From Tubulanus polymorphus (Eukaryota; Nemertea; Palaeonemertea; Tubulaniformes; Tubulanidae): a stretch of DNA of 64,000 bases. The position numbers and the translations under genes were made by a program. This document shows positions 1 through 64,000 of the stretch, in pieces (position 1 is the stretch's first letter; every line of letters starts with the position of its first letter). Below the pieces are notes generated by a model. The model worked only from the letters and a program-made list of their open reading frames with translations. It ran no database searches and had not been told where the DNA came from. The DNA lies in NCBI RefSeq assembly GCF_964204645.1, contig NC_134031.1, positions 5,563,001 through 5,627,000 on the forward strand, written 5' to 3'.

Positions 1-585
1 TGGTAGATATTTGCAAAGTGCAATGATCCGAGTGTTTTGTACTTGTCTAATTTTCTATTTCAAACTATTGGTTCCCGTATTAATCAAATTTGTAATCAAT
101 AGGAAATTGAGAAGCGATTGAACAACGCAATAAAGCACCGGAGTCGGTCGTTTTATAGGAAATGATGGATAGATCGAGGGCAGGTGTCACACATCCCCCG
201 ATTCTGTTCCGGTATGGGCTCTTAACGATGATCGTCATATTCTATGTGTATTTATTAGATAAATTATTCATGAATTACTCACACGTCGTTATTTTTATTC
301 GTCAGGATGGATGATGTGTTTCGGAGGCGCGTTTGCGTCATCCTAAGACCTCGTCTAGTTATTACTCAGGAGTCGGATTTTTAAAGCGGTTTTTCACTTG
401 AGTCCACGGGTTAATTCAACATTAAACCTAGACCGTTTTTGATCTTAGAATACGGATTGACCTTATATTTATTTGATTGGCAGATTTGGGTTGATTCGTT
501 TCGATTTGGTGTCCCTGTTAGCTTTCGTACAAACTCTCTATACGTACCGGGAACGAAACAGGGGTTAAACCTAGACCTTTTATGG
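1..585. other. Intergenic, nothing recognised
   Basis: No open frame with family resemblance and no clear repeat was seen. The sequence is AT-rich with stop codons in all frames. Confidence 0.5.
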
Positions 586-782
586 CTGCAGTATGGCGGC
601 TGATAAGGACCATAGCGGAATCCCTGGTGTGCAAATGAAGGCACCAGAACGCCAGAACGCCAAAACGAAAAAAAAATTTTTTTTAGAGAAGATTTGACGT
701 TTTTTTCGCTTTGGCGTTCTGGCGCCCTCATTTGCATACCAGGGATTTTACGTTGTGGCCCTTATCAGCCACCATACTGCAG
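586..782. repeat. Foldback element with long inverted arms
   Basis: The two ends are long inverted repeats. The left arm starts CTGCAGTATGGCGGCTGATA, and the right arm read in reverse starts CTGCAGTATGGTGGCTGATA. The match continues through CCCTGGTxTGCAAATGA to the shared CCAGAACGCCA near the centre. The centre is a short A-run/T-run loop. No coding capacity is believable; a minus-strand open frame over it is a by-product of the arms. It is a MITE or foldback transposon remnant of unknown family. Confidence 0.75.
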
Positions 783-984
783 TCGTGGGCTTTATTCAAA
801 TGATGAAAAAATTGATTTCTGAGTCATTGATTTCTGGGATATACGTAATGTATATTCACACACCAGGGTAAATGTGGGCCTATCACTATTGTTCTCTTTA
901 ATCTATCTTATTGGTGTGGCCGAAACCAAAAAGTAAGTTACACCAGTGTGCACCCTCAATGGGGTACCCACAGTACTACTGTGA

Positions 985-1300
985 CAATCGAGGATTCCAC
1001 GTATGGCAGGCGAGGATCCGCCAGGTTCGCTAGTAGATCGTCGTTCGTCCGCTTTCGATTTCTTCTACATTTCCATTAAATCTAAGTGGCTTTTTCTCTT
1101 AAATGAATCAATCGTTTATGAAAACTATACCGATATCCGAGTAGAAGAATTGAAGTATTGTATATTTGGTGGGTGCAGTGATAATATATGGACCCGGGAG
1201 TCTAAAAACCCAGTTCTAAGTTCATCGAAAATGAATTCATTTTGACAACGGACGACCTCTGCTCGTCACGCCATCTGATGAGATAGCTGGTCTTGCGGGT
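985..1300 (+). repeat. Dispersed repeat, copy 1 (related to 29755-30070)
   Basis: Shares a long colinear match with 29755-30070. Both have GGCGAGGATCC followed by CCAGGTTCGCTAGT, then a stretch rich in TTTC, then AAAATGAA and a terminal CGCCATCTG. In both copies the strand shown keeps an open frame (80 and 85 residues) with a shared GEDPPGSLV motif. The family is not recognised. A third fragment of the 3' end occurs near 38107-38145 in reverse. Confidence 0.65.
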
Positions 1301-2839
1301 TCCCCTTTGATGTAATAACATTTTCTATTTCAATTTATATGTTTTCATGATTTGTGTATCTTGTTATAATTTCTTTGTAAATAAAGATATAGTCTCTAAA
1401 TGCATTTGCCGCAACTGTCTACTAATGTTGTTTGCGGTTTGTAATCGATTTTATTCATCTCACGTACGTCACGGCGATGGAACACTCGCGGTCGGGATGA
1501 TGATGGATGGATAACTGTTATAGAATCCTGACTCCGACATAAATCCGTCTGTTCAGAACGGAAGGTACGCCTGATCGAACAGCCAATAAAGAAGACGTGG
1601 TCGAGATACTAGATACGAAAAGCTCGCAATCACAGCCAACTGTTGCATATACAAACAACATTTACGCTTTTCGATCTGCATCCAGCTATATCGGGTTCTT
1701 GGGCTTAATGCGATATTCTTTGACAACAAACTGTAGGCTGTCCCATCGTAAAGGGCCAGTCGATGTAGACTACGTATAATTCAACCGACGGCACATTCGA
1801 ACATCTGGTGCTGTTTGTCGCGCTATTTCAAGTTAGGAAATGCAGGAGCGTTAACCATTGCAAATGAACTAATTCAAACCATTTTTAATATTGTATATAT
1901 TCGAATAAACTTTAATTAATTCATAGTAACATTCACGGATCGAAACATATTGCATTCCGACCGGAATTCGAACCAGTTAGAACCGCAAGACTGCGCCACA
2001 CGTCACACAAGCTCATACCGTGACAGTTGTCGATTTTAGCATCGGGTTCGATTCCTCGCCGAAGGGGGGAATTGGCATTTTACCAAACACACATGTTACC
2101 ACAGCCTTTAGAGAAGAAATGTTTTGTGAGAAGAGTAATAGGTATTGATCGACGAATGACATGCGTTAATATACAATTGAATGTAGATCTTGGGTAGAGA
2201 GCTCAAATAGTTGAAAAACCATAGAGGCAAAAACAGTACAAATCTCATTTTTCTAATGAGTATATATATCTACTATGGCAAATGTTTTCGGCAGTCACGA
2301 CAATCACGGCAATTTGACAGATGTTGGCCGATTGCTGAAGTCTTTAGTTCATGCCCCTTCACTCTTGTTGCCAGATGTGTTTTGGTTTTATCTATAGCCG
2401 GTGTTTATATGACATAAACAAGTGTATAGACAACCATGTAGCTTTCAAGGATTTAGGAGTCTGACACTTAAGCTAGAAGAAATTCTTAATCTTAGTGTTT
2501 ACGAACGAGCATTGAAGGTCTATTTCGAAATTCGATTTGAATAGTTCTTTTAATTTTATAAGGAATATGTATACTCATTAGAAAATGAGATTTGTACATT
2601 TAAATTTCCCATATGAAATGCGAACCTCTTATCCCTCATTATTTCTGCATGAATCTAAATTTACAATTTCAGCCGTCAATTTAATCCAGATGGAATTAAT
2701 ACTATCATTTAATTTTTGTCGACTTGAAGATGTACGTCAAACCTAACCCTACGCAGCCTTCTGTATCATCTTTAGCCTGTTGTGTCAGCTTTTCAATTAT
2801 GTTACGTATTGTAGGCCTATTAACTTGTTCCGAGCAAAA
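1301..2839. other. Intergenic, repeat debris, no gene
   Basis: No gene is supported. An AATAAAG-containing AT-rich stretch around 1340-1395 resembles a retrotransposon 3' tail. GGTTCGATTCC at 2045-2055 resembles a pol III B box, so a degraded tRNA-like SINE could be present. Both readings are weak. Confidence 0.35.
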
Positions 2840-2940
2840 TATTATCATTTTTCTATGGAACAATATATGATCTGAACTTTTCGTCAAAATACAATAATCG
2901 TTTGTCATCATTGGTTTTTTCTAATTCGCTTGATAAGCTT

Positions 2941-3915
2941 CTATCCGGTTTTAATACGTTCCATCGTAAACGGATCTGTTATCGATTCAGAGCTTTCGTA
3001 CACGCCTCGCGCGTCGAGTTCCACGTTCTCGAGTACTCGCGTTTCGACCATCATTTCACCTGAGAAACTTCTGCGAACGAACGGAATGAAATCTTTCAAC
3101 TGGACGCAAGGCGTCGACTCCTGAGTTAATTTAACCCGAAACTTTCGACTATAAGTCAACGAAAAACAGTTTCGTAGATTATCGCCGAATTCGTTTTGTA
3201 GGATGGCTAGAGAATTACGCGGTGCGTTGTAGTATTTATCCCCTAGAGGTCGCTGGTGGCTGGGCATGAGATCCTTCAATTCGTGAATTATTTTTGCTTC
3301 ATCTGCGTTGACAACTGTCCAAACATGCGTGACATTTTTGTCGTAAAATGTCACCTCCAGATACGGCCATGTACATTCAGTAGTAAGCCTAATAAACTGT
3401 ACATTATTTGGCGCCCTACAAAACCGAATGCGGGTACCTACAACAACTGCTAGTCTTTTCGCGACGTTTCGTAACGCTTTTAACAATTCAGATTTGTAGG
3501 CGATGTCCACTAAAATCTCAATGCCATCTGCCCACGGTAGAATATCATGATGCCTCCACGAACCCAGTAAAGTCCACGAATGCATCACCCACGGTATTCC
3601 AGCACGTTCGGCGAGAAACGAAAATTCGTCTAATTTGGATTTCGTCGACCAGAGTTCTTTGTGCGTAAAATACGTACGCTTCAGAATATTCGGTAGTTCA
3701 TTATGGATGGTTTTGATGACGGGTCGACGTTTTACAGTATCGGGTTTGCGAGGCTGGAATACCGGTACCAGGAGTGCACCGGACAAGTCGTTACGTTCCG
3801 ATTCCGCTGATTCTTCATGAATTGATCCGTACGTCCGGAAGACGATATAGACGATCAATGCGCATAAACTCCATTTTACGACTGCTTTCACTTTCCTGAT
3901 TTTCTTGATCAACAT
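2941..3915 (-). CDS. LicD/fukutin-like type II membrane protein, copy 1
   Basis: The product is 324 residues. A basic N-terminus is followed by one hydrophobic segment (about residues 12-29), suggesting a type II Golgi/ER anchor with a lumenal domain. Residues about 90-130 contain GIPWVMHSWTLLGSWRHHD followed by ILPWADGIEI. This resembles the LicD/FKTN/FKRP nucleotidyltransferase family core (G-x-LLG-x-x-RH...PWDDD-x-D), whose members transfer phospho-alcohol groups to glycans. The family acidic cluster is altered here: the DDD position reads A-D-G and the last acid is E. A C-terminal GDNLRNCFS stretch is also LicD-like in feel. This start is chosen because the paired copy shares it, giving equal lengths, and because a TTTTAG acceptor-like site lies 16 nt upstream, implying an intron in the 5' UTR. 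The copy at 8213 differs at about 17 residues. Family membership is fairly likely; activity is uncertain. Confidence 0.75.
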   Translation of the reverse strand: MLIKKIRKVKAVVKWSLCALIVYIVFRTYGSIHEESAESERNDLSGALLVPVFQPRKPDTVKRRPVIKTIHNELPNILKRTYFTHKELWSTKSKLDEFSFLAERAGIPWVMHSWTLLGSWRHHDILPWADGIEILVDIAYKSELLKALRNVAKRLAVVVGTRIRFCRAPNNVQFIRLTTECTWPYLEVTFYDKNVTHVWTVVNADEAKIIHELKDLMPSHQRPLGDKYYNAPRNSLAILQNEFGDNLRNCFSLTYSRKFRVKLTQESTPCVQLKDFIPFVRRSFSGEMMVETRVLENVELDARGVYESSESITDPFTMERIKTG

Positions 3916-4009
3916 TCCGATAGTGTTTTTCCTAAAACGGAAAGTCGATGCACGGTTGAATTTGATTTAACTAACGAATCGAGTCGTACAGTTATTAGTT
4001 GAATTCGAA

Positions 4010-4110
4010 CCCCGGTTTCGCTCCCGGGCAGGTGTAAGGGTCACACCAAATACAAATACAAATACAAATACATATCAAATCAGATCAAATCGAGTAGATA
4101 AGAGGAAAAC
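4010..4110. repeat. Short repeat with (CAAAT)n tail
   Basis: Has the block GGTTTCGCTCCCGG, then a CACACCAAATAC junction and several CAAATA units. Related pieces occur at 7690-7790 (the equivalent place in the other palindrome arm, opposite strand), 35630-35690 and 38165-38230. The tandem A-rich end suggests a SINE or LINE tail. Confidence 0.5.
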
Positions 4111-5118
4111 TCGTCCCTATTTCGGGATCAAAATTTTATTCGAAACATCAACTCGATTTATATATGAATAAGAGCGGGTCCGCCGTTATTAAAGATACAT
4201 AGTAGGTAATAGTAGATACATAGAAATGCATAGTATAATATATAGTGAGATCATTACATCGTTTAATGCATTTATATGCATACGACATAATATACCTATA
4301 TATACATAATCATTATCTACAGAATGAAAGAATGAATAAAAAATAATGAATAAAAGAATGAAAGAATGAATAAATCAGCGGTGATGAAAAATTCTCGCAT
4401 TACTTACACACACTGCAAATGAAGGTGTTTTATTCCGCGTACGGAGGCTTCAAATGCGAAATCAACCAAGAGAAACGCGTTTATGAGGAAATTAAGGGTA
4501 TATGCAGCTGTTGTTACTTATGAAAAAGTCACAATATATGTTACTTGTGAAAGAAACAATATATGTTGGAGACACGTGTTCTGCTGTTTGAAAGGCTTGA
4601 TGAGGGCTTGGATGAACCATCCCCTGTTTCAAGCCTTCCGTTTTGTATGTTGTCTAAGATTTGCAATCACAGAAAACTAAGCATCGGGCCGGCAACTGAT
4701 CAGATCATTTGCTTATAGGCGACTGAGATGTGAAAACCATAGCAAATATTCTAAAAGGCAAAAGTCTCGGTTCTTTTGCTTTGCTTTAGTAAGGTGCGCC
4801 ATGTGTTGTTGACTAATGGCGGATATCACCCTAACCTTGGAGTAATCAGACTGAATTCCTCCGAGCCCTAACTAACAAGCGTCGCTCGTAGCCGCAACCG
4901 AGTTTAACTATGTATTCTCAAACAATGGACTCATTCGCGAAGTCCATGATTTAATCATAGCATCCTCGCTGGAGCATGCATGTACGACGCTCAAAAGAAG
5001 TACAGGAGCAGCTTGAGCAACTCACTGGCCGGAGCTGGAAATGTTGATGGTCGCGATGGTCAAAACCTGAATTCTGTAGCTATTCCACAAAGAATAAAAA
5101 CACAACAAATGAATTTCA

Positions 5119-5252
5119 GGGCCCAGTTTCACGAAAAGGTTTAAGCCTAAAATGGTTTAGTTTGAATTGTTTGTCCTCATTGAAAACATGAAGTAACCCA
5201 TGGCAATTACACCAAAAATTTAGTTTAACTTTAGTTGTGAAACTGGGTCCTC
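5119..5252. mobile_element. Short TIR element (MITE-like)
   Basis: Ends are inverted: GGGCCCAGTTTCAC at the left and GTGAAACTGGGTCC at the right. There is no coding content. It belongs with other elements here whose ends read like GGGCC-x-GTT-x-CA (18648, 46840, 49793, 51205). Confidence 0.65.
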
Positions 5253-5744
5253 AATAGTTTTGGCCGGGTTTGTCTCTGGTTTTAGTTTGGAGCGTTTAAC
5301 TATGGTTTGAATGTTGGTTTGGTATTTACAGTTAACTCGGCTCGGCTGAGCTCGTAATTTTGGGGACCGGTGATTTCTGAGACCTGCCCCTGAGAATCTC
5401 CTCTGCCAGGATGCGACCTCGATTGAAACTCGATACCGACATTTGGCATGCGCGGTTATCTGAGACACTATCAAAATATCAATATCAATATCAATAGCCC
5501 TGTTTTGTTGACCAAAGAGCTCATCGTTGCTGAAGTTGCTATCATTTCTATAAGAAACCAAGTAATTATCTCTACACGATTTAACCTGGTTCTGTAAGGG
5601 TTTTTATGTGTATGGGAAAAGATAGTGTGAGCGCGATAGCGCACACTAGATGTGTGCTGGTGCGCACACTGACTGCAATGGCTCGGGTTACAAGGAGGGA
5701 ATATGTTGATAAGAAAGAGCAGCATTTAGCAACTATATTTAATA

Positions 5745-6112
5745 TGTAAGGACTTTTAAGGGATGATTAGTGTAGTAAAGGAGGCAGTAGAATGGAAGTA
5801 GCCAGGATTGTTAATACCAAATAGGGTAAGGATAGAAGCGGGTGAGGTTATGGTATAGGAATGTAAAGAATGTACCAAATAGTATATAAGTCTAAGGTTT
5901 TTGGTTCAGGGAGAGTACAAAAGAGAGTACATGAGAAAGAGAGAGAGTACTAAAAGACAATTGGAGAGATAAAGCTGAAGTGTAAGCAGTAGAGAGAAAA
6001 TAAAGAAAAGCTTGATCATACCAGATAGAAGTGTTAGTAGTTAATATCTACATAAGGAAGAGGCAGGTCAGCAAAAGGAACCAGTTAGTGAGAAGAACGA
6101 GGTGACATAACA
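5745..6112 (+). mobile_element. Candidate solo LTR
   Basis: The segment starts TGTAAGGA and ends CATAACA, so it has TG...CA ends. Internally it has a TATATAAG box (about 5884) and AATAAAG (about 6000) in LTR order. The sequence directly after it (GTGGTGGAGGTGGTATCCC) could be a primer-binding-site-like remnant. No gag/pol frame is present. No second LTR and no target-site duplication were found, so a solo LTR is an inference. Confidence 0.4.
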
Positions 6113-6544
6113 GTGGTGGAGGTGGTATCCCATTACAATAGTGGAAATCGTAGTACCGTTACAGTTCCCACTTGTTATAAAACTTTGCGTTTCAATTATT
6201 TGTAAATCAATTTTTTTTCAGTCAATCCCCAGTGCTCTTAAATTTATGACATTATGGCTCTTGAAAGTGAAACTCTGCCAGAAATGGAAATGATCTGCAT
6301 GGTCAAAATGGTACAACACATTAAAGACAGATAAACACTAGGTTGAAAATGGTTGGCTTTCTAATAGTATTTAGCCCCAATTTCTGACTGCTAGAGTTTT
6401 GTAAATACGATACTGATTGTTCTCATTGTATGGTTTTTTTGCAGCATGAAATTTGTCCAATAGAACAGTTTGAAAGTTGATCAAAGATTGAATAATGTTT
6501 GATTATTTGGTGTTCTATACGGTAACTACAAAACTCTTATGAAA

Positions 6545-6770
6545 TTCCCACTTTCGTTTCTGCGCGGTAAAATTCGTTTCTTCGCGGCGAGGAAACGGGC
6601 GAAGAAACGAAGTTCGTTTCGGCGGGTCGCCGAAACGAGAAATCACCGCGAAGAAACGCGCAGAAACGGGCGCAGAAACGAAGGTTCGTTTCTGCGCCTG
6701 TTTTGGCGCGTTTCTGCGCGGTAAATTTCGTTTCTGCGGCGCGCAGAAACGGACGCAGAAACGAAGCTAT
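6545..6770. repeat. Cluster of inverted GTTTCTGCGC motifs
   Basis: The stretch is built almost entirely from CGTTTCTGCGC, CGTTTCTTCGCGG and their reverse complements GCGCAGAAACG and GCGAAGAAACG, in mixed orientation. It could form many alternative hairpins. The open frames running through it are composition artefacts. No family is recognised. Confidence 0.75.
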
Positions 6771-7795
6771 ATATTTTTATATTGCACGGATTTTTTTTTT
6801 AAACTTGGCCCGAATCAGCCACCATAAACGACAGGTAGGCAACGATCTCCAGTTATATTACGGCCATGCTCATATGCGGTTCTCTTTTGAGCAACTAAAG
6901 CTGTACGTCATCTAGGGAGGATGTTAGTTATATGCTTGGTTGCGGCTACGAGCCAAGCTCGTAAGTAACTGTGATATCCGCCAATGTGCGCGCTCCATTG
7001 ATCAACAACACATGGCGCAACTTACTAAAACAAAGCAAAATGACCGTGACTTTGGGATGCTTGCTAGACGAATATTTTCTATAGATAACACATCTCAGTA
7101 GCCTCACTAAAGTCTATCCCAGTTATGACCGCGGCATTTCACTCTCAAAGAGCCAGTATCAACAACAATTTAATCTAGCAAATGTTCTCATCAGTTGCTG
7201 GTCCAGTGTACGCATAGCTCTCTGTTATTGAAAATCTTTCACGCCGTACAAAACGGAACTCATCGAAACGGGGGGGGGGGGGTGGTTCATCCAAGCCTTC
7301 GTCCAGCTTCAAGCAGGGAAACATATGCCTCCAACAAATATGTATCGTTCATTCGGTAACGGCTGAATCGCCACAGATTTCCCCCATTAATACGTGTCAC
7401 TTGTTCATATCAACTTCACATTAAGTAGTGTCCGTACGCGGAATAGAATACCACAATTTGCGGTATATTTACGTAAGTAAATGGGTGGATTTTTAATCGC
7501 CGCTGGTTTTTATTATTCATTCTTGCATTCATTTTGAATAATTGCATTAAAATAATGATTATGTATATAGGTACATTATATCGTGTGAACTCATTAAACG
7601 ATGTAATGATTTCGCTATTATCTTTCATAATCGGCGGAATGGAAACTCAGATCCGCTGTTTCTCAATATTTAGATAGAAATGATATTTTGAAAGTGAAAT
7701 AATTCGTGAAGAAAAAAATATCTTTTTTTCCTCGTATCTACTTGCCTTAATTTGATTTGATTCTTATTTGGTGTGTCCCTTATAAGCGAAATCTG

Positions 7796-8135
7796 GGTTT
7801 AACCCATCCTCGCTTGGCAGAGTTTGATTACCGCCTGCCGAAACCACTCCAACACAAACCCTGGCCGCAAACGCTTCATTGGTCTATTACATTGCCCAAG
7901 ATTTTTCGGGTTGCCGCTAGGCGGCCATCAGTCTATGAATTAAGGCAATCGGATGAGTGTTTTTCACCGGCAGATTCGCTACGCATCTGATTGGCTGGAT
8001 ATATAGACTGGTAGTCCCTTGGCGGCAACCTGTACGCCCAAGAAATCGTGGGTAGTGTAATATACCAATGGTTTGTATTGGCGTGAGTTTCGGCGAGCGA
8101 TAATCGAGCCCTGGCAAGCAAGGATGGGTTTAACC
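7796..8135. mobile_element. Foldback element inserted in the right palindrome arm
   Basis: The element has long inverted ends: GGTTTAACCCATCCTCGCTT at the left, and GGTTAAACCCATCCTTGCTT when the right end is read in reverse. The similarity of the arms continues inward past TTGCCGCxAxG to CAGTCTAT, about 150 bp per side with gaps. The corresponding place in the other palindrome arm (about 3970-4010) lacks it. That empty site marks it as an insertion made after the duplication, or lost from the other arm. Confidence 0.75.
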
Positions 8136-8212
8136 GATAAGTGAACTCGATTCGTAGTTAAATGAAACTCAACCGAGCATCAACTTCCCGTTTCAGGAGA
8201 AACACTATCGGA

Positions 8213-9187
8213 ATGTTGATTAGGGAAATCAGGAACGTGAAAACTGTCGTAAAATGGAGTTTATGCGCATTGGTCGTCTATATCGTCTTCCGGACGTACG
8301 AACCAATTCACGAAGAATCCGCCGAATCGGAACGTAACGACTTGTCCGGTGCACTCCTGATACCGGTATTCCAGCCTCGCAAACCCGATACTGTAAAACG
8401 TCGACCCGTCATCAAAACCATCCATAATGAACTACCGAATATCCTGAAGCATTCGTATTTTACGCACAAAGAACTCTGGTCGACGAAATCCAAATTAGAC
8501 GAATTTTCGTTTCTCGCCGAACGTGCTGGAATACCGTGGGTGATGCATTCGTGGACTTTACTGGGTTCGTGGAGGCATCATGATATTCTACCGTGGGCAG
8601 ATGGCATTGAGATTTTAGTGGACATCGCCTACAAATCCGAATTATTAAAAGCGTTACAAAACGTCGCGAAAAGACTAGCGGTTGTTGTAGGTACCCGCAT
8701 TCGGTTTTGCAGGGCGCCAAATAATGTACAGTTTATCTGGCTTACTACTGAATGTACATGGCCGTATCTGGAGGTGACATTTTACGACAAAAATGTCACG
8801 CATGTTTGGACAGTTGTCAACGCAGATGAAGCAAAAATAATTCATGAATTGAAGGATCTCATGCCCAGCCACCAGCGACCTCTAGGGGAAAAATACTACA
8901 ATGCACCGCGTAATTCTCTAGCGATCCTACAAAACGAATTCGGCGATAATTTACGAAACTGTTTTTCGTTGACTTATAGTCGAAAGTTTCGGGTTAAATT
9001 AACTCAGGAGTCGACGCCTTGCGTCCAGTTGAAAGATTTCATTCCGTTCGTTCGCAGAAATTTCTCAGGTGAAATGATGGTCGAAACGCGAGTACTCGAG
9101 AACGTGGAACTCGACGCGCGAGGCGTGTACGAAACCTCTGAATCGATAACAGATCCGTTTACGATGGAACGTATTACAACCAGATAG
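8213..9187 (+). CDS. LicD/fukutin-like type II membrane protein, copy 2
   Basis: A 324-residue partner of the gene at 2941-3915, about 95% identical (about 17 differences, seven of them in the first 31 residues). It has the same single N-terminal membrane anchor and the same LicD-like core with the altered acidic motif (W-A-D-G-I-E). An ATG at 8162 would add 17 residues. However, it lies upstream of a TTTCAG acceptor-like site at 8191-8196, and the equivalent ATG is ATC in copy 1, so the inner ATG at 8213 is preferred. Coding DNA is nearly identical to copy 1 even at silent sites. Residue differences that change charge include R-to-W in the middle of the domain. The role is inferred to be Golgi glycan modification; substrate unknown. 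Confidence 0.75.
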   Translation: MLIREIRNVKTVVKWSLCALVVYIVFRTYEPIHEESAESERNDLSGALLIPVFQPRKPDTVKRRPVIKTIHNELPNILKHSYFTHKELWSTKSKLDEFSFLAERAGIPWVMHSWTLLGSWRHHDILPWADGIEILVDIAYKSELLKALQNVAKRLAVVVGTRIRFCRAPNNVQFIWLTTECTWPYLEVTFYDKNVTHVWTVVNADEAKIIHELKDLMPSHQRPLGEKYYNAPRNSLAILQNEFGDNLRNCFSLTYSRKFRVKLTQESTPCVQLKDFIPFVRRNFSGEMMVETRVLENVELDARGVYETSESITDPFTMERITTR

Positions 9188-9389
9188 AACCGTACAAATG
9201 AATTAGAAAAACCAATGACCCCGAATTTTGATGAAAAGTTAAAGAGTTAAGATGATTTTAGATAGAAAATGTTATCATATCAATTGAGGTTGTCCGATGA
9301 TGTAAATTACTTATTGGTTTCGGCCAGCCAGATCACAATGTTCCACAAAAGACATAGGCTATAAGGCTATCAATATTGTTTTCTTTTAT

Positions 9390-9428
9390 CAACATTTCGG
9401 CTGTTGGCAGTCAACAGCCGAAACGTTG
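9390..9428. repeat. Hairpin, 17-bp arms
   Basis: CAACATTTCGGCTGTTG, five loop bases, then CAACAGCCGAAACGTTG: 16 of 17 positions pair. It lies about 200 bp downstream of the copy 2 stop codon. No U-tract follows, and it is more likely a repeat end than a functional RNA signal. Confidence 0.6.
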
Positions 9429-9594
9429 TGGTTTCGTTCTGATAAATTATTTCATATAAAATTTGAATTGTGGGACTTCTTCAATTAATCTGCAATATAC
9501 ACGGATTATAGTGTTTCATTCGACTGCTACAACAACAGAAATTTGGCTATAAATCATTGCAAGATAGAAACCTGGAAATATAACAAGAAAACTA

Positions 9595-9795
9595 ACTCGA
9601 AAGTTTATTGACGGACGAAAAGTAACACACGAATTGCTTGATATCATCAGAAATAAATGATATGATATAAATAACATTATACCATAGATCGATAGTTATT
9701 TTTTTTTCATTTGAATATATCGATGATTAAATTGATTTGACCGACAACCAGTCTAGTCCCGATAGATTGATGACGTAGTGCACATCCTTTCAATG
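9595..9795 (+). repeat. Dispersed repeat family R1, copy A
   Basis: Matches 27388-27590 and, in reverse, 39366-39546. Landmarks are AAAGTTTATTGA near the start, GAATATATCGAT, ACAACCAGTC and GATGACGTAGTGCA at the end. No coding capacity. Confidence 0.65.
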
Positions 9796-10042
9796 ATCAA
9801 TTATCAAAAAGACACGAGAATCTATCGACAGTCTTTTGATGGAATGGGATGCAGTGGGTTAAAAGGTTAACGAACACTATTTATGCTATGTGTTAGGAAT
9901 GCTATATAGTGATATTGAAATTGACGTGTTTTTCCGAATAATTTTAAAAAGAAAAGGAATATATAAGAATGTTTATTCTGTAACAACCATCACAATATCG
10001 GTGAACGAAACATAGTATATTCTATTCTGTCCGTTGTACATT

Positions 10043-11041
10043 TCATTTTCGATTCTTCCCCATTCTTACTAAATTGTTCGCCGTCGCTCTGAAGTTGGCG
10101 TTGACCAAATAATAGAGAATGAAATTGACGCAAGAATTTAGAACGGACGTGATGTTATACACGGTGTTAGCCACTTCTATTTTACTATCGGTTATGTATT
10201 GATAGATTTTCGAAACGCAACCCGGAATTTCGAACAGCAGAAATACGACGCTCATCGTGATCACCATTTTCGTAGCTTTCGATTCGGACAGTTTGGAGCT
10301 CGGTCCCGCGTTCGTCATATCTTCACGCTCTTTCAGTTTAACGTATAAGACAATCAAAAGAAGAATATTTGCGATGAAAACTAGAAACGTCGGTATAATT
10401 GCTCGGAGTATGGGATCGATCAAGAAGTTGAACATCGCGAAAATCTCGTGTTGAAACTTAGATCTAAAAGTAACTTCTTCGTCGACACAAATATATTTAT
10501 GCAATACAACAACAGTGAGCGTAGCTGGGTAATACATTCCGAAACCTACAGAAAACGATCCTAGAGCAAATATTACAACTTTAAGACGTGTTTTGGTCAG
10601 AATAAGTCCCGCTGTCAGTGGCATTAAAATCGTAATGAGCCTCTCGACCTGTATCAAAACGGTAAGCCAGTTCCTCATCAACAGGAACGCTTTGTAGAAG
10701 ATCACCGAACCGATGTAGATCCGCGGTTCGACGTTCCACGGAAAATACCGCGCCATCCCCTCGGTCCCAACCCTGCTGTGCAACAAAAAATACCTCAGCG
10801 GTTCTAGAATGAACTGTATTATCAAGAATAGGTTATCGGTGATCGCTAACGTCGACAGCAGAAACGCCGAACGATGGTCGTATTTCAAACGAACAAAAAC
10901 GACGAGTGTCAACGAATTAGACACGAACCCAACGATGATAAACGGCGGTAGAATATAGGCGTTCATCTGCCAACGACCGTCGTTTTGAGTCCAACATTGC
11001 GCCGTATCGTTTACAGGGTCATACCACTCTTCTTCATACAT
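10043..11041 (-). CDS. Rhodopsin-family GPCR, neuropeptide-receptor type
   Basis: From ATG at 11041 the product is 332 residues and has seven hydrophobic helices. The N-terminus is short and carries an NDT glycosylation sequon. TM1 contains IIVGFVSNSLTLVVFV (the GN motif reads S-N). TM2 contains LAITDN. After TM3 the DRY box is replaced by V-E-R. TM6 carries FEIPGC. TM7 carries NFILYYLVN in place of NPxxY, followed by a short tail NANFRATANNL, as in peptide receptors. It should be a plasma-membrane receptor coupling to G proteins. It resembles the FMRFamide/TRH-receptor-like receptors expanded in lophotrochozoans, but the ligand cannot be inferred. The frame stays open to an ATG at 11185, but those 48 residues are basic and unlike a receptor N-terminus, so the inner start is preferred. 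It appears intact as a single coding exon. Confidence 0.85.
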   Translation of the reverse strand: MYEEEWYDPVNDTAQCWTQNDGRWQMNAYILPPFIIVGFVSNSLTLVVFVRLKYDHRSAFLLSTLAITDNLFLIIQFILEPLRYFLLHSRVGTEGMARYFPWNVEPRIYIGSVIFYKAFLLMRNWLTVLIQVERLITILMPLTAGLILTKTRLKVVIFALGSFSVGFGMYYPATLTVVVLHKYICVDEEVTFRSKFQHEIFAMFNFLIDPILRAIIPTFLVFIANILLLIVLYVKLKEREDMTNAGPSSKLSESKATKMVITMSVVFLLFEIPGCVSKIYQYITDSKIEVANTVYNITSVLNSCVNFILYYLVNANFRATANNLVRMGKNRK

Positions 11042-11189
11042 GGTTTTGCAAAATATCGAAATCGTCGAGCGCGTATAGTACGTTAAATGTCTGAAACGGA
11101 TTAATGAAAGTTCTAAAGGTTTCTGTTCGTGGGGTGAAGTAAATAGGTCTATCGTGCGAAGTCGTAATCGGAGCAGATTCAACAACTAT

Positions 11190-12440
11190 ACAAATATCTA
11201 TGTCGTCAGAACCAGCACCAACTCGACGTGTAAACTGATTCGGCCAATTATAGAAATAACGAGCCCAGATTTTAATTCTTTCTTAACTTTCCATTTCTTT
11301 GAATATCAAATTCACATATTAACGAGTGAATATCGTTTAACATATTTGCGACTGGCAAAGAATCGATCGATACACGTTTGAGTTATCGTAATCAGAATAA
11401 TATTTCGCTGGTAACTTCTGAGTTACACCAACCCGACTGAATCTCAGTTCGATTCAATCATCATGAATTTGGAATAAAAGGAATGAACAGGAAATCTTAC
11501 TTATCGACACCTCATACATTCAAAAATAACAAACTAATGGTGGGGATACTGATAACAAATCTTCAGCAGTTCAATAGCTTCATTCTTTGATTTTATTATA
11601 TTTCCGATATGAAAATGTATTGATACGCAAAAATACGAATCGTTGGTTCCATTTTGGCTTAAATTGTTAGACTGTAGTCATTTTTCATTTACATGATTCA
11701 GATTTTTACCCAATGAAAAACCTCTACTTTTAGATCGATTCAATGCCTTCCTTAATTTCATCTTTTGCACTTTTTAACAATAAAGTATGATATGATTTAT
11801 TCAGGAAACACGTGTTTCCTTAATACTTCGTTATTGTAAGTCTAAGTGGTAGTGCTTGTGATAGGGTCCAGAAAATGTCCAGGTTTGACTAAACTCGATT
11901 TATTTAATGCCTCCATCAATTCCAACTATATACAGTAATATATTTTTATTTTGTTAAGCTGCGCTTAGAAATGTTAACCTGAGTTCGTTTTTAACTGAAC
12001 ATAAAATACGTGTCTAGTCCAACTCGGATCGGATGAGCGTGTTTGATGTAAGGTTGGCGTATTGGTGGTTAAAAGATGTTAGATAAACGCATGAACGGCT
12101 TCGCAGACGGCAGCGCTGCGCTGAACTTTCGACTTTTTTTCCTTGAGTAATAATTTCTCCATGCATAACTAATTATAACGCCTCTACATTCTATACTACA
12201 TACTTTAATAACTTATCTTTATTTCCGATAAACTCAGGTCATTTCCATTAGAGCGAAATACATTTACAGTCACGGAAAAAATAAAAAAATAGAAAATATA
12301 ATAACAGATGGCTGAAACTTTAAGCGGATGTTTTCATAACAGTTGATACAAACATACACAAATCTTTTCATACATTTACGTTTTTTTGTTGCATCGAAGC
12401 TATGAATTTGAAAGGATTTGGATAAGCCGCGTTCACACGA
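11190..12440. other. Intergenic, AT-rich, no gene
   Basis: Upstream side of the GPCR. Only short random open frames are present. No repeat unit and no convincing promoter element were identified. Confidence 0.5.
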
Positions 12441-12540
12441 CAACTAGTTAGACCGGTCTAAATGGGTCCGTACCTGGTCCGGTCCAAATTTAGACCAAAC
12501 AAAATTTTGGCGAGCGTCCACACGGCGTTTTGACGGCTTG
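12441..12540. repeat. Repeat with GTTCACACG end
   Basis: Begins GCGTTCACACGAC and ends near CGTCCACACGGCG. An internal inverted pair reads GGTCTAAAT and ATTTAGACC. Related wording occurs at 29399-29510, 56410-56535 and 63440-63490. Likely a MITE remnant. Confidence 0.45.
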
Positions 12541-13306
12541 GTTGTCGCGGCGCAAAAACTGTTATGCCCCGTTCCGATGCAAAACTTTCTTTTTTCGAGG
12601 CCCAATGTGTCCGACGCGGTGGAGTTCTCAGACGACCGCGACCGACCTTCAAAATCTCGTCGCGTGCAAGAAACGCGGTTGCTATGGAGTCTCTTTCGTT
12701 GCCAGTTGCCGTATTCAACGCTACCGTATATAGTATATCAGATTGATGTACAAATCTTATATCAAATCTTAATATTTAACCGTTTACAGGTAATATAAAT
12801 GCGGAAATCGTTCTAGAATCTTTATTTCACACTGGCGTTTCACCATCGCACGTGTAATGAAAGGGCAGACTATCGCAGCCTGTATCATAGTGCCACAATA
12901 TCAGTGATTAATCGTATAAGGTTTCAAACTTCTATCGACAAGTTGATTAAATTTCTGCGAATATTTTCGCGTCTGGAATTCACAAGGATTCCCAATTATT
13001 CGGTTGGTTTTTCTGCCTACACGACGCGCTTTCACTCCACGCACATATTTCCTGATGTTCAGGCTTTTCTTGATCGCGATCGCTGATGATTAAAATGATA
13101 AATGGCCCGTTTTTAATCAAAATGCCAGTTCCTATTTTCTGAATAACATCACGGAATATTGCGAAAATGCCCAACTTTGCCGAGAATAAGCTGCAAGGGT
13201 AGTTCTATAAAACTAGAGTGAAAAATTACCGAGGAACAGGATAATGGCGATGTTGCTACGAAACAACTTGCGTTGGTATGATAAAAAGACAATATTTACA
13301 GATTGA
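12541..13306. other. Intergenic, no gene
   Basis: Several overlapping short frames on both strands lack any family resemblance. Nothing else is seen. Confidence 0.45.
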
Positions 13307-13526
13307 AAGTAATAAAAACCGATAATTCTATTGAATCAAAAATACATTAAAAGACACGACGTTTCGATCTCACCATAGAGATCATCTTCGGGAGTGAGAT
13401 TATGACTAAAAACGATACACCCCTCATTTTTTAGTCATACTCTCAAACCTGACACAGGATCTCTAGATCAACGTCGTGTTTATAAATATATTTTTGATTC
13501 AATAAAATTATCTGTTTTTAATACTT
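13307..13526. mobile_element. MITE with about 58-bp terminal inverted repeats
   Basis: The left end AAGTAATAAAAACCGATAAT pairs with AAGTATTAAAAACAGATAAT from the right end read in reverse. The match continues through TTGAATCAAAAATA to ACACGACGTT. The centre holds GAGATCATCTTCGGGAGTGAG. There is no coding content. Confidence 0.75.
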
Positions 13527-13527
13527 T

Positions 13528-13645
13528 TAAATTTATAATTTCAATTGTTATTTCGAAACACCAATATTGATGACGTAGTTCACATTGCCTCACACAGTAC
13601 CCCTTATAACGCAGAGTATAGTTATCAATGTATAAAAACTTTTTT
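13528..13645 (+). repeat. Dispersed repeat family R1, 3' segment
   Basis: Matches 27660-27780 closely, including AAACACCAATATTGATGACG, the CTCACACAG block and a downstream TGTATA(T)AAA. It abuts the MITE at 13307-13526. Confidence 0.6.
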
Positions 13646-13751
13646 GTTACAGCTCATAATCTCAATCGACTGAAGATCATTCATCGACTTCTCTCGATAT
13701 TGTAGTAGCAATCCAATCAATAAACCATTTCATCGATGTCTTTTATCAGGC

Positions 13752-14010
13752 TCAGTGTCAGGCGTAGATCCTGAGAGGGGGCTGTTCGGGGGGGGAGGGG
13801 TTCGACCAAGTGCCCTTTTGAAAATCACGTGTAGAAAATTCCACCCGACATTGATCTATGAAAAAAGTCCACAGTACTTCTTAAAGCTGTAATATGCACT
13901 AAAAATTGTATAAAAATGTACCTAAATTTTCAATATTAGTGTGTAATAAAGTGCCCTCTTCATATGAGGTGAACCTCCCCCTCCTTTCATCAGCCTGGAT
14001 CTGCCCCTGA
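13752..14010. repeat. Possible hAT-like MITE remnant
   Basis: The left side has CAGGCGTAGATCC and the right side, read in reverse, CAGGGGCAGATCCAG, which resembles the CAGGGG-x-GGATCCA ends seen at 19968, 30987 and 54400. The ends match imperfectly and there is no visible target duplication. Confidence 0.35.
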
Positions 14011-15455
14011 GCGTAGAATATCTTCTTATTTCAATATTCTAAGTTCTGTCCTCCGATAGTTCCTCTGATTGTCTGAAATAATTCATATGCACGATAATGG
14101 TCGTTATTGCAGACGGCACCGCGTCGGGGAAAGTATTCTGATTTATTTCGTGTTTCCGCTCGCATGGCGTCACGTGATGTCTGGAAGCGGATACAGAACT
14201 CGCCGGCCCTGATCCCGGATATTCACTATCGGACTCGAAACCTTACGGGAAAATAATTCCTCGTATTATCCGAACAAAATACGACCGATTGTTAACAATG
14301 CAATTTTCCCGTCGCCCTCGCGGCGATTTGTGAGGAAAAAAATTAGTCAGCAATCCCGTCCACAATCGGGCTATCAGACTTTACGTGAATTATATCTCGC
14401 AGTTCAATAATGAGTCAAAGATAATTTGCGTCGCTCGTCGTGCGAAAGTATTTCAGCTTTTCTTGCGATACAACCGATCTAAAATCATCGTATATTGCAG
14501 CCCAAGTTTGAAATAAAACAATATTGTACGAAATACGATTGAACTGGACTGTCCATTGAATTCTTGTGTGTATTCAATATTAAATTTGTCATTCACAGTC
14601 TTTGCAACTTACAACAACGAAAACGGGTGATTGGTATACTGATACGACGTTTCAGTAAAAGTGATGGTACGTAATCAATAAAGCAACGGTTCTTTAAAAT
14701 GGTCGTCATACATTTTATGATGGCACGTTCACAAAAATGAAAGCATCGCCTATAGGTATATATACATTGTGATAGTCATTGGAGCAAAGACACCGATCTT
14801 CAAAAAGGTAATCTGGTTGAAAAAAATTTAAAAGAACCGATTGTAATGTATAAGGGAAGTCTTTGACACCTGTCCTTGTGCCCGACGTAAATATCGTTCA
14901 GACGACTGTCTTCTTCCTCGCTCCCTCATTCGTGTTTCCTTTGTTGACATTTTTTTATTAATTCTTCATTTCCGTGACCTTGTAGTGAACCACGCGCTCC
15001 GGTAATTACCTGTGTAAGCCCTACGTGGACAGGTAATGATGATGGGCGGCAGTGATTCTTATCACTTCGTGTCTCTTATACTTAACGACGTTCAATCACA
15101 AATAATGCACCGCGTGGAGGAGATATGCGTAGAGGAGATGCGCGCCGGACATGCCGTCGACGCTTGAGAAGGATTTACAGTATTGTCAGATTTGCAGTAT
15201 TATCTAGAGTATATGTAACCTCGTAGAGAGAATCTCACAAAGATAACGAAAAACAGTCCTGAAATGTTACTGGAGCTATTAGTTTATTTAACGTTATTGG
15301 TGAAGATGACTATTAGAATATAGTCGAAAAGTAGAATAAACTACTAGCTCCAGTGCAACATTTCGGACTTTTTTCGTAATTATCGTGGAATTCTTTCTAT
15401 ATTATCGTGATTATATAAGCTCGTACCGTACGTAAAATCATTCTCGGTGTTCCAC
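14011..15455. other. Intergenic, no gene
   Basis: No supported frame or repeat. Poly-purine and AT-rich stretches only. Confidence 0.45.
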
Positions 15456-15457
15456 AT

Positions 15458-15560
15458 AGCAGGCCGTGCCGAGCTTTTTTGAGGAACATTTCTGTAGAGT
15501 TTCAAGAAAATGGGTTCAAGAAACGAGCATTTCTCTATTGACGAAGGACAAATCTTGATT
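15458..15560 (-). repeat. Dispersed repeat (related to 36748-36885)
   Basis: Both copies carry AGGCC(C)GT-CCGAGCTTTT-TGAGG followed by CATTT-CT and, later, CTATTGA. Unknown family, orientation arbitrary. Confidence 0.45.
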
Positions 15561-16734
15561 TTTGCAGATAACCTAAAGTTAAGCAACGTCTCGTGACGTT
15601 AAATTATCAATACTTATTTCCAATATTAAACAGTAACTTATTAACAATAATTACTTCTCCTCTACAAAAAAAACATGCACGTTTTATCCAAATTTCGAAA
15701 AGTCTTGACCCGAATTTTTGTACACTGACTTTTTGAAGGGTACTTTGATGAGAATTGTAGGGTTTGCGACCCGCAAACACATTTGGGGACGGAGAATTAG
15801 GAAAACTCGAAACATTTACGCGCAATTACTGATGTGGTAAATACATGTCACGCGTCGAGACGGAGTACGGCGCTTAGAAGTTATTGAACTGAAAGCCGGA
15901 GTAAATTAAAAACGGTGATTCATTTTGTTTTGGGTCAATTCAGATTAGAATCTCATGTGTTCCCGACGATGAAATTGTGCAATTGGACCGATGTTAAAAA
16001 TTTGTGTTCGGAGACAATAGCGATCGATATCTTCAGCAAAACGAAGAAAGATCGAACGAAATTCTTTATATAAGATGAAAACTCTTAATACAGAATCGTT
16101 TGCGTGAATCATTGTTTTGCATAACGAATTGAGATAAATGCTCAATTGGGCCTCGTTCAATCAGCATTTTATTACTTCTATTGTTGTTAACTGACCACTT
16201 CGGGCAGTCCACGAGACACCACAGTCTACTGCACAATCGAAGACGTTATGACTCACATACCCTCTGGATTGAGCCTAGTCGAGAGTTTGAAAACGGTTTG
16301 GAGTCGATTAACATTCTAGATGAACACATCAGAGCACACCTATTCCGTTCCGATGCTAAACATACCCTGTATCGATGGCAGAACCTATAGGTTGTGCAGA
16401 GGGAACGGGTTCGTAATGTCAAATCTACAAGTTTCCCGGCGTCTTAAACAACCACGATAGCAGGAGGGTTGCCGCATCCGTTGCCGTGGGGCCACTTCCA
16501 GTTGAATTTCTCAAAGGCTAAGCAAATGGTCTTTAATATAAAGGACATAATTGGCCGCATCATGGACGTATAAACTAGACGTACGTCCATGACTGCACTC
16601 AGTGACGTCAGTGCCGCTTCTTTTCTGGGCAACATTATGGGTTTCGTATTTTTGTTGCTCTGCAAAAGCTATGGGGTGCTATAGCCCCTGCCGACAAAGC
16701 CCTTTAATAGTTCTAGTTTAAGCTAAATGAGCCG
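15561..16734. other. Intergenic, no gene
   Basis: Short frames only; nothing supports coding. Confidence 0.45.
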
Positions 16735-16805
16735 AGGTGAGTTGGGGCTGGAAAGAACACAAGCAAACATAATTGTTTGCGTTCGTTCCGTACCCCAACT
16801 CACCT
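16735..16805. mobile_element. Compact hairpin element
   Basis: AGGTGAGTTGGGG at the left and CCCCAACTCACCT at the right are exact inverted repeats. The pairing continues inward to GCAAAC/GTTTGC with small mismatches. The whole element is about 71 bp, typical of a very small MITE or a solo inverted pair. Confidence 0.65.
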
Positions 16806-18647
16806 ATAGGTCGCAACATATTGTTAGAAATATCACTAGAGGGAAAGATTAATCGTTTTTCGTGATCCTAAAGTGGCTCCCTCCCAATAATACACGTTGA
16901 CTCTCACTGCGCAGATATCCTGACAGCCGGGGGAGATTTTTCCTAATGAAGAATGATAAGTCTCGTTGTACACGCGACGGCTCTTTACACGCGCGCGTCT
17001 CTGATTCACCGTCAACGTCTGATGCAAACAATAGGTTCAAATGATCGGTCATTTTGTATACGTCAATGTCACTGGTAGGCCTATATTTCACACCGCAGCT
17101 GGCTGCTACTGCTGCTGCACCGATCAACTCTGATTCACACACATAATCAACTCGAGTTTGTTGTCATATGACAGATTGCTGCGGCTGCGATTCATTTTCA
17201 TTTTTTTCGTAACTGTCAATTATGTCTACACACTGAGTCATCTTTCCTAGATAAGAAATGTTGCTATTCTCACGCTTGTTATATTCCTTTTCGGAGTCGT
17301 CGATAAAAAGAACTTTATTTCCTAGCGAGATCCCCAGGATAGCAATTTAACGGCTGGAGGTTGATTAGAATGGGCATTAAAACAAAAAAACATGGCCACT
17401 AGAAAAAACACTCGAGTTTGAACGGAATGACGTCATCGCGCTAGCCCTCTCTTAAGTCACGTGATGTCTTGTGATGATAAGTACTAATTTGCGCTAAATA
17501 TCGCGCAGGCGGGCTTCCTCCTGTCGTATGTACTAATCTTATTATTTAGCAGCGATTCGGTTCGGCTGATTCAATCAATTGTGAAAACACGCTACAATTC
17601 ACCGAGCACAGCGCCACTTGTCAACATGAATCATACCTTCAGACGTCTTGCAACAACAACATCTACCCTGTGTAAGTAAATGGAAAATCCGGAAAATCTA
17701 CCGCCACCGGAAGTCGTGTGACGTCACATCGCGTCACTGTTGCGAATTTCGTCTGCCGAAACCGCGCGGAAAAAGTAATGGAAGGAAAATGTCGGGAGGT
17801 CGTCGACTGATGGACTCGGGTAGCGCACGCAATCTGTCCCAAGCTACCGTCATTAGTCTATTCTTTACTTGTAGAATTAGGCATTTTTCCCGCCGTCGCC
17901 AAATCTTGGATGAAATTATCGCGAATTCGCGCGCGCGTGTTCCGCCGTCTAATGACTGCCATCTCGTCGTCGTCGTTTGGTATAGGATTGCCAATTTTCG
18001 TCGCTCGATCGGTCATTTTTGTGCAAAAGCGTGCTGCGACTAATCACCTATCAACTTCCGAAAATCCACAACAACCGGTAAATACATCACCGTAAGCGCT
18101 GTTCTAACGACACTAATACCCCCACGTCTCCTCTGACCGGCGTGGTCAAAGCCAATAAATCCAATTACCTATTTCTAGTGCAAATAAAAGCGACCGAATA
18201 TTAAGAGCTCTGGCAGAGTATTTTATGGCGCGGCTTAAGACGGCGCGTTGAGTACTAGAGGGTTTGATGGATCGACGCGGAAAGAATGCGAAAATAACCT
18301 GTTCTCCTGGGAAATTAATAATAAACGCCGGTTGAGGTAACGAGCATCCTGTAAGAAATAGCCGTGCGCACTAACCACGAAGACCCTAAATAATTCACTG
18401 ATACACAGTGTGTACATGATCTTTCATTTCTAGATCAATGAAGGGATATGGGCACACGTGTATAAAGACAATATCTAACAAAATGTTCGTTATATAGGCC
18501 TACACTGAAATGTAGAAGTGCCATTCTATAGGGGATGAAAATCAACTTGTTTTTATTGGAACTAATGTTTCGATTTTTTTACCATATATCATCATATAAA
18601 GGGGCCAGTAGCGCGCGCAAAAGTTGGTTAAAGTTTCTATGTCCAGC
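16806..18647. other. Intergenic, no gene
   Basis: A 131-residue plus-strand frame at 17648-18043 and its antisense partner are rich in R, S and C, have no recognisable domain, and are judged random. Confidence 0.45.
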
Positions 18648-18812
18648 CAGGGCCAAATTCGGTTTTCGTATCTAGTCGACTAGTGGTCGGAACTAAATAA
18701 TCGAATGCGCTTGGTTTCCGAGCTATTTCCGGAATATAGTTCCGACTAACTGAAATTCGGTTTCACTTAGTTCAGCTATAGTCGACTAACCCAGATAATC
18801 GAAGTTGGCCCA
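18648..18812. mobile_element. Foldback/MITE with GGCCAA ends
   Basis: Ends are CAGGGCCAAATTCGG and, read in reverse from the right, ATGGGCCAACTTCGA. Internal inverted pairs use TAGTCGACTA and TTCCG. No coding content. Confidence 0.5.
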
Positions 18813-19796
18813 TACTGTCTCTAGTCTGTTAGGTCTCAGTCAAGGTTTTAGTTTTAAAATAGAATATCACATTTGCACGAATCACGAGTCCATGTTTGGT
18901 TAAACACAAAGGCAATGGAGTTATCACATACTGGGACCAGTTGCTTGAAAGTTATTAGTACGTAAGTTGACATAGTGACATTTAAAAGTTCATCGTTATT
19001 GGTATTTATCGTCGGTAATCATCAACCATCTTTTGAGCAACTTGTCCCTGGACTGTTGAGTGAATAAGATAAATGTTATAGTTTTTTTTCGGAAAAAGTT
19101 ACGGAATAACGAAATTTGACGTATTGAGGGGCGTTTTATACGAACGTAAGCGCCCTACCTACTCTTCAAAAGTGACCAATTCGTGTGAAGTCAGCTTTGC
19201 TCGGTTCCTGATCCACGTTATACCAACATTTTACCTGCAGCCTCTTTCAGGACTTCTTTAATGTCCCGAGCACCGTGTGATTTTATTAGGTTACACTCTC
19301 AACATGAAAGACACCCCTACAAATCTGTTTATTGTTTCATTTCACACCTCATTTGTTCGGGAATTAAACAAAAAATTCAATTTCCAGAGAATTATCCTTC
19401 AAACGGAAATAATAACGAGGATCGTAACGGAATTATACAGACGGTACACCAGTAAACTGAGCGGTTTCAACCATCGGCGCAGATTCCCAAAGAAAAACGA
19501 TCGTTGCGCAGTCAACAGATTCACATCAGACTGTCGACCTCTTCCCTACAGCTGTGTGATGTACATTATGTAAGCACACTAGAACCGTGATCGTATAAGC
19601 TAGAGTCATACTAGAACAGACACGTGGGTTATCATGAACTTTGTGACAAAAATGGTTAAACAGGATCGGAACAGGGGGTTTTGTGGGCCTTGTATACAAT
19701 ACACTCAAATCGTTGCCCTTTTCTAAGTGAAACCATACATTTTACTGTATCATTATCATATGGAATCTTATAATCTTCTCTTGTATATCTAGTAGG
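18813..19796. other. Intergenic, no gene
   Basis: Only short unrelated frames. Confidence 0.45.
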
Positions 19797-19970
19797 TTAA
19801 GGCCAAGTTTCCCACTTGGAAATGCTGCAAAATAATCCACCCACGAACAAATTTTCAAATGCGACGCTTTCCTTATCATTACGCCTGCAAATATACCTTT
19901 TCAATGATTATAAATGCACTTAAATGTGCCTAAAGACCTCCAGAGGTAGGCATTGGATCCGCCCCGGTTT
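19797..19970 (+). repeat. Dispersed hAT-like MITE piece (pairs with 30803-30987)
   Basis: Matches 30803-30987 along its length: CCACTTGGAAATGCTG, TTTTCAAATGCGACGC, CCTTTTCAATGATTA, AAAGACCT-CAGAGGTAGG, ending GGCATTGGATCC-CCCC. Read in reverse the end is a CAGGGG-x-GGATCCA terminus, common in hAT-like MITEs. Confidence 0.7.
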
Positions 19971-20527
19971 TCATTCGGCTTTAAATGGTCAATAATTGGA
20001 ATTCTACAAAGGTTAAATGCTTGGTCCTCTTCAGAAAAAACTTTAACCAAACCCAATAATGATCAGAACATAACTGTCACGATTAGGTTCGAATGCCGCA
20101 TTTTCAAATCTCTTTAACGCAGTATACTTTATCGATCCGAGGCGAACGTCACCATCAATGACAATATTATTGCGTTAAAACTTATTCAATTGGAAAACGA
20201 AGTAAATTGAGACGGTGATTCATTTTCAGCGAAGGCAATCATCTTGAATTTCCGGCATGTTTTGAAACTGCGTGTCTGAATACACAGTGCGTGTGTGTTT
20301 GTCGCGATTGCAGCCAGACAGCTTATACACATTTATACAAAAAAAGTCGAAGAAATATATACAAGAAAAACGTACTTATCCTGCCACAATGCCCATACAG
20401 ACAATTGCAGAATATATACATTTTGTTTTTTTTACATTTCCTTTCTCTTTCTTTCTTGAAATAAGGTTGAACCGTATAAACACAGACAATACATCTATTC
20501 ATCTATGAAAATTCGTTCTGATACGCG
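19971..20527. other. Intergenic, no gene
   Basis: Nothing recognised beyond AT-rich sequence. Confidence 0.45.
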
Positions 20528-20711
20528 CTCAGCGACAGCCCATCCTCCCTCGGCAGGGATTCAAACATGATGGCATCGCTACACCCAGCCACGGCGCGTA
20601 CCCTGGTAGACTGGTTGCCTGTCCCGGATAGAGACCGGTAACCAGTCTAGTATCGCGGCGATCTCGATGCCATCAGGTTCGAATCCCTGCCAGGGGATGA
20701 TAGTGACAGCC
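20528..20711. mobile_element. Head-to-head tRNA-like SINE foldback
   Basis: Outer arms at 20552-20578 and 20665-20691 are inverted repeats matching at 25 of 27 positions. Inner arms TAGACTGGTTGCC and GGTAACCAGTCTA match at 12 of 13. The right arm contains the B-box-like GGTTCGAATCCCTGCC and the left arm its mirror. Related single units occur at 57378-57472 and 22399-22463. It looks like two SINE heads joined head to head, an inference. Confidence 0.6.
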
Positions 20712-21864
20712 AGGTTTCATATGAAATCAACGGTCAACATTTAAGATTAGAATTTGATTATTCTCGATGTGATCTTATCGACTCTATTTCTGAGTCATTT
20801 CATTGTTTAGTCAATTTCTCATTAATTCATCGGCGGCCAAAAAATTATCGCAAAAGAGCCATCGATGTCAATAACAGAAAATTGAGATTGGTTCCGCGAT
20901 TATCAACGAGCACTTAAATTCTCTCTAAGCATCGCAACACCGAGAGATACCTTTCTCACCCGCGGCTTTGAATTCGTTTCTTTTGATATCACTTTTCTCT
21001 CAAACACCGCTCTGAGCGACGAACGAATAAACATCGCCTAATTGAAGTGCTCATTCGCCGCGTATTTGCCGCACGAGGAAACTTTTAAAATTCTTCTCGT
21101 CAAAACTTCACCATCCGCAGAGATTTACCGCTTTCCGTCTGCACAGATTTCGGGATACACGGCGGCTCAATCGAGTATATCGCACGACACTTTTTAAGAA
21201 TCCTTTGATACGTAATTTTTGGAAGGTTATACCGCGCGCGGTTTCATCCCGGTTCGAGTGGAGATGTTGTCTACGCCGCTCGGCGCGGAACGGAGAGATT
21301 TTGATCGTCGGTGTTAAAAATTGATCGGCATTTTCAGTCGTGATTTTCCGCGGCGACAAGTTGTGTGTTCAACGATGCCGCAATTCGTCGTGTTTTTCAA
21401 TGATTACTAGGAACAGCCGTCGTCTGCCTAACATCGATTAACCGGGGTTACATTAGCGCGATAGTAACATCATCCGCGCATCCGCGCATCCTGCTTTGCT
21501 AAGGGATGATGGGGAAGTATCCGCCGCCGCACTCTTTCGTGGAAGATCACATTTGCATTTGCATTTGTGCGTTTTTGTAGTGTATTGTTTGCTAAAAACT
21601 AAATCAAGAAAATATATATTGATATGGTTTCGTAGAGGAATGGGGGATGTCAACATTTTCATAGCCGCGCAGCGGGTTAGACAATCACTGGACACACCCT
21701 GACAATCAGACGGGTAGAACGGGCCCCTTAATAGTCAGCCGGTCAATGGACAGTCGGATAGATAGGACGGGTCTCATCTTCAGCCATTCGGCAGTCCAGA
21801 CACACTAGACAGTCGGTCGACAGTCCAGACACGCTGGGTAGTCGGGCAGCAGACAGGGTACACA
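20712..21864. other. Intergenic; cytosine/guanine-rich tail leads into a minisatellite
   Basis: No gene. From about 21700 the text becomes a degenerate mixture of CAGTC, GGACAG and GACAC words, probably a decayed part of the minisatellite that follows. Confidence 0.45.
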
Positions 21865-22036
21865 GCTAAGAGGCGGTCAGCGCTGTGGAAAGTTGACAGG
21901 AGGGTACACTGCAGCTAAGAGGCGGTCAGCGCTGTGGACAGTTGACAGGAGGGTACACTGCAGCTAAGAGGCGGTCAGCGCTGTGGACAGTTGACAGGAG
22001 GGTACACTGCAGCTATGAGGCGGTCAGCATGGACAG
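21865..22036. repeat. Minisatellite, 49-bp unit
   Basis: GCTAAGAGGCGGTCAGCGCT begins units at 21865, 21914 and 21963, spaced exactly 49 bp with almost no change. A fourth diverged unit begins at 22012 and breaks down after GGTCAGC. The near identity suggests recent expansion. Confidence 0.9.
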
Positions 22037-22398
22037 TATGTGGACAGTAGACCCGATACAGCTGAGCGTGTTAGCCGCGAGGACAGGCTGACTACGATCA
22101 ATCACTATTATAGATGGCGATTATCCGGTTAAGTAGTTTCTGTAGGGAACAAATCCGGATAAAAGAGGGAATTATTGGAATCGATAATACGTCGTTAACA
22201 CCCCGGACCATCCAGTGACCTTTAAAATAATTCACATTACACCGAGGGGCTAAATGCGATATATTGTGTCATAAATTGTGACGGAGAGGAAATGAGCAAA
22301 TAATACTGCAATGAATATTCCATCAATGTAAACAATTTTATGATGCTTTTTGTATGGATTGGATAAGCAATGTTCGTCACGACAGTCGAAGGAAATCA
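22037..22398. other. Intergenic, no gene
   Basis: Nothing recognised. Confidence 0.4.
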
Positions 22399-22463
22399 GC
22401 CTGCCTCGACAGGGAACTTAATGGCATCGAGACCCGACTCGCCACGGCACGAGACCCTGCCTG
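22399..22463 (-). mobile_element. Degraded tRNA-like SINE fragment
   Basis: In reverse it reads GGCAGGGTCTCG...GCGAGTC...TCTCGATGCCATTAAGTTCCCTG, parallel to the SINE at 57378-57472 (GGCAGGGTTTCGG...GCGAGTCTCAATGCGATAAG then the B box). The B box is damaged. Confidence 0.45.
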
Positions 22464-24853
22464 AATAGCCCTAAAGTTCGCATCTATTTGGCCATCTTAG
22501 CCGCAAAAAACGAATTGCAACACCGATCACTCTTCCAAATCTTCCAAATGCATGGATAGATTTTTAGGCCAAATAGAATAAACCGGGCTTAAATGAAACG
22601 TTATGTTTTTGGGGAAGGGACTAGAGCAGCGTCGTGCCCGTGCTCCAGGCTTTAGCTGTAGATATGAATCCAGGCATTCCAGCATTTCCTATTGAGAATC
22701 GTCGATGGTTTACCCATAATATAAACCTAGAATGCCTATGTCTTAGAATGCTAAGATCGTTGAAATCGGTAATTCATATAAACATATAACATATTTATCG
22801 TACGCACTCGGAAAACGGCCGCCATTTTGAAAAATACGACGTAAATATAAACATTTTGAACGGGCATATTTTGACTTCAATATCACATATTCATAGAACT
22901 GTCGACCCCTGATGCCGAGAGATCTGATGCCTTTCGCCTGACAATCATTATTACACAGGTAATTACGGTAATAACAATATGGCTGTTTTCTCAGCGGTGT
23001 TTCAGTTGTTGTTTTTACGGCCGTTCCTGATGCGTTGTTAATTATCATTCTCTCGCCGTTACTGATGAGTATTGTCACGATATTATTCCTTCGATAATAA
23101 CAACGGGATTATTGTCTGAATACGCGGAGCTGCACTCACACACACGCACGCCATCAAACTACATCGCCTTTACGCAGATACTGTTCACTAGAATCTACAA
23201 CTTCCTTTTCAACCAGCAAATATTCTCCCAGACGCAAAATGAAATACATTCTCACTTCCAGCTATACTCAAACTCCCATCTCTGCGATAACCCTGTTATA
23301 ATTGTCAGTCTCATCGCTTATTCTCAACTCCCTATTCTTTTTCATTGTCTTTTCCATTTTCTTTGCTACTCTTCTCTTATTTTTATCACCCCTCTGCCAA
23401 TGGTGATTGTAAACTTCTTAAACGATCGTGGCGAGATTTCAAAGGTGGGCCAGTTCACCCCTGTTTTCTTCAAAATCAAACATTGCCAGTTCTGAGAATC
23501 ATACGGGGGAACGAAGGCCGTAGGTGGACAGAAGTCGAGCCTGTCGGAAAGATAAACGAGACATTGAAAATGGGACTATACTTGTATGTCCACGAGGAAA
23601 ATCATGATATATTATATCAGTGTCACAGAACATCAAAATCTATGCACCGAAGCTGCGTATATACATTATACAGTGTATGTATGTTACTATGAAATACGTG
23701 TTTAAAGCAATCCCTTCTTTTTTAACTTCGTAGAATTTACGCTCAAATTAAATGCAGGGTTAGCTTTGATTTGTTAAAATTAGGCATTTAGCGAACAACA
23801 AATCCGAGACGCTGCGTATACGCCTGCAATTAGGCGTGTACGTCTATCTATCAGACGAGATGTGTCGTATTATGTATCACGTGATCGATGAATATAATTA
23901 AAGCAATTTTACCTGGAATTACTCGATTGGTTAGATCAGATAGAATTCGTCGACGATAATTTGCTTTAATAAGATTAAACAAGCTCTGGCGTTCTGAGAA
24001 AAATCTAATTCACGGAGAAATTTATTCAATTATGTTGTAATTAGATTGCGAGCGAAACGTGCTGTAGACACGTATAGGCCACACGTCTGCTTAGAGATGA
24101 TACTAACTTCAAACTTCACAAACGTTGTTCAACTTTCATTTCTAAAACAAAAATAGATTTCGAAATTTGATAGATTATCTAATGACGCAGGTGAACTACT
24201 TATACGGGGTTTGATGTAGCAGAAGGTTAGAAACATCGAATATCGTAAAAAATGTTTCGACCCTGTCTTAGTAGCTAAATTAAATCTTGCCTGTGACATC
24301 GTGGATGATTAAGATTCTTAACATAATGAGATTGAGAATGCGAGGTTTACTAGATATACTGGGTTGAACCGAGAACACGATATTTGAAAGGTCAATGACA
24401 ATCGTTTTTCCAGCTCTCCGACATTCAAATAAACACACACACGAAGATTTTCGGAAATTGATTTTTCGATTATCTTTGGGCCTTACGTATAGGGCTTCTA
24501 TTTCTAATTACAACACAGAAAATTGAGAAGCTGCAACTTTAAGACCTAGCTTGCGTATTGAAGACTACATCCAAAAAAGTAATCTACGGTACGCTGCCTA
24601 GTGTGCAGATTATTTTGAGTTTTGATCTCGAAATATGGAATCTTTCCATCCCTATTTATTTGATTGACTGATTAATTTTTATTTGAATTTTGCATCCCTT
24701 ACAAACCCGCAATACCTACCGGGTTTGATTTCAATATTCCGAAAACGAAGTACACTATACAATCGGATGATTGATCGAATTTTCATTAACTTCTTTTTTT
24801 CAAATCGAAATACATAATCGGAAATTTCGATTCCGATTCGATTAATCAATTTT
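22464..24853. other. Intergenic, no gene
   Basis: Frames of 111-127 residues at 22743-23692 show no domains and are not supported as genes. AT-rich throughout. Confidence 0.45.
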
Positions 24854-25427
24854 CCAACCAGTCTGATCCGGTAAGCGACTGGTTGGGGTTGAGTGTAAAG
24901 CGAGCAAAATCAATTCGAGACTTGCAGCCCCATCCCACCAGAGGGCGCTCAGCGTGCATACAGACTAGTTTATTTGAATTTAGGGTCGGGTCCTATGTTT
25001 TACCTGTGAACATATGTTCAAACCTTCACTTAGACAGAGCCGATAGAATATGCCCCACTTGTAATACTTTAGGTGACGAATCCCATTTTCTGTTTGACTG
25101 TACCTTACTTAACGAACCCCGCGAAAACTATTTGAATTTGAATACCTTTAATACCCTTGATATTCTGAAAAACCCAACGGTCAAATTAGCTAAATTCATT
25201 AAGACCGGCTTAGATGTATATAGATCCCTCCAATAGTATATATAGTATTGTAAATAGTTGATGTATATATATTTCGTTACGTTTTCATTCTCTAAATTTT
25301 AATCACTCCAGTGTTGTTTTGTAAATACATGTATTTGTATATACATGTGCAATAGTTTTCCTCCATATACCATGGAAATGGTTGGAGTGTAAATAAAATC
25401 GTAATCGTAATCGTAATCGTAATCGAC
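24854..25427 (+). mobile_element. 5'-truncated non-LTR retrotransposon
   Basis: Holds the C-terminal end of a reverse-transcriptase polyprotein, then a roughly 190-bp 3' UTR, ending in AATAAA and a (GTAATC)n tail of about five units (25397-25426). Tandem short 3' tails are typical of CR1/RTE/Jockey-like LINEs. Near its left limit is a hairpin, CCAACCAGTC / GACTGGTTGG (24854-24886). The polymerase core is missing, as expected from 5' truncation. Confidence 0.75.
24883..25236 (+). pseudogene. LINE reverse-transcriptase C-terminal fragment
   Basis: The open frame covers 117 residues. It carries C-P-T-C followed seven residues later by H and then four residues later by C (C-x2-C-x7-H-x4-C), with the flanking DESHFLFDC. 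This is the zinc-knuckle-like end common to LINE ORF2 proteins, after a basic RGRSACIQTSLFEFRVGSY-type stretch. The catalytic reverse transcriptase is absent, so it is a dead fragment. The ATG at 24883 is internal to the lost ORF and is not a real start. Confidence 0.75.
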
Positions 25428-27387
25428 TATATTTCACGTGAAACATTTGTTATTTCATTGCCGCCCGTGCAACACGACAACTTTGTACGACGAACGGACG
25501 GAAACTCGTAATAATCAAAATTGATTACAACTCTGGGAGTGAATTCTCACGTGCCCGCGTATCATCAAATTTCGGAATTGGTTCCGTGACTCAGAGATGC
25601 CGGGACCATTTTTTGCCGTCGACACTTATATTTATTTTAGGCCCGTGCGGTGCGGCGCGCCTGGACGGAGAATTAATTCGTGTAGTGATTAATAGTCGTG
25701 TAAATCCTATTGGATTCCGTATGGTCCGTCATCCATATCTTTATTTAATTCCTATGACGGGAGCGAGTGACTCGCTCTCTCGCGCGGGGACGAGCGCCTG
25801 AATAAATTAATCACCGACCACCAGCAAAAAAAGATAATTCGTCGCGTAAAACACAATGAAAGAGCGCATATCAGCGACAATGCTTTTATCTACTTAAACA
25901 ATTCCGACAGGAATAATGACATCGACACGGACTTTTTGTTCCGCTAATTAAAGAACAACAAACATTGCGACGCAGCCTGTAATTTGTTGGCCTAAAGGTC
26001 TGCTTGATCGGATCGGTTTTGCGAAGATATTTTGACCCGATGTTTGGAGATGTTTATACAACTGATTAATTGGAAATGACTGTTCAATTTGTACATTGAA
26101 AAGCTAAGATCGCCAGGCATTGTTTGCGGTGACTTTCTACATGACTCATTGTCAATGAAATACTGAAATATTCATCATCATCAATTTTCCTTCCCATCTT
26201 TTCAACTTTACAAAGGCTTTATCGAAGGAAGAAAAATCCAGGAGGTGGATCAAGGGGAAGACTTTGACAGGAGCACAGAAATGAAAAGGGCATACTGAAA
26301 AAAGGGCAAGTTAAGTATCCACGCAGCCAAAACAAAGGTCTTGAAAATGTTGAAATTTCAGTGCAATTTCATACATTTTCTAGGAACTTGAGGGACCGGA
26401 AAATAAGCTAAATCTTGCGCTGCAGACTGTTATCTTATTAGTGTGAATAGTGCCATTGTATTTTCAGAAGGGCACGGGGAAAATCCCGGCGGGAGTACAA
26501 CGTGCTTCTTGCGCTCCCGTCTGGCACCCTATAACACTACACTTAACATTTTCTGAAAAAACGTGTATAATTGTGCTGTAGGTGAAGGTCGTATGCAGAT
26601 TACTTTCATGAAGAACAATGGGCGAGCGTGTGAACAGATTTGTCGTCGAATAACTCTAGATTAAATCCAAGTCACGTCATTTCGCGTTTACATTTGTCTG
26701 ATGCTCTTCAAGAGAAACGTTTGATAGAATCCTCTCAGCCTCGTTATTTCTCTCTCGCGGCGTCGGAGCAGCGATCAGGAATAAAAAGTTCTAGAAACTT
26801 CTTCTGCGCGCTATCGGCAGAGACACGATTTAACAGAAGCACTTGCTACTTAGCGCGACCTTCAGGTGACTTCTTAAAGGAGCTTTGGAATGAAACATTT
26901 CAAATCCGAAATCATAGTTTCGCTGATTACAGGAATTAAACGGTTTACTACGACTTCGAAAAATGACTAATGCGCCTTTTACTCAGCAGCGAGAACCTCT
27001 TCAATTCGTAATGGCCGCGTACTGTCGAACCGTTTTATTGGACATTTATATGAAAGCTGAATCGCTTCACATCAGAAATCGATACCAATTTGAAATTCCA
27101 ATTCCAATAATAAGCGGTACATTTCGAATAGAGCAGGCATTCGAATTGAACTGAACCTCATGAATGTTATAACCATTTTAAGCGGTGTTCTCGCCGTTCT
27201 TGAAGCCTCTAGTAGAAACTTTATTTCCTGTCGAATTCAACTCGACGAAATTTATTGAGGGGAAGACTTCACAATAGTTGAAAGTGCAATAACTCAGTTC
27301 TGGTGATCCGAAAAAGCCCCTGAACCAGGTACCTCGATATTCTTTGAATTGTAATTCAAATTGACATGATAGATGAGAAAAGTAATT
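25428..27387. other. Intergenic, no gene
   Basis: Short frames only, none with recognisable domains. Confidence 0.45.
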
Positions 27388-27780
27388 AGAAAGTTTATTG
27401 ATGCCTTGAAAGATAACACATATAGGGCTTATTGCTTAATATTGTCGACAATGAATTATATAACATAGATTATATGGTAATGAGGATCAATAAATTTATT
27501 TCGGATTTGAATATATCGATATTTGAATTGAATTGGCCGGCAACCAGTCGATAGGCCTATATAGATGACGTAGTGCAAATCCTTTAAAAAATAATCATCA
27601 AAATTAATCAACAAAATATGAGTTATGAAATATGTTTGATTACTACAAAATATACGCCAAAATTTAAAATTGTAATTGTTATTTTGAAACACCAATATTG
27701 ATGACGTAGTGTAGATCATCTCACACAGAGCCCCTTAATGACGCATACTATAGTATCGATGTATATAAACATTATTGTAA
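27388..27780 (+). repeat. Dispersed repeat family R1, most complete copy
   Basis: Its first half matches 9595-9795 and reverse 39366-39546 (AAAGTTTATTGATGCCTTGA, GAATATATCGAT, GGCAACCAGTC, GATGACGTAGTGCA). Its second half matches 13528-13645 (AAACACCAATATTGATGACG, CTCACACAG). It links the two pieces into one family about 390 bp long. No coding content. Confidence 0.65.
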
Positions 27781-28339
27781 CGGTTTTTACGGCGTCAAAA
27801 AAGACACACGTTTTTATTCATATAGATATATATCTTTTTGATTCGGGATCATTCGGAAAAGTTGCCGGAGAGACTACACACTTAAAATTGTATCGATTTA
27901 TCTTATAACACACATCGCGCAAAACGAGGAGCTGGATTAATGACGTCGCGGGTCGTGAGAAAATACCGGGACACGCGTCTTTGCATCTAATCCCTAGTGG
28001 CGTCCTAAAGCCGCCATCGAGGCCAAATCGTTCAATAAAGCGTTTCACTCTCACTACTCGTGACCCAATTAGAGTCGCTAGAGATATGGCTTATTCAAAC
28101 TTCAAAATGCCTCTTATGCTTAAAAGAGTTATATGTAGTTTATATCCACCCAAGACGGAGAATTACTGATTCAATTATAGGCATGTTGTTTTTAGTAGTG
28201 GATCTGAAAGGACCTTCAACTTTGTTATTTTATTGGAGCAGTCTTTAAATCGACCAAAACGGCATATATACACACAACAAACGTTTGACTGTTAGACTGT
28301 TATTGATCTCAGTATTTCTGAGTTTATGATCAAAATCCA
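27781..28339. other. Intergenic, no gene
   Basis: Nothing recognised apart from AT-rich sequence. Confidence 0.4.
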
Positions 28340-28597
28340 CAGTTAACGACTTTACGATTTATTTTCTGACAGTAACGAAGTTTTGACAAAACTTCATCAT
28401 CAGAAAAACGAAAATTACGAAGTATAAAGCCTAACCTAAATGAATGAATTTACTTTCTCAAATATATGAACGTGAGTATGAAATTTTTTCTTTGATTGCT
28501 TCGTATAAATTGAAAATTTACATATTTGAGGAGGGGTCATCTCCGAGCTCTAAGAGCTGTAACTTTGAAACCGTCAGAAAATAAATCGTGAAATGAT
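28340..28597. mobile_element. Foldback element with TTTATTTTCTGAC arms
   Basis: Left ACGATTTATTTTCTGAC and right GTCAGAAAATAAATCGT are exact inverted repeats about 220 bp apart. Near the left arm a second small hairpin reads AAGTTTTG / CAAAACTT. No coding content. Confidence 0.65.
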
Positions 28598-29398
28598 TTT
28601 GCATAAGCATGTTATATGAGGGGCATTGTGCGTAATTTTCTCATATCACTCCATCCCTCTCCCCACCAGTCTTACTTGTTTGTCGATCAAATCGTATCTT
28701 AAATACTACCGTTATTTGTACTTTGGACTGAGACCCGGACTCCTAGTCCCTCCGATTTCATTTCGAATAACCTAGATGAATTTCCATGTTCCGAAAATTA
28801 AAGATCTCTGGTAGAAAATATCCAATCAATTCAAGACCTTGTACTGTGCGTTTGATGTCGAGCTGTAACCGCTTACCACCAGTTTCATGCCGGTTTTAGG
28901 GCAAACATTGAAAAACCAAACGCGTTATTTCGCGTGGCCTGCGTCAATCGTAGATTGAAGGTGACGGAAGCATCTGTCCCGTTTGCCTCTAATCCAACTG
29001 GACGCGCAGTGACTAATCACAAATTCTTCGGCGGAACGTAAAAAATTTCCTCTCAAGAGATCAAAAAGTCAGACGTCGTCATCAGCAGCCGAGGAATGGT
29101 TAGTTACAGGATGCTTGTGTTTTGTGATTAAGCTGCAGCAGCCGATGGAATCTTGATTTTCTTTTGCGCGCTAGATGAACCGTGAAAGAGAACCAGGTCC
29201 GAATACTGTTTTATCCGTTCTCTCTTTTAAGACCCACGCATTTCGTATCTCGTGGAGAGTCAGTCTGTATATACTACATGTTCTTACACTTTGTCATGTT
29301 AGAACTCTCAGTCTGAAGGTTTACTTACTCTGACTCGTGAAACGTTTCCGTCTAAAATCCACAGTTGTGGATTGCATTCAATATTGGAGTAGCCGCGA
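28598..29398. other. Intergenic, no gene
   Basis: Nothing recognised. Confidence 0.45.
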
Positions 29399-29510
29399 TC
29401 ACGCACGAGCGTTTTAGGCCCGGCACGACCGTTCACACGGTTGCCAAATTCGTCGGACCAGGCCTGAACCAAATTTTAGCACGGGTCAATTTGATGACTC
29501 CCGACCCAGA
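29399..29510. repeat. Repeat with GTTCACACG and GGCCTGAACC motifs
   Basis: Contains GGCCCGGCACGACCGTTCAC, CCAAATTCGTCGG and AGCACGGGTCAATTTG, wording shared with 56410-56535 and in part 12441-12540. Probably one MITE family. Confidence 0.4.
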
Positions 29511-29754
29511 TCCAGTTCCACATTACTCAATTCATGTTCCAAATACACATTTCGTCCAACACCTTTTTGACAGGGACGATCAGTTTTTGTTTATATAAAT
29601 ATCGAAAATCTAATAGCATCTCAGAAAAGATAACAGGCATTGATAATTTTAAAAATGGGAATCCAATTGTGTATAGTTAAAGAAGTAATACGCCTGGTTC
29701 GAAAATTAATAGATCTTATCAACTAACATGTTCAGTTAAGTTTGTAGGGGTGCC

Positions 29755-30070
29755 GGCACCGTTATTGTGGCAATCGAGGGTTCCACCTATGACAGGCGAG
29801 GATCCACCAGGTTCGCTAGTGGTTACTCAGTTACATCGCTTCAATTTCTTCCTCATTTCAATTAAATTTGAATCAACTTTTCTCATTCAATCAAAAAGTA
29901 CAACTATACCATACACTCATTGGGGACGCCAATCTTATATCGATTTGATGACTTGTTTGACAAAATTTCCATTTGGGAGTCCTAAAATCGAGTTCAAAGT
30001 TCATTGAAAATGAACTAATTTTCACTGTCTACAACTGAGTGCATTGTTGCGCCATCTGGTGTGTGCAGGT
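29755..30070 (+). repeat. Dispersed repeat, copy 2 (related to 985-1300)
   Basis: Matches 985-1300 at both ends and shares the motif GGCGAGGATCC-CCAGGTTC and the 3' word GCGCCATCTGGTG. Its plus-strand frame translates with GEDPPGSLV and an F-FF-ISIK run like copy 1. Unknown family. Confidence 0.65.
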
Positions 30071-30696
30071 ACCCCATAAGATTCGTATCTAATTTACATA
30101 TTCTTTATTTTCGACAGGCCCTGGTCGTCGAGGGAATACGGCCAAGGTTAAGACTCTCGTCCACCGCGGCGTCTTTACATAAACCTGGCATCAATCTACC
30201 GATATAGTTCGATCGTTAACCGTGCAGAAATTCCCTATTGGTCAGAAACTCGGGGAAGATTGAGCGGCAGTTTTCCGGCTAACGTTCAACGATGCGGGAA
30301 ACATTGAACAAAGCTATATTATACAGTAACCAGTCGAGTGTGTTTATCTTTATGGATGCACACGTCGGATGTCGGGTAATCCACGCGCGCGGCCAATCGT
30401 CATTCAACCGTCGAGATTAGACACGACCACAAACCGCAAACATACCCGAATCCAAAACAAATATATACGAATGGCTCTGGAGACGTTTCGTGCTAATACC
30501 GAGTCGCGTGCTAATGCAAAGCTACAGAACCTGATTTGCATCAAGACTGTATGTCAAAATACTGACAATTTCCTGTCCCGTAGCACTGTTACCGTTTTAG
30601 AGATCAAGCTTGATAGAAAAACACGACGAAAATGTATCGAAATAAAGTAATCTTTGGCACTAAAGCATTTGAAATGTGTAGTTTGTCTTGAAATGT
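30071..30696. other. Intergenic, no gene
   Basis: Nothing recognised. Confidence 0.4.
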
Positions 30697-30987
30697 CAAA
30701 GCTCCCCGGGCGCGGATCAAGGGCGTCTTGTAGGCCGTGTAGGAGACCCTCAAATCTCATAAACTTTCAACTGGAATCTAATAAACTTTTCTTGCATTAT
30801 AGGAAGATTAAGGCGAAGTTTTCCACTTGGAAATGCTGTAGAATAATCCATCTCACCCATCAACTAATTTTCAAATGCGACGCCTTGCTAATTAATACGT
30901 CTCCAAATATGCCTTTTCAATGATTAAGAGAGCACTTACATGTGCCCAAAGACCTTCAGAGGTAGGCATTGGATCCACCCCTGCTTC
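30697..30987 (+). mobile_element. hAT-like MITE
   Basis: The right end, in reverse, reads CAGGGGTGGATCCAATGCC; the left end contains CCGGGCGCGGATCAAGG, a looser version. The 3' 180 bp match 19797-19970. No coding content and no target duplication identified. Confidence 0.5.
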
Positions 30988-33900
30988 CAATCGATACGTC
31001 GCACGTTTAGATTGATGACTACTTGATCAAAGTAATGGCCTTCGGATCGTATAGGAACTGTCCCTTTTACTCATAGTTAAAAGGTTTTTCTCGAACCTGC
31101 GTGGTTTATTAGTATTCTTGTCACGTAGCCCTAGTCAACACTCTATTACTAATTCCCTTAATGTACGGAGGACAACCCAGACCTCGCCAGTAATGACTAA
31201 ATGGGGCTATCTATATATATGCGCTTTAAGCCCGCTGAGAAATGTATATCTAAATCTTACAAAAAATCTCTTATAGAAAGTAATTGAAGAGAAGATTTAT
31301 ACATAACTTGTATCCTAAAATGACACGCGAGTGCTTTCAGAATCCGACCAGTACCAAGCTCAATTAGAAGCCTGATACATGTTACAACTTGTAATGTGGC
31401 TTTTTGCGCGAATTACATAAAGATGGTCGCATGTTTCTATTCTGTGTATCAATTTTATGAGCCAATGGACCCTATAATTGTATCTGTACTGACAGGAGAT
31501 CTATAAGTCGCAGCGCAGTCTGAATGAAGCACGTGCCAGACCGATCATATCGCTCGTATATTACCGAACCGTCTTTGTTCGTCTGCGTCGCCGGTTTTCT
31601 TCTTCGTAACGCGACATCAAAACGGCTCCAAAACAATATCGCCATGTCACCTACTAAATCATTTTTAGCTGTGTGTCACGGTTTCGCGTTTTGATATTAA
31701 CGACGTCGTCGTCGTCGTGAGCGCCGGATTTTTGCACCGCTCTCTTCTCAACACGGATAATCAAGAACAACGGAGAAAAAGACGAAGACAACGACTCCCA
31801 GGTCGCATAACTCAGTCCGGTCATGCTTCGCGTTCACTCCCAGTACATCCATTGTTAAAATGGCTTTTTGCACCGAACTCCCGCCGCATACACATCTCCG
31901 TCGGATGATTAAGACACTTTGTTAGAGACTCCTCTTGTCTGAAAATTGGTCTCGTATCGAGAGAGAGAGAGAGAGAGCGGGTCTCGGCGCGCATCTCCAA
32001 TCGGAATGAAATGTCATAAACTTGAATTAGTTCTCGGTGAGATGACGGGAATTTGCGTTCGATCCACTTCGAACGTCTCTTCACTTGCGCTTCTGCTAAT
32101 GGCTTTGTGCTCGTGCGACGACGGTTTCACTTTTCGAATCTCGCAGAAAAAAAAACGAGTTCAAATTTTGTTTACATTCCTAGTAAAAAATTGAGACTGA
32201 AATCGACTTTCGTCAAGCGATAATTTGTGAGAGCATCCGATTGAGACAGGCTTAGACAAAAAGACGCCGGGAATTGGGAATCTTATATTAAATATTGTGT
32301 GCTCAGTGATATATACTCGTGGTTCCCCAGCTCCTGAGACTAAAACCCAGGGCCCGGATCTATAGACCGTTATCAACTCTATCCCTGCAGGGGCTAACTC
32401 AATTGATAATGAATTGTGTTAACCCCCGGGTTAAAGTTAATACCGTCGATGAAACCTGCTGATTTCGGACATTGAAGAGGTGTAATAATGATAAGATACA
32501 AGATAATTTACTCCTTGAAGCATTAGTTTCCACTCTCGGGGAAGACTTAGACCATGGATATCCATTTAAGTCGAAGGATTTTACGGGTTTCTGGTCAGTT
32601 GTAGACGAAACCTCTTGGGTTCGAACATGGACTCGAAAAAGTGAAGTCCATGTCTCAAACACAATATGTAGGCGATATACGTAGAAAAGGAATCGATAGA
32701 GACAAGTCCTCAGTGAACTCCGACTAGTTCAGGCTGTAAATAACAGTCGTACATATTTTTTTTTTCAATCATGAGGAAACCAACATAAAGACCGTCGTGA
32801 TTTTTACTCGATCATCAATCTATTGAATTGGTACAAATGACTTCCTCGTCCAGGATTTATCCATCGGCATAGAGATATTTTATGTGGCGCGCGGGGGCGA
32901 AAACCGGTGATTCCGCGCAACCAAGTGGCGACCTTATGCCGCGGTTTATCAATCAATCTCGTATTATTAGTTTTATTATGTCAAACGTTATCGGTAGATT
33001 TTATCAATGTGAGCCGTTATTAAAAGATGACTGATATATCGGAAAGTGATGAAATTTATTGCCGCATAAAACATCGGCGTAGTGGCAGATGAAGATGGGT
33101 TCGGATCGATGGCAACAGATGCCCGATTTCTCATCTCCCAGCGTCGTCTCAATCATCTTCCCGGCGGCGGCTTGGTTTTCAGTTCCCCCGATCAGTCGTC
33201 TGCTGCTGCGGTGGTAATTCGGTGTTTGTCGATGGATCATCGTACTAAAAACCACTGGCGTCTTTCGTTGTATAAGATCATATTTCAATGGGGTTACAGA
33301 ACGAACGTCTGCCAAGCGACGGACGATGAAATGAATAACACGACGCAAATCGATATCAAGACGAAACTAGCGAAAGTCAAAAAGAAGAAATTTTGCGACG
33401 ATGGATGTTAACATGTTCCTTGTTATCATCAGCGTAAATTTTACCAACGGTGGGTAAGCTTCTATTATTGTGGTCGTTTAAGAAAAATCGAACCATCTCG
33501 AGATTGGAAACCTTTTGGTACGTAAGCCAGATCACAACATGCTTAGGCTGAAAGATGATGATACCTTGCAATAAAATTTGTAATCAGTTCATTTCTATAG
33601 CTGCCGGGTCTGTTATCGTTATCAGGTTTTGGTAAAACAAAAGTAATGTACAGGCCTATAGGGTAGATAGGCGGTCAGCCGGGTCCGCTTTTTAGCTCGG
33701 AAATGGGAAACGAGGTATCATTTTCTTGATGAATCGCTAAGGTGATGGACTCGATGATGGACTATTTTTGGTTTTTTCATACCAAGTGAATATTTTGCAA
33801 ATAAGATTTCATTTTACGCCAAAATACGGCGAATTGGTCCACTATAGAACCAAAAACGTGACATGAGAATCAAAATGATTGAAATTACCGAATTTTTTCA

Positions 33901-34469
33901 CATCAGTTACATAACGTGGAACTTGTCCGGGCTGCCATGCTTACACACGCGGGCGTAGTAAAAGTTCAGCGGAAATCGAACAACGACAACGAAAAAACAT
34001 TCGCATCCAACAGATTCTGATTGTTTAAAAAAAACACGCGGACGATGTCCACTCGGATGATATCGTGCATTGATATTCCATGCATAAAGTCATTATTCGT
34101 GGCTTCTATCAATTTACCGAACGCGACATAGTTTCATTACCGACGCGCAGTTAGCTTCGTTATGCGCGTTTGTTTATCGACGGTCGGCGCGCGCAACGAC
34201 GACTGACCATCATCGGTGACAGTTCTATCAGACTTGATCAAACGATTCGCCGCGCCGTACACATCAGTCGATCCCGGCACCACGCGTACAGCGTACAAAC
34301 AAGACTTACCTCCTCTAATGCACGCTACGTTAAAAAGTAAATGACCAACCAGCCGAGCGTTGCCATCATCCGCGAGGCTAGGCCTACAACTTCTCTGAAT
34401 ATAAATCGAATTACACCCTTTCTCTCGATCGTACATAGTTTCGCAATACACAGCACGGCACATATATTA
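30988..34469. other. Intergenic, no gene
   Basis: A GA dinucleotide run sits at about 31960-31978. Overlapping frames at 33004-33411 and 34137-34463 look like chance. At 32347-32430 there is a GGGCCCGGATCTATAGACCG block like the ends of the GGGCC MITE group. Confidence 0.4.
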
Positions 34470-34730
34470 CTTGGAAACTAGTGGAAACCTGATCTTAGTT
34501 TTTGGAAAGAATAATTTCCTTTTTCACAGTCGACTGAGAGGGTTGATTGAGAGCGTGTTTGAGGTTTTACATTTCTCTTTTTTCTTCTTCACTTTTTTAT
34601 TTTCGAGGGACCTATTTTGTGTTTCTACATTCCCCTCCAAGTTTGATTCACTGTATTTTGTATTTCTGTGTGTATTATGCTGCATGTAAGAAATACATGG
34701 AAATAAAGATTTTAATTCAATTCAATTCAT
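34470..34730 (+). mobile_element. Possible LINE 3' end
   Basis: A T-rich 3'-UTR-like stretch ends AAATAAAGATTTTAATTC followed by an (AATTC)n-type tail. This matches the layout of the LINE tail at 25397-25427 but without any reverse-transcriptase residue. Weak. Confidence 0.3.
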
Positions 34731-36747
34731 GTATAGTGTTCGATCCTGATTGCTTAGCCTAATCGGTTTTTACATTGTGAAGTAAAAAAGGTTTTCTAAA
34801 GAAACTTTTCAGTTAGATATCGATGGTGTGGTCGGTCTCTGGGAAAGGTATACATCGACACGAATTATCCGGCATGAAGGGTCTGTTATAGCGAGAATAG
34901 TCGTTAAGCGACAACAATTTTTCGCCGACGTAAAATTTTATCTCTCTCTCTCTCAGTCTCAGTCCGACTGTTCTGATGATCGATTTCTCTACGTGGTATT
35001 CTATCGAGGGAAATCAAATAAATTTGATCGATGAATGCCGGCGATTTAGCCGATAACTGACGAGAATCAGCGATATAAAGCGAGATGTCGTCTGCGAGTT
35101 AATCCGGCTATTGTTGTCAGCTACTCGACAGTGATGACGGATTTCCTCCCAGTTATTATCCTCGGCGTATAAATCGATAACGAACCGATCCTCTCTCTGT
35201 ACTTTTTATTTCTTTCACGTGCACGAAATTCCTGATAACCACTTTTTATTTATCTATCATCCGACTCGCTCTCTTCGTCCTTCAGTCAGATTTATCTCGA
35301 GTGGGAAGAAAACGAATTTGTTTAGCGTTTAGGATCGGTCTCCCAGATATAAACAGGAATCGGAAATTATTTTGATTCAATGCGCAAAAAGGACAAACAC
35401 TATCTGCTCATATGCATACCTTGATATATAGTTATTTCCAAAATCTCAAAATTCCAAAATTTTATTGAATTAGGCAGCAAACAGAATTAACCCCAATCAG
35501 TAGTTAGACTGGTTAGAAGATTGTTTGAATGGACCAGAACCGAAACTTCCAATTATGTACTAAAAAGGAATTCTGTAAATTCTACCGCCGATTACACTAT
35601 CTGTACTTCAATTTCCGATTTCAAAATCAACCCCCCTGTTTCGCTCCCGGCAGGAGTGGTGGATTTACAAGGGACACCAAATGAAAAGTTTCGAAGGGTC
35701 TCTGATTTTCGAACTCGACAAGAAATCGTGGAAATTCATTAATGGTTGATTCCGCAGGCTAGCAAACATGTCAGCATTGTCCTCAGACATATACAGCGTC
35801 GATCCTCGCGGTGTTTTCTTTTTAACGAATGTCTTGCGATCCGTTTAATTCCCGAGTTCATTCTTTGCTGATTTTGAATATTAGCTCCGAGGACCAACAA
35901 GTTACTATAGCAACTAACTAAACGCCCGAGAAAATAAATGAAACTCCTTTTCATAGTGTTTTGTGTGATTAGAACCTGGCCCTTGGCGCGTGGTCGGATC
36001 TCGACTGCAGCCTAAATGGAAAACACCGTCTGATTAGATGAAAATATATACATTTCACGAAACCGAGTCGGCAAAGAACGCGTATGAATTGTTATAGCAT
36101 CCACACACCTTGTGACAAACAACATGAGAAAATGGGCGAGAGGAGAATTGAATATTGAACCTGTATTTTTTCTACCGTGCAGCTAGTATCCCCGAGTGGC
36201 AAGTCACCTCAACATATGCACGTCTGCGAACAGTCTACTTCTGAACCTGATGTAGTCACTAATTCGATTTGTCCGCACGCCTCCAGCAATAGCTCGTTTA
36301 TTTGCATTGATTATAGACGAGGTTTTCTCACGAGTCGTCTCTGTTTGACTTCCAAGGACATTTCGACTGTATTTCATACATTTCAGACATGTTCATCCGC
36401 GCTGAAATTCCCCATATAAGCCCAGGAAAAGACACCCTCGAGGAACAAAGCCGTATTTCAGCGCAGACGATGAATACAGTTCCCGAGTAATCCTGAAAAA
36501 AACCTTCCATCTTGATCGCTAATTCATATATATTGAATGAGTTCACATTTGGAAGAACTGGATATCAATTCATTATTTAAGTACAAAGTATCGGATTCAA
36601 ACAAGCTGGCATCTATATCATACCAGATGGAAATATATGTATTTGTTACTCGGATCGGGGATTCTCTCCCACCTACCTGCAGTCAATGTATAATCTGAAT
36701 AGACAGGTTCTGACCCCTGATCTTTACTTCCCCTACGTACACATGTA
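34731..36747. other. Intergenic, no gene
   Basis: A TC run sits at 34942-34954, and a piece of the TTTCGCTCCCGG...GACACCAAAT repeat at 35630-35690. Nothing else recognised. Confidence 0.4.
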
Positions 36748-36885
36748 GGCCCGTCCCGAGCTTTTCTGAGGGGCATTTTCTCACCGTAAAAAGGGGCACT
36801 TTCCTATTGAAAAATGATAGATCTTTTGACGCTGCCTTTTGAATATTAGTTCGTTCGCTAGCAGCGCCCCCCCCCCCCCCGGGTC
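36748..36885. repeat. Dispersed repeat with poly-C run
   Basis: The part at 36748-36830 is related to 15458-15560 (CCGAGCTTTTCTGAGGGGCA). It ends in a run of about 15 C (36866-36880) before GGGTCGACGCGGGCC. Confidence 0.45.
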
Positions 36886-38106
36886 GACGCGGGCCTGACA
36901 CGTTATAGTTGATTACGAGAGTATCTTTTTACCAATTCAGTTACGAAACCAACAAAATATGGCGTTGCTTTGGATGCCTTGATTTTATATCTTCAATCAC
37001 GAGATCACTCGTAAACATTTCAGGTTTGTTTTCGGGTTTTTACGCAGTCACGTATAGGAATGTTAGACCGATGGTATTTACCGTAGTTGTCTTATCTCCC
37101 TCTTGCTAATGTCTTCTGTTCACATTGATTTAGCGGTAATTCACTTGACGAAGCAGATTGCGCCGCACATGAGAAGCAAAGAATTCCTCTCCTCGACGGC
37201 GGCAAATTCTACCGGATGGCTGATGCACACACGGCGTCATCATCACTCACACTACACACAGTCATCCCCTCCTCTATATGTGTCGATTCCGCCGGGACCC
37301 GTCTAGTCACCGAAACTAGGATTTCATCGTCGTCGTTGTTGTTCTGAAACATCGAATTGACTTATCATCAAACTTCGGGCGAACGGAAACTTCTTGAGTC
37401 ATAATTTGAGAAATAGAATCTTCACGAGAACGATCAACATATTGCCTAACCTCAACCCAGGGGATGTTACAGTTTACGAGAGCTACGCATGTGATACGTA
37501 GCCGTTGCCCTTTTTAAATCCTCTAAGCAATATTTGACATTCGGAATTATTTCTGCTTATAATTCCGTTCGCGATAGTTTTCGCTATACACGACGTATGT
37601 TTTCTCATACGAAGCGAATCGTGATATCTTATAGCCACGCGGCGTATTGGTAGAAAAATTAATGCGGTATTAATGGTTCTCCTTGCTTGACACCTGGGGC
37701 CCACTCACGCGGTACGAGTATTAAGTCACCCCGATGGCGTCATCATCGACACGATTTTAATATACATGTTCTCTTCGGTATATGAAATGCTGCTTTCTCA
37801 AATATCATCTTAATTTAGCCCGCGGTACGTTATGATATCTGATATTTTCTCTTAATGTCTATAATGGAACAAACATTAAAAAATGTGTTTTCCCTCTTTT
37901 CATCGCCGTGCATGCGTTAGACATTTATTCATTTGACAGAACAGTCATTAGCATGCCCGAAGCGACGCTTTCGGCTAAATGTAGCGAGCGGGAAAAAGTC
38001 GAATGTATCTAAATCAAAGAAATATCGGCGATCGAGTGAAATTCGTTCGGTCTTCGTTCGTCGCCTACAACGTCATGAGCTGTTTACAAGACTTTTGCAT
38101 AAAGAG
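36886..38106. other. Intergenic, no gene
   Basis: Nothing recognised. Confidence 0.4.
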
Positions 38107-38230
38107 AAACCGGCACTCACCAGATGGCGCAACAAAACACTTGGTTAAATCGCTTCTCGGCCTATTGGCTAACCTCCTGTTTCGCTCCTCGTGGTATTAG
38201 GGACGCCAAATCAAGTCAAATCAAACGAAA
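38107..38230 (-). repeat. Repeat fragments
   Basis: CACTCACCAGATGGCGCAAC in reverse matches the 3' end of the 29755-30070 repeat. It is followed by a TGTTTCGCTCC...GGGACGCCAAATCAAGT piece like 4010-4110. Confidence 0.45.
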
Positions 38231-39189
38231 TCTACCAATCAAATAATTAACAGGGTCAATCCCTATTTTAAGATAGAAAAAGATCAAAGTATACTTGTAG
38301 TCAATATAGTTATTATCTACGTATGTGTTATTCGTATATATACCAACATAAACCGTTCAATTCTACCCACAAATTAGGAGACAGAACTATGATTGATGCG
38401 GTCGTGTTGCTGTTCTAAGACTTCCCGCTCCTATCGATTTTCAGTAAAGAGATATATAAATATATACATAAGCCGTCGCAGTTGCCGCAACTTTTCATCA
38501 ATAAGCAACATAATATCATAGATGCGCTAATAACAAAATCTCTGGTTACTTTAAACAATACTGACAAGCGTCGTTCTATCGGATATGTTTGGAATGAACT
38601 ACACGTCCCTGTCAGCCGTTACTCCTAATGCCTTCTCGCATCGCTCGACTCGATTTTATCAACCTGGCACGAAGAGGTAGTGCGCACCTCCGTAATATGA
38701 ATGATTCTTATGATCAATGATAATCCGGTGTCATATGATCAAAAGAAGGTTTTGATAATGTTTTTACATGGTTCCACTAATATGTTAATTGTCGAGGCCA
38801 CAAGGAAAACCTGATCTGAACGTGAAGTCCATCGCTAGATGGAAGTGATGGGTACCATGTTTCAAGTAAGCTAAATTCATCCAAAAAATCTTAGATGTAT
38901 GCACATGTAAATAGTGTATGTGTGTATTGTTACAAACTTTGTTATAATTTACTAAGTAAAGTGTTTATTTTCCGTTGTTTTATAGATATTCTATATATAC
39001 TTTAGAGTCTCCCACCATACATCGGTACATGAAAATGGATGTGTAATCAAATTCCTAATGCCTTTCCAAGCAAAGGAATGGGGTGTAGGCTTTATAGCAT
39101 TCGCCGCAGCCGTAATATTGGCACCGCAAAAACCGTTATAAAATGTAGGTTTTATACACTGATAATTACCATGCATTATTTAAAGGGTT
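38231..39189. other. Intergenic, no gene
   Basis: Nothing recognised. Confidence 0.4.
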
Positions 39190-39560
39190 CTGTGAGGGTC
39201 GATGTGCACTACGTCATCAGCATTGGCGTTTGAAGATAACACTTACACCCGTTAATTTCGGCGTTCATTTTGTAATTGAATATATGTCATGACTCTAATT
39301 TTCTTATTATTCAAGATCTTATTATTTTTTATATTCAAGTCTTCTTTATAATGAATTTTGAATGGATGTACGATTTTTCATCAATGTTGGCGCTAGCCAC
39401 TGGTTAGACTGGTTGCCGGTCAATTCAATTCAATAGTCTATATATTCAAATCCAAAATAACTTTATTGATCCTTAATACCATATTACAATTCATTACCGA
39501 TAATTTTAGATGTAATCTATCTTCAAGGCGTCAATAAAGTTACAAGAAAGTTCTCTCGTT
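39190..39560 (-). repeat. Dispersed repeat family R1, reverse copy
   Basis: In reverse, 39366-39546 reads ACTTTATTGACGCCTTGA...GGATCAATAAAGTTATTTTG...GACCGGCAACCAGTCTA, matching 27388-27590. GTGCACTACGTCATCA at 39203 is the mirrored GATGACGTAGTGCA word. The copy is rearranged. Confidence 0.55.
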
Positions 39561-42560
39561 TATATAGATCTGATAGATATGAAGCAGTGATGAGATCATC
39601 CGAGGATTTAGAATGCAGCCACTTTTCACGTATATGATAAGGGTGGTGATGCCACCACTGAATCTGCGTTTATTCAAGCGCAATACGAATTTTTTCCAGC
39701 TTCCACAGTTAAGCGTCGATTCCCCCTTAATCTAGCAGACATTTATAGGAGAAAATCCGCGTCCAACTTTCGAGAACACTTCATGTCATCAACCCGAGGC
39801 ATCGAGTGCATTAGTGTCTTCATCGCTTTTGCCGCATCGGCGACGGTTTTTTACATATCGAGAAAATTTAACGAAATTCAATTCAGCGAGAAATCGTTGC
39901 CCTCGGAGCACGCGAAGTAAATGAAAGCGAAATCTCATTTTGCGTTCCCTATGCATCGGTACGTCTACCCGGTGTAGTGCGTCAGAAACTTCATTTGCAG
40001 TCACATTTTTTGGCCGGTTATTCCGACGAATTGAGTAGATGCCGTATAAAGAGAGATGGCGAACTCACCCCGGGCCCATCGTGAACCAGTTTACAAGAAA
40101 AATCATGATTAGTTTGCCCTAACCGGCGACGACGAAATTGAATCTCGACCCAGACATAAGTCTGATCAACCTGAGTCAGTCTAGATCAAGACTGTACAAA
40201 CCAAACCCTGGACTAGTTTTCTATACAAACCAGACCCTTGCCTCATTTTCTATATCAGAGAAGTAGAGATTTTCGAAAAGCGTTTTCTCTATTTTGCATT
40301 CAGTTGCCGCATCAATGTTTTTCGATGTTTCGGGCTAAATAACCTACGGAAAAAGTGAACTGTTATTATACATTTGATTATTTCGATGAATTCAACAATC
40401 GTGGAGCTGAGCGTTTTATTCTAGCGAAAGCAAAAAGGGTTCAGAAGAAGTCAGTACGACGCTGAATATGAAATATTCATAAGTATATCGAGTGTACGTA
40501 TCTTTGAGCTGAAATGTGAACTGGTATTGAACCTCTCAATCTCCTCCTCCCGTATACTGCGCCGTCACACGACTCAGATCGCAGTCTGCAACTGTTACTT
40601 CTAGCAAATTACCACAATATTCCCAAGAAGGTAGCGAAAATAAAAATACCGGTGCGGCGCGAGTTAACTGTGCCGACGCTCCGGGCTGCTGTAGGGAATA
40701 TTTCCATTAGGTTGATTGCCACAAATTGCCATCGATGTTAAATACCACGAGGGACACGACGTGAAAATATATATCCTTCGCGTTGCTCCGGTGGTGTTGG
40801 ATTTTAAGGTGTGGCTTTATTGATAAAAGGTTTTACTTTTGGCAATTCATCTACTTAATGTATTTGAAATGATTCCATTACGGAACGGCGTTGACGCACG
40901 CGGTCAGGCTATTTGAAACCACTCGGAGAAAATGGTTTCATTATTTGCAGGGAGCGATTTCAAGAAATTCCTATAACTTCCAGATATTCGTCAAACGTAC
41001 CGGTATGGTTATCACGCTACTCGCCTCAGCTCTGTTGAGAAAAGTCCCTAGGGATCACATCGTTAGTCTTTCCTTTAACTGAGATCCCTATCTAACTTCA
41101 TAATTTCTGCAATTTCGGAAGTTTTCTCTGATTCGTAATTTCGATGCTGTTGATTTGAGTCATTTTCTAGTCTTTCATTCGATCATTACGTATTCATACA
41201 TTCGCGCCGATTCCCCGCGTGTTCTTCAACAAGACGTTCTCGGAAAACATCCCGCGCGCTCGCCGGTAGCCTTAGAAACGGATAAAAACAGTTCTGTTAT
41301 CCCGCAACCATATCTAGCACCGCGGAAAACCTGGCTTGATCGTGCCAGTGAATTCATGCTCCATTCAATTTGCTCATAAATATTTTATCAACTGCCGTCG
41401 ACGTCGAAATGTACAGGATCAGATCTAATCACGATGGATGTCGTACAATGATAGAAAAAATCGTCCCTAAATCAATATGGCCGCCAGGCAGTCTACCACG
41501 ATAACTGTGATGGAATCTAAATTGATTATTTCTACGAGCGATACAGAGGAGGTCCCTTCGTATGATGGTCCCTGAACTGATTTGATTTCCAGAAACTGTC
41601 AAAGAATTTTGACACGAAATTATTTGATATCGGAGAGGTATAAATTCTCTATATGGATTACCTATATTAAATAATAGACAGAATCCGTGTTACCTTAAGT
41701 TGACAAATTCTCTGACATGCCTTGTTCGGTGTTGGAAATCGAAATTCGACCAAGAAATGACTCGCTGCGAGTTGTGGGCTTGGAGAGTGATTTCCAATTA
41801 TCTTCGAAAGAGTCGATTTCATTTTGTGTTATCGTCTGGGATTCTGACAGTACAATTTCATAGCACTAGCATACGAAACATCTTCGCGCGAGCTCGGGTC
41901 AGAACTTCAGTACTTCGTCCTGAAGTACAGTAAACCTCGTCTTACTCGGACTTAGCCGACTCGGGACTTTTGACTAACTCGAAATAAAAGCGAAATCATC
42001 TTACTGACTCACTAACGTATTCATTTTCCTTACCCTTTACTTGAACTTCGTTTACCTCGGACCGATTTTGCTGGTCCAAATTGCTGGTTTCTCTGCCGCT
42101 ACCCCACAAAAATAATTCAAATGCTAGGTACAGCCCTGGGTTGATTTCGTTTTTATTCCGACGATAAATGCTACTGTGCTAATACGGATATGGTCCATGA
42201 TTAATTAAAGGCAAAATTCACAGTGGAAACTGAAACCAAGTTTTAATCAAAACCTCTCAGAAGAGTCCGTACACGGATTCATTCATTATACAGCTATTCA
42301 TTACAACCCAATCTATTCCTTAATCATCTTTTTCGAAAGTGTTTCTTAGACTAGTTTAAAATGCGGGAAACGTAAGAGCTTATCATTCCTTTTTTGATTT
42401 AGCCATTCAAACTGGTAAAATCTGCGATGTTCTTCTACACAAGGAACGAAATTTTCCGTCGACACTAACGTATCCTATCTCCGCAAAGGTTCTTATGCCC
42501 GTAGTCGATTATCAAGATTAAGATTATCAGGCTGAAAACGTAAGTCTTGTGAAGATTCAT
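39561..42560. other. Intergenic, no gene
   Basis: No supported gene. ACAGTAAACCTCGTCTTACTC near 41928 resembles one end of a pogo/Tigger-like MITE, but no matching second end was found. Confidence 0.4.
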
Positions 42561-43459
42561 CCATGGATTCAGCATGGGATCATACTTTATCTAATTTCAG
42601 CCATGGGTTCACCATGGGATTACTTAGCTTAATTTCAGCCATGGGTTCACCATGGGATCACTTTTTATCTAATTTAAGCCATGGGTCCACCATGTAATCA
42701 CTCTTTATCTATTTTCTTTCAGCCATGGGTTCACCATGGGATTACTTAGTTTAATTTCAGCCATGGGTTCACCATGGGATCACTCTTTATCTAATTTAAG
42801 CCATGGGTTCACCATGGTATCACTCTTTATCTAATTTCAGCCATGGGTTCACCATGGTATCACTCTTTATCTAATTTCAGCCAAGGGTCCACCATGGGAT
42901 CATTCTTTATCTAATTTAAGTCATGGGTTCACCATGGTATCACTCTTTATCTAATTTCAGCCATAGGTCCACCATGGGATCACTCTTTATCTAATTTAAG
43001 CCATAGGTTCACCATGGGATCATTCTTTATCTAATTTCAGCCATGGGTTCACCATGGTATCACTCTTTATCTAATTTCAGCCATGGGTTCACCATGGGAT
43101 CACTCTTTCTCAAATCTAAGCCATGGGTTCACCTTGGTATCACTCTTTATCTAATTTCATCCATGGGTCCGCCATGGGATCACTCATTATCTAATTTCAG
43201 CCATAGTTCCACCATGGGATCACTCTGCTTAATTTCAGCCATAGTTCCACCATGCGATCACTCTGCTTAATTTCAGCCATAGTTCCACCATGGGATCACT
43301 CTTTATCTAATTTAAGCCATGGGTTCACCGTGGAATCACTCTTTATCTAATTTCATCCATGGGTTCAGCATGTGATCACTCTTCATCTAATTTAAATGGG
43401 ATCACTCTTTGTTTAATTTCAGCCATGGATCCATCATGGTATCACTCTTTATCTTATAG
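42561..43459. repeat. Minisatellite of about 23 units, 40-bp unit
   Basis: The unit is CCATGGGTTCACCATGGGAT followed by CACTCTTTATCTAATTTCAG. Most units are exactly 40 bp; four are 38 bp and one is 44 bp. Units often alternate between GGGATC...TTTAAG and GGTATC...TTTCAG types, giving a partial 80-bp higher-order repeat. Each unit starts with a small inverted pair, CCATGG-GTTCA-CCATGG, and ends in a TTTCAG that looks like a splice acceptor. Since 40 is not a multiple of three, the frames running through it are not conserved protein repeats. Confidence 0.95.
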
Positions 43460-44819
43460 TCTCAACCGCAATGTGGGACTGGATGCCGATGGGCTCAGCG
43501 TCATTCCTGATGTTAAAAATCCCATTTGACAAGTCTTCATTCAATGAAACCTACCACGAACTGACCGAATGAGTTAAATCTCGAGACGAGAATGAAACTT
43601 TAGAAAAGATTAACACTTCGTTTTCAGGTATAAAAAATACATGTATTTTTTATTGTTTAAATAGCGCAAATCCTGCATTTATTAAGATATAACAAACAGA
43701 ACATGGTTTTGATTTATACAAAAAAACAATAGTTGTAAAACAGGTTTTTAATCCATAATAATAATAATATAATATATAAGTATCGTATAATACACTATGA
43801 CCTAAACTAAACCACACAAGACATTTTTTACAAATGCTTCCGAGCATAATTCACATCACTCTGAAATTCGCCGAATATGAATAATTCCTCATTTTTGTTT
43901 CGGTTTTAAGTTTGGATTTGCTCCAACGTACGGATACGATTATCAACTTGTGAGATTGGAGTAAAATCCAATTTGTCGACTTCGATAAGTTCTATTTCTA
44001 ATCGAAAGAATTACATTATTTACACAGATTATCGTTCGAAATAAATCGATCCTATCCGGGATCGAAAAACGGTTAGATAAAATCTTTATTACGAGACCGA
44101 AAAAAATAATTCTTGTGACCACTTCGATTAAATGATCAAATAAAACTAAAAATTCCGATGTTTTACAAATCCATGATTGAAAGATAAAACAAAAATGATC
44201 GTTTTAATTGCTGAACAAAACATTGGAAATCATAATAACCTTAGGCAAGTTTTGAGATTCGATAAAATAACGATTAAAATTACGCATGTGCGTGCGCACA
44301 ATCCGACGCGATGTAAGAAAAATATTGAAATAGAATCGCACTTTCGTAAAAACAGCGGAGAAAACACTCTGTTTAAAATAACGAACATTGCGCAAAGCAA
44401 ATTTCGCATGTTGAAATTTCATAATTCGCGAATTCGTCTGTGGAACCTGTGTTTCATTACGTCAGAACAATTCTTCATATCATTTTTATACAAAATACTA
44501 AGTGATCGAACTGACAAAATAGAAAATAGGTTCACACAAGAAACCTGGCCGGGAAAGATAGCCGATAGAATCTTAAGTAAATTCATTGTAATTATCCTTT
44601 AGGAATAAGTCGCATCACGAAGTAACTTTTCAGAATTTTAACCTTCTATTTCAAAGTTTGTTTTACGTCGTGAAAAAAGGAATAGAAATGTATATGTAGC
44701 GAAATAAATACAAAACCGAACACAAGATACTTATGAAATGGCGCTTTTTCTTCATTCGAACAGTCTAATAGTGGTAGCACAAATATTTTCAGAACTAAGA
44801 ACAATACCATTCATGAGAT
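43460..44819. other. Intergenic, very AT-rich, no supported gene
   Basis: A 141-residue plus-strand frame (44177-44602) has no recognisable domain or paralogue here. It is rated as probably chance, though it is among the longer unexplained frames. Confidence 0.4.
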
Positions 44820-44967
44820 ACAGTGGAACCTTGATAATACGAATCTTGTGGGTGAAAAGTGAAATTGTCTTATTTTTCAAAGCTTGATTGATACAAATAT
44901 CTTAGCCGGGACATGCTGGAAATCATTCGGTTTCAGCTTAAACAGAATCGTATTAACGAGGTTATCA
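44820..44967. mobile_element. pogo/Tigger-like MITE
   Basis: Starts CAGTGGAACCTTGATAATAC, and the right end in reverse reads ATAACCTCGTTAATACGA. These are the CAGTGGAACCTCG-x-TA style ends of pogo/Tigger-like elements. No transposase. Confidence 0.6.
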
Positions 44968-46839
44968 ACAACTCAACCAGGTCTCGGTTTTCAAAGTGAA
45001 GAAGAATAAAACTAAACGCTGACCGCAGGGACTAAGTTCAGTTTGCATCTCTAACACATGACCGTCCTAAATTCGTTTAAGTAATCAAATACAAATTAAG
45101 ACCAGAGCCGAGTAGCTTCTTCAAACATTGTTTCAGCCAGGTTAAATGTAACTGGCGTTGTCAGTATATGATAGTCCAGATGTGGTAGGATAGCCACACT
45201 CTGACATAGAGGACATATAATAAGTTTAAAACCGACGCTATATACCAAATTCATAATTTTCACGCCTAATAATGGTCTCTAGAGAGATTCCGAAATGTCG
45301 TGCTTTTGACCTTGATAGTCCAGATATGGTTTATTTCATAAACAAATACTTTGATAAAACGCCCTCAACTCACATACGCTAGACGTATTATAATAGTTAT
45401 TAGATTAAGTATCAACCGTGTATCAACGAAACTGGTATACAAATGTATGAAGTGCTATGATAGCCGAACAATTTCCTGTCTACATTATTGTCGAGGAAAC
45501 ATCCATTTCATTTGAATGATCTACTAAATGCCGTCTTTTAGAAAGAAAGAAAAAGATCAAAGAAAAATGCGAAAGTGCCTAAAACGAAAAACAAAAATTA
45601 ACATTTTGTGATTCGTTTTCGGGAACGCACGAAAACCACGCATTCTAAGCTCTGAATTTTTTTCTGAACACGAAAGATACCGATATGCTCGAATATAGCG
45701 AGTCTTCCAAATACACGCACGAGGAAAAATAGTTCTTCATCTAAGAATTGAAAATGATGTAATGGGAGTTTCTTACAAGTAACATTTTCCGTATCGAGCA
45801 GTCGTGCACGAACGAGGCTTGTCCATCTTTGATGTCCCGCATTTCGAATAACAGAAATTACAAATATAACCATCTCGTTCCATGAATCTATGAATACTTC
45901 GGCCTTTGAAGAGGGAGAAGTCAGCTGAAAGGGATCTTTGCATTCCTTTGAATATCATAATGCGAATTCCCGGAAAAAAATGGCACACGTCACGAGAAAA
46001 CGATTTCGCGTAAAGAAAGCCGTTTATGCGAATTTTTCCCGATTTGTGTGGTTGCACCGGTTAACGCGGGTTAGTTTTTTTAAGACCGCGCGAGCGTCTT
46101 TGATGATCGCGATCTTCTCAAAGCGAAACGGGACACGCATGTACGAGACGCTGCGAAGCTAGCCGTCGATAACCGGCTCGGATTTCGAAACGTCAACTTT
46201 CATTCGGATCAACTCGGACGAAAGCGGATGCGTTTTCGTCATCGTCATCAATTATTCAATCGCCGCCGAATTTCATCGCAACCGGTTTTTTTTTCATTTG
46301 CGGCCGCTATCCGTCGAAAAGACGTGATTCATCCACGGATCGTATTTCGATCTCGAAGAACGCAACAGAAGTTACGTTACGACAATCCGGCGCATAGACA
46401 CCGATTGCGTACGATTGACACACGATCAAGTGTTATTTTCTCAAGGGTGTCGTCGGTCGGAACTCTTTCGACGCGAGATCGATACGTTCTTCGATCGCGG
46501 TGACTTCTTCGTGTTCATTTTTCGTTCGAACGAAAATAATCGAAATGATGTAGCGGGTTGAAAGTTTAGTACCGTAGATGCCACGAATGACGTCGGGTCA
46601 TTTCGGACCGTAGAAATTTCAAAGAATCAAAAGAATCGCTCAACAAACAGTTTAGAGTTAAGCAGTGATCTGAGTTAGATTCAGCAGGGCCTACTTCTAC
46701 CTGATACATGTGTAAAACTACATTTTCGCTAAGAAATCAGATGCAACAGCCTTGAAGGAACTTTGTACTAAATTACAGAAGCAATCTTCCGCGTGCTTAG
46801 GTTATAAACCGAGAAATGATTCGCGTATGAAATACAGGG
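44968..46839. other. Intergenic, no gene
   Basis: Frames at 45598-46503 are arginine-rich and show no domains. Nothing recognised. Confidence 0.4.
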
Positions 46840-46951
46840 CCCGGTTGCAGAGTTGTGAGTTAGAGTTAACTCTGAGTTAAAGTTACTTCCTTTTCAATGT
46901 TTTAACTCCTGAGTCAAATCTAATTCCGAACTGTGGAACTGGGACCTGATG
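46840..46951. mobile_element. Short TIR element with GGGCCCGGTTGCA end
   Basis: Left GGGCCCGGTTGCAGAGTT and right, in reverse, GGTCCCAGTTCCACAGTT are inverted ends. The middle is made of GAGTTA/TAACTC words in both orientations. MITE-like. Confidence 0.6.
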
Positions 46952-47190
46952 AAATTTCCTGTGTTTATCATTTCAGGTTCACAACCGATTAATATTCTCG
47001 CAAATTATTCCAGATGCGCATGCCATCCTGCGATTTCATTGGTCGAGAACCTTCGACAAGGCGTACGATAGCTAAAATGATTCCGTTGATAACTACAACC
47101 ATTTTCGGTATCTTTCATTTTCGAAAACAAAAAAGAATTAGGCCTCCTCTTGTCTAACAAGGGAACGCGTCTAAAAGTCTATTGCACCTA

Positions 47191-47228
<38 letters not shown>
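47191..47228. repeat. (AAT)n microsatellite
   Basis: About 12 AAT units in a row. Confidence 0.95.
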
Positions 47229-47231
<3 letters not shown>

Positions 47232-49052
47232 TATACAATATCTACATTTTTTTACAGCGAGTGAATCATCATCGGCGAATCCTTACAGAACTCGTCGAAA
47301 TAATCAGTTAAAAATCACAATAACTCAGTCGGAGATAACATAACTCATGAGTTTAATGACTTCAAAGGTTACGTATGAGTCAAGGTTAGAGCTTTGAAGC
47401 ACAGTTTCGTCTATTCTCTTATCGAATTGATTCGTTCCAGTTCCGATTTGAAAATTTGAATTTCTTTGAATAAGAAATTTCCAGTGCGACACCATCTCAG
47501 CTCGAGAAATGTCGGATAGCGCGGCACCCGACGGCATGTTCAGAAACAGAGGTAAAAAAGCTGTATTCACCTCGCAAATCAAAACTGGTCGTTTTCAACT
47601 TTCGAAACGAAGCGACCGATTTGAAACCAGGTACAAAGATGAAACGAACCCTGAACTGTGGAACATTGATCCGTCTTCAAATTTGGCCATCTAATCAAAA
47701 CTAGATGCCGACGACCTTATCGCTGGAACTAACAAGGATCAAGGGCGTCACGGCTTGTGAGACCTAAACAGTTGTTTCCAATCTCGGACACGTACCACTT
47801 CCTGCCGCGTATGAATTGTTTATCTTCCGGGGGGACCCCTTGACCATCAGAGACCATCAGTCAGTGCTGTTGCTAGCCAAGTTTTGTCCCGAAGTCACAC
47901 ACACACACACAATACCATCATCTACATCGATACCAAACATCCATTACCTTAATGTTACAATCAATGATAGATCGACGGTCGAGGATCGTTCGAGAGAGAC
48001 GACAACGCGAGGCGCAGTTCTCTTATCGCCGTCTCTACACATGACTTCGTAACTCATACATAATCCGCATTAACTCGGGGCTATCAATCGTTTATCTTCG
48101 ACTGATGGCTTTTCTTATTCAATAAAGCTTTGCCATCGTCCGATACCGTTTATATATGTACAACCAGAGAATGTTATATATATATATACAAGGAACAGGA
48201 TAGATAGGTCAACCTAAAATGATGTAATTTTACACATTTTCATATCAATTACTCTGTTTTCGACCTACTATAGTTATCAATCGTATTGTCCTTTGTATTT
48301 TTGTATACATATATAGATATATTCTGTGTTATTTTTTTGTATATATATGTACATACATCTATGTATTCTCGAATTCATTTCTATTTACAGTAAATTTTTC
48401 AGCATTTATAATAACAATGTAGCAGTGCAAATCCGAGCTTACACCGGATCCCCTTAAAACAGCAGTCGCAAAAAAATTCAAACAATTTTTCCACCGTTCA
48501 ATGCACTTAATCGTTTAGTTAAGCATAAACGCAATATTTCAGAATCCGAACGAATCAGAAGGCGGATTGAAATATTGCGCTTAGACTAAGCCATATCAAC
48601 TTCCGGGCGTTACTTCCTTCCCCTCTGATTGCCGCGCGCATGGGTCCGATTGAGCTAGAAGACAAGACCCATTGCACACACGCGGGGGGAGGAGCTGTCG
48701 ATCGTTTTCATATTTTTGCGTTTCGAACTAAAATCATCCCGCCAAAAATGTCACTCGTATGTTACGGGGTCGATTTCCCCGCAAAGCATTATTCGACTCG
48801 AAAAAAAAGAAAAAGCACCGGAAAAACTGAATAAAGTTTTCGATGTTCGACTTTACGCTATGGGCAGACGGATGATGTACCTTCCATCTAAAAACAGGCA
48901 CAGGTGTAGACGCTTTTAGCGCATGCGAAATAGTCAGCTAATTACTCCCAAAAGTCTCGTGACGATGAGTCAGAAGAGGTACGAATCCCGAGGACCCGGA
49001 ATAATAGATCCGCAGCAGATTATCACTCTCAATCTTTCGATGACTTTCGCTT
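47229..49052. other. Intergenic downstream of Eph, no gene
   Basis: CA run at 47896-47911, TA runs near 48171-48190 and 48300-48350. No gene recognised. Confidence 0.4.
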
Positions 49053-49058
49053 TTTATT
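49053..49058 (-). terminator. Candidate polyadenylation signal for Eph
   Basis: AATAAA on the minus strand about 385 bp after the Eph stop codon. It gives a plausible 3' UTR length, but other signals may be used. Confidence 0.3.
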
Positions 49059-49442
49059 TCTGAACAAATGAACAATCGTCAGTCGTCATCGTCGTCGCGA
49101 CAGCTGTTATCCGAATTACCCGCATCGTCGTCATGGGTAACAACAAACGTGTGCGCGCGTTGCTATAGAAACTAGATATCCGAGGGAGATGCAGTCGCCT
49201 ACGTTCGAAAAAAAAAAATGTTGATCGTTGTTACGAAACCTTCCCGCGTTGAACGTAACACATTCTTCTGAAGTACGGGCAACACATAGATAGTTGATAA
49301 TTACACAAATTAGACAGCGCTACTTCACGAGCGAAGTAGAAAGAAAACTCTGAGACAATCATATATTATTACGTTCTACGTTTAAATCACAATTCATCGT
49401 TGTTTTTTTTTTCGTAAAAAGTTTTCAGCTCCGCCGACGAGG

Positions 49443-49710
49443 CTATACCATGAAACCGTCCGATACGGTAGCACCGTGTATTTGAACGCGCATCGTCTGC
49501 ACGGAGTTCATCAGCTTTTTCTGATGTCCGACCAACGTGATGCCCATGTTGACGAGGTCTTTCAGCGTGATCTTCGCGATCGAGTCAATAGTTGCATAGC
49601 CGTATTGCAGGAAACTTTCGAGGTACCGTTCCATTTTAATACTAATCAGCCACTCCTCCAACGAGTCGTAGCGCGTGAGATCAACGTTCGTTTCATACGT
49701 GTTGTAGGGC
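49443..49710 (-). CDS. Eph receptor, last coding exon (SAM domain, C-terminus)
   Basis: Acceptor TTTTCTAG precedes the exon, and the first base completes a codon split with the previous exon. The encoded sequence runs PYNTYETNVDLTRYDSLEEW, then a SAM domain (LEEWL...MERYLESFLQYGY...ITLKDLVNMGITLVGHQKKL...SVQTMR). It ends at a stop after GFMV, a hydrophobic PDZ-ligand-like tail as in other Eph receptors. SAM domains of Eph receptors support clustering and adaptor binding on the cytoplasmic side. The reading frame joins cleanly to exon 50808-50950. Confidence 0.92.
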
Positions 49711-50807
49711 CTAGAAAATACGAAATATAAATACGACGTTTTACAAGTAGTAGGATTCTACATTCAAATGTTACAACATTACCATTAGGATCCGGGGGTC
49801 GGTTGCTTAGTCATGACTTACACTTAAGACCAGTCTAAGACCAAGTTAGTTCTATAGCCAATCTAACAACTTGAGACCAGTCTTAAGATTGAAGACCACT
49901 GTCTTTTGGACTTAAGTTACGAGTGTGCAACTGGCCCCAGCATCACAAAAAAGATGTACTCAATTTTTTGGTTTAATTGCTGTTGCCAGGGTGGACGGAC
50001 CTAGGAAAATTGGAAGGCCGGGGTCCAGAAGAAAAGAGAAGGTATTTCTCGGATGAGGTAGCCAAACACGTAAAACATAGACAGAAACTGTTTGATTTTA
50101 CATGCAATCTAGCAATTTCAACAGTATGACTGATTTTTCACTGATTTTTATATTTTCATAAAATTGACCCCTCGAATAATATTTCCTTCGTTTTCTAATG
50201 AACTCCTCGGACTGAATCCCAGGATCTTCCCTGGAAAAAAATCAATCCCTAATACTTTGGATTTAACAAGGAACTGGACACCACAAATTAGGCACTTCAG
50301 CCGAGCGACATAAGCATCGGAAATGCGATGTGAAGAGATCTTGATTATTTCCGGCCGAATAGATTTATATATACACACACATCTTTAGAGAGAAAGTAAC
50401 CGATGGTTTCAGCGAGTTGTCACCACCAGCACCGGTACCGCTAACCGACAACAGAAGACAATCTAGCGTGGCGATATAATGAAGCTAGTTTGAGCGTCGT
50501 CGCGAAGGAGATACATGTGTTCGCCCGCGACGTTATCGGCACGGCAACGACGACGATGAAAGTCAATGTTTTTATCGCTTCTCACCAACAGCCTTTTATG
50601 GTACGTGCGTTAACGGTACATATACTCACCGGTAGTACGCGACTACGCCGTGTCGAACAGTAGGCTACATATACCGATAACGAAATTGAATCGCTTCATG
50701 TTTTTTTTCCTGGCCTCACCGCTTTATCGACTTCCTGGCGAAGCTAGCATTCGTTTATTTAAATCTCCGGCTCGATGGGAATTTGCGGTTTGCCCGCGCT
50801 CGCTTAC
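49711..50807 (-). other. Eph intron (kinase/SAM junction)
   Basis: Phase 2 intron with GT (minus strand, 50807-50806) and AG (49712-49711). It contains a GGGCC-type MITE at 49793-49938 and no other recognised element. Confidence 0.8.
49793..49938. mobile_element. TIR element in Eph intron
   Basis: Left CCGGGGGTCGGTTGC and right, in reverse, TGGGGCCAGTTGCACAC resemble the GGGCC-x-GTTGCA ends. Internal inverted words are AAGACCAGTCT and AGACCAGTCTTA. No coding content. Confidence 0.55.
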
Positions 50808-50950
50808 CTTGGTTTAGCAACTTTCCTCAGCAGTTCAGGTGCGCGTATCAATTTGTCTATTGTTCGTACTGTAGCCGCGAATTTCGGTCGGTGGCTTCGC
50901 TCTTTTTGCCAGCAGTCGAGCATTAATTGATGGATGGCCTCCGGACAATC
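50808..50950 (-). CDS. Eph receptor, kinase C-lobe exon
   Basis: Flanked by TTACAG and GTAAGC. Encodes [20 protein letters not shown] followed by [20 protein letters not shown] and a short linker. The DCP...LMLDCWQK-x-R-x-x-RPKF pattern is the diagnostic end of the Eph kinase domain, including the conserved RPKF arginine. It is 143 nt, phase 0 at its start and phase 2 at its end. Confidence 0.95.
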
Positions 50951-51619
50951 CTGTAAGGGTAAAAAAGAGGAAGCTCTCAGTCTACATACAGTCTACCGTT
51001 CATCCATAAAGAGAGGATCGCGCGCACGGGTCTCATCCGTAAACAACCATTCCGGCTTTGATTAGCATCGTAAGAATGAACGAAGCCTCGGGGAACGAGC
51101 GTTTGAACGGCGCGAAGCGTATGATGACCTTCGACTGACATTTGCAGGGTGGTCACTGAGACCCGGATAAACCACAATACCCGATTGATCTACTATCGAT
51201 AAGGACCCGGAGCCATATGTCTGCGTCTGGTTTCATAGATTGGCTAGTTAAGTACTTAGAACCCGAGCAAGGAATCTTTCAACAGCTATTTCCGAAGTTT
51301 GTTCTGCTTAATATATGATCTCTATAACCTTGCTCGATAGCCAGTCTATGAAAGCAGCCACTGCAATAAGTACAAGTACAAGTTTTTCTATAAGTTTTGA
51401 CTTTAACTTGAAGTTATCAAAATTTAAAACCGGCCCGTAAAAGCAGTGGCCAGTTGCTCAGAAGTTGGAGTAAGTCAAACATTTGATCATTTCATATTCG
51501 CAATGCAGTTTTGATAGTAACTATATCAGTTATCTAAGCGTTATCTTTAACCAACTTCTGAACTTCCTATACATCATGACCGCTTTGAATCTGGATCTCA
51601 ATTTGGAATAAGTTCTTAC
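50951..51619 (-). other. Eph intron
   Basis: Phase 0. Contains a foldback at about 51228-51356, whose arms read TTTCATAGATTGGCTA and TAGCCAGTCTATGAAA. Confidence 0.75.
51205..51363. mobile_element. Foldback element in Eph intron
   Basis: Inverted arms TGGTTTCATAGATTGGCTA and TAGCCAGTCTATGAAAGCA bracket a middle with CCCGAGCAAGG / CCTTGCTCG. Same style as 58940-59110. Confidence 0.55.
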
Positions 51620-51814
51620 CATCGGTGGGGGTAAACGGTAACCTTTTTCGACGGCTTTTATAACGTCTTGATTCGACCAATTCCAATATGGCCGTTCGCC
51701 GTATGACATCACTTCCCACATGACGACTCCGTAACTCCAGACGTCCGACGCTGATGTGAATTTGCGATACGCGATCGCTTCCGGTGCGGTCCATCGAACT
51801 GGAATTTTACCTCC
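51620..51814 (-). CDS. Eph receptor, kinase activation-segment/APE exon
   Basis: 195 nt, phase 0 on both sides, with acceptor TTTTGCAG and donor GTAAGA. Encodes [60 protein letters not shown] and LPPPM. The APE motif, the SDVWS motif with its conserved Asp, and the [14 protein letters not shown] string identify an Eph receptor kinase and match the family closely. All structural residues visible here are kept. Confidence 0.97.
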
Positions 51815-52023
51815 CTGCAAAATAGATGGAAAAGTTCTTACATATACGTGCCGAATGATATCAATTTAATGTCACTACAAATCAATGATCATCTCAGATA
51901 TCGAAAACTGACTTCAAATCAGTCAGAAAAGATGACTGAAAATCTTAGATTACCGTTCAATTGGTTTTTGTAAGAAATATTTGAAAGGAATCTTGTATAG
52001 TACTGAACCCAGTTCCATTGTTC

Positions 52024-52297
52024 TAAACCCTTTCAGTGATGACTAATTAATACCCGAAAGTGCTGCAGATTAAAAAAATAAAAGAATCCCACCCAGTGTG
52101 TTGAATAATAGTCATACTGCTACACCATGGTGCGATGTACCATTAGTTACCAATATTTCACTATGTTTAATAGGTGCTGCCATCTTTCAGATAAAAACTT
52201 TTACTCATAATATCAATACACTGCGATGCGGTGAACTAGCAACGTCCATTACCGAATTATACACCGCACCACGGTGTAGCCACGCTGAAAGGGTTAA
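52024..52297. mobile_element. piggyBac-like MITE, copy 1
   Basis: Ends TAAACCCTTTCAGTG and, in reverse, TTAACCCTTTCAGCG. Contains the TTAATACCC, CCACCCAGTGTGTTGAATAA and ACACCGCACC words shared with the other three copies. TTAA-like ends and CCCTTTC termini suggest piggyBac mobilisation. Confidence 0.7.
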
Positions 52298-53372
52298 GTT
52301 TGACTCAAGAGTCAATCAGTTCATTTCTGGTGAGTCAAACATTAACTCTGTTGCTGTTCAACCACTTGCTAGGAAAGGAGAAACAGTACACCCAGGTCAC
52401 AGCTCTGAGCTAGCAGAGCTAGAGGAACCCTAATAATGCTATGAAAAGACCGATTCAAAGCGTCGCTGAAGAGAAATGGAGCCAAACTAACACTACATCC
52501 TCTCATAGCTAGCAGAAGTGTAAATTCTCCATTTTGCTTTATGAAAGGGTATGGATTACTAGATGTCGCTTAAAAAAAGGTCTAATTCCATCTGAATTTC
52601 ATCCTTTATGTACATCGCATCGCGTATAATCGGGGACTTGGGTTGTATACAAATCTGACTTCAGTTTACTCAACTGTGCTATACATGCTGTAATGAGTTG
52701 TGAATCAGGACCAGCTGCTAGTCGGGAATTGTATTAGATTTCCTTCGTTCGGTAAAACGAATGCGACGAATGCTAAAAAATTCAATTTATCGAGCTAAAC
52801 TAATTCAGGTATGGTACGACGACGATGACGACGACGTAATCTAGACATGGAATGGAGAGACAAATTCGCCCGGAGAAAAAATGGAGGAGAACGGATGAAA
52901 TTACGGCGAACACCTGTTGATATGAGTCACCTCGGATTATTCTCTCTCTCTCTCTGTCTTGGAGCAGAAAAATGACACGATATATCAAATACACGATACG
53001 GAATTAATTTCGGACACTAATTTCTGAAATAAATCTTCCGCGAGATTTTTTTTGGATCAGATTAATCTGCGAGCATTGACATAAGTCTATAGATCTATGA
53101 CTAATCACGGATGCCGCGCCATATAAACTTGATTCTATGTGCGCGGACTAACAAAGCATCTAGTTATACAGTTGCGCGTTCAATCTGTCAGATTCAGGCG
53201 CCAATTCACCGGTTACGGGCTCAAAATGACACTGAACCCAAATGCCAGTTTCGGATTCGATTTGTCTCTGGATCAACAGTGGCGATACTTAGTTTTACCA
53301 AGTAATTCAATTCACGACCAAGAAGTTCCACAGTACCTGGGTTTGATTTCTCAGTTCCCCAGTTGTGTGGGT

Positions 53373-53660
53373 TTAACCTTTTTAGCGCCAACTATTTAAT
53401 TCCCGAAAGTGTTGGAGATGATTTGAAAATTTTAAAAATTCCACCTGTGTATTGAATAGCGGGCATACTGCTATTGCGCATTTACACCGCGGTGCGGTGT
53501 ATGATTAGTAGCTAATACTAAACTCAGTTTGGCAGGTTCTGCCATCTCAGAGATGGAAACTAACTACTGATTACATCAACGCTTCGCAATGCGTTTTACT
53601 AGCAAAGTCCATCAACGATTGAAACACCGCACTGCAGTGAAGATGCGCTGAAAGGGTTAA
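53373..53660. mobile_element. piggyBac-like MITE, copy 2
   Basis: Starts TTAACCTTTTTAGCGC and ends GCTGAAAGGGTTAA. Shares GTTGGAGATGATTTG, GCGGGCATACTGCTA and AGCAAAGTCCATCA with copies 1, 3 and 4. Confidence 0.7.
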
Positions 53661-53824
53661 ATCTGGTTCAACACCACAATGGTTGCAGTGGGTTCGTACT
53701 TGATTTAAAACAGACAAACTTATTGAACCAAATGAGTACCGGTATCGTAGAAGTTCGAACTATAAACGATGCATATAAACGTCATCTCGGCAATTTATTC
53801 CGCGCATGTTTGAAGGGATCTTAC

Positions 53825-53938
53825 CTTAGTTGTATAGGCGCCATCAGTATCGTCGCTTTCAATTTCTCGAGATAATCCGAAATCGGCGACTTTACAAACA
53901 AGATTCTCGTTAGCCAGAATGTTACGAGCCGCTAAATC
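53825..53938 (-). CDS. Eph receptor, kinase catalytic-loop exon
   Basis: 114 nt, phase 0 both sides (acceptor TTTTGTAG, donor GTAAG). Encodes [20 protein letters not shown] and [18 protein letters not shown]. The catalytic Asp and Asn of HRDLAARN (HR is in the previous exon) and the DFG motif are present. The activation loop Tyr precedes TTK. It should therefore encode an active kinase lobe. Confidence 0.97.
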
Positions 53939-54397
53939 CTACAAAATACAATTTCAGATACACAACATTTAGTGAAAACGCTTTATGACAGGGTAATAAT
54001 GGACGACATGATGTCGCATTAATGATCTAACTCTATCTGAACTTGTTTAGATTTAATAATAGCCAGAAAGAAAGGTCCCGTAATGGACTTTTGACATCTA
54101 AAAATAGGGTTCGTCCCTCTTATCTATCTGCTAGGTAAATATCATTTGATTAAGTGTCCTTGACGTTCCCCCCCCATGCCTGGAGCGAACAGAGGGTTTG
54201 TAGCCGACACAAAATCCAAGTCCACCTGGAGCTACCATCTGACGTCTTTGGACGCCGTGATTTGGATTTTTTTCGGAGTCACCCCTATTCGATACAAGCA
54301 TGGAAATCATTGTGAAGATACCGGCAATCAAAACCTATGATTTGTACCGAAACTTTCAAGTTTCCGGTAAATAACTGATTCTAACCATCTATAAGCT

Positions 54398-54600
54398 CCA
54401 GGGGTGGACCCAGAGGCTAATTTTGAAGGACTTGTCACATCCCAGAAGGGCGCATTGATGTCCAAAAAGGCATTATTAGGTGTACTACCGCACTGAAATG
54501 CACCAATAATCTTTGTTGACAAAGTAGAAAACTGGCACTCAAAAAGATTCGATGAACTTGTAAAAGTCTCAAAAGTCCCCCTGGATCTGCCAGTGAACTC
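54398..54600. mobile_element. hAT-like MITE
   Basis: Left CAGGGGTGGACCCAGAGG. The right end in reverse reads CACTGGCAGATCCAGGGG. A looser terminal match than 55560-56008; no target duplication identified. Confidence 0.4.
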
Positions 54601-55559
54601 ACTATATTCAATGAATGCTGGCTGAATCGAAACATACGTCCTCCGACGATTATACGCGGAACCTCCGAACCAATTTCGATTCAATCTATCGCGGTAATAC
54701 GAAGCTATTTCAGGAAGCTTTTATACAGTTTAATAGCGACGTTATGTGATGCAAGACTGCGTCTCACGTTAGCTAAGACCGGTGGAGACTTTATACCGCT
54801 AGCGCGGCGGTGGCAGCGGCGAGAGCGGAAAAAATCGATACGAAATAAATAACAATCCCTTTCACCCGACGGCGATGGATTAGGCATGAACGACGGTTAA
54901 AATCATTTCATTTGCATCTAAATCTAATCACAATTGAATACGACGCACGAGAGGGAAAACGCCAACGAACGAACGACGCACACGGAAAGCACAGCCTGTT
55001 TAATTCGATCAGAACCTCTCAGGCAGAAATTTAACACGACGCGACCGACTACGAGATTTTTCCCCCTTATTCGCATGTTATTTCAACGGCGTCCCTACCC
55101 CCCTCGAACCCCCACGGGTGCCGAGAACTGCTTCGCGCGAGTGAATCGTCGTCGAAAAATCTTTACTACGCACCTCTGCAGGTGATTTCGCCGGGTCGCC
55201 GGTGGATTTTCGAAAAAAAAAAAACCAAGTTAAAGTTCGTCGGACTCTTTCCGAACAGCGAGATATCCGAGACGAGCGCGAATGGCGACGAAATAAAAAT
55301 CGAACGAAACCGACGGAATTTATTATCAATTTTTACGATTTCGAAACGAGAGATATTTTTTGCAAAATCGTCATGACGACTGTACGGTAGTATTAATCGA
55401 AAAACGGAACCGATGACAATGACGATGACGACGGCGGTAATCCCTGCGACGCTCGAAATAATCCATCACAATTCCGTCTGGATATCGAAGGGGGAAAAAA
55501 CATGATAATTTCGACGGTAAATTCATAATCGCTGAGCACCGTATCAGATAAATCATAGA

Positions 55560-56008
55560 CAGGGTTCTTACAGGTTCGGCAATTCGATTTTCATACCTTT
55601 TCCAAACCCAGATGATACATTTTCCATACCCCTAATTTTACAAAACATCGCCTACCTGAGTACGCGATGTTTAATGTAGACCTATTCAAAGTAAATGAGT
55701 GTCACTTATTGATACCACTGACAAAGTGTTTTCATAAAGATTCAAATACGTTTTATTGGCTATGTAGAATGTGTGACAACTCAACCAGTCTTTATAAAAA
55801 TTGTTAGTAAAACAATCAGGCACATAAGCGTGGCCTAAAATCCAAAATAGGAAAAAAGGTTAATTTCAATTTGAGAACCCTATTCTGACTTTCCATGCCT
55901 TTCCAATAGCCATAGAGAAAAAAAAAATTTTTCATAGTTCTTTCAAGGGCCTGAGAAAAAAGCCATTTCCAAACTTTCCAAGACTATCCGAAACCCGTAA
56001 GAACCCTG
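55560..56008. mobile_element. hAT-like MITE, 449 bp
   Basis: Left CAGGGTTCTTACAGGTTCGG and right, in reverse, CAGGGTTCTTACGGGTTTCG are near-perfect terminal inverted repeats. Inside is a subterminal TTTCCA/TGGAAA pair. No transposase frame. Confidence 0.75.
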
Positions 56009-56094
56009 AATACGAAGAAAATTGTGGAAATTCGGGTTTAAAGATGTAGAAATGTCAAGATATTGCATTCACGTTTTTTTGTCTAAGTTCTCGC

Positions 56095-56345
56095 ATTAAA
56101 TGGAAATCAGTGATGATTTTTTTGTAGAATTGTCATGTAGAGCAGATGATCTCCATTACGCAACGAAGACAAAGCAAATTGCGAATCTTCAAAAGATGTT
56201 CGCTTAAGATAACCATGCAAAGATTCAACGAAGATTTTTACTTCAAATTACTGGCTACCTGAAAGTGTTTTTAGAAATATTCAATCAAAGGCCAGTATTA
56301 CTTTCGGTCGAGCCAATTTTGTGGAATTTTTGGAAATTGACCAAA
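56095..56345 (-). repeat. Intronic duplication, copy 1
   Basis: Pairs in direct orientation with 57845-58095, 1.75 kb away. Shared strings include GTAGAGCAGATGATC, CGAAGACAAAGCAAATT, GAATCTTCAAAAGATGTT, AGATTTTTACTTCAAAT and GGAAATTGAC. A third fragment of its left edge may occur near 56625-56690 (GTTCTCGCAT then GGTGATTTTTTGTCGAA). Not a known element. Confidence 0.75.
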
Positions 56346-56409
56346 TGGGTACGTCAAATTTGGCCCTACTAAACAATGTGTCGCAAACCAGTTGCAATCC
56401 ACATGCAAT

Positions 56410-56535
56410 AATTTGACCCGTGCTAAAATTGGCCCGGATCGTCATTTTCAGTCGGGCCAAATTTGTCGCAGGCCCATTTGACAACCGTGTTAACACTTGT
56501 TTCGGGTCAAATTTGGCTCGGGCCATAAATATTCG
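56410..56535. repeat. Repeat with GGGTCAAATTTGG/GGCCAAA words
   Basis: Contains TTGACCCGTGCTAAAATTGG and, further on, CGGGTCAAATTTGGCTCGGG, partially inverted. Wording is shared with 29399-29510. Confidence 0.4.
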
Positions 56536-56888
56536 CATGATCGAGACGATGATGGAGACATTTTGGTCCAATCGGCACAGATCAGGCTTAAGTCTAATTA
56601 GAAAGCAATATTCCATCCATATTTTGTCTAGGCCGAAGTTCTCGCATCACCACGAATGGATAACGGTGATTTTTTGTCGAACGTAAAATAGAAGTAATTT
56701 TTATCGGCGTCGACTCCTCGGAGACCGTCTCGCGCGACGTTGTTAGGAAACGCACGGGACGGCGCCGGGTTACAAATCTAATCAACGCGCGTCGTTCCGT
56801 GCCGTCAAACTGTATCATCGATTTTCACATCGTAAATAATAGATTTTCATTTTCGTTTTTTCGGAAATCCACGCGCACGAGAGTTGAT

Positions 56889-57023
56889 TGACTTCGCCGA
56901 CTGACTTCATCGACTGACTTCGTCGACTGATTTTTTGACTGACTTCGTCGACTGATTTTGTCGCCTAAATTTGTCGATCGACTACATCGACTGACTTCGT
57001 CGATTGACTTCGTCGACTGACTC
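56889..57023. repeat. 13-bp minisatellite
   Basis: About 10 units of TGACTTCGTCGAC (with TGATTTTGTCGAC-type variants and one 12-bp unit). Confidence 0.9.
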
Positions 57024-57377
57024 TACGCAAGGATGTTTGAACAGCCAGCTATACCAGGCGAATTCAGTCTGTCAACACCTCGAGGTAACTGACAAAATTG
57101 GGCCAATTTCAAATTTATTCTCATTAAACGAGACGTCGATATGACGGTCTCTTTGCGAGATAATGGGGATGATATTGATTGTACAGCAGCCTGAAACCAC
57201 CAGCCCTTCGGACATTCACCGTTGCATTGTTTGAAGTTTTGTGCTATCAAAAAGAAAACTTTTTAATAGCACGCTCATGAATACGATGTCCGGTGTTTCA
57301 ATTCCATTTTTTCGTCCGAAAAAGCCTCGGGTGAAGTCTTGAACATGTGTGAAGCCTCGACAATCAATTCTACCCCG

Positions 57378-57472
57378 GCATGTAGCTGGGCAACCGGTCT
57401 AGTGAGGCAGGGTTTCGGACCACAGCGAGTCTCAATGCGATAAGGTTCGATTCCCTGCTCGGGAGGATGGGA
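57378..57472 (+). mobile_element. tRNA-like SINE head
   Basis: Carries an A-box-like GTAGCTGGGCAACCGGTCTA and, about 55 bp on, a B-box-like GGTTCGATTCCCTGC. Related to the SINE units at 20528 and 22399. No cloverleaf was checked, and a real tRNA gene is unlikely because the spacing is long. Confidence 0.5.
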
Positions 57473-57844
57473 CAATTTAAGACTAGTAAAATGTTCATAA
57501 AGTATTGAATGCCTGGTGGGTCTGCTCCAGTCAGCAGATTGATATTAGCAGAAATGAGATCGGTCACGGGCCATGTAGTTCACAAATATATCACACTTGA
57601 AATCAACTTAAGTCACCATTTAGTTTTAGTTTGGTTTCAGTGCGAATTCAAAGAACCATTTAGCCACAAAATGGATTGAAAAATTGCTCAGAAATCTCAA
57701 TATTCATGGACAGAAATCGAAACTGTTTGCCATCTCCTCGAGTAGGATAAGTTACAACGAAGATGCTATCTTTCTACTGCGATCGCGTTAAGTTTGATGG
57801 ATGAAATTTATTCAAATTGAGTTTTTTTTTTCACTATGAATTCA

Positions 57845-58095
57845 TTAAAAATTCACGATGCGTCACGTAGAGCAGATGATCTTCAATCATTTATGCGACG
57901 AAGACAAAGCAAATTCTGAATCTTCAAAAGATGTTCCGTTCAGATAACAACAGTCTCAGATCATCAAAGATTTTTACTTCAAATCGATGACTAATTTAAA
58001 GTTTTCTAAATTTTATAAATCATAGGCCATTTCACATTCTACTTATCAAGCCGAGCCCTCTTTGCGGACTTGGAAATTGACTATGGCGCATGATT
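57845..58095 (-). repeat. Intronic duplication, copy 2
   Basis: Partner of 56095-56345 with the same strings in the same order and more indels. Orientation given follows the host gene. Confidence 0.75.
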
Positions 58096-58502
58096 TGCCA
58101 CTCGAGACAAAACCAGGTTGGCTAAGATCCGATCAGATCGTCACATCGAAAGCAGTCACGTCTACGATATTTTTTAATCAAGAACCTTTTCGACATGGAT
58201 TCACTTACCACCGCGATGGATTGGACACCGACCGATCATAAGCCAAAACATAACGATACAACAAGTTCTATTTCCTAAGACTGATCTTAACGTTGTAGCC
58301 AATCAGTAAAGAGTATTGCAGCATGTGACTTTTAGCATTCAAAATGGCCAGTCAAAAAACCACGAGACTTGGCAATGATCGAATCGTAGTCGACCAGAGC
58401 GCAGAGATCACGAGACAAACGAATTGGCAATCAGCGGTCACTACTACTGCTGTTCTTATAAGACGATCTATAGTCGGGTCGTCAGTCGACCTGAGCCAGG
58501 TT

Positions 58503-58681
58503 TAAAACCCTTTCAGTGCTGACTAGTTAATACCCTATAGTGCTAGAGATAATTTGAAAATTTTTAAAAATTCCACCCTAGTGTGTTTAATAACGGGAAT
58601 ACCACTATAGTGCGTCTACACTGCGGCGCGGTGTACTCGCAAAATCTATCGCTGATTCATACACCGCACTGAAAGAGTTAA
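58503..58681. mobile_element. piggyBac-like MITE, copy 3
   Basis: Starts TTAAAACCCTTTCAGTGCTG and ends GCACTGAAAGAGTTAA. It is shorter than the others and lacks the internal TGCTGTCATC segment, so it may be an internal deletion derivative. It lies just past the exon at 58719. Confidence 0.7.
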
Positions 58682-58718
58682 GCCTTTTTTCGATGCTGCA
58701 ATGAAATTTTCCACTTAC

Positions 58719-58817
58719 CCGATGTACGTAACCCATTTCCGAGAGGTATTTCATTCCGCTAGCTATTCCTCGCAACATTCCGACGAGTTGCATCACCGTA
58801 AACTGACCGTCGTTATT
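58719..58817 (-). CDS. Eph receptor, kinase alpha-E exon
   Basis: 99 nt, phase 0 both sides (acceptor TTTTGTAG, donor GTAAGT). Encodes [20 protein letters not shown] and [13 protein letters not shown], closely matching the Eph kinase [24 protein letters not shown] region and giving HR of HRD before the next exon. This is the most upstream Eph exon found; the glycine loop, VAIK and TEYMENGSLD exons were not found to the right, so they should lie outside the window. Confidence 0.96.
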
Positions 58818-60007
58818 CTACAAAATACATAAAAACAAGAAAACCGTTTTTAGAACTATGCGCAAAAATGCCCGAACACTCGATTACTTTTCGTGAACGG
58901 TATGTTATGCTGTTCCAGTAGGTAGTTGACTTAAATGACCCGAGTTTAATTACCACCTCGGTTTAAAAACCGGGGCTGAGTTTCGTAGATGTGGAAGCAA
59001 AATAATCGCCGGAAAGATTTTGAAATTTGTCAGTTATAACCTCGGTTTCTCATTAGTAGTTTGAGGATTTACACCCCTAGGGGTAACTTCGATACCCAGT
59101 CTATGAAACCGGACCCAGGCTAAGGGAATCTGAAAATTGGGCAGCACAGTTTACGAAGAAAATTTCAAAATCAAAGCCAGTCTGGATTCACTTTTCATCA
59201 ATTACCATAAACCAATCAAATTCACTGGTAACCGAGATAGATTGTAGTCTTTTCAGCTGATTAATCACCTTTTTGGAGGTTGATTAATGGTTTTTGAATT
59301 AAGTCAATTTCATGATTGATCGCAACCCTAGACAGAGACAAAACTGCGAAGACATTTTTCTGTGTTTCGAATCACCGTAGGCCAATACGGTAGATAAAAA
59401 ATCCAATTTCAGTGGACCAGCGAATCAGTTGTTTAATATAATCCAAGTCCTATCTTCCAGTAAGAAATATATAAAACATGAAATATTTTGTTCGCTACAT
59501 GGTATTGTCATGGTATTGTGTTATATGAAGAGGTTCTCCAGTATCGTACCTTTTTTTTTTTTTAGGAATCGCTATCATAAAATCATAAAATGTGTTCAAA
59601 CAAAAGATGTTTTATTCATATAAATACGCCAGTCGTTGCATATGGCAGCAGTTGGCCCTTCACCATTTTATAAGTCAGGCTATCAAAATATTTTCCGACA
59701 GCGGGACCGCTTAACATTTGATGGAGAGTACTTATAATCGAAGTCACTACGGTAGTTCTATACGGGCGATCAGATGGTCATAGATAACCCGATATTGGCA
59801 GGCGTTAATACACGACAGAAAAAAATGACGGTATTAAAATAACAACCTCATCGCCCGCGCGAGTAAATAATCATTGTTCCCTCGCGCGGTAAATAAATGA
59901 GTCGCAAGTACACTTGTATTTTCGGCACAAAACCGCACGCCATAAAGGCAACAAAGGAACGAGCTGTCTCTCGTAGTTGTGATTGAGAGGTTTTTTTGTA
60001 AATATCT
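58818..60007 (-). other. Eph intron (5' part lies beyond)
   Basis: Inferred to be intron because the next exon upstream is not in the window. Contains a foldback at 58940-59110. No exon-like sequence was recognised. Confidence 0.5.
58940..59110. mobile_element. Foldback-like element
   Basis: CCGAGTTTAATTACCACCTC at the left, and CCCAGTCTATGAAACCGGAC at the right. It resembles the 51205-51363 element in style; the ends pair only weakly. Confidence 0.35.
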
Positions 60008-60424
60008 TTAACCCTTTCGGTGCTGACTAATTAACACCCTAAAGCGCTGGAGATGAATTGAACATTTTTGAAAAATACCTCCCCAGCGCGTTGAATAACG
60101 GGCATACCGCTTTAGTGCATCTATACCTCAGTGCAATGCAGTTACTAATATTTCATGATGTTTGACAGGTGCTGTCATCTTTCAATCGAGACAAAAATCA
60201 TTTACTAATGACATCAATGCACCACGGTGCTGTGTACTACTATCAATGCCAACCACCGATTTATACACTGCACTGAAAGATTTACAGAGTTGTAGTTCTA
60301 GAAAACTATTCTGAGTCAAAACACCATTTGCACCACCAGGACTTAAGACAGTAGGGTCCGTACTAGCAAAGTCCATCACCGATTTATACACCGCACTGAA
60401 GTGTAGATGTACTGTAACGGTTAA
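60008..60424. mobile_element. piggyBac-like MITE, copy 4 (longest)
   Basis: Starts TTAACCCTTTCGGTGCTG and ends GTAACGGTTAA. The 3' part contains two similar blocks (ACCGATTTATACA-TGCACTGAA and ACCGATTTATACACCGCACT), so it appears internally duplicated or made of two nested copies. Confidence 0.7.
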
Positions 60425-61196
60425 GCACAGCTCACTGGATACGATTTTTCGATCCCGCGAAAAAATTCGTGGCTACAATAGCGATTTTCTATGACGATAG
60501 GTTTCTAATATCGAGGTCAACTTTATTTACATGGCTAAACTGCGACTATATAGCAGCGCAGGCTATCTGTCAAGTTGGCGTTCAATTAACTGTTATTAAC
60601 TGTATTTAGGCAATATAACAAGACGTACACTCGAGTTACTCCGCGTTCTCAGGCACTCATTTCGTCTAGCGCCGGGGCCCGATATCAACAAGCAATTAAT
60701 ATCCGTAATTTCTAATCATTTTCTCCGTGACAGCCGAGAATGATCGATGACGGGCAATCTGAATCGCGATTCGATAGCCGCCCGATTCGTCGACGCGGAA
60801 TAAATCTGAGCGTGACAACCGTAACAATGTGCCCGCGCGCGCCCGCCGTTGACCGAAAAGCTATTACGCCGCAACCGCGAAGTTTATTCGGGTAATTTTT
60901 TCGCGCGACGACGAATGGTGTTAATGGTCATTTAATGCCATTCGCGTCACACACATGTTGGCGTTTATAAACGTATTAACCGAAACTGGTAATTGTAGTG
61001 ACAGCTCTCCGAGAAAAGAGCACTGGCTCTAAACCAAACATCGACCGTAATTCGATGCCACAAGATACTCAGACGCTGTCGCGAAGAATATTCTCGTGCG
61101 CGCGCCCGGTCCCCCAAGGACTCACGAAATAATATGTCGATTTGTGCTATTGAAAAGATCCGAATCATATGGGACTGATTGACGGACTTTGAAAGA
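60425..61196. other. Probable Eph intron sequence, no feature
   Basis: No gene or repeat recognised. Confidence 0.4.
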
Positions 61197-61360
61197 AAAC
61201 CCTGTTAGTGCTAACCGTGGTTAGTAAAGTGTTGTTGGGCATAAATGGACGCAAGAAAGCGCTGTTAGCTAACCATTGTCTTCGTGTGGCCTCTTATTCT
61301 AAGCTGGTTAGCCTAAACGCAGATAAGCCACCACTAACCACGGTTAGGCTAACAGGGTTT
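61197..61360. mobile_element. MITE with about 27-bp inverted ends
   Basis: Left AAACCCTGTTAGTGCTAACC and right, in reverse, AAACCCTGTTAGCCTAACCG; the match runs on through CGTGGTTAGT. The middle has further GTTAGC/GCTAAC words. No coding content. Confidence 0.8.
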
Positions 61361-64000
61361 GCCAGCACCCGTCCTAGTTTTAAAGACTGGTATTATCCTT
61401 AACCAAAGGGTCACAGTTATATTGTGGTTCTTTACTTCAAATAATATTGGACATTCGATACTTGTCTTTGGAAACCAAATCTAGCCCAAAGAGGTGACGG
61501 TATCGTACGGGGTTTACGCCCACACGACCTGACCTGGCATTTCAGTGTCGCTTCGATACGAGTGCTATCAGAACATATAAACCATATCACTCCAATTGAA
61601 AGTGAGACCTTTTTAAAACCCAAAGAATCGATGTTACGAGAATTAACGCCGTATAAACAATGATGTCGTCATCGATATTAACGCTGCATCGAAACACGCG
61701 GAGAATGACGACGACGACGAGGACGGATATAGCGGCAGAAAGCGGAGCGCTGAATTCAGAGCAGCCGTTAAATCTGCCTTTGAACATTAACGCCAAGTAA
61801 CTGGGGATAATTAAATAGATGATGATGAATAGCGACATGTGAATGAGTTACTGCAACTAATCACATAAAATTGTCTACCTCTTAGCAATGTACACACAGT
61901 CATTCCCGTTTCCTTAATTGCCACTAAACTTTTTTTCGGGGCTACGGAAACCGACTGCGAAATTGTCGGAGGTATTTCGACAGTACGTGGGCTGTAAATG
62001 GCATCAGATTTGCATGTTTGCGGTTATGCCGACAGCGCAGCGCAGTAATCGAAGAGTATATGTCGGAGCCCAATTATCAGGGTAGATCCAAATGGTTTCG
62101 TGAGACTTCGGTTAGCCCCTGAGGAGGTAAAGACCCATTTCGCAAAATGGGGACTGCAAAAAGGGCTCCATTTTGGCATAAAGAAACTTGAAATGGAGCA
62201 ATTTCTGTAAAACAAAAGCCCAATGTCTACATAAATTCTAGTAAGGGATCAAAAAGGTGCTGCCAGAATGCATTTTTCTTATTAATCTGCCTCAAAAATA
62301 TATCTGGTAAGACTCCAAGAACCCACCCCTAAATATACCCTTGGTAATCCTAAACGATTTGAATATTTGTGTGTCGAGCCAGCCCCAGGTCCGAAGTCGA
62401 AGTCCTCATATTTTTTCAAACCGCTTCGAATATCAAGGATTTCTAGAAACTCTATCGTATCAATTCCGTATTCGTAGGAGCGGCCGATCGATATCATTTT
62501 ACAGTCCATTAAACATATCATCTATCGCGCTTCTATCCACAGACATCATTAAGACGACGGTTACCGAGACCGATTCGCGTCGGAAAACGTCGAGCCCAAG
62601 GACGCTGCTACGGCAGAAAGGGTTAACATAACTTCCTGTTACCTGTCTCGAATTAATGGCTTTCTAATACGATTTTCCGACGGCGCGCTCGGGAATACCG
62701 GCAGCTCGCTATATATCATCGCCGAGTCATAAAACATAAAAACATTACCGGGCGAATTCTTAATGCATCACATCTCTCTATCCATCTATCTATCTCCGCT
62801 AACGCGTCGTGTTATCGTTAAAAATTGTTATCCATACCGACTTGATATAATTCACCGCGACCATTAAACTAGCGATGAGTGCCGATGACGATCTACGTAT
62901 ATTCCTATATTCCCAATTATTTATTATATCTGTGCAGTAGCATTTTTATTATGTATCATAACCGCTCACACGCGCGCCCGCCGATGGGTATAGCATGGGC
63001 CGCACTTTTATCTGATCATATCAACCAACTAACTACACGGCACAGGACGAAATTGATGATTTACGACGTTGAGTATAATATGTTTTCATAGCATCGTCGT
63101 CGGTAAATTTGTGGTTGCTTCGTTTAATCGCCGGTACAGGAAGACATTCCGATCCGCGGTTAATGGACCGTCGCGACTTTTTTCAGGCGCGGGCGCGTGT
63201 TCATCTATCATTTCCTATCGAATATTTCACAGATCGACTTCCCCCACCGGGAGTCAAAAGTTGAAAATAACGATAATCTAGACGAACGCGAATAAACGAC
63301 CTCGGAGCAACAAATAGGCATAAAACAAAATGAAACTCTCGGCGTGGCGCGACCATTTTCATCATAACCCCTACATAGGTGAATACCATTACCGTAACTC
63401 ATAACGGATATTGTAAGCCGTGGATCGTACAAGCGTTTTCGACCCGGGCCAACCGTTCATAATCCTGCCAAATGGGCCCCGAGCCCGTTCGACGATCAAT
63501 TATGAAAGGAGGCTTATTCTAGAGGATGTTATTTAAGATTGAAGTGGGCTGAAGTGGGCTCGTAATATATGAATCAAAAGTGAATTTTTATCCGATATTA
63601 GTCGATGATCTTTTTTTCCCAAAACTGTCAGTCACTGAAGAGGAGAGGCATTAAGTGCTGCCAATCACAGTGATCAGTCACTAAAACTGCCCCTGTGTTC
63701 CTTAGTGGAGGTAGTTGATTTCAAAATCCTCGTCCTCGCTTTTGTTTTGCTCCCTCTCATGAAATGCCCACGCAAATCTTTTTGTTTTTAGTTTTTCGTG
63801 GGATTTACTTTTTAGGATACTAAATTTCTTTCCTATGGTACTAGCCCTTAACTCACTGGAATTATCTACATAGACTTTACAGCATTTGCGAGGATACCGT
63901 GCATACGTACATAAATCCTTGACGGCACCTATTTCTAAGGCACAAAGGTTTTATATGTACTGGGGAAAGCATTTAATTCATTATCGAGAAAGAGCTTATC
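61361..64000. other. Probable Eph intron or upstream sequence, no exon found
   Basis: A minus-strand hydrophobic stretch at about 61680-61770 (LSAAISVLVVVVILRVF), after TCTGAATTCAG, could be an Eph transmembrane exon. The context (DFL-like juxtamembrane and FN3 edges) is missing, so it is not called. CCAACCGTTC/GGGCCCCGAGCC at 63440-63490 resembles the 29399-type repeat. AGAAAGGGTTAAC at 62617 resembles a stray piggyBac-MITE end. Confidence 0.35.

Follow-up and report, generated by a model that had tools for sequence, protein, structure and literature searches.

An inverted duplication in Tubulanus polymorphus with decayed non-coding arms and closely alike LicD/FKRP-like genes

Two closely similar genes lie back to back in a 64,000-nucleotide stretch of the Tubulanus polymorphus genome, each within one arm of a large inverted duplication. 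Such arrangements can be kept intact by exchange between the arms, and the locus raises the question of whether this palindrome is maintained as a whole or whether only its genes have stayed alike. The whole stretch analysed (the window; G000:C7:5563001-5627000) has a GC content of 40.5% and contains no N. Searches beyond it covered the genome assembly of 267.8 Mb in 77 contigs.

Extent and composition of the mirrored structure

A blastn comparison of the window with itself aligned positions 2908-3984 with 9218-8145 on the minus strand, at 95.7% identity over 1077 columns. Further mirrored pieces followed in order towards the centre (4065-4109/7726-7770, 4238-4445/7431-7621, 4595-4682/7212-7307, 4717-4751/7070-7104, 4761-4819/6995-7053 and 4871-4902/6935-6966). 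Aligned alone, the inner arms gave a local score of 305. Chance likeness was ruled out, as 60 random 1-kb stretches of the window compared with the same arm reached a mean of 54 and a maximum of 74. Gap-tolerant alignments, read by eye, placed the limits of homology near 2870/9245 on the outside and at about 4910/6930 on the inside; the outer flanks beyond could not be aligned.

The preliminary description had the mirror running from about 2840/9285 inward to about 5000/6880, with arms of over 2 kb, a spacer of about 1.9 kb and one outward-facing gene in each arm, and had proposed self-comparison and arm alignment among its checks. Both analyses bear out this architecture; the coordinates were nearly right, the ends are corrected as above, and the two genes correspond to open frames at 2941-3915 (minus strand) and 8162-9187 (plus strand). 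The features are as follows.

2870..4910 (approximate ends), minus strand: left arm of the inverted duplication, with mirrored homology to 6930-9245
2941..3915, minus strand: left coding region, an open frame of 324 aa, LicD/FKRP-like, with altered catalytic residues
4719..4815, no strand assigned: dispersed stretch in the inner left arm, with its mirror near 6995-7104
4911..6929, no strand assigned: spacer of about 2 kb, containing three dispersed-repeat matches
6930..9245 (approximate ends), plus strand: right arm of the inverted duplication, longer owing to an insert
7796..8135 (about 340 bp), no strand assigned: transposon-like, dispersed insert bounded by terminal inverted repeats and confined to the right arm
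8213..9187, plus strand: right coding region, an open frame of 324 aa from the ATG common to both arms

The highly alike part of the mirror spans only about 1.08 kb. In the remainder, identity falls to ~80% where sites align, and gap columns are roughly as numerous as aligned ones. The right-arm insert belongs to a large family of dispersed elements (a first look at the genome gave 580 candidates, of which 40 were scored), and spacer stretches at about 5599-6096, 6164-6553 and 6555-6826 also match dispersed repeats. The possibility that each inner arm is merely a copy of a dispersed repeat was checked by searching the genome with 4374-4960, and was rejected: only about 4719-4815 proved to be dispersed, matching nine other places at 75-90% among the matches listed. 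For its neighbours 4548-4713 and 4376-4445 the partner arm was the sole match among the 13 listed (11 candidates scored), which makes the arms look like a genuinely duplicated unit.

Other repeats were recorded alongside. The spacer piece 6555-6826 is similar to a unit of 154 bp, tandemly arrayed elsewhere in the genome, at G000:C6:17977400-17991900 (L040, L041) and G000:C9:9551900-9554500 (L042). On the strand evidence of the better-scoring matches, these arrays form several facing pairs, <1 kb to about 18 kb apart, as in foldback-type elements. A single frame of at least 150 aa was found in L040 and L041, with no Pfam match at E <= 0.01. Within the window, positions 42556-43454 hold a tandem array of about 900 bases (self-match offsets near multiples of 40 bases), and 586-782 a short inverted-repeat element whose ends read CTGCAGTATGGCGGCTGATAAGG or near it.

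Inverted near-identical blocks are a familiar hazard of genome assembly, and the mirror could in principle arise if a single copy had been placed twice, once in each orientation, or if two haplotypes had been joined. Such an artefact is the least probable of the explanations considered here. The two frames, both open, show 39 differences in 1026 sites, and no third copy was found in the assembly. An assembly inversion is likewise unlikely because the arms are separated by indels, by the private insert and by 18-23% divergence of their non-coding parts, and because their outer flanks are unalignable.

Divergence within and outside the coding regions

The coding regions (2941-3915 and 8213-9187) are about 96-97% identical and align without gaps. 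The right open frame begins further upstream, at 8162 (341 aa), with an ATG that is absent from the left arm; the ATG at 8213 is common to both. Sixteen bases 5' of the common ATG, a pyrimidine-rich stretch ending in AG is present in both arms, which makes a non-coding exon upstream plausible. Over the longer frame (342 codons) there are no gaps, and 7 of the 39 differences fall in the 51 bases before the common ATG. From that ATG onward the 32 differences comprise 15 synonymous and 17 nonsynonymous changes, giving a dS of 0.069 and a lower dN of 0.023 (Fisher p 0.0045).

The non-coding arms tell a different story, with 145 of 788 aligned sites differing in the 5' part, alongside 770 gap columns, and 18 of 78 in the 3' part. 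A maintained palindrome would be near-identical throughout, non-coding DNA included; these arms instead differ at 18-23% of aligned non-coding sites and contain many indels. The same contrast was seen at silent sites. Beyond codon 50 of the longer frame only 5 of 128 fourfold sites differ, compared with 163 of 866 sites in the non-coding parts (Fisher p 3.4e-6). Silent coding sites closer than the flanking non-coding DNA are a mark of Amy-type pairs, though they occur in weaker form in five of six control pairs too. The locus is thus a decayed inverted duplication and not a maintained palindrome.

Differences between the two copies are crowded at the 5' end: in the longer frame, the first 150 bases contain 17 and the remaining 876 contain 22 (p 8e-6). 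Seven of these 17 precede the common ATG and may be non-coding; when the 51 bases are left out, the counts are 10 of 99 and 22 of 876 (p 7e-4). The crowding is strong for nonsynonymous differences (p 4e-5) and weak for synonymous ones (p 0.03), so it may mark the boundary of a converted tract or, alternatively, an N-terminus under relaxed constraint. As it is expected at a tract edge, we counted it in favour of gene conversion. The longest identical run measures 184 bases, with a p of 0.015 if differences were scattered uniformly across the frame as a whole. With GC3 at 0.47-0.48 and coding GC at 0.44-0.45, no strong codon bias is apparent in the pair.

We favour, at a probability of roughly 60%, an old head-to-head duplication whose coding parts have been kept alike by purifying selection together with occasional ectopic gene conversion. 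A single-frame LicD/FKRP-like gene would have been duplicated long ago in inverted, head-to-head orientation. The non-coding parts of the arms would then have drifted apart and acquired transposon-like inserts, with purifying selection on the protein holding the coding parts at their present likeness and occasional ectopic conversion between the copies leaving a trace confined to the coding region.

Maintenance of the arms by recombination between them had been suggested from the outset. That suggestion stands insofar as a large inverted duplication with a gene in each arm is present; it fails for the arms as a whole, which are unmaintained and have gained or lost many segments. If arm-to-arm recombination acts here, it is restricted to the coding regions. 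Preservation of the entire palindrome, with the inverted structure itself functional as proposed for pairs in Caenorhabditis, would fit a divergent inverted pair with alike genes, but is very doubtful given non-coding arms that are decayed, gapped and interrupted in one copy by the insert. Among the Caenorhabditis inverted-repeat paralogous pairs, as far as the portions of PMC1803023 drawn on here describe them, divergent homologous genes likewise surround an inverted intergenic region. Many of those intergenic arms exceed 95% identity and the inverted layout is conserved among species, whereas the intergenic arms here have decayed and come from one genome. Two of the arms described in that source are less alike, at 83.4% and 81.6%; the latter, a C. 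briggsae case, is broken by a 153-nt insertion and in this resembles the arm with the insert here.

On either side, similarity drops off near the coding region, and each gene is one open frame; both features would also suit a single event, one conversion or retroposition that copied one coding region over the other, in place of repeated exchange. We consider this improbable: the differences are spread over the frame, so that the event would have to be fairly old, and the copy sits in register within older mirrored arms, which is unexpected of a retrocopy.

Comparison with other pairs of the family

The most serious competitor of conversion plus selection dispenses with conversion altogether. 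The coding regions would be alike through selection on the protein with some constraint on silent sites, and the non-coding DNA would change faster through indels, repeats and alignment noise. We therefore set the palindrome beside seven other pairs of the same gene family, picked from close pairs in this genome, of which six had at least one alignable flank.

In this comparison the palindrome differed at 5 of 136 fourfold sites and 89 of 508 flanking sites. The corresponding counts were 9/88 and 160/797 for L016/L018, which lie on the same strand about 14 kb apart, and 10/120 and 171/785, 9/110 and 80/458, and 12/108 and 73/435 for three overlapping pairs of the same-strand cluster L026. For L024/L025 they were 7/106 and 24/169. 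Only L014/L015, on different contigs, diverged more at silent sites (27/84) than in the flank (128/520). The ratio of fourfold to flank divergence was therefore 0.21 for the palindrome, the lowest value among all seven pairs for which a flank could be aligned, 0.38-0.66 for five controls and 1.31 for the sixth. Against two pooled control pairs (L016/L018 and one L026 pair, leaving out the two overlapping L026 pairs, L014/L015 and L024/L025) the odds ratio of the palindrome was 5.6 to their 2.6, a non-significant difference (z 1.4). The more diverged close pairs L019/L022 and L028/L029 stood outside the flank comparison.

The seventh control, a same-strand pair at G000:C4:4421824-4427361 (L038), had no alignable flank when one was looked for. 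It shares an 834-base block at 95% and has strongly diverged N-terminal parts, with a dS of 1.3 over the initial 60 aligned codons and of 0.02-0.11 from codon 120 onward. From this profile the pair is a candidate for domain-limited gene conversion. L024 and L025 (G000:C11, about 1.1 Mb apart) similarly share an 829-base block at 95%; their 3' flanks are homologous, and no homology was detectable between their 5' flanks. Coding- or domain-limited similarity is thus not peculiar to the inverted layout. Other family pairs, same-strand ones included, show a comparable if weaker contrast, so the palindromic layout lacks a demonstrated causal role.

These controls cut both ways. Reduced fourfold divergence in five of six controls suggests that non-coding DNA is perhaps simply faster here, and part of the contrast may be general to the family; nor is the palindrome significantly apart from the pooled pairs. 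On the other side, its ratio is the most extreme, and L014/L015 indicate that low silent divergence is no rule of the family. Strong codon bias is not apparent in the pair, and alignment minimises non-coding differences and so works against the contrast. We infer gene conversion, rather than silent-site constraint or fast non-coding change, as the cause. An origin without conversion is on balance unlikely, yet it stays viable because of the control pairs and because the comparison is confined to one genome.

The encoded proteins and their place among known systems

The genes had been called LicD-like. Single-sequence comparison with Pfam LicD (PF04991) supports this weakly, at E 0.088 and 0.089, with both copies at 13.3 bits and below the cut-off of 22.6. 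Support came from their paralogues: the pair is homologous to proteins of the same genome that match Pfam LicD at E <= 0.01. The family comprises at least 36 frames (36 matches among 40 scored candidates, including both copies, the 34 others being recovered from genome loci), and more distant members may have been missed by the genome search. Of the 36 members, 34 match LicD at E <= 0.01. Since the right-arm protein was unmatched at this threshold and the left-arm protein had E 0.088, the two members without a match are the palindrome pair itself. When all 36 proteins were combined into a profile, FKRP was matched across the nucleotidyltransferase core at E 4.9e-16. By sequence, both proteins are best described as divergent representatives of a LicD/FKRP-like family. 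Searching the genome at the DNA level recovered the two arm copies and no third, and the next-best protein match shares 33% identity. The family tree, rooted for display only, places the pair next to L009, weakly supported (82/47), on a long branch (2.18).

According to the portion of PMC6965139 drawn on here, FKRP requires Asp360, Asp362, Asp364 and Asp416 for activity. At the aligned positions each copy has A, G, E, E, and W stands in place of the conserved Gly in the hG[GS] motif; in these residues the pair departs from the nucleotidyltransferase-fold phosphotransferases of the LicD family and FKRP. All four Asp are kept in 32 of the 36 members. L009 keeps one and L035 two, and the palindrome pair alone lacks all four, so that neither copy has the residues of an active LicD/FKRP-type transferase. 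By analogy with FKRP the aligned residues would be catalytic in these proteins too, and ordinary catalysis has likely been lost in the pair, possibly in favour of an altered activity. Because dN is below dS despite the lost Asp residues, the genes may be a conserved pair of pseudoenzymes. More tentatively, we suggest that the pair, with all four Asp and the hG[GS] Gly replaced, may be pseudoenzymes of the nucleotidyltransferase fold, or transferases whose active site has been rebuilt, and may be evolving in concert within a decaying palindrome, as if the dosage of a LicD-like protein without catalytic activity were preserved. Within the literature collection searched, no paper turned up on an expansion of LicD and fukutin in invertebrates or on LicD pseudoenzymes; one LicD orthogroup is given as 'depleted' in a molluscan comparison (PMC8059625).

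Of the 24 window frames of at least 110 aa, 13 were scanned with Pfam. A frame for an Srw/rhodopsin-type receptor adjoins the palindrome at 10043-11185, and ten other long frames gave no Pfam match at E <= 0.1. Rfam at its gathering thresholds had no match within the window.

The closest parallel is with the palindromic Amy pairs of Drosophila, for which a coding-limited mode of gene conversion is described in the part of PMC3924832 used here. Like Amy-p and Amy-d, the present genes are linked paralogues in mirror orientation. For the palindromic Hsp70 pairs of Drosophila ongoing conversion is reported, but the portion of the account drawn on gives no limit to coding sequence. Conversion in Amy and Hsp70 is backed by orthologues in several species and by shared substitutions or polymorphism, whereas one pair in one genome is compared here; the gene family also differs, and the present genes apparently lack catalytic residues.

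The structure is real, and its explanation is of a known kind and largely ordinary. The same-strand pairs of the family provide internal controls, within one genome, for an effect of inversion that is so far undemonstrated. More unusual is that two genes under purifying selection have apparently lost their active site.
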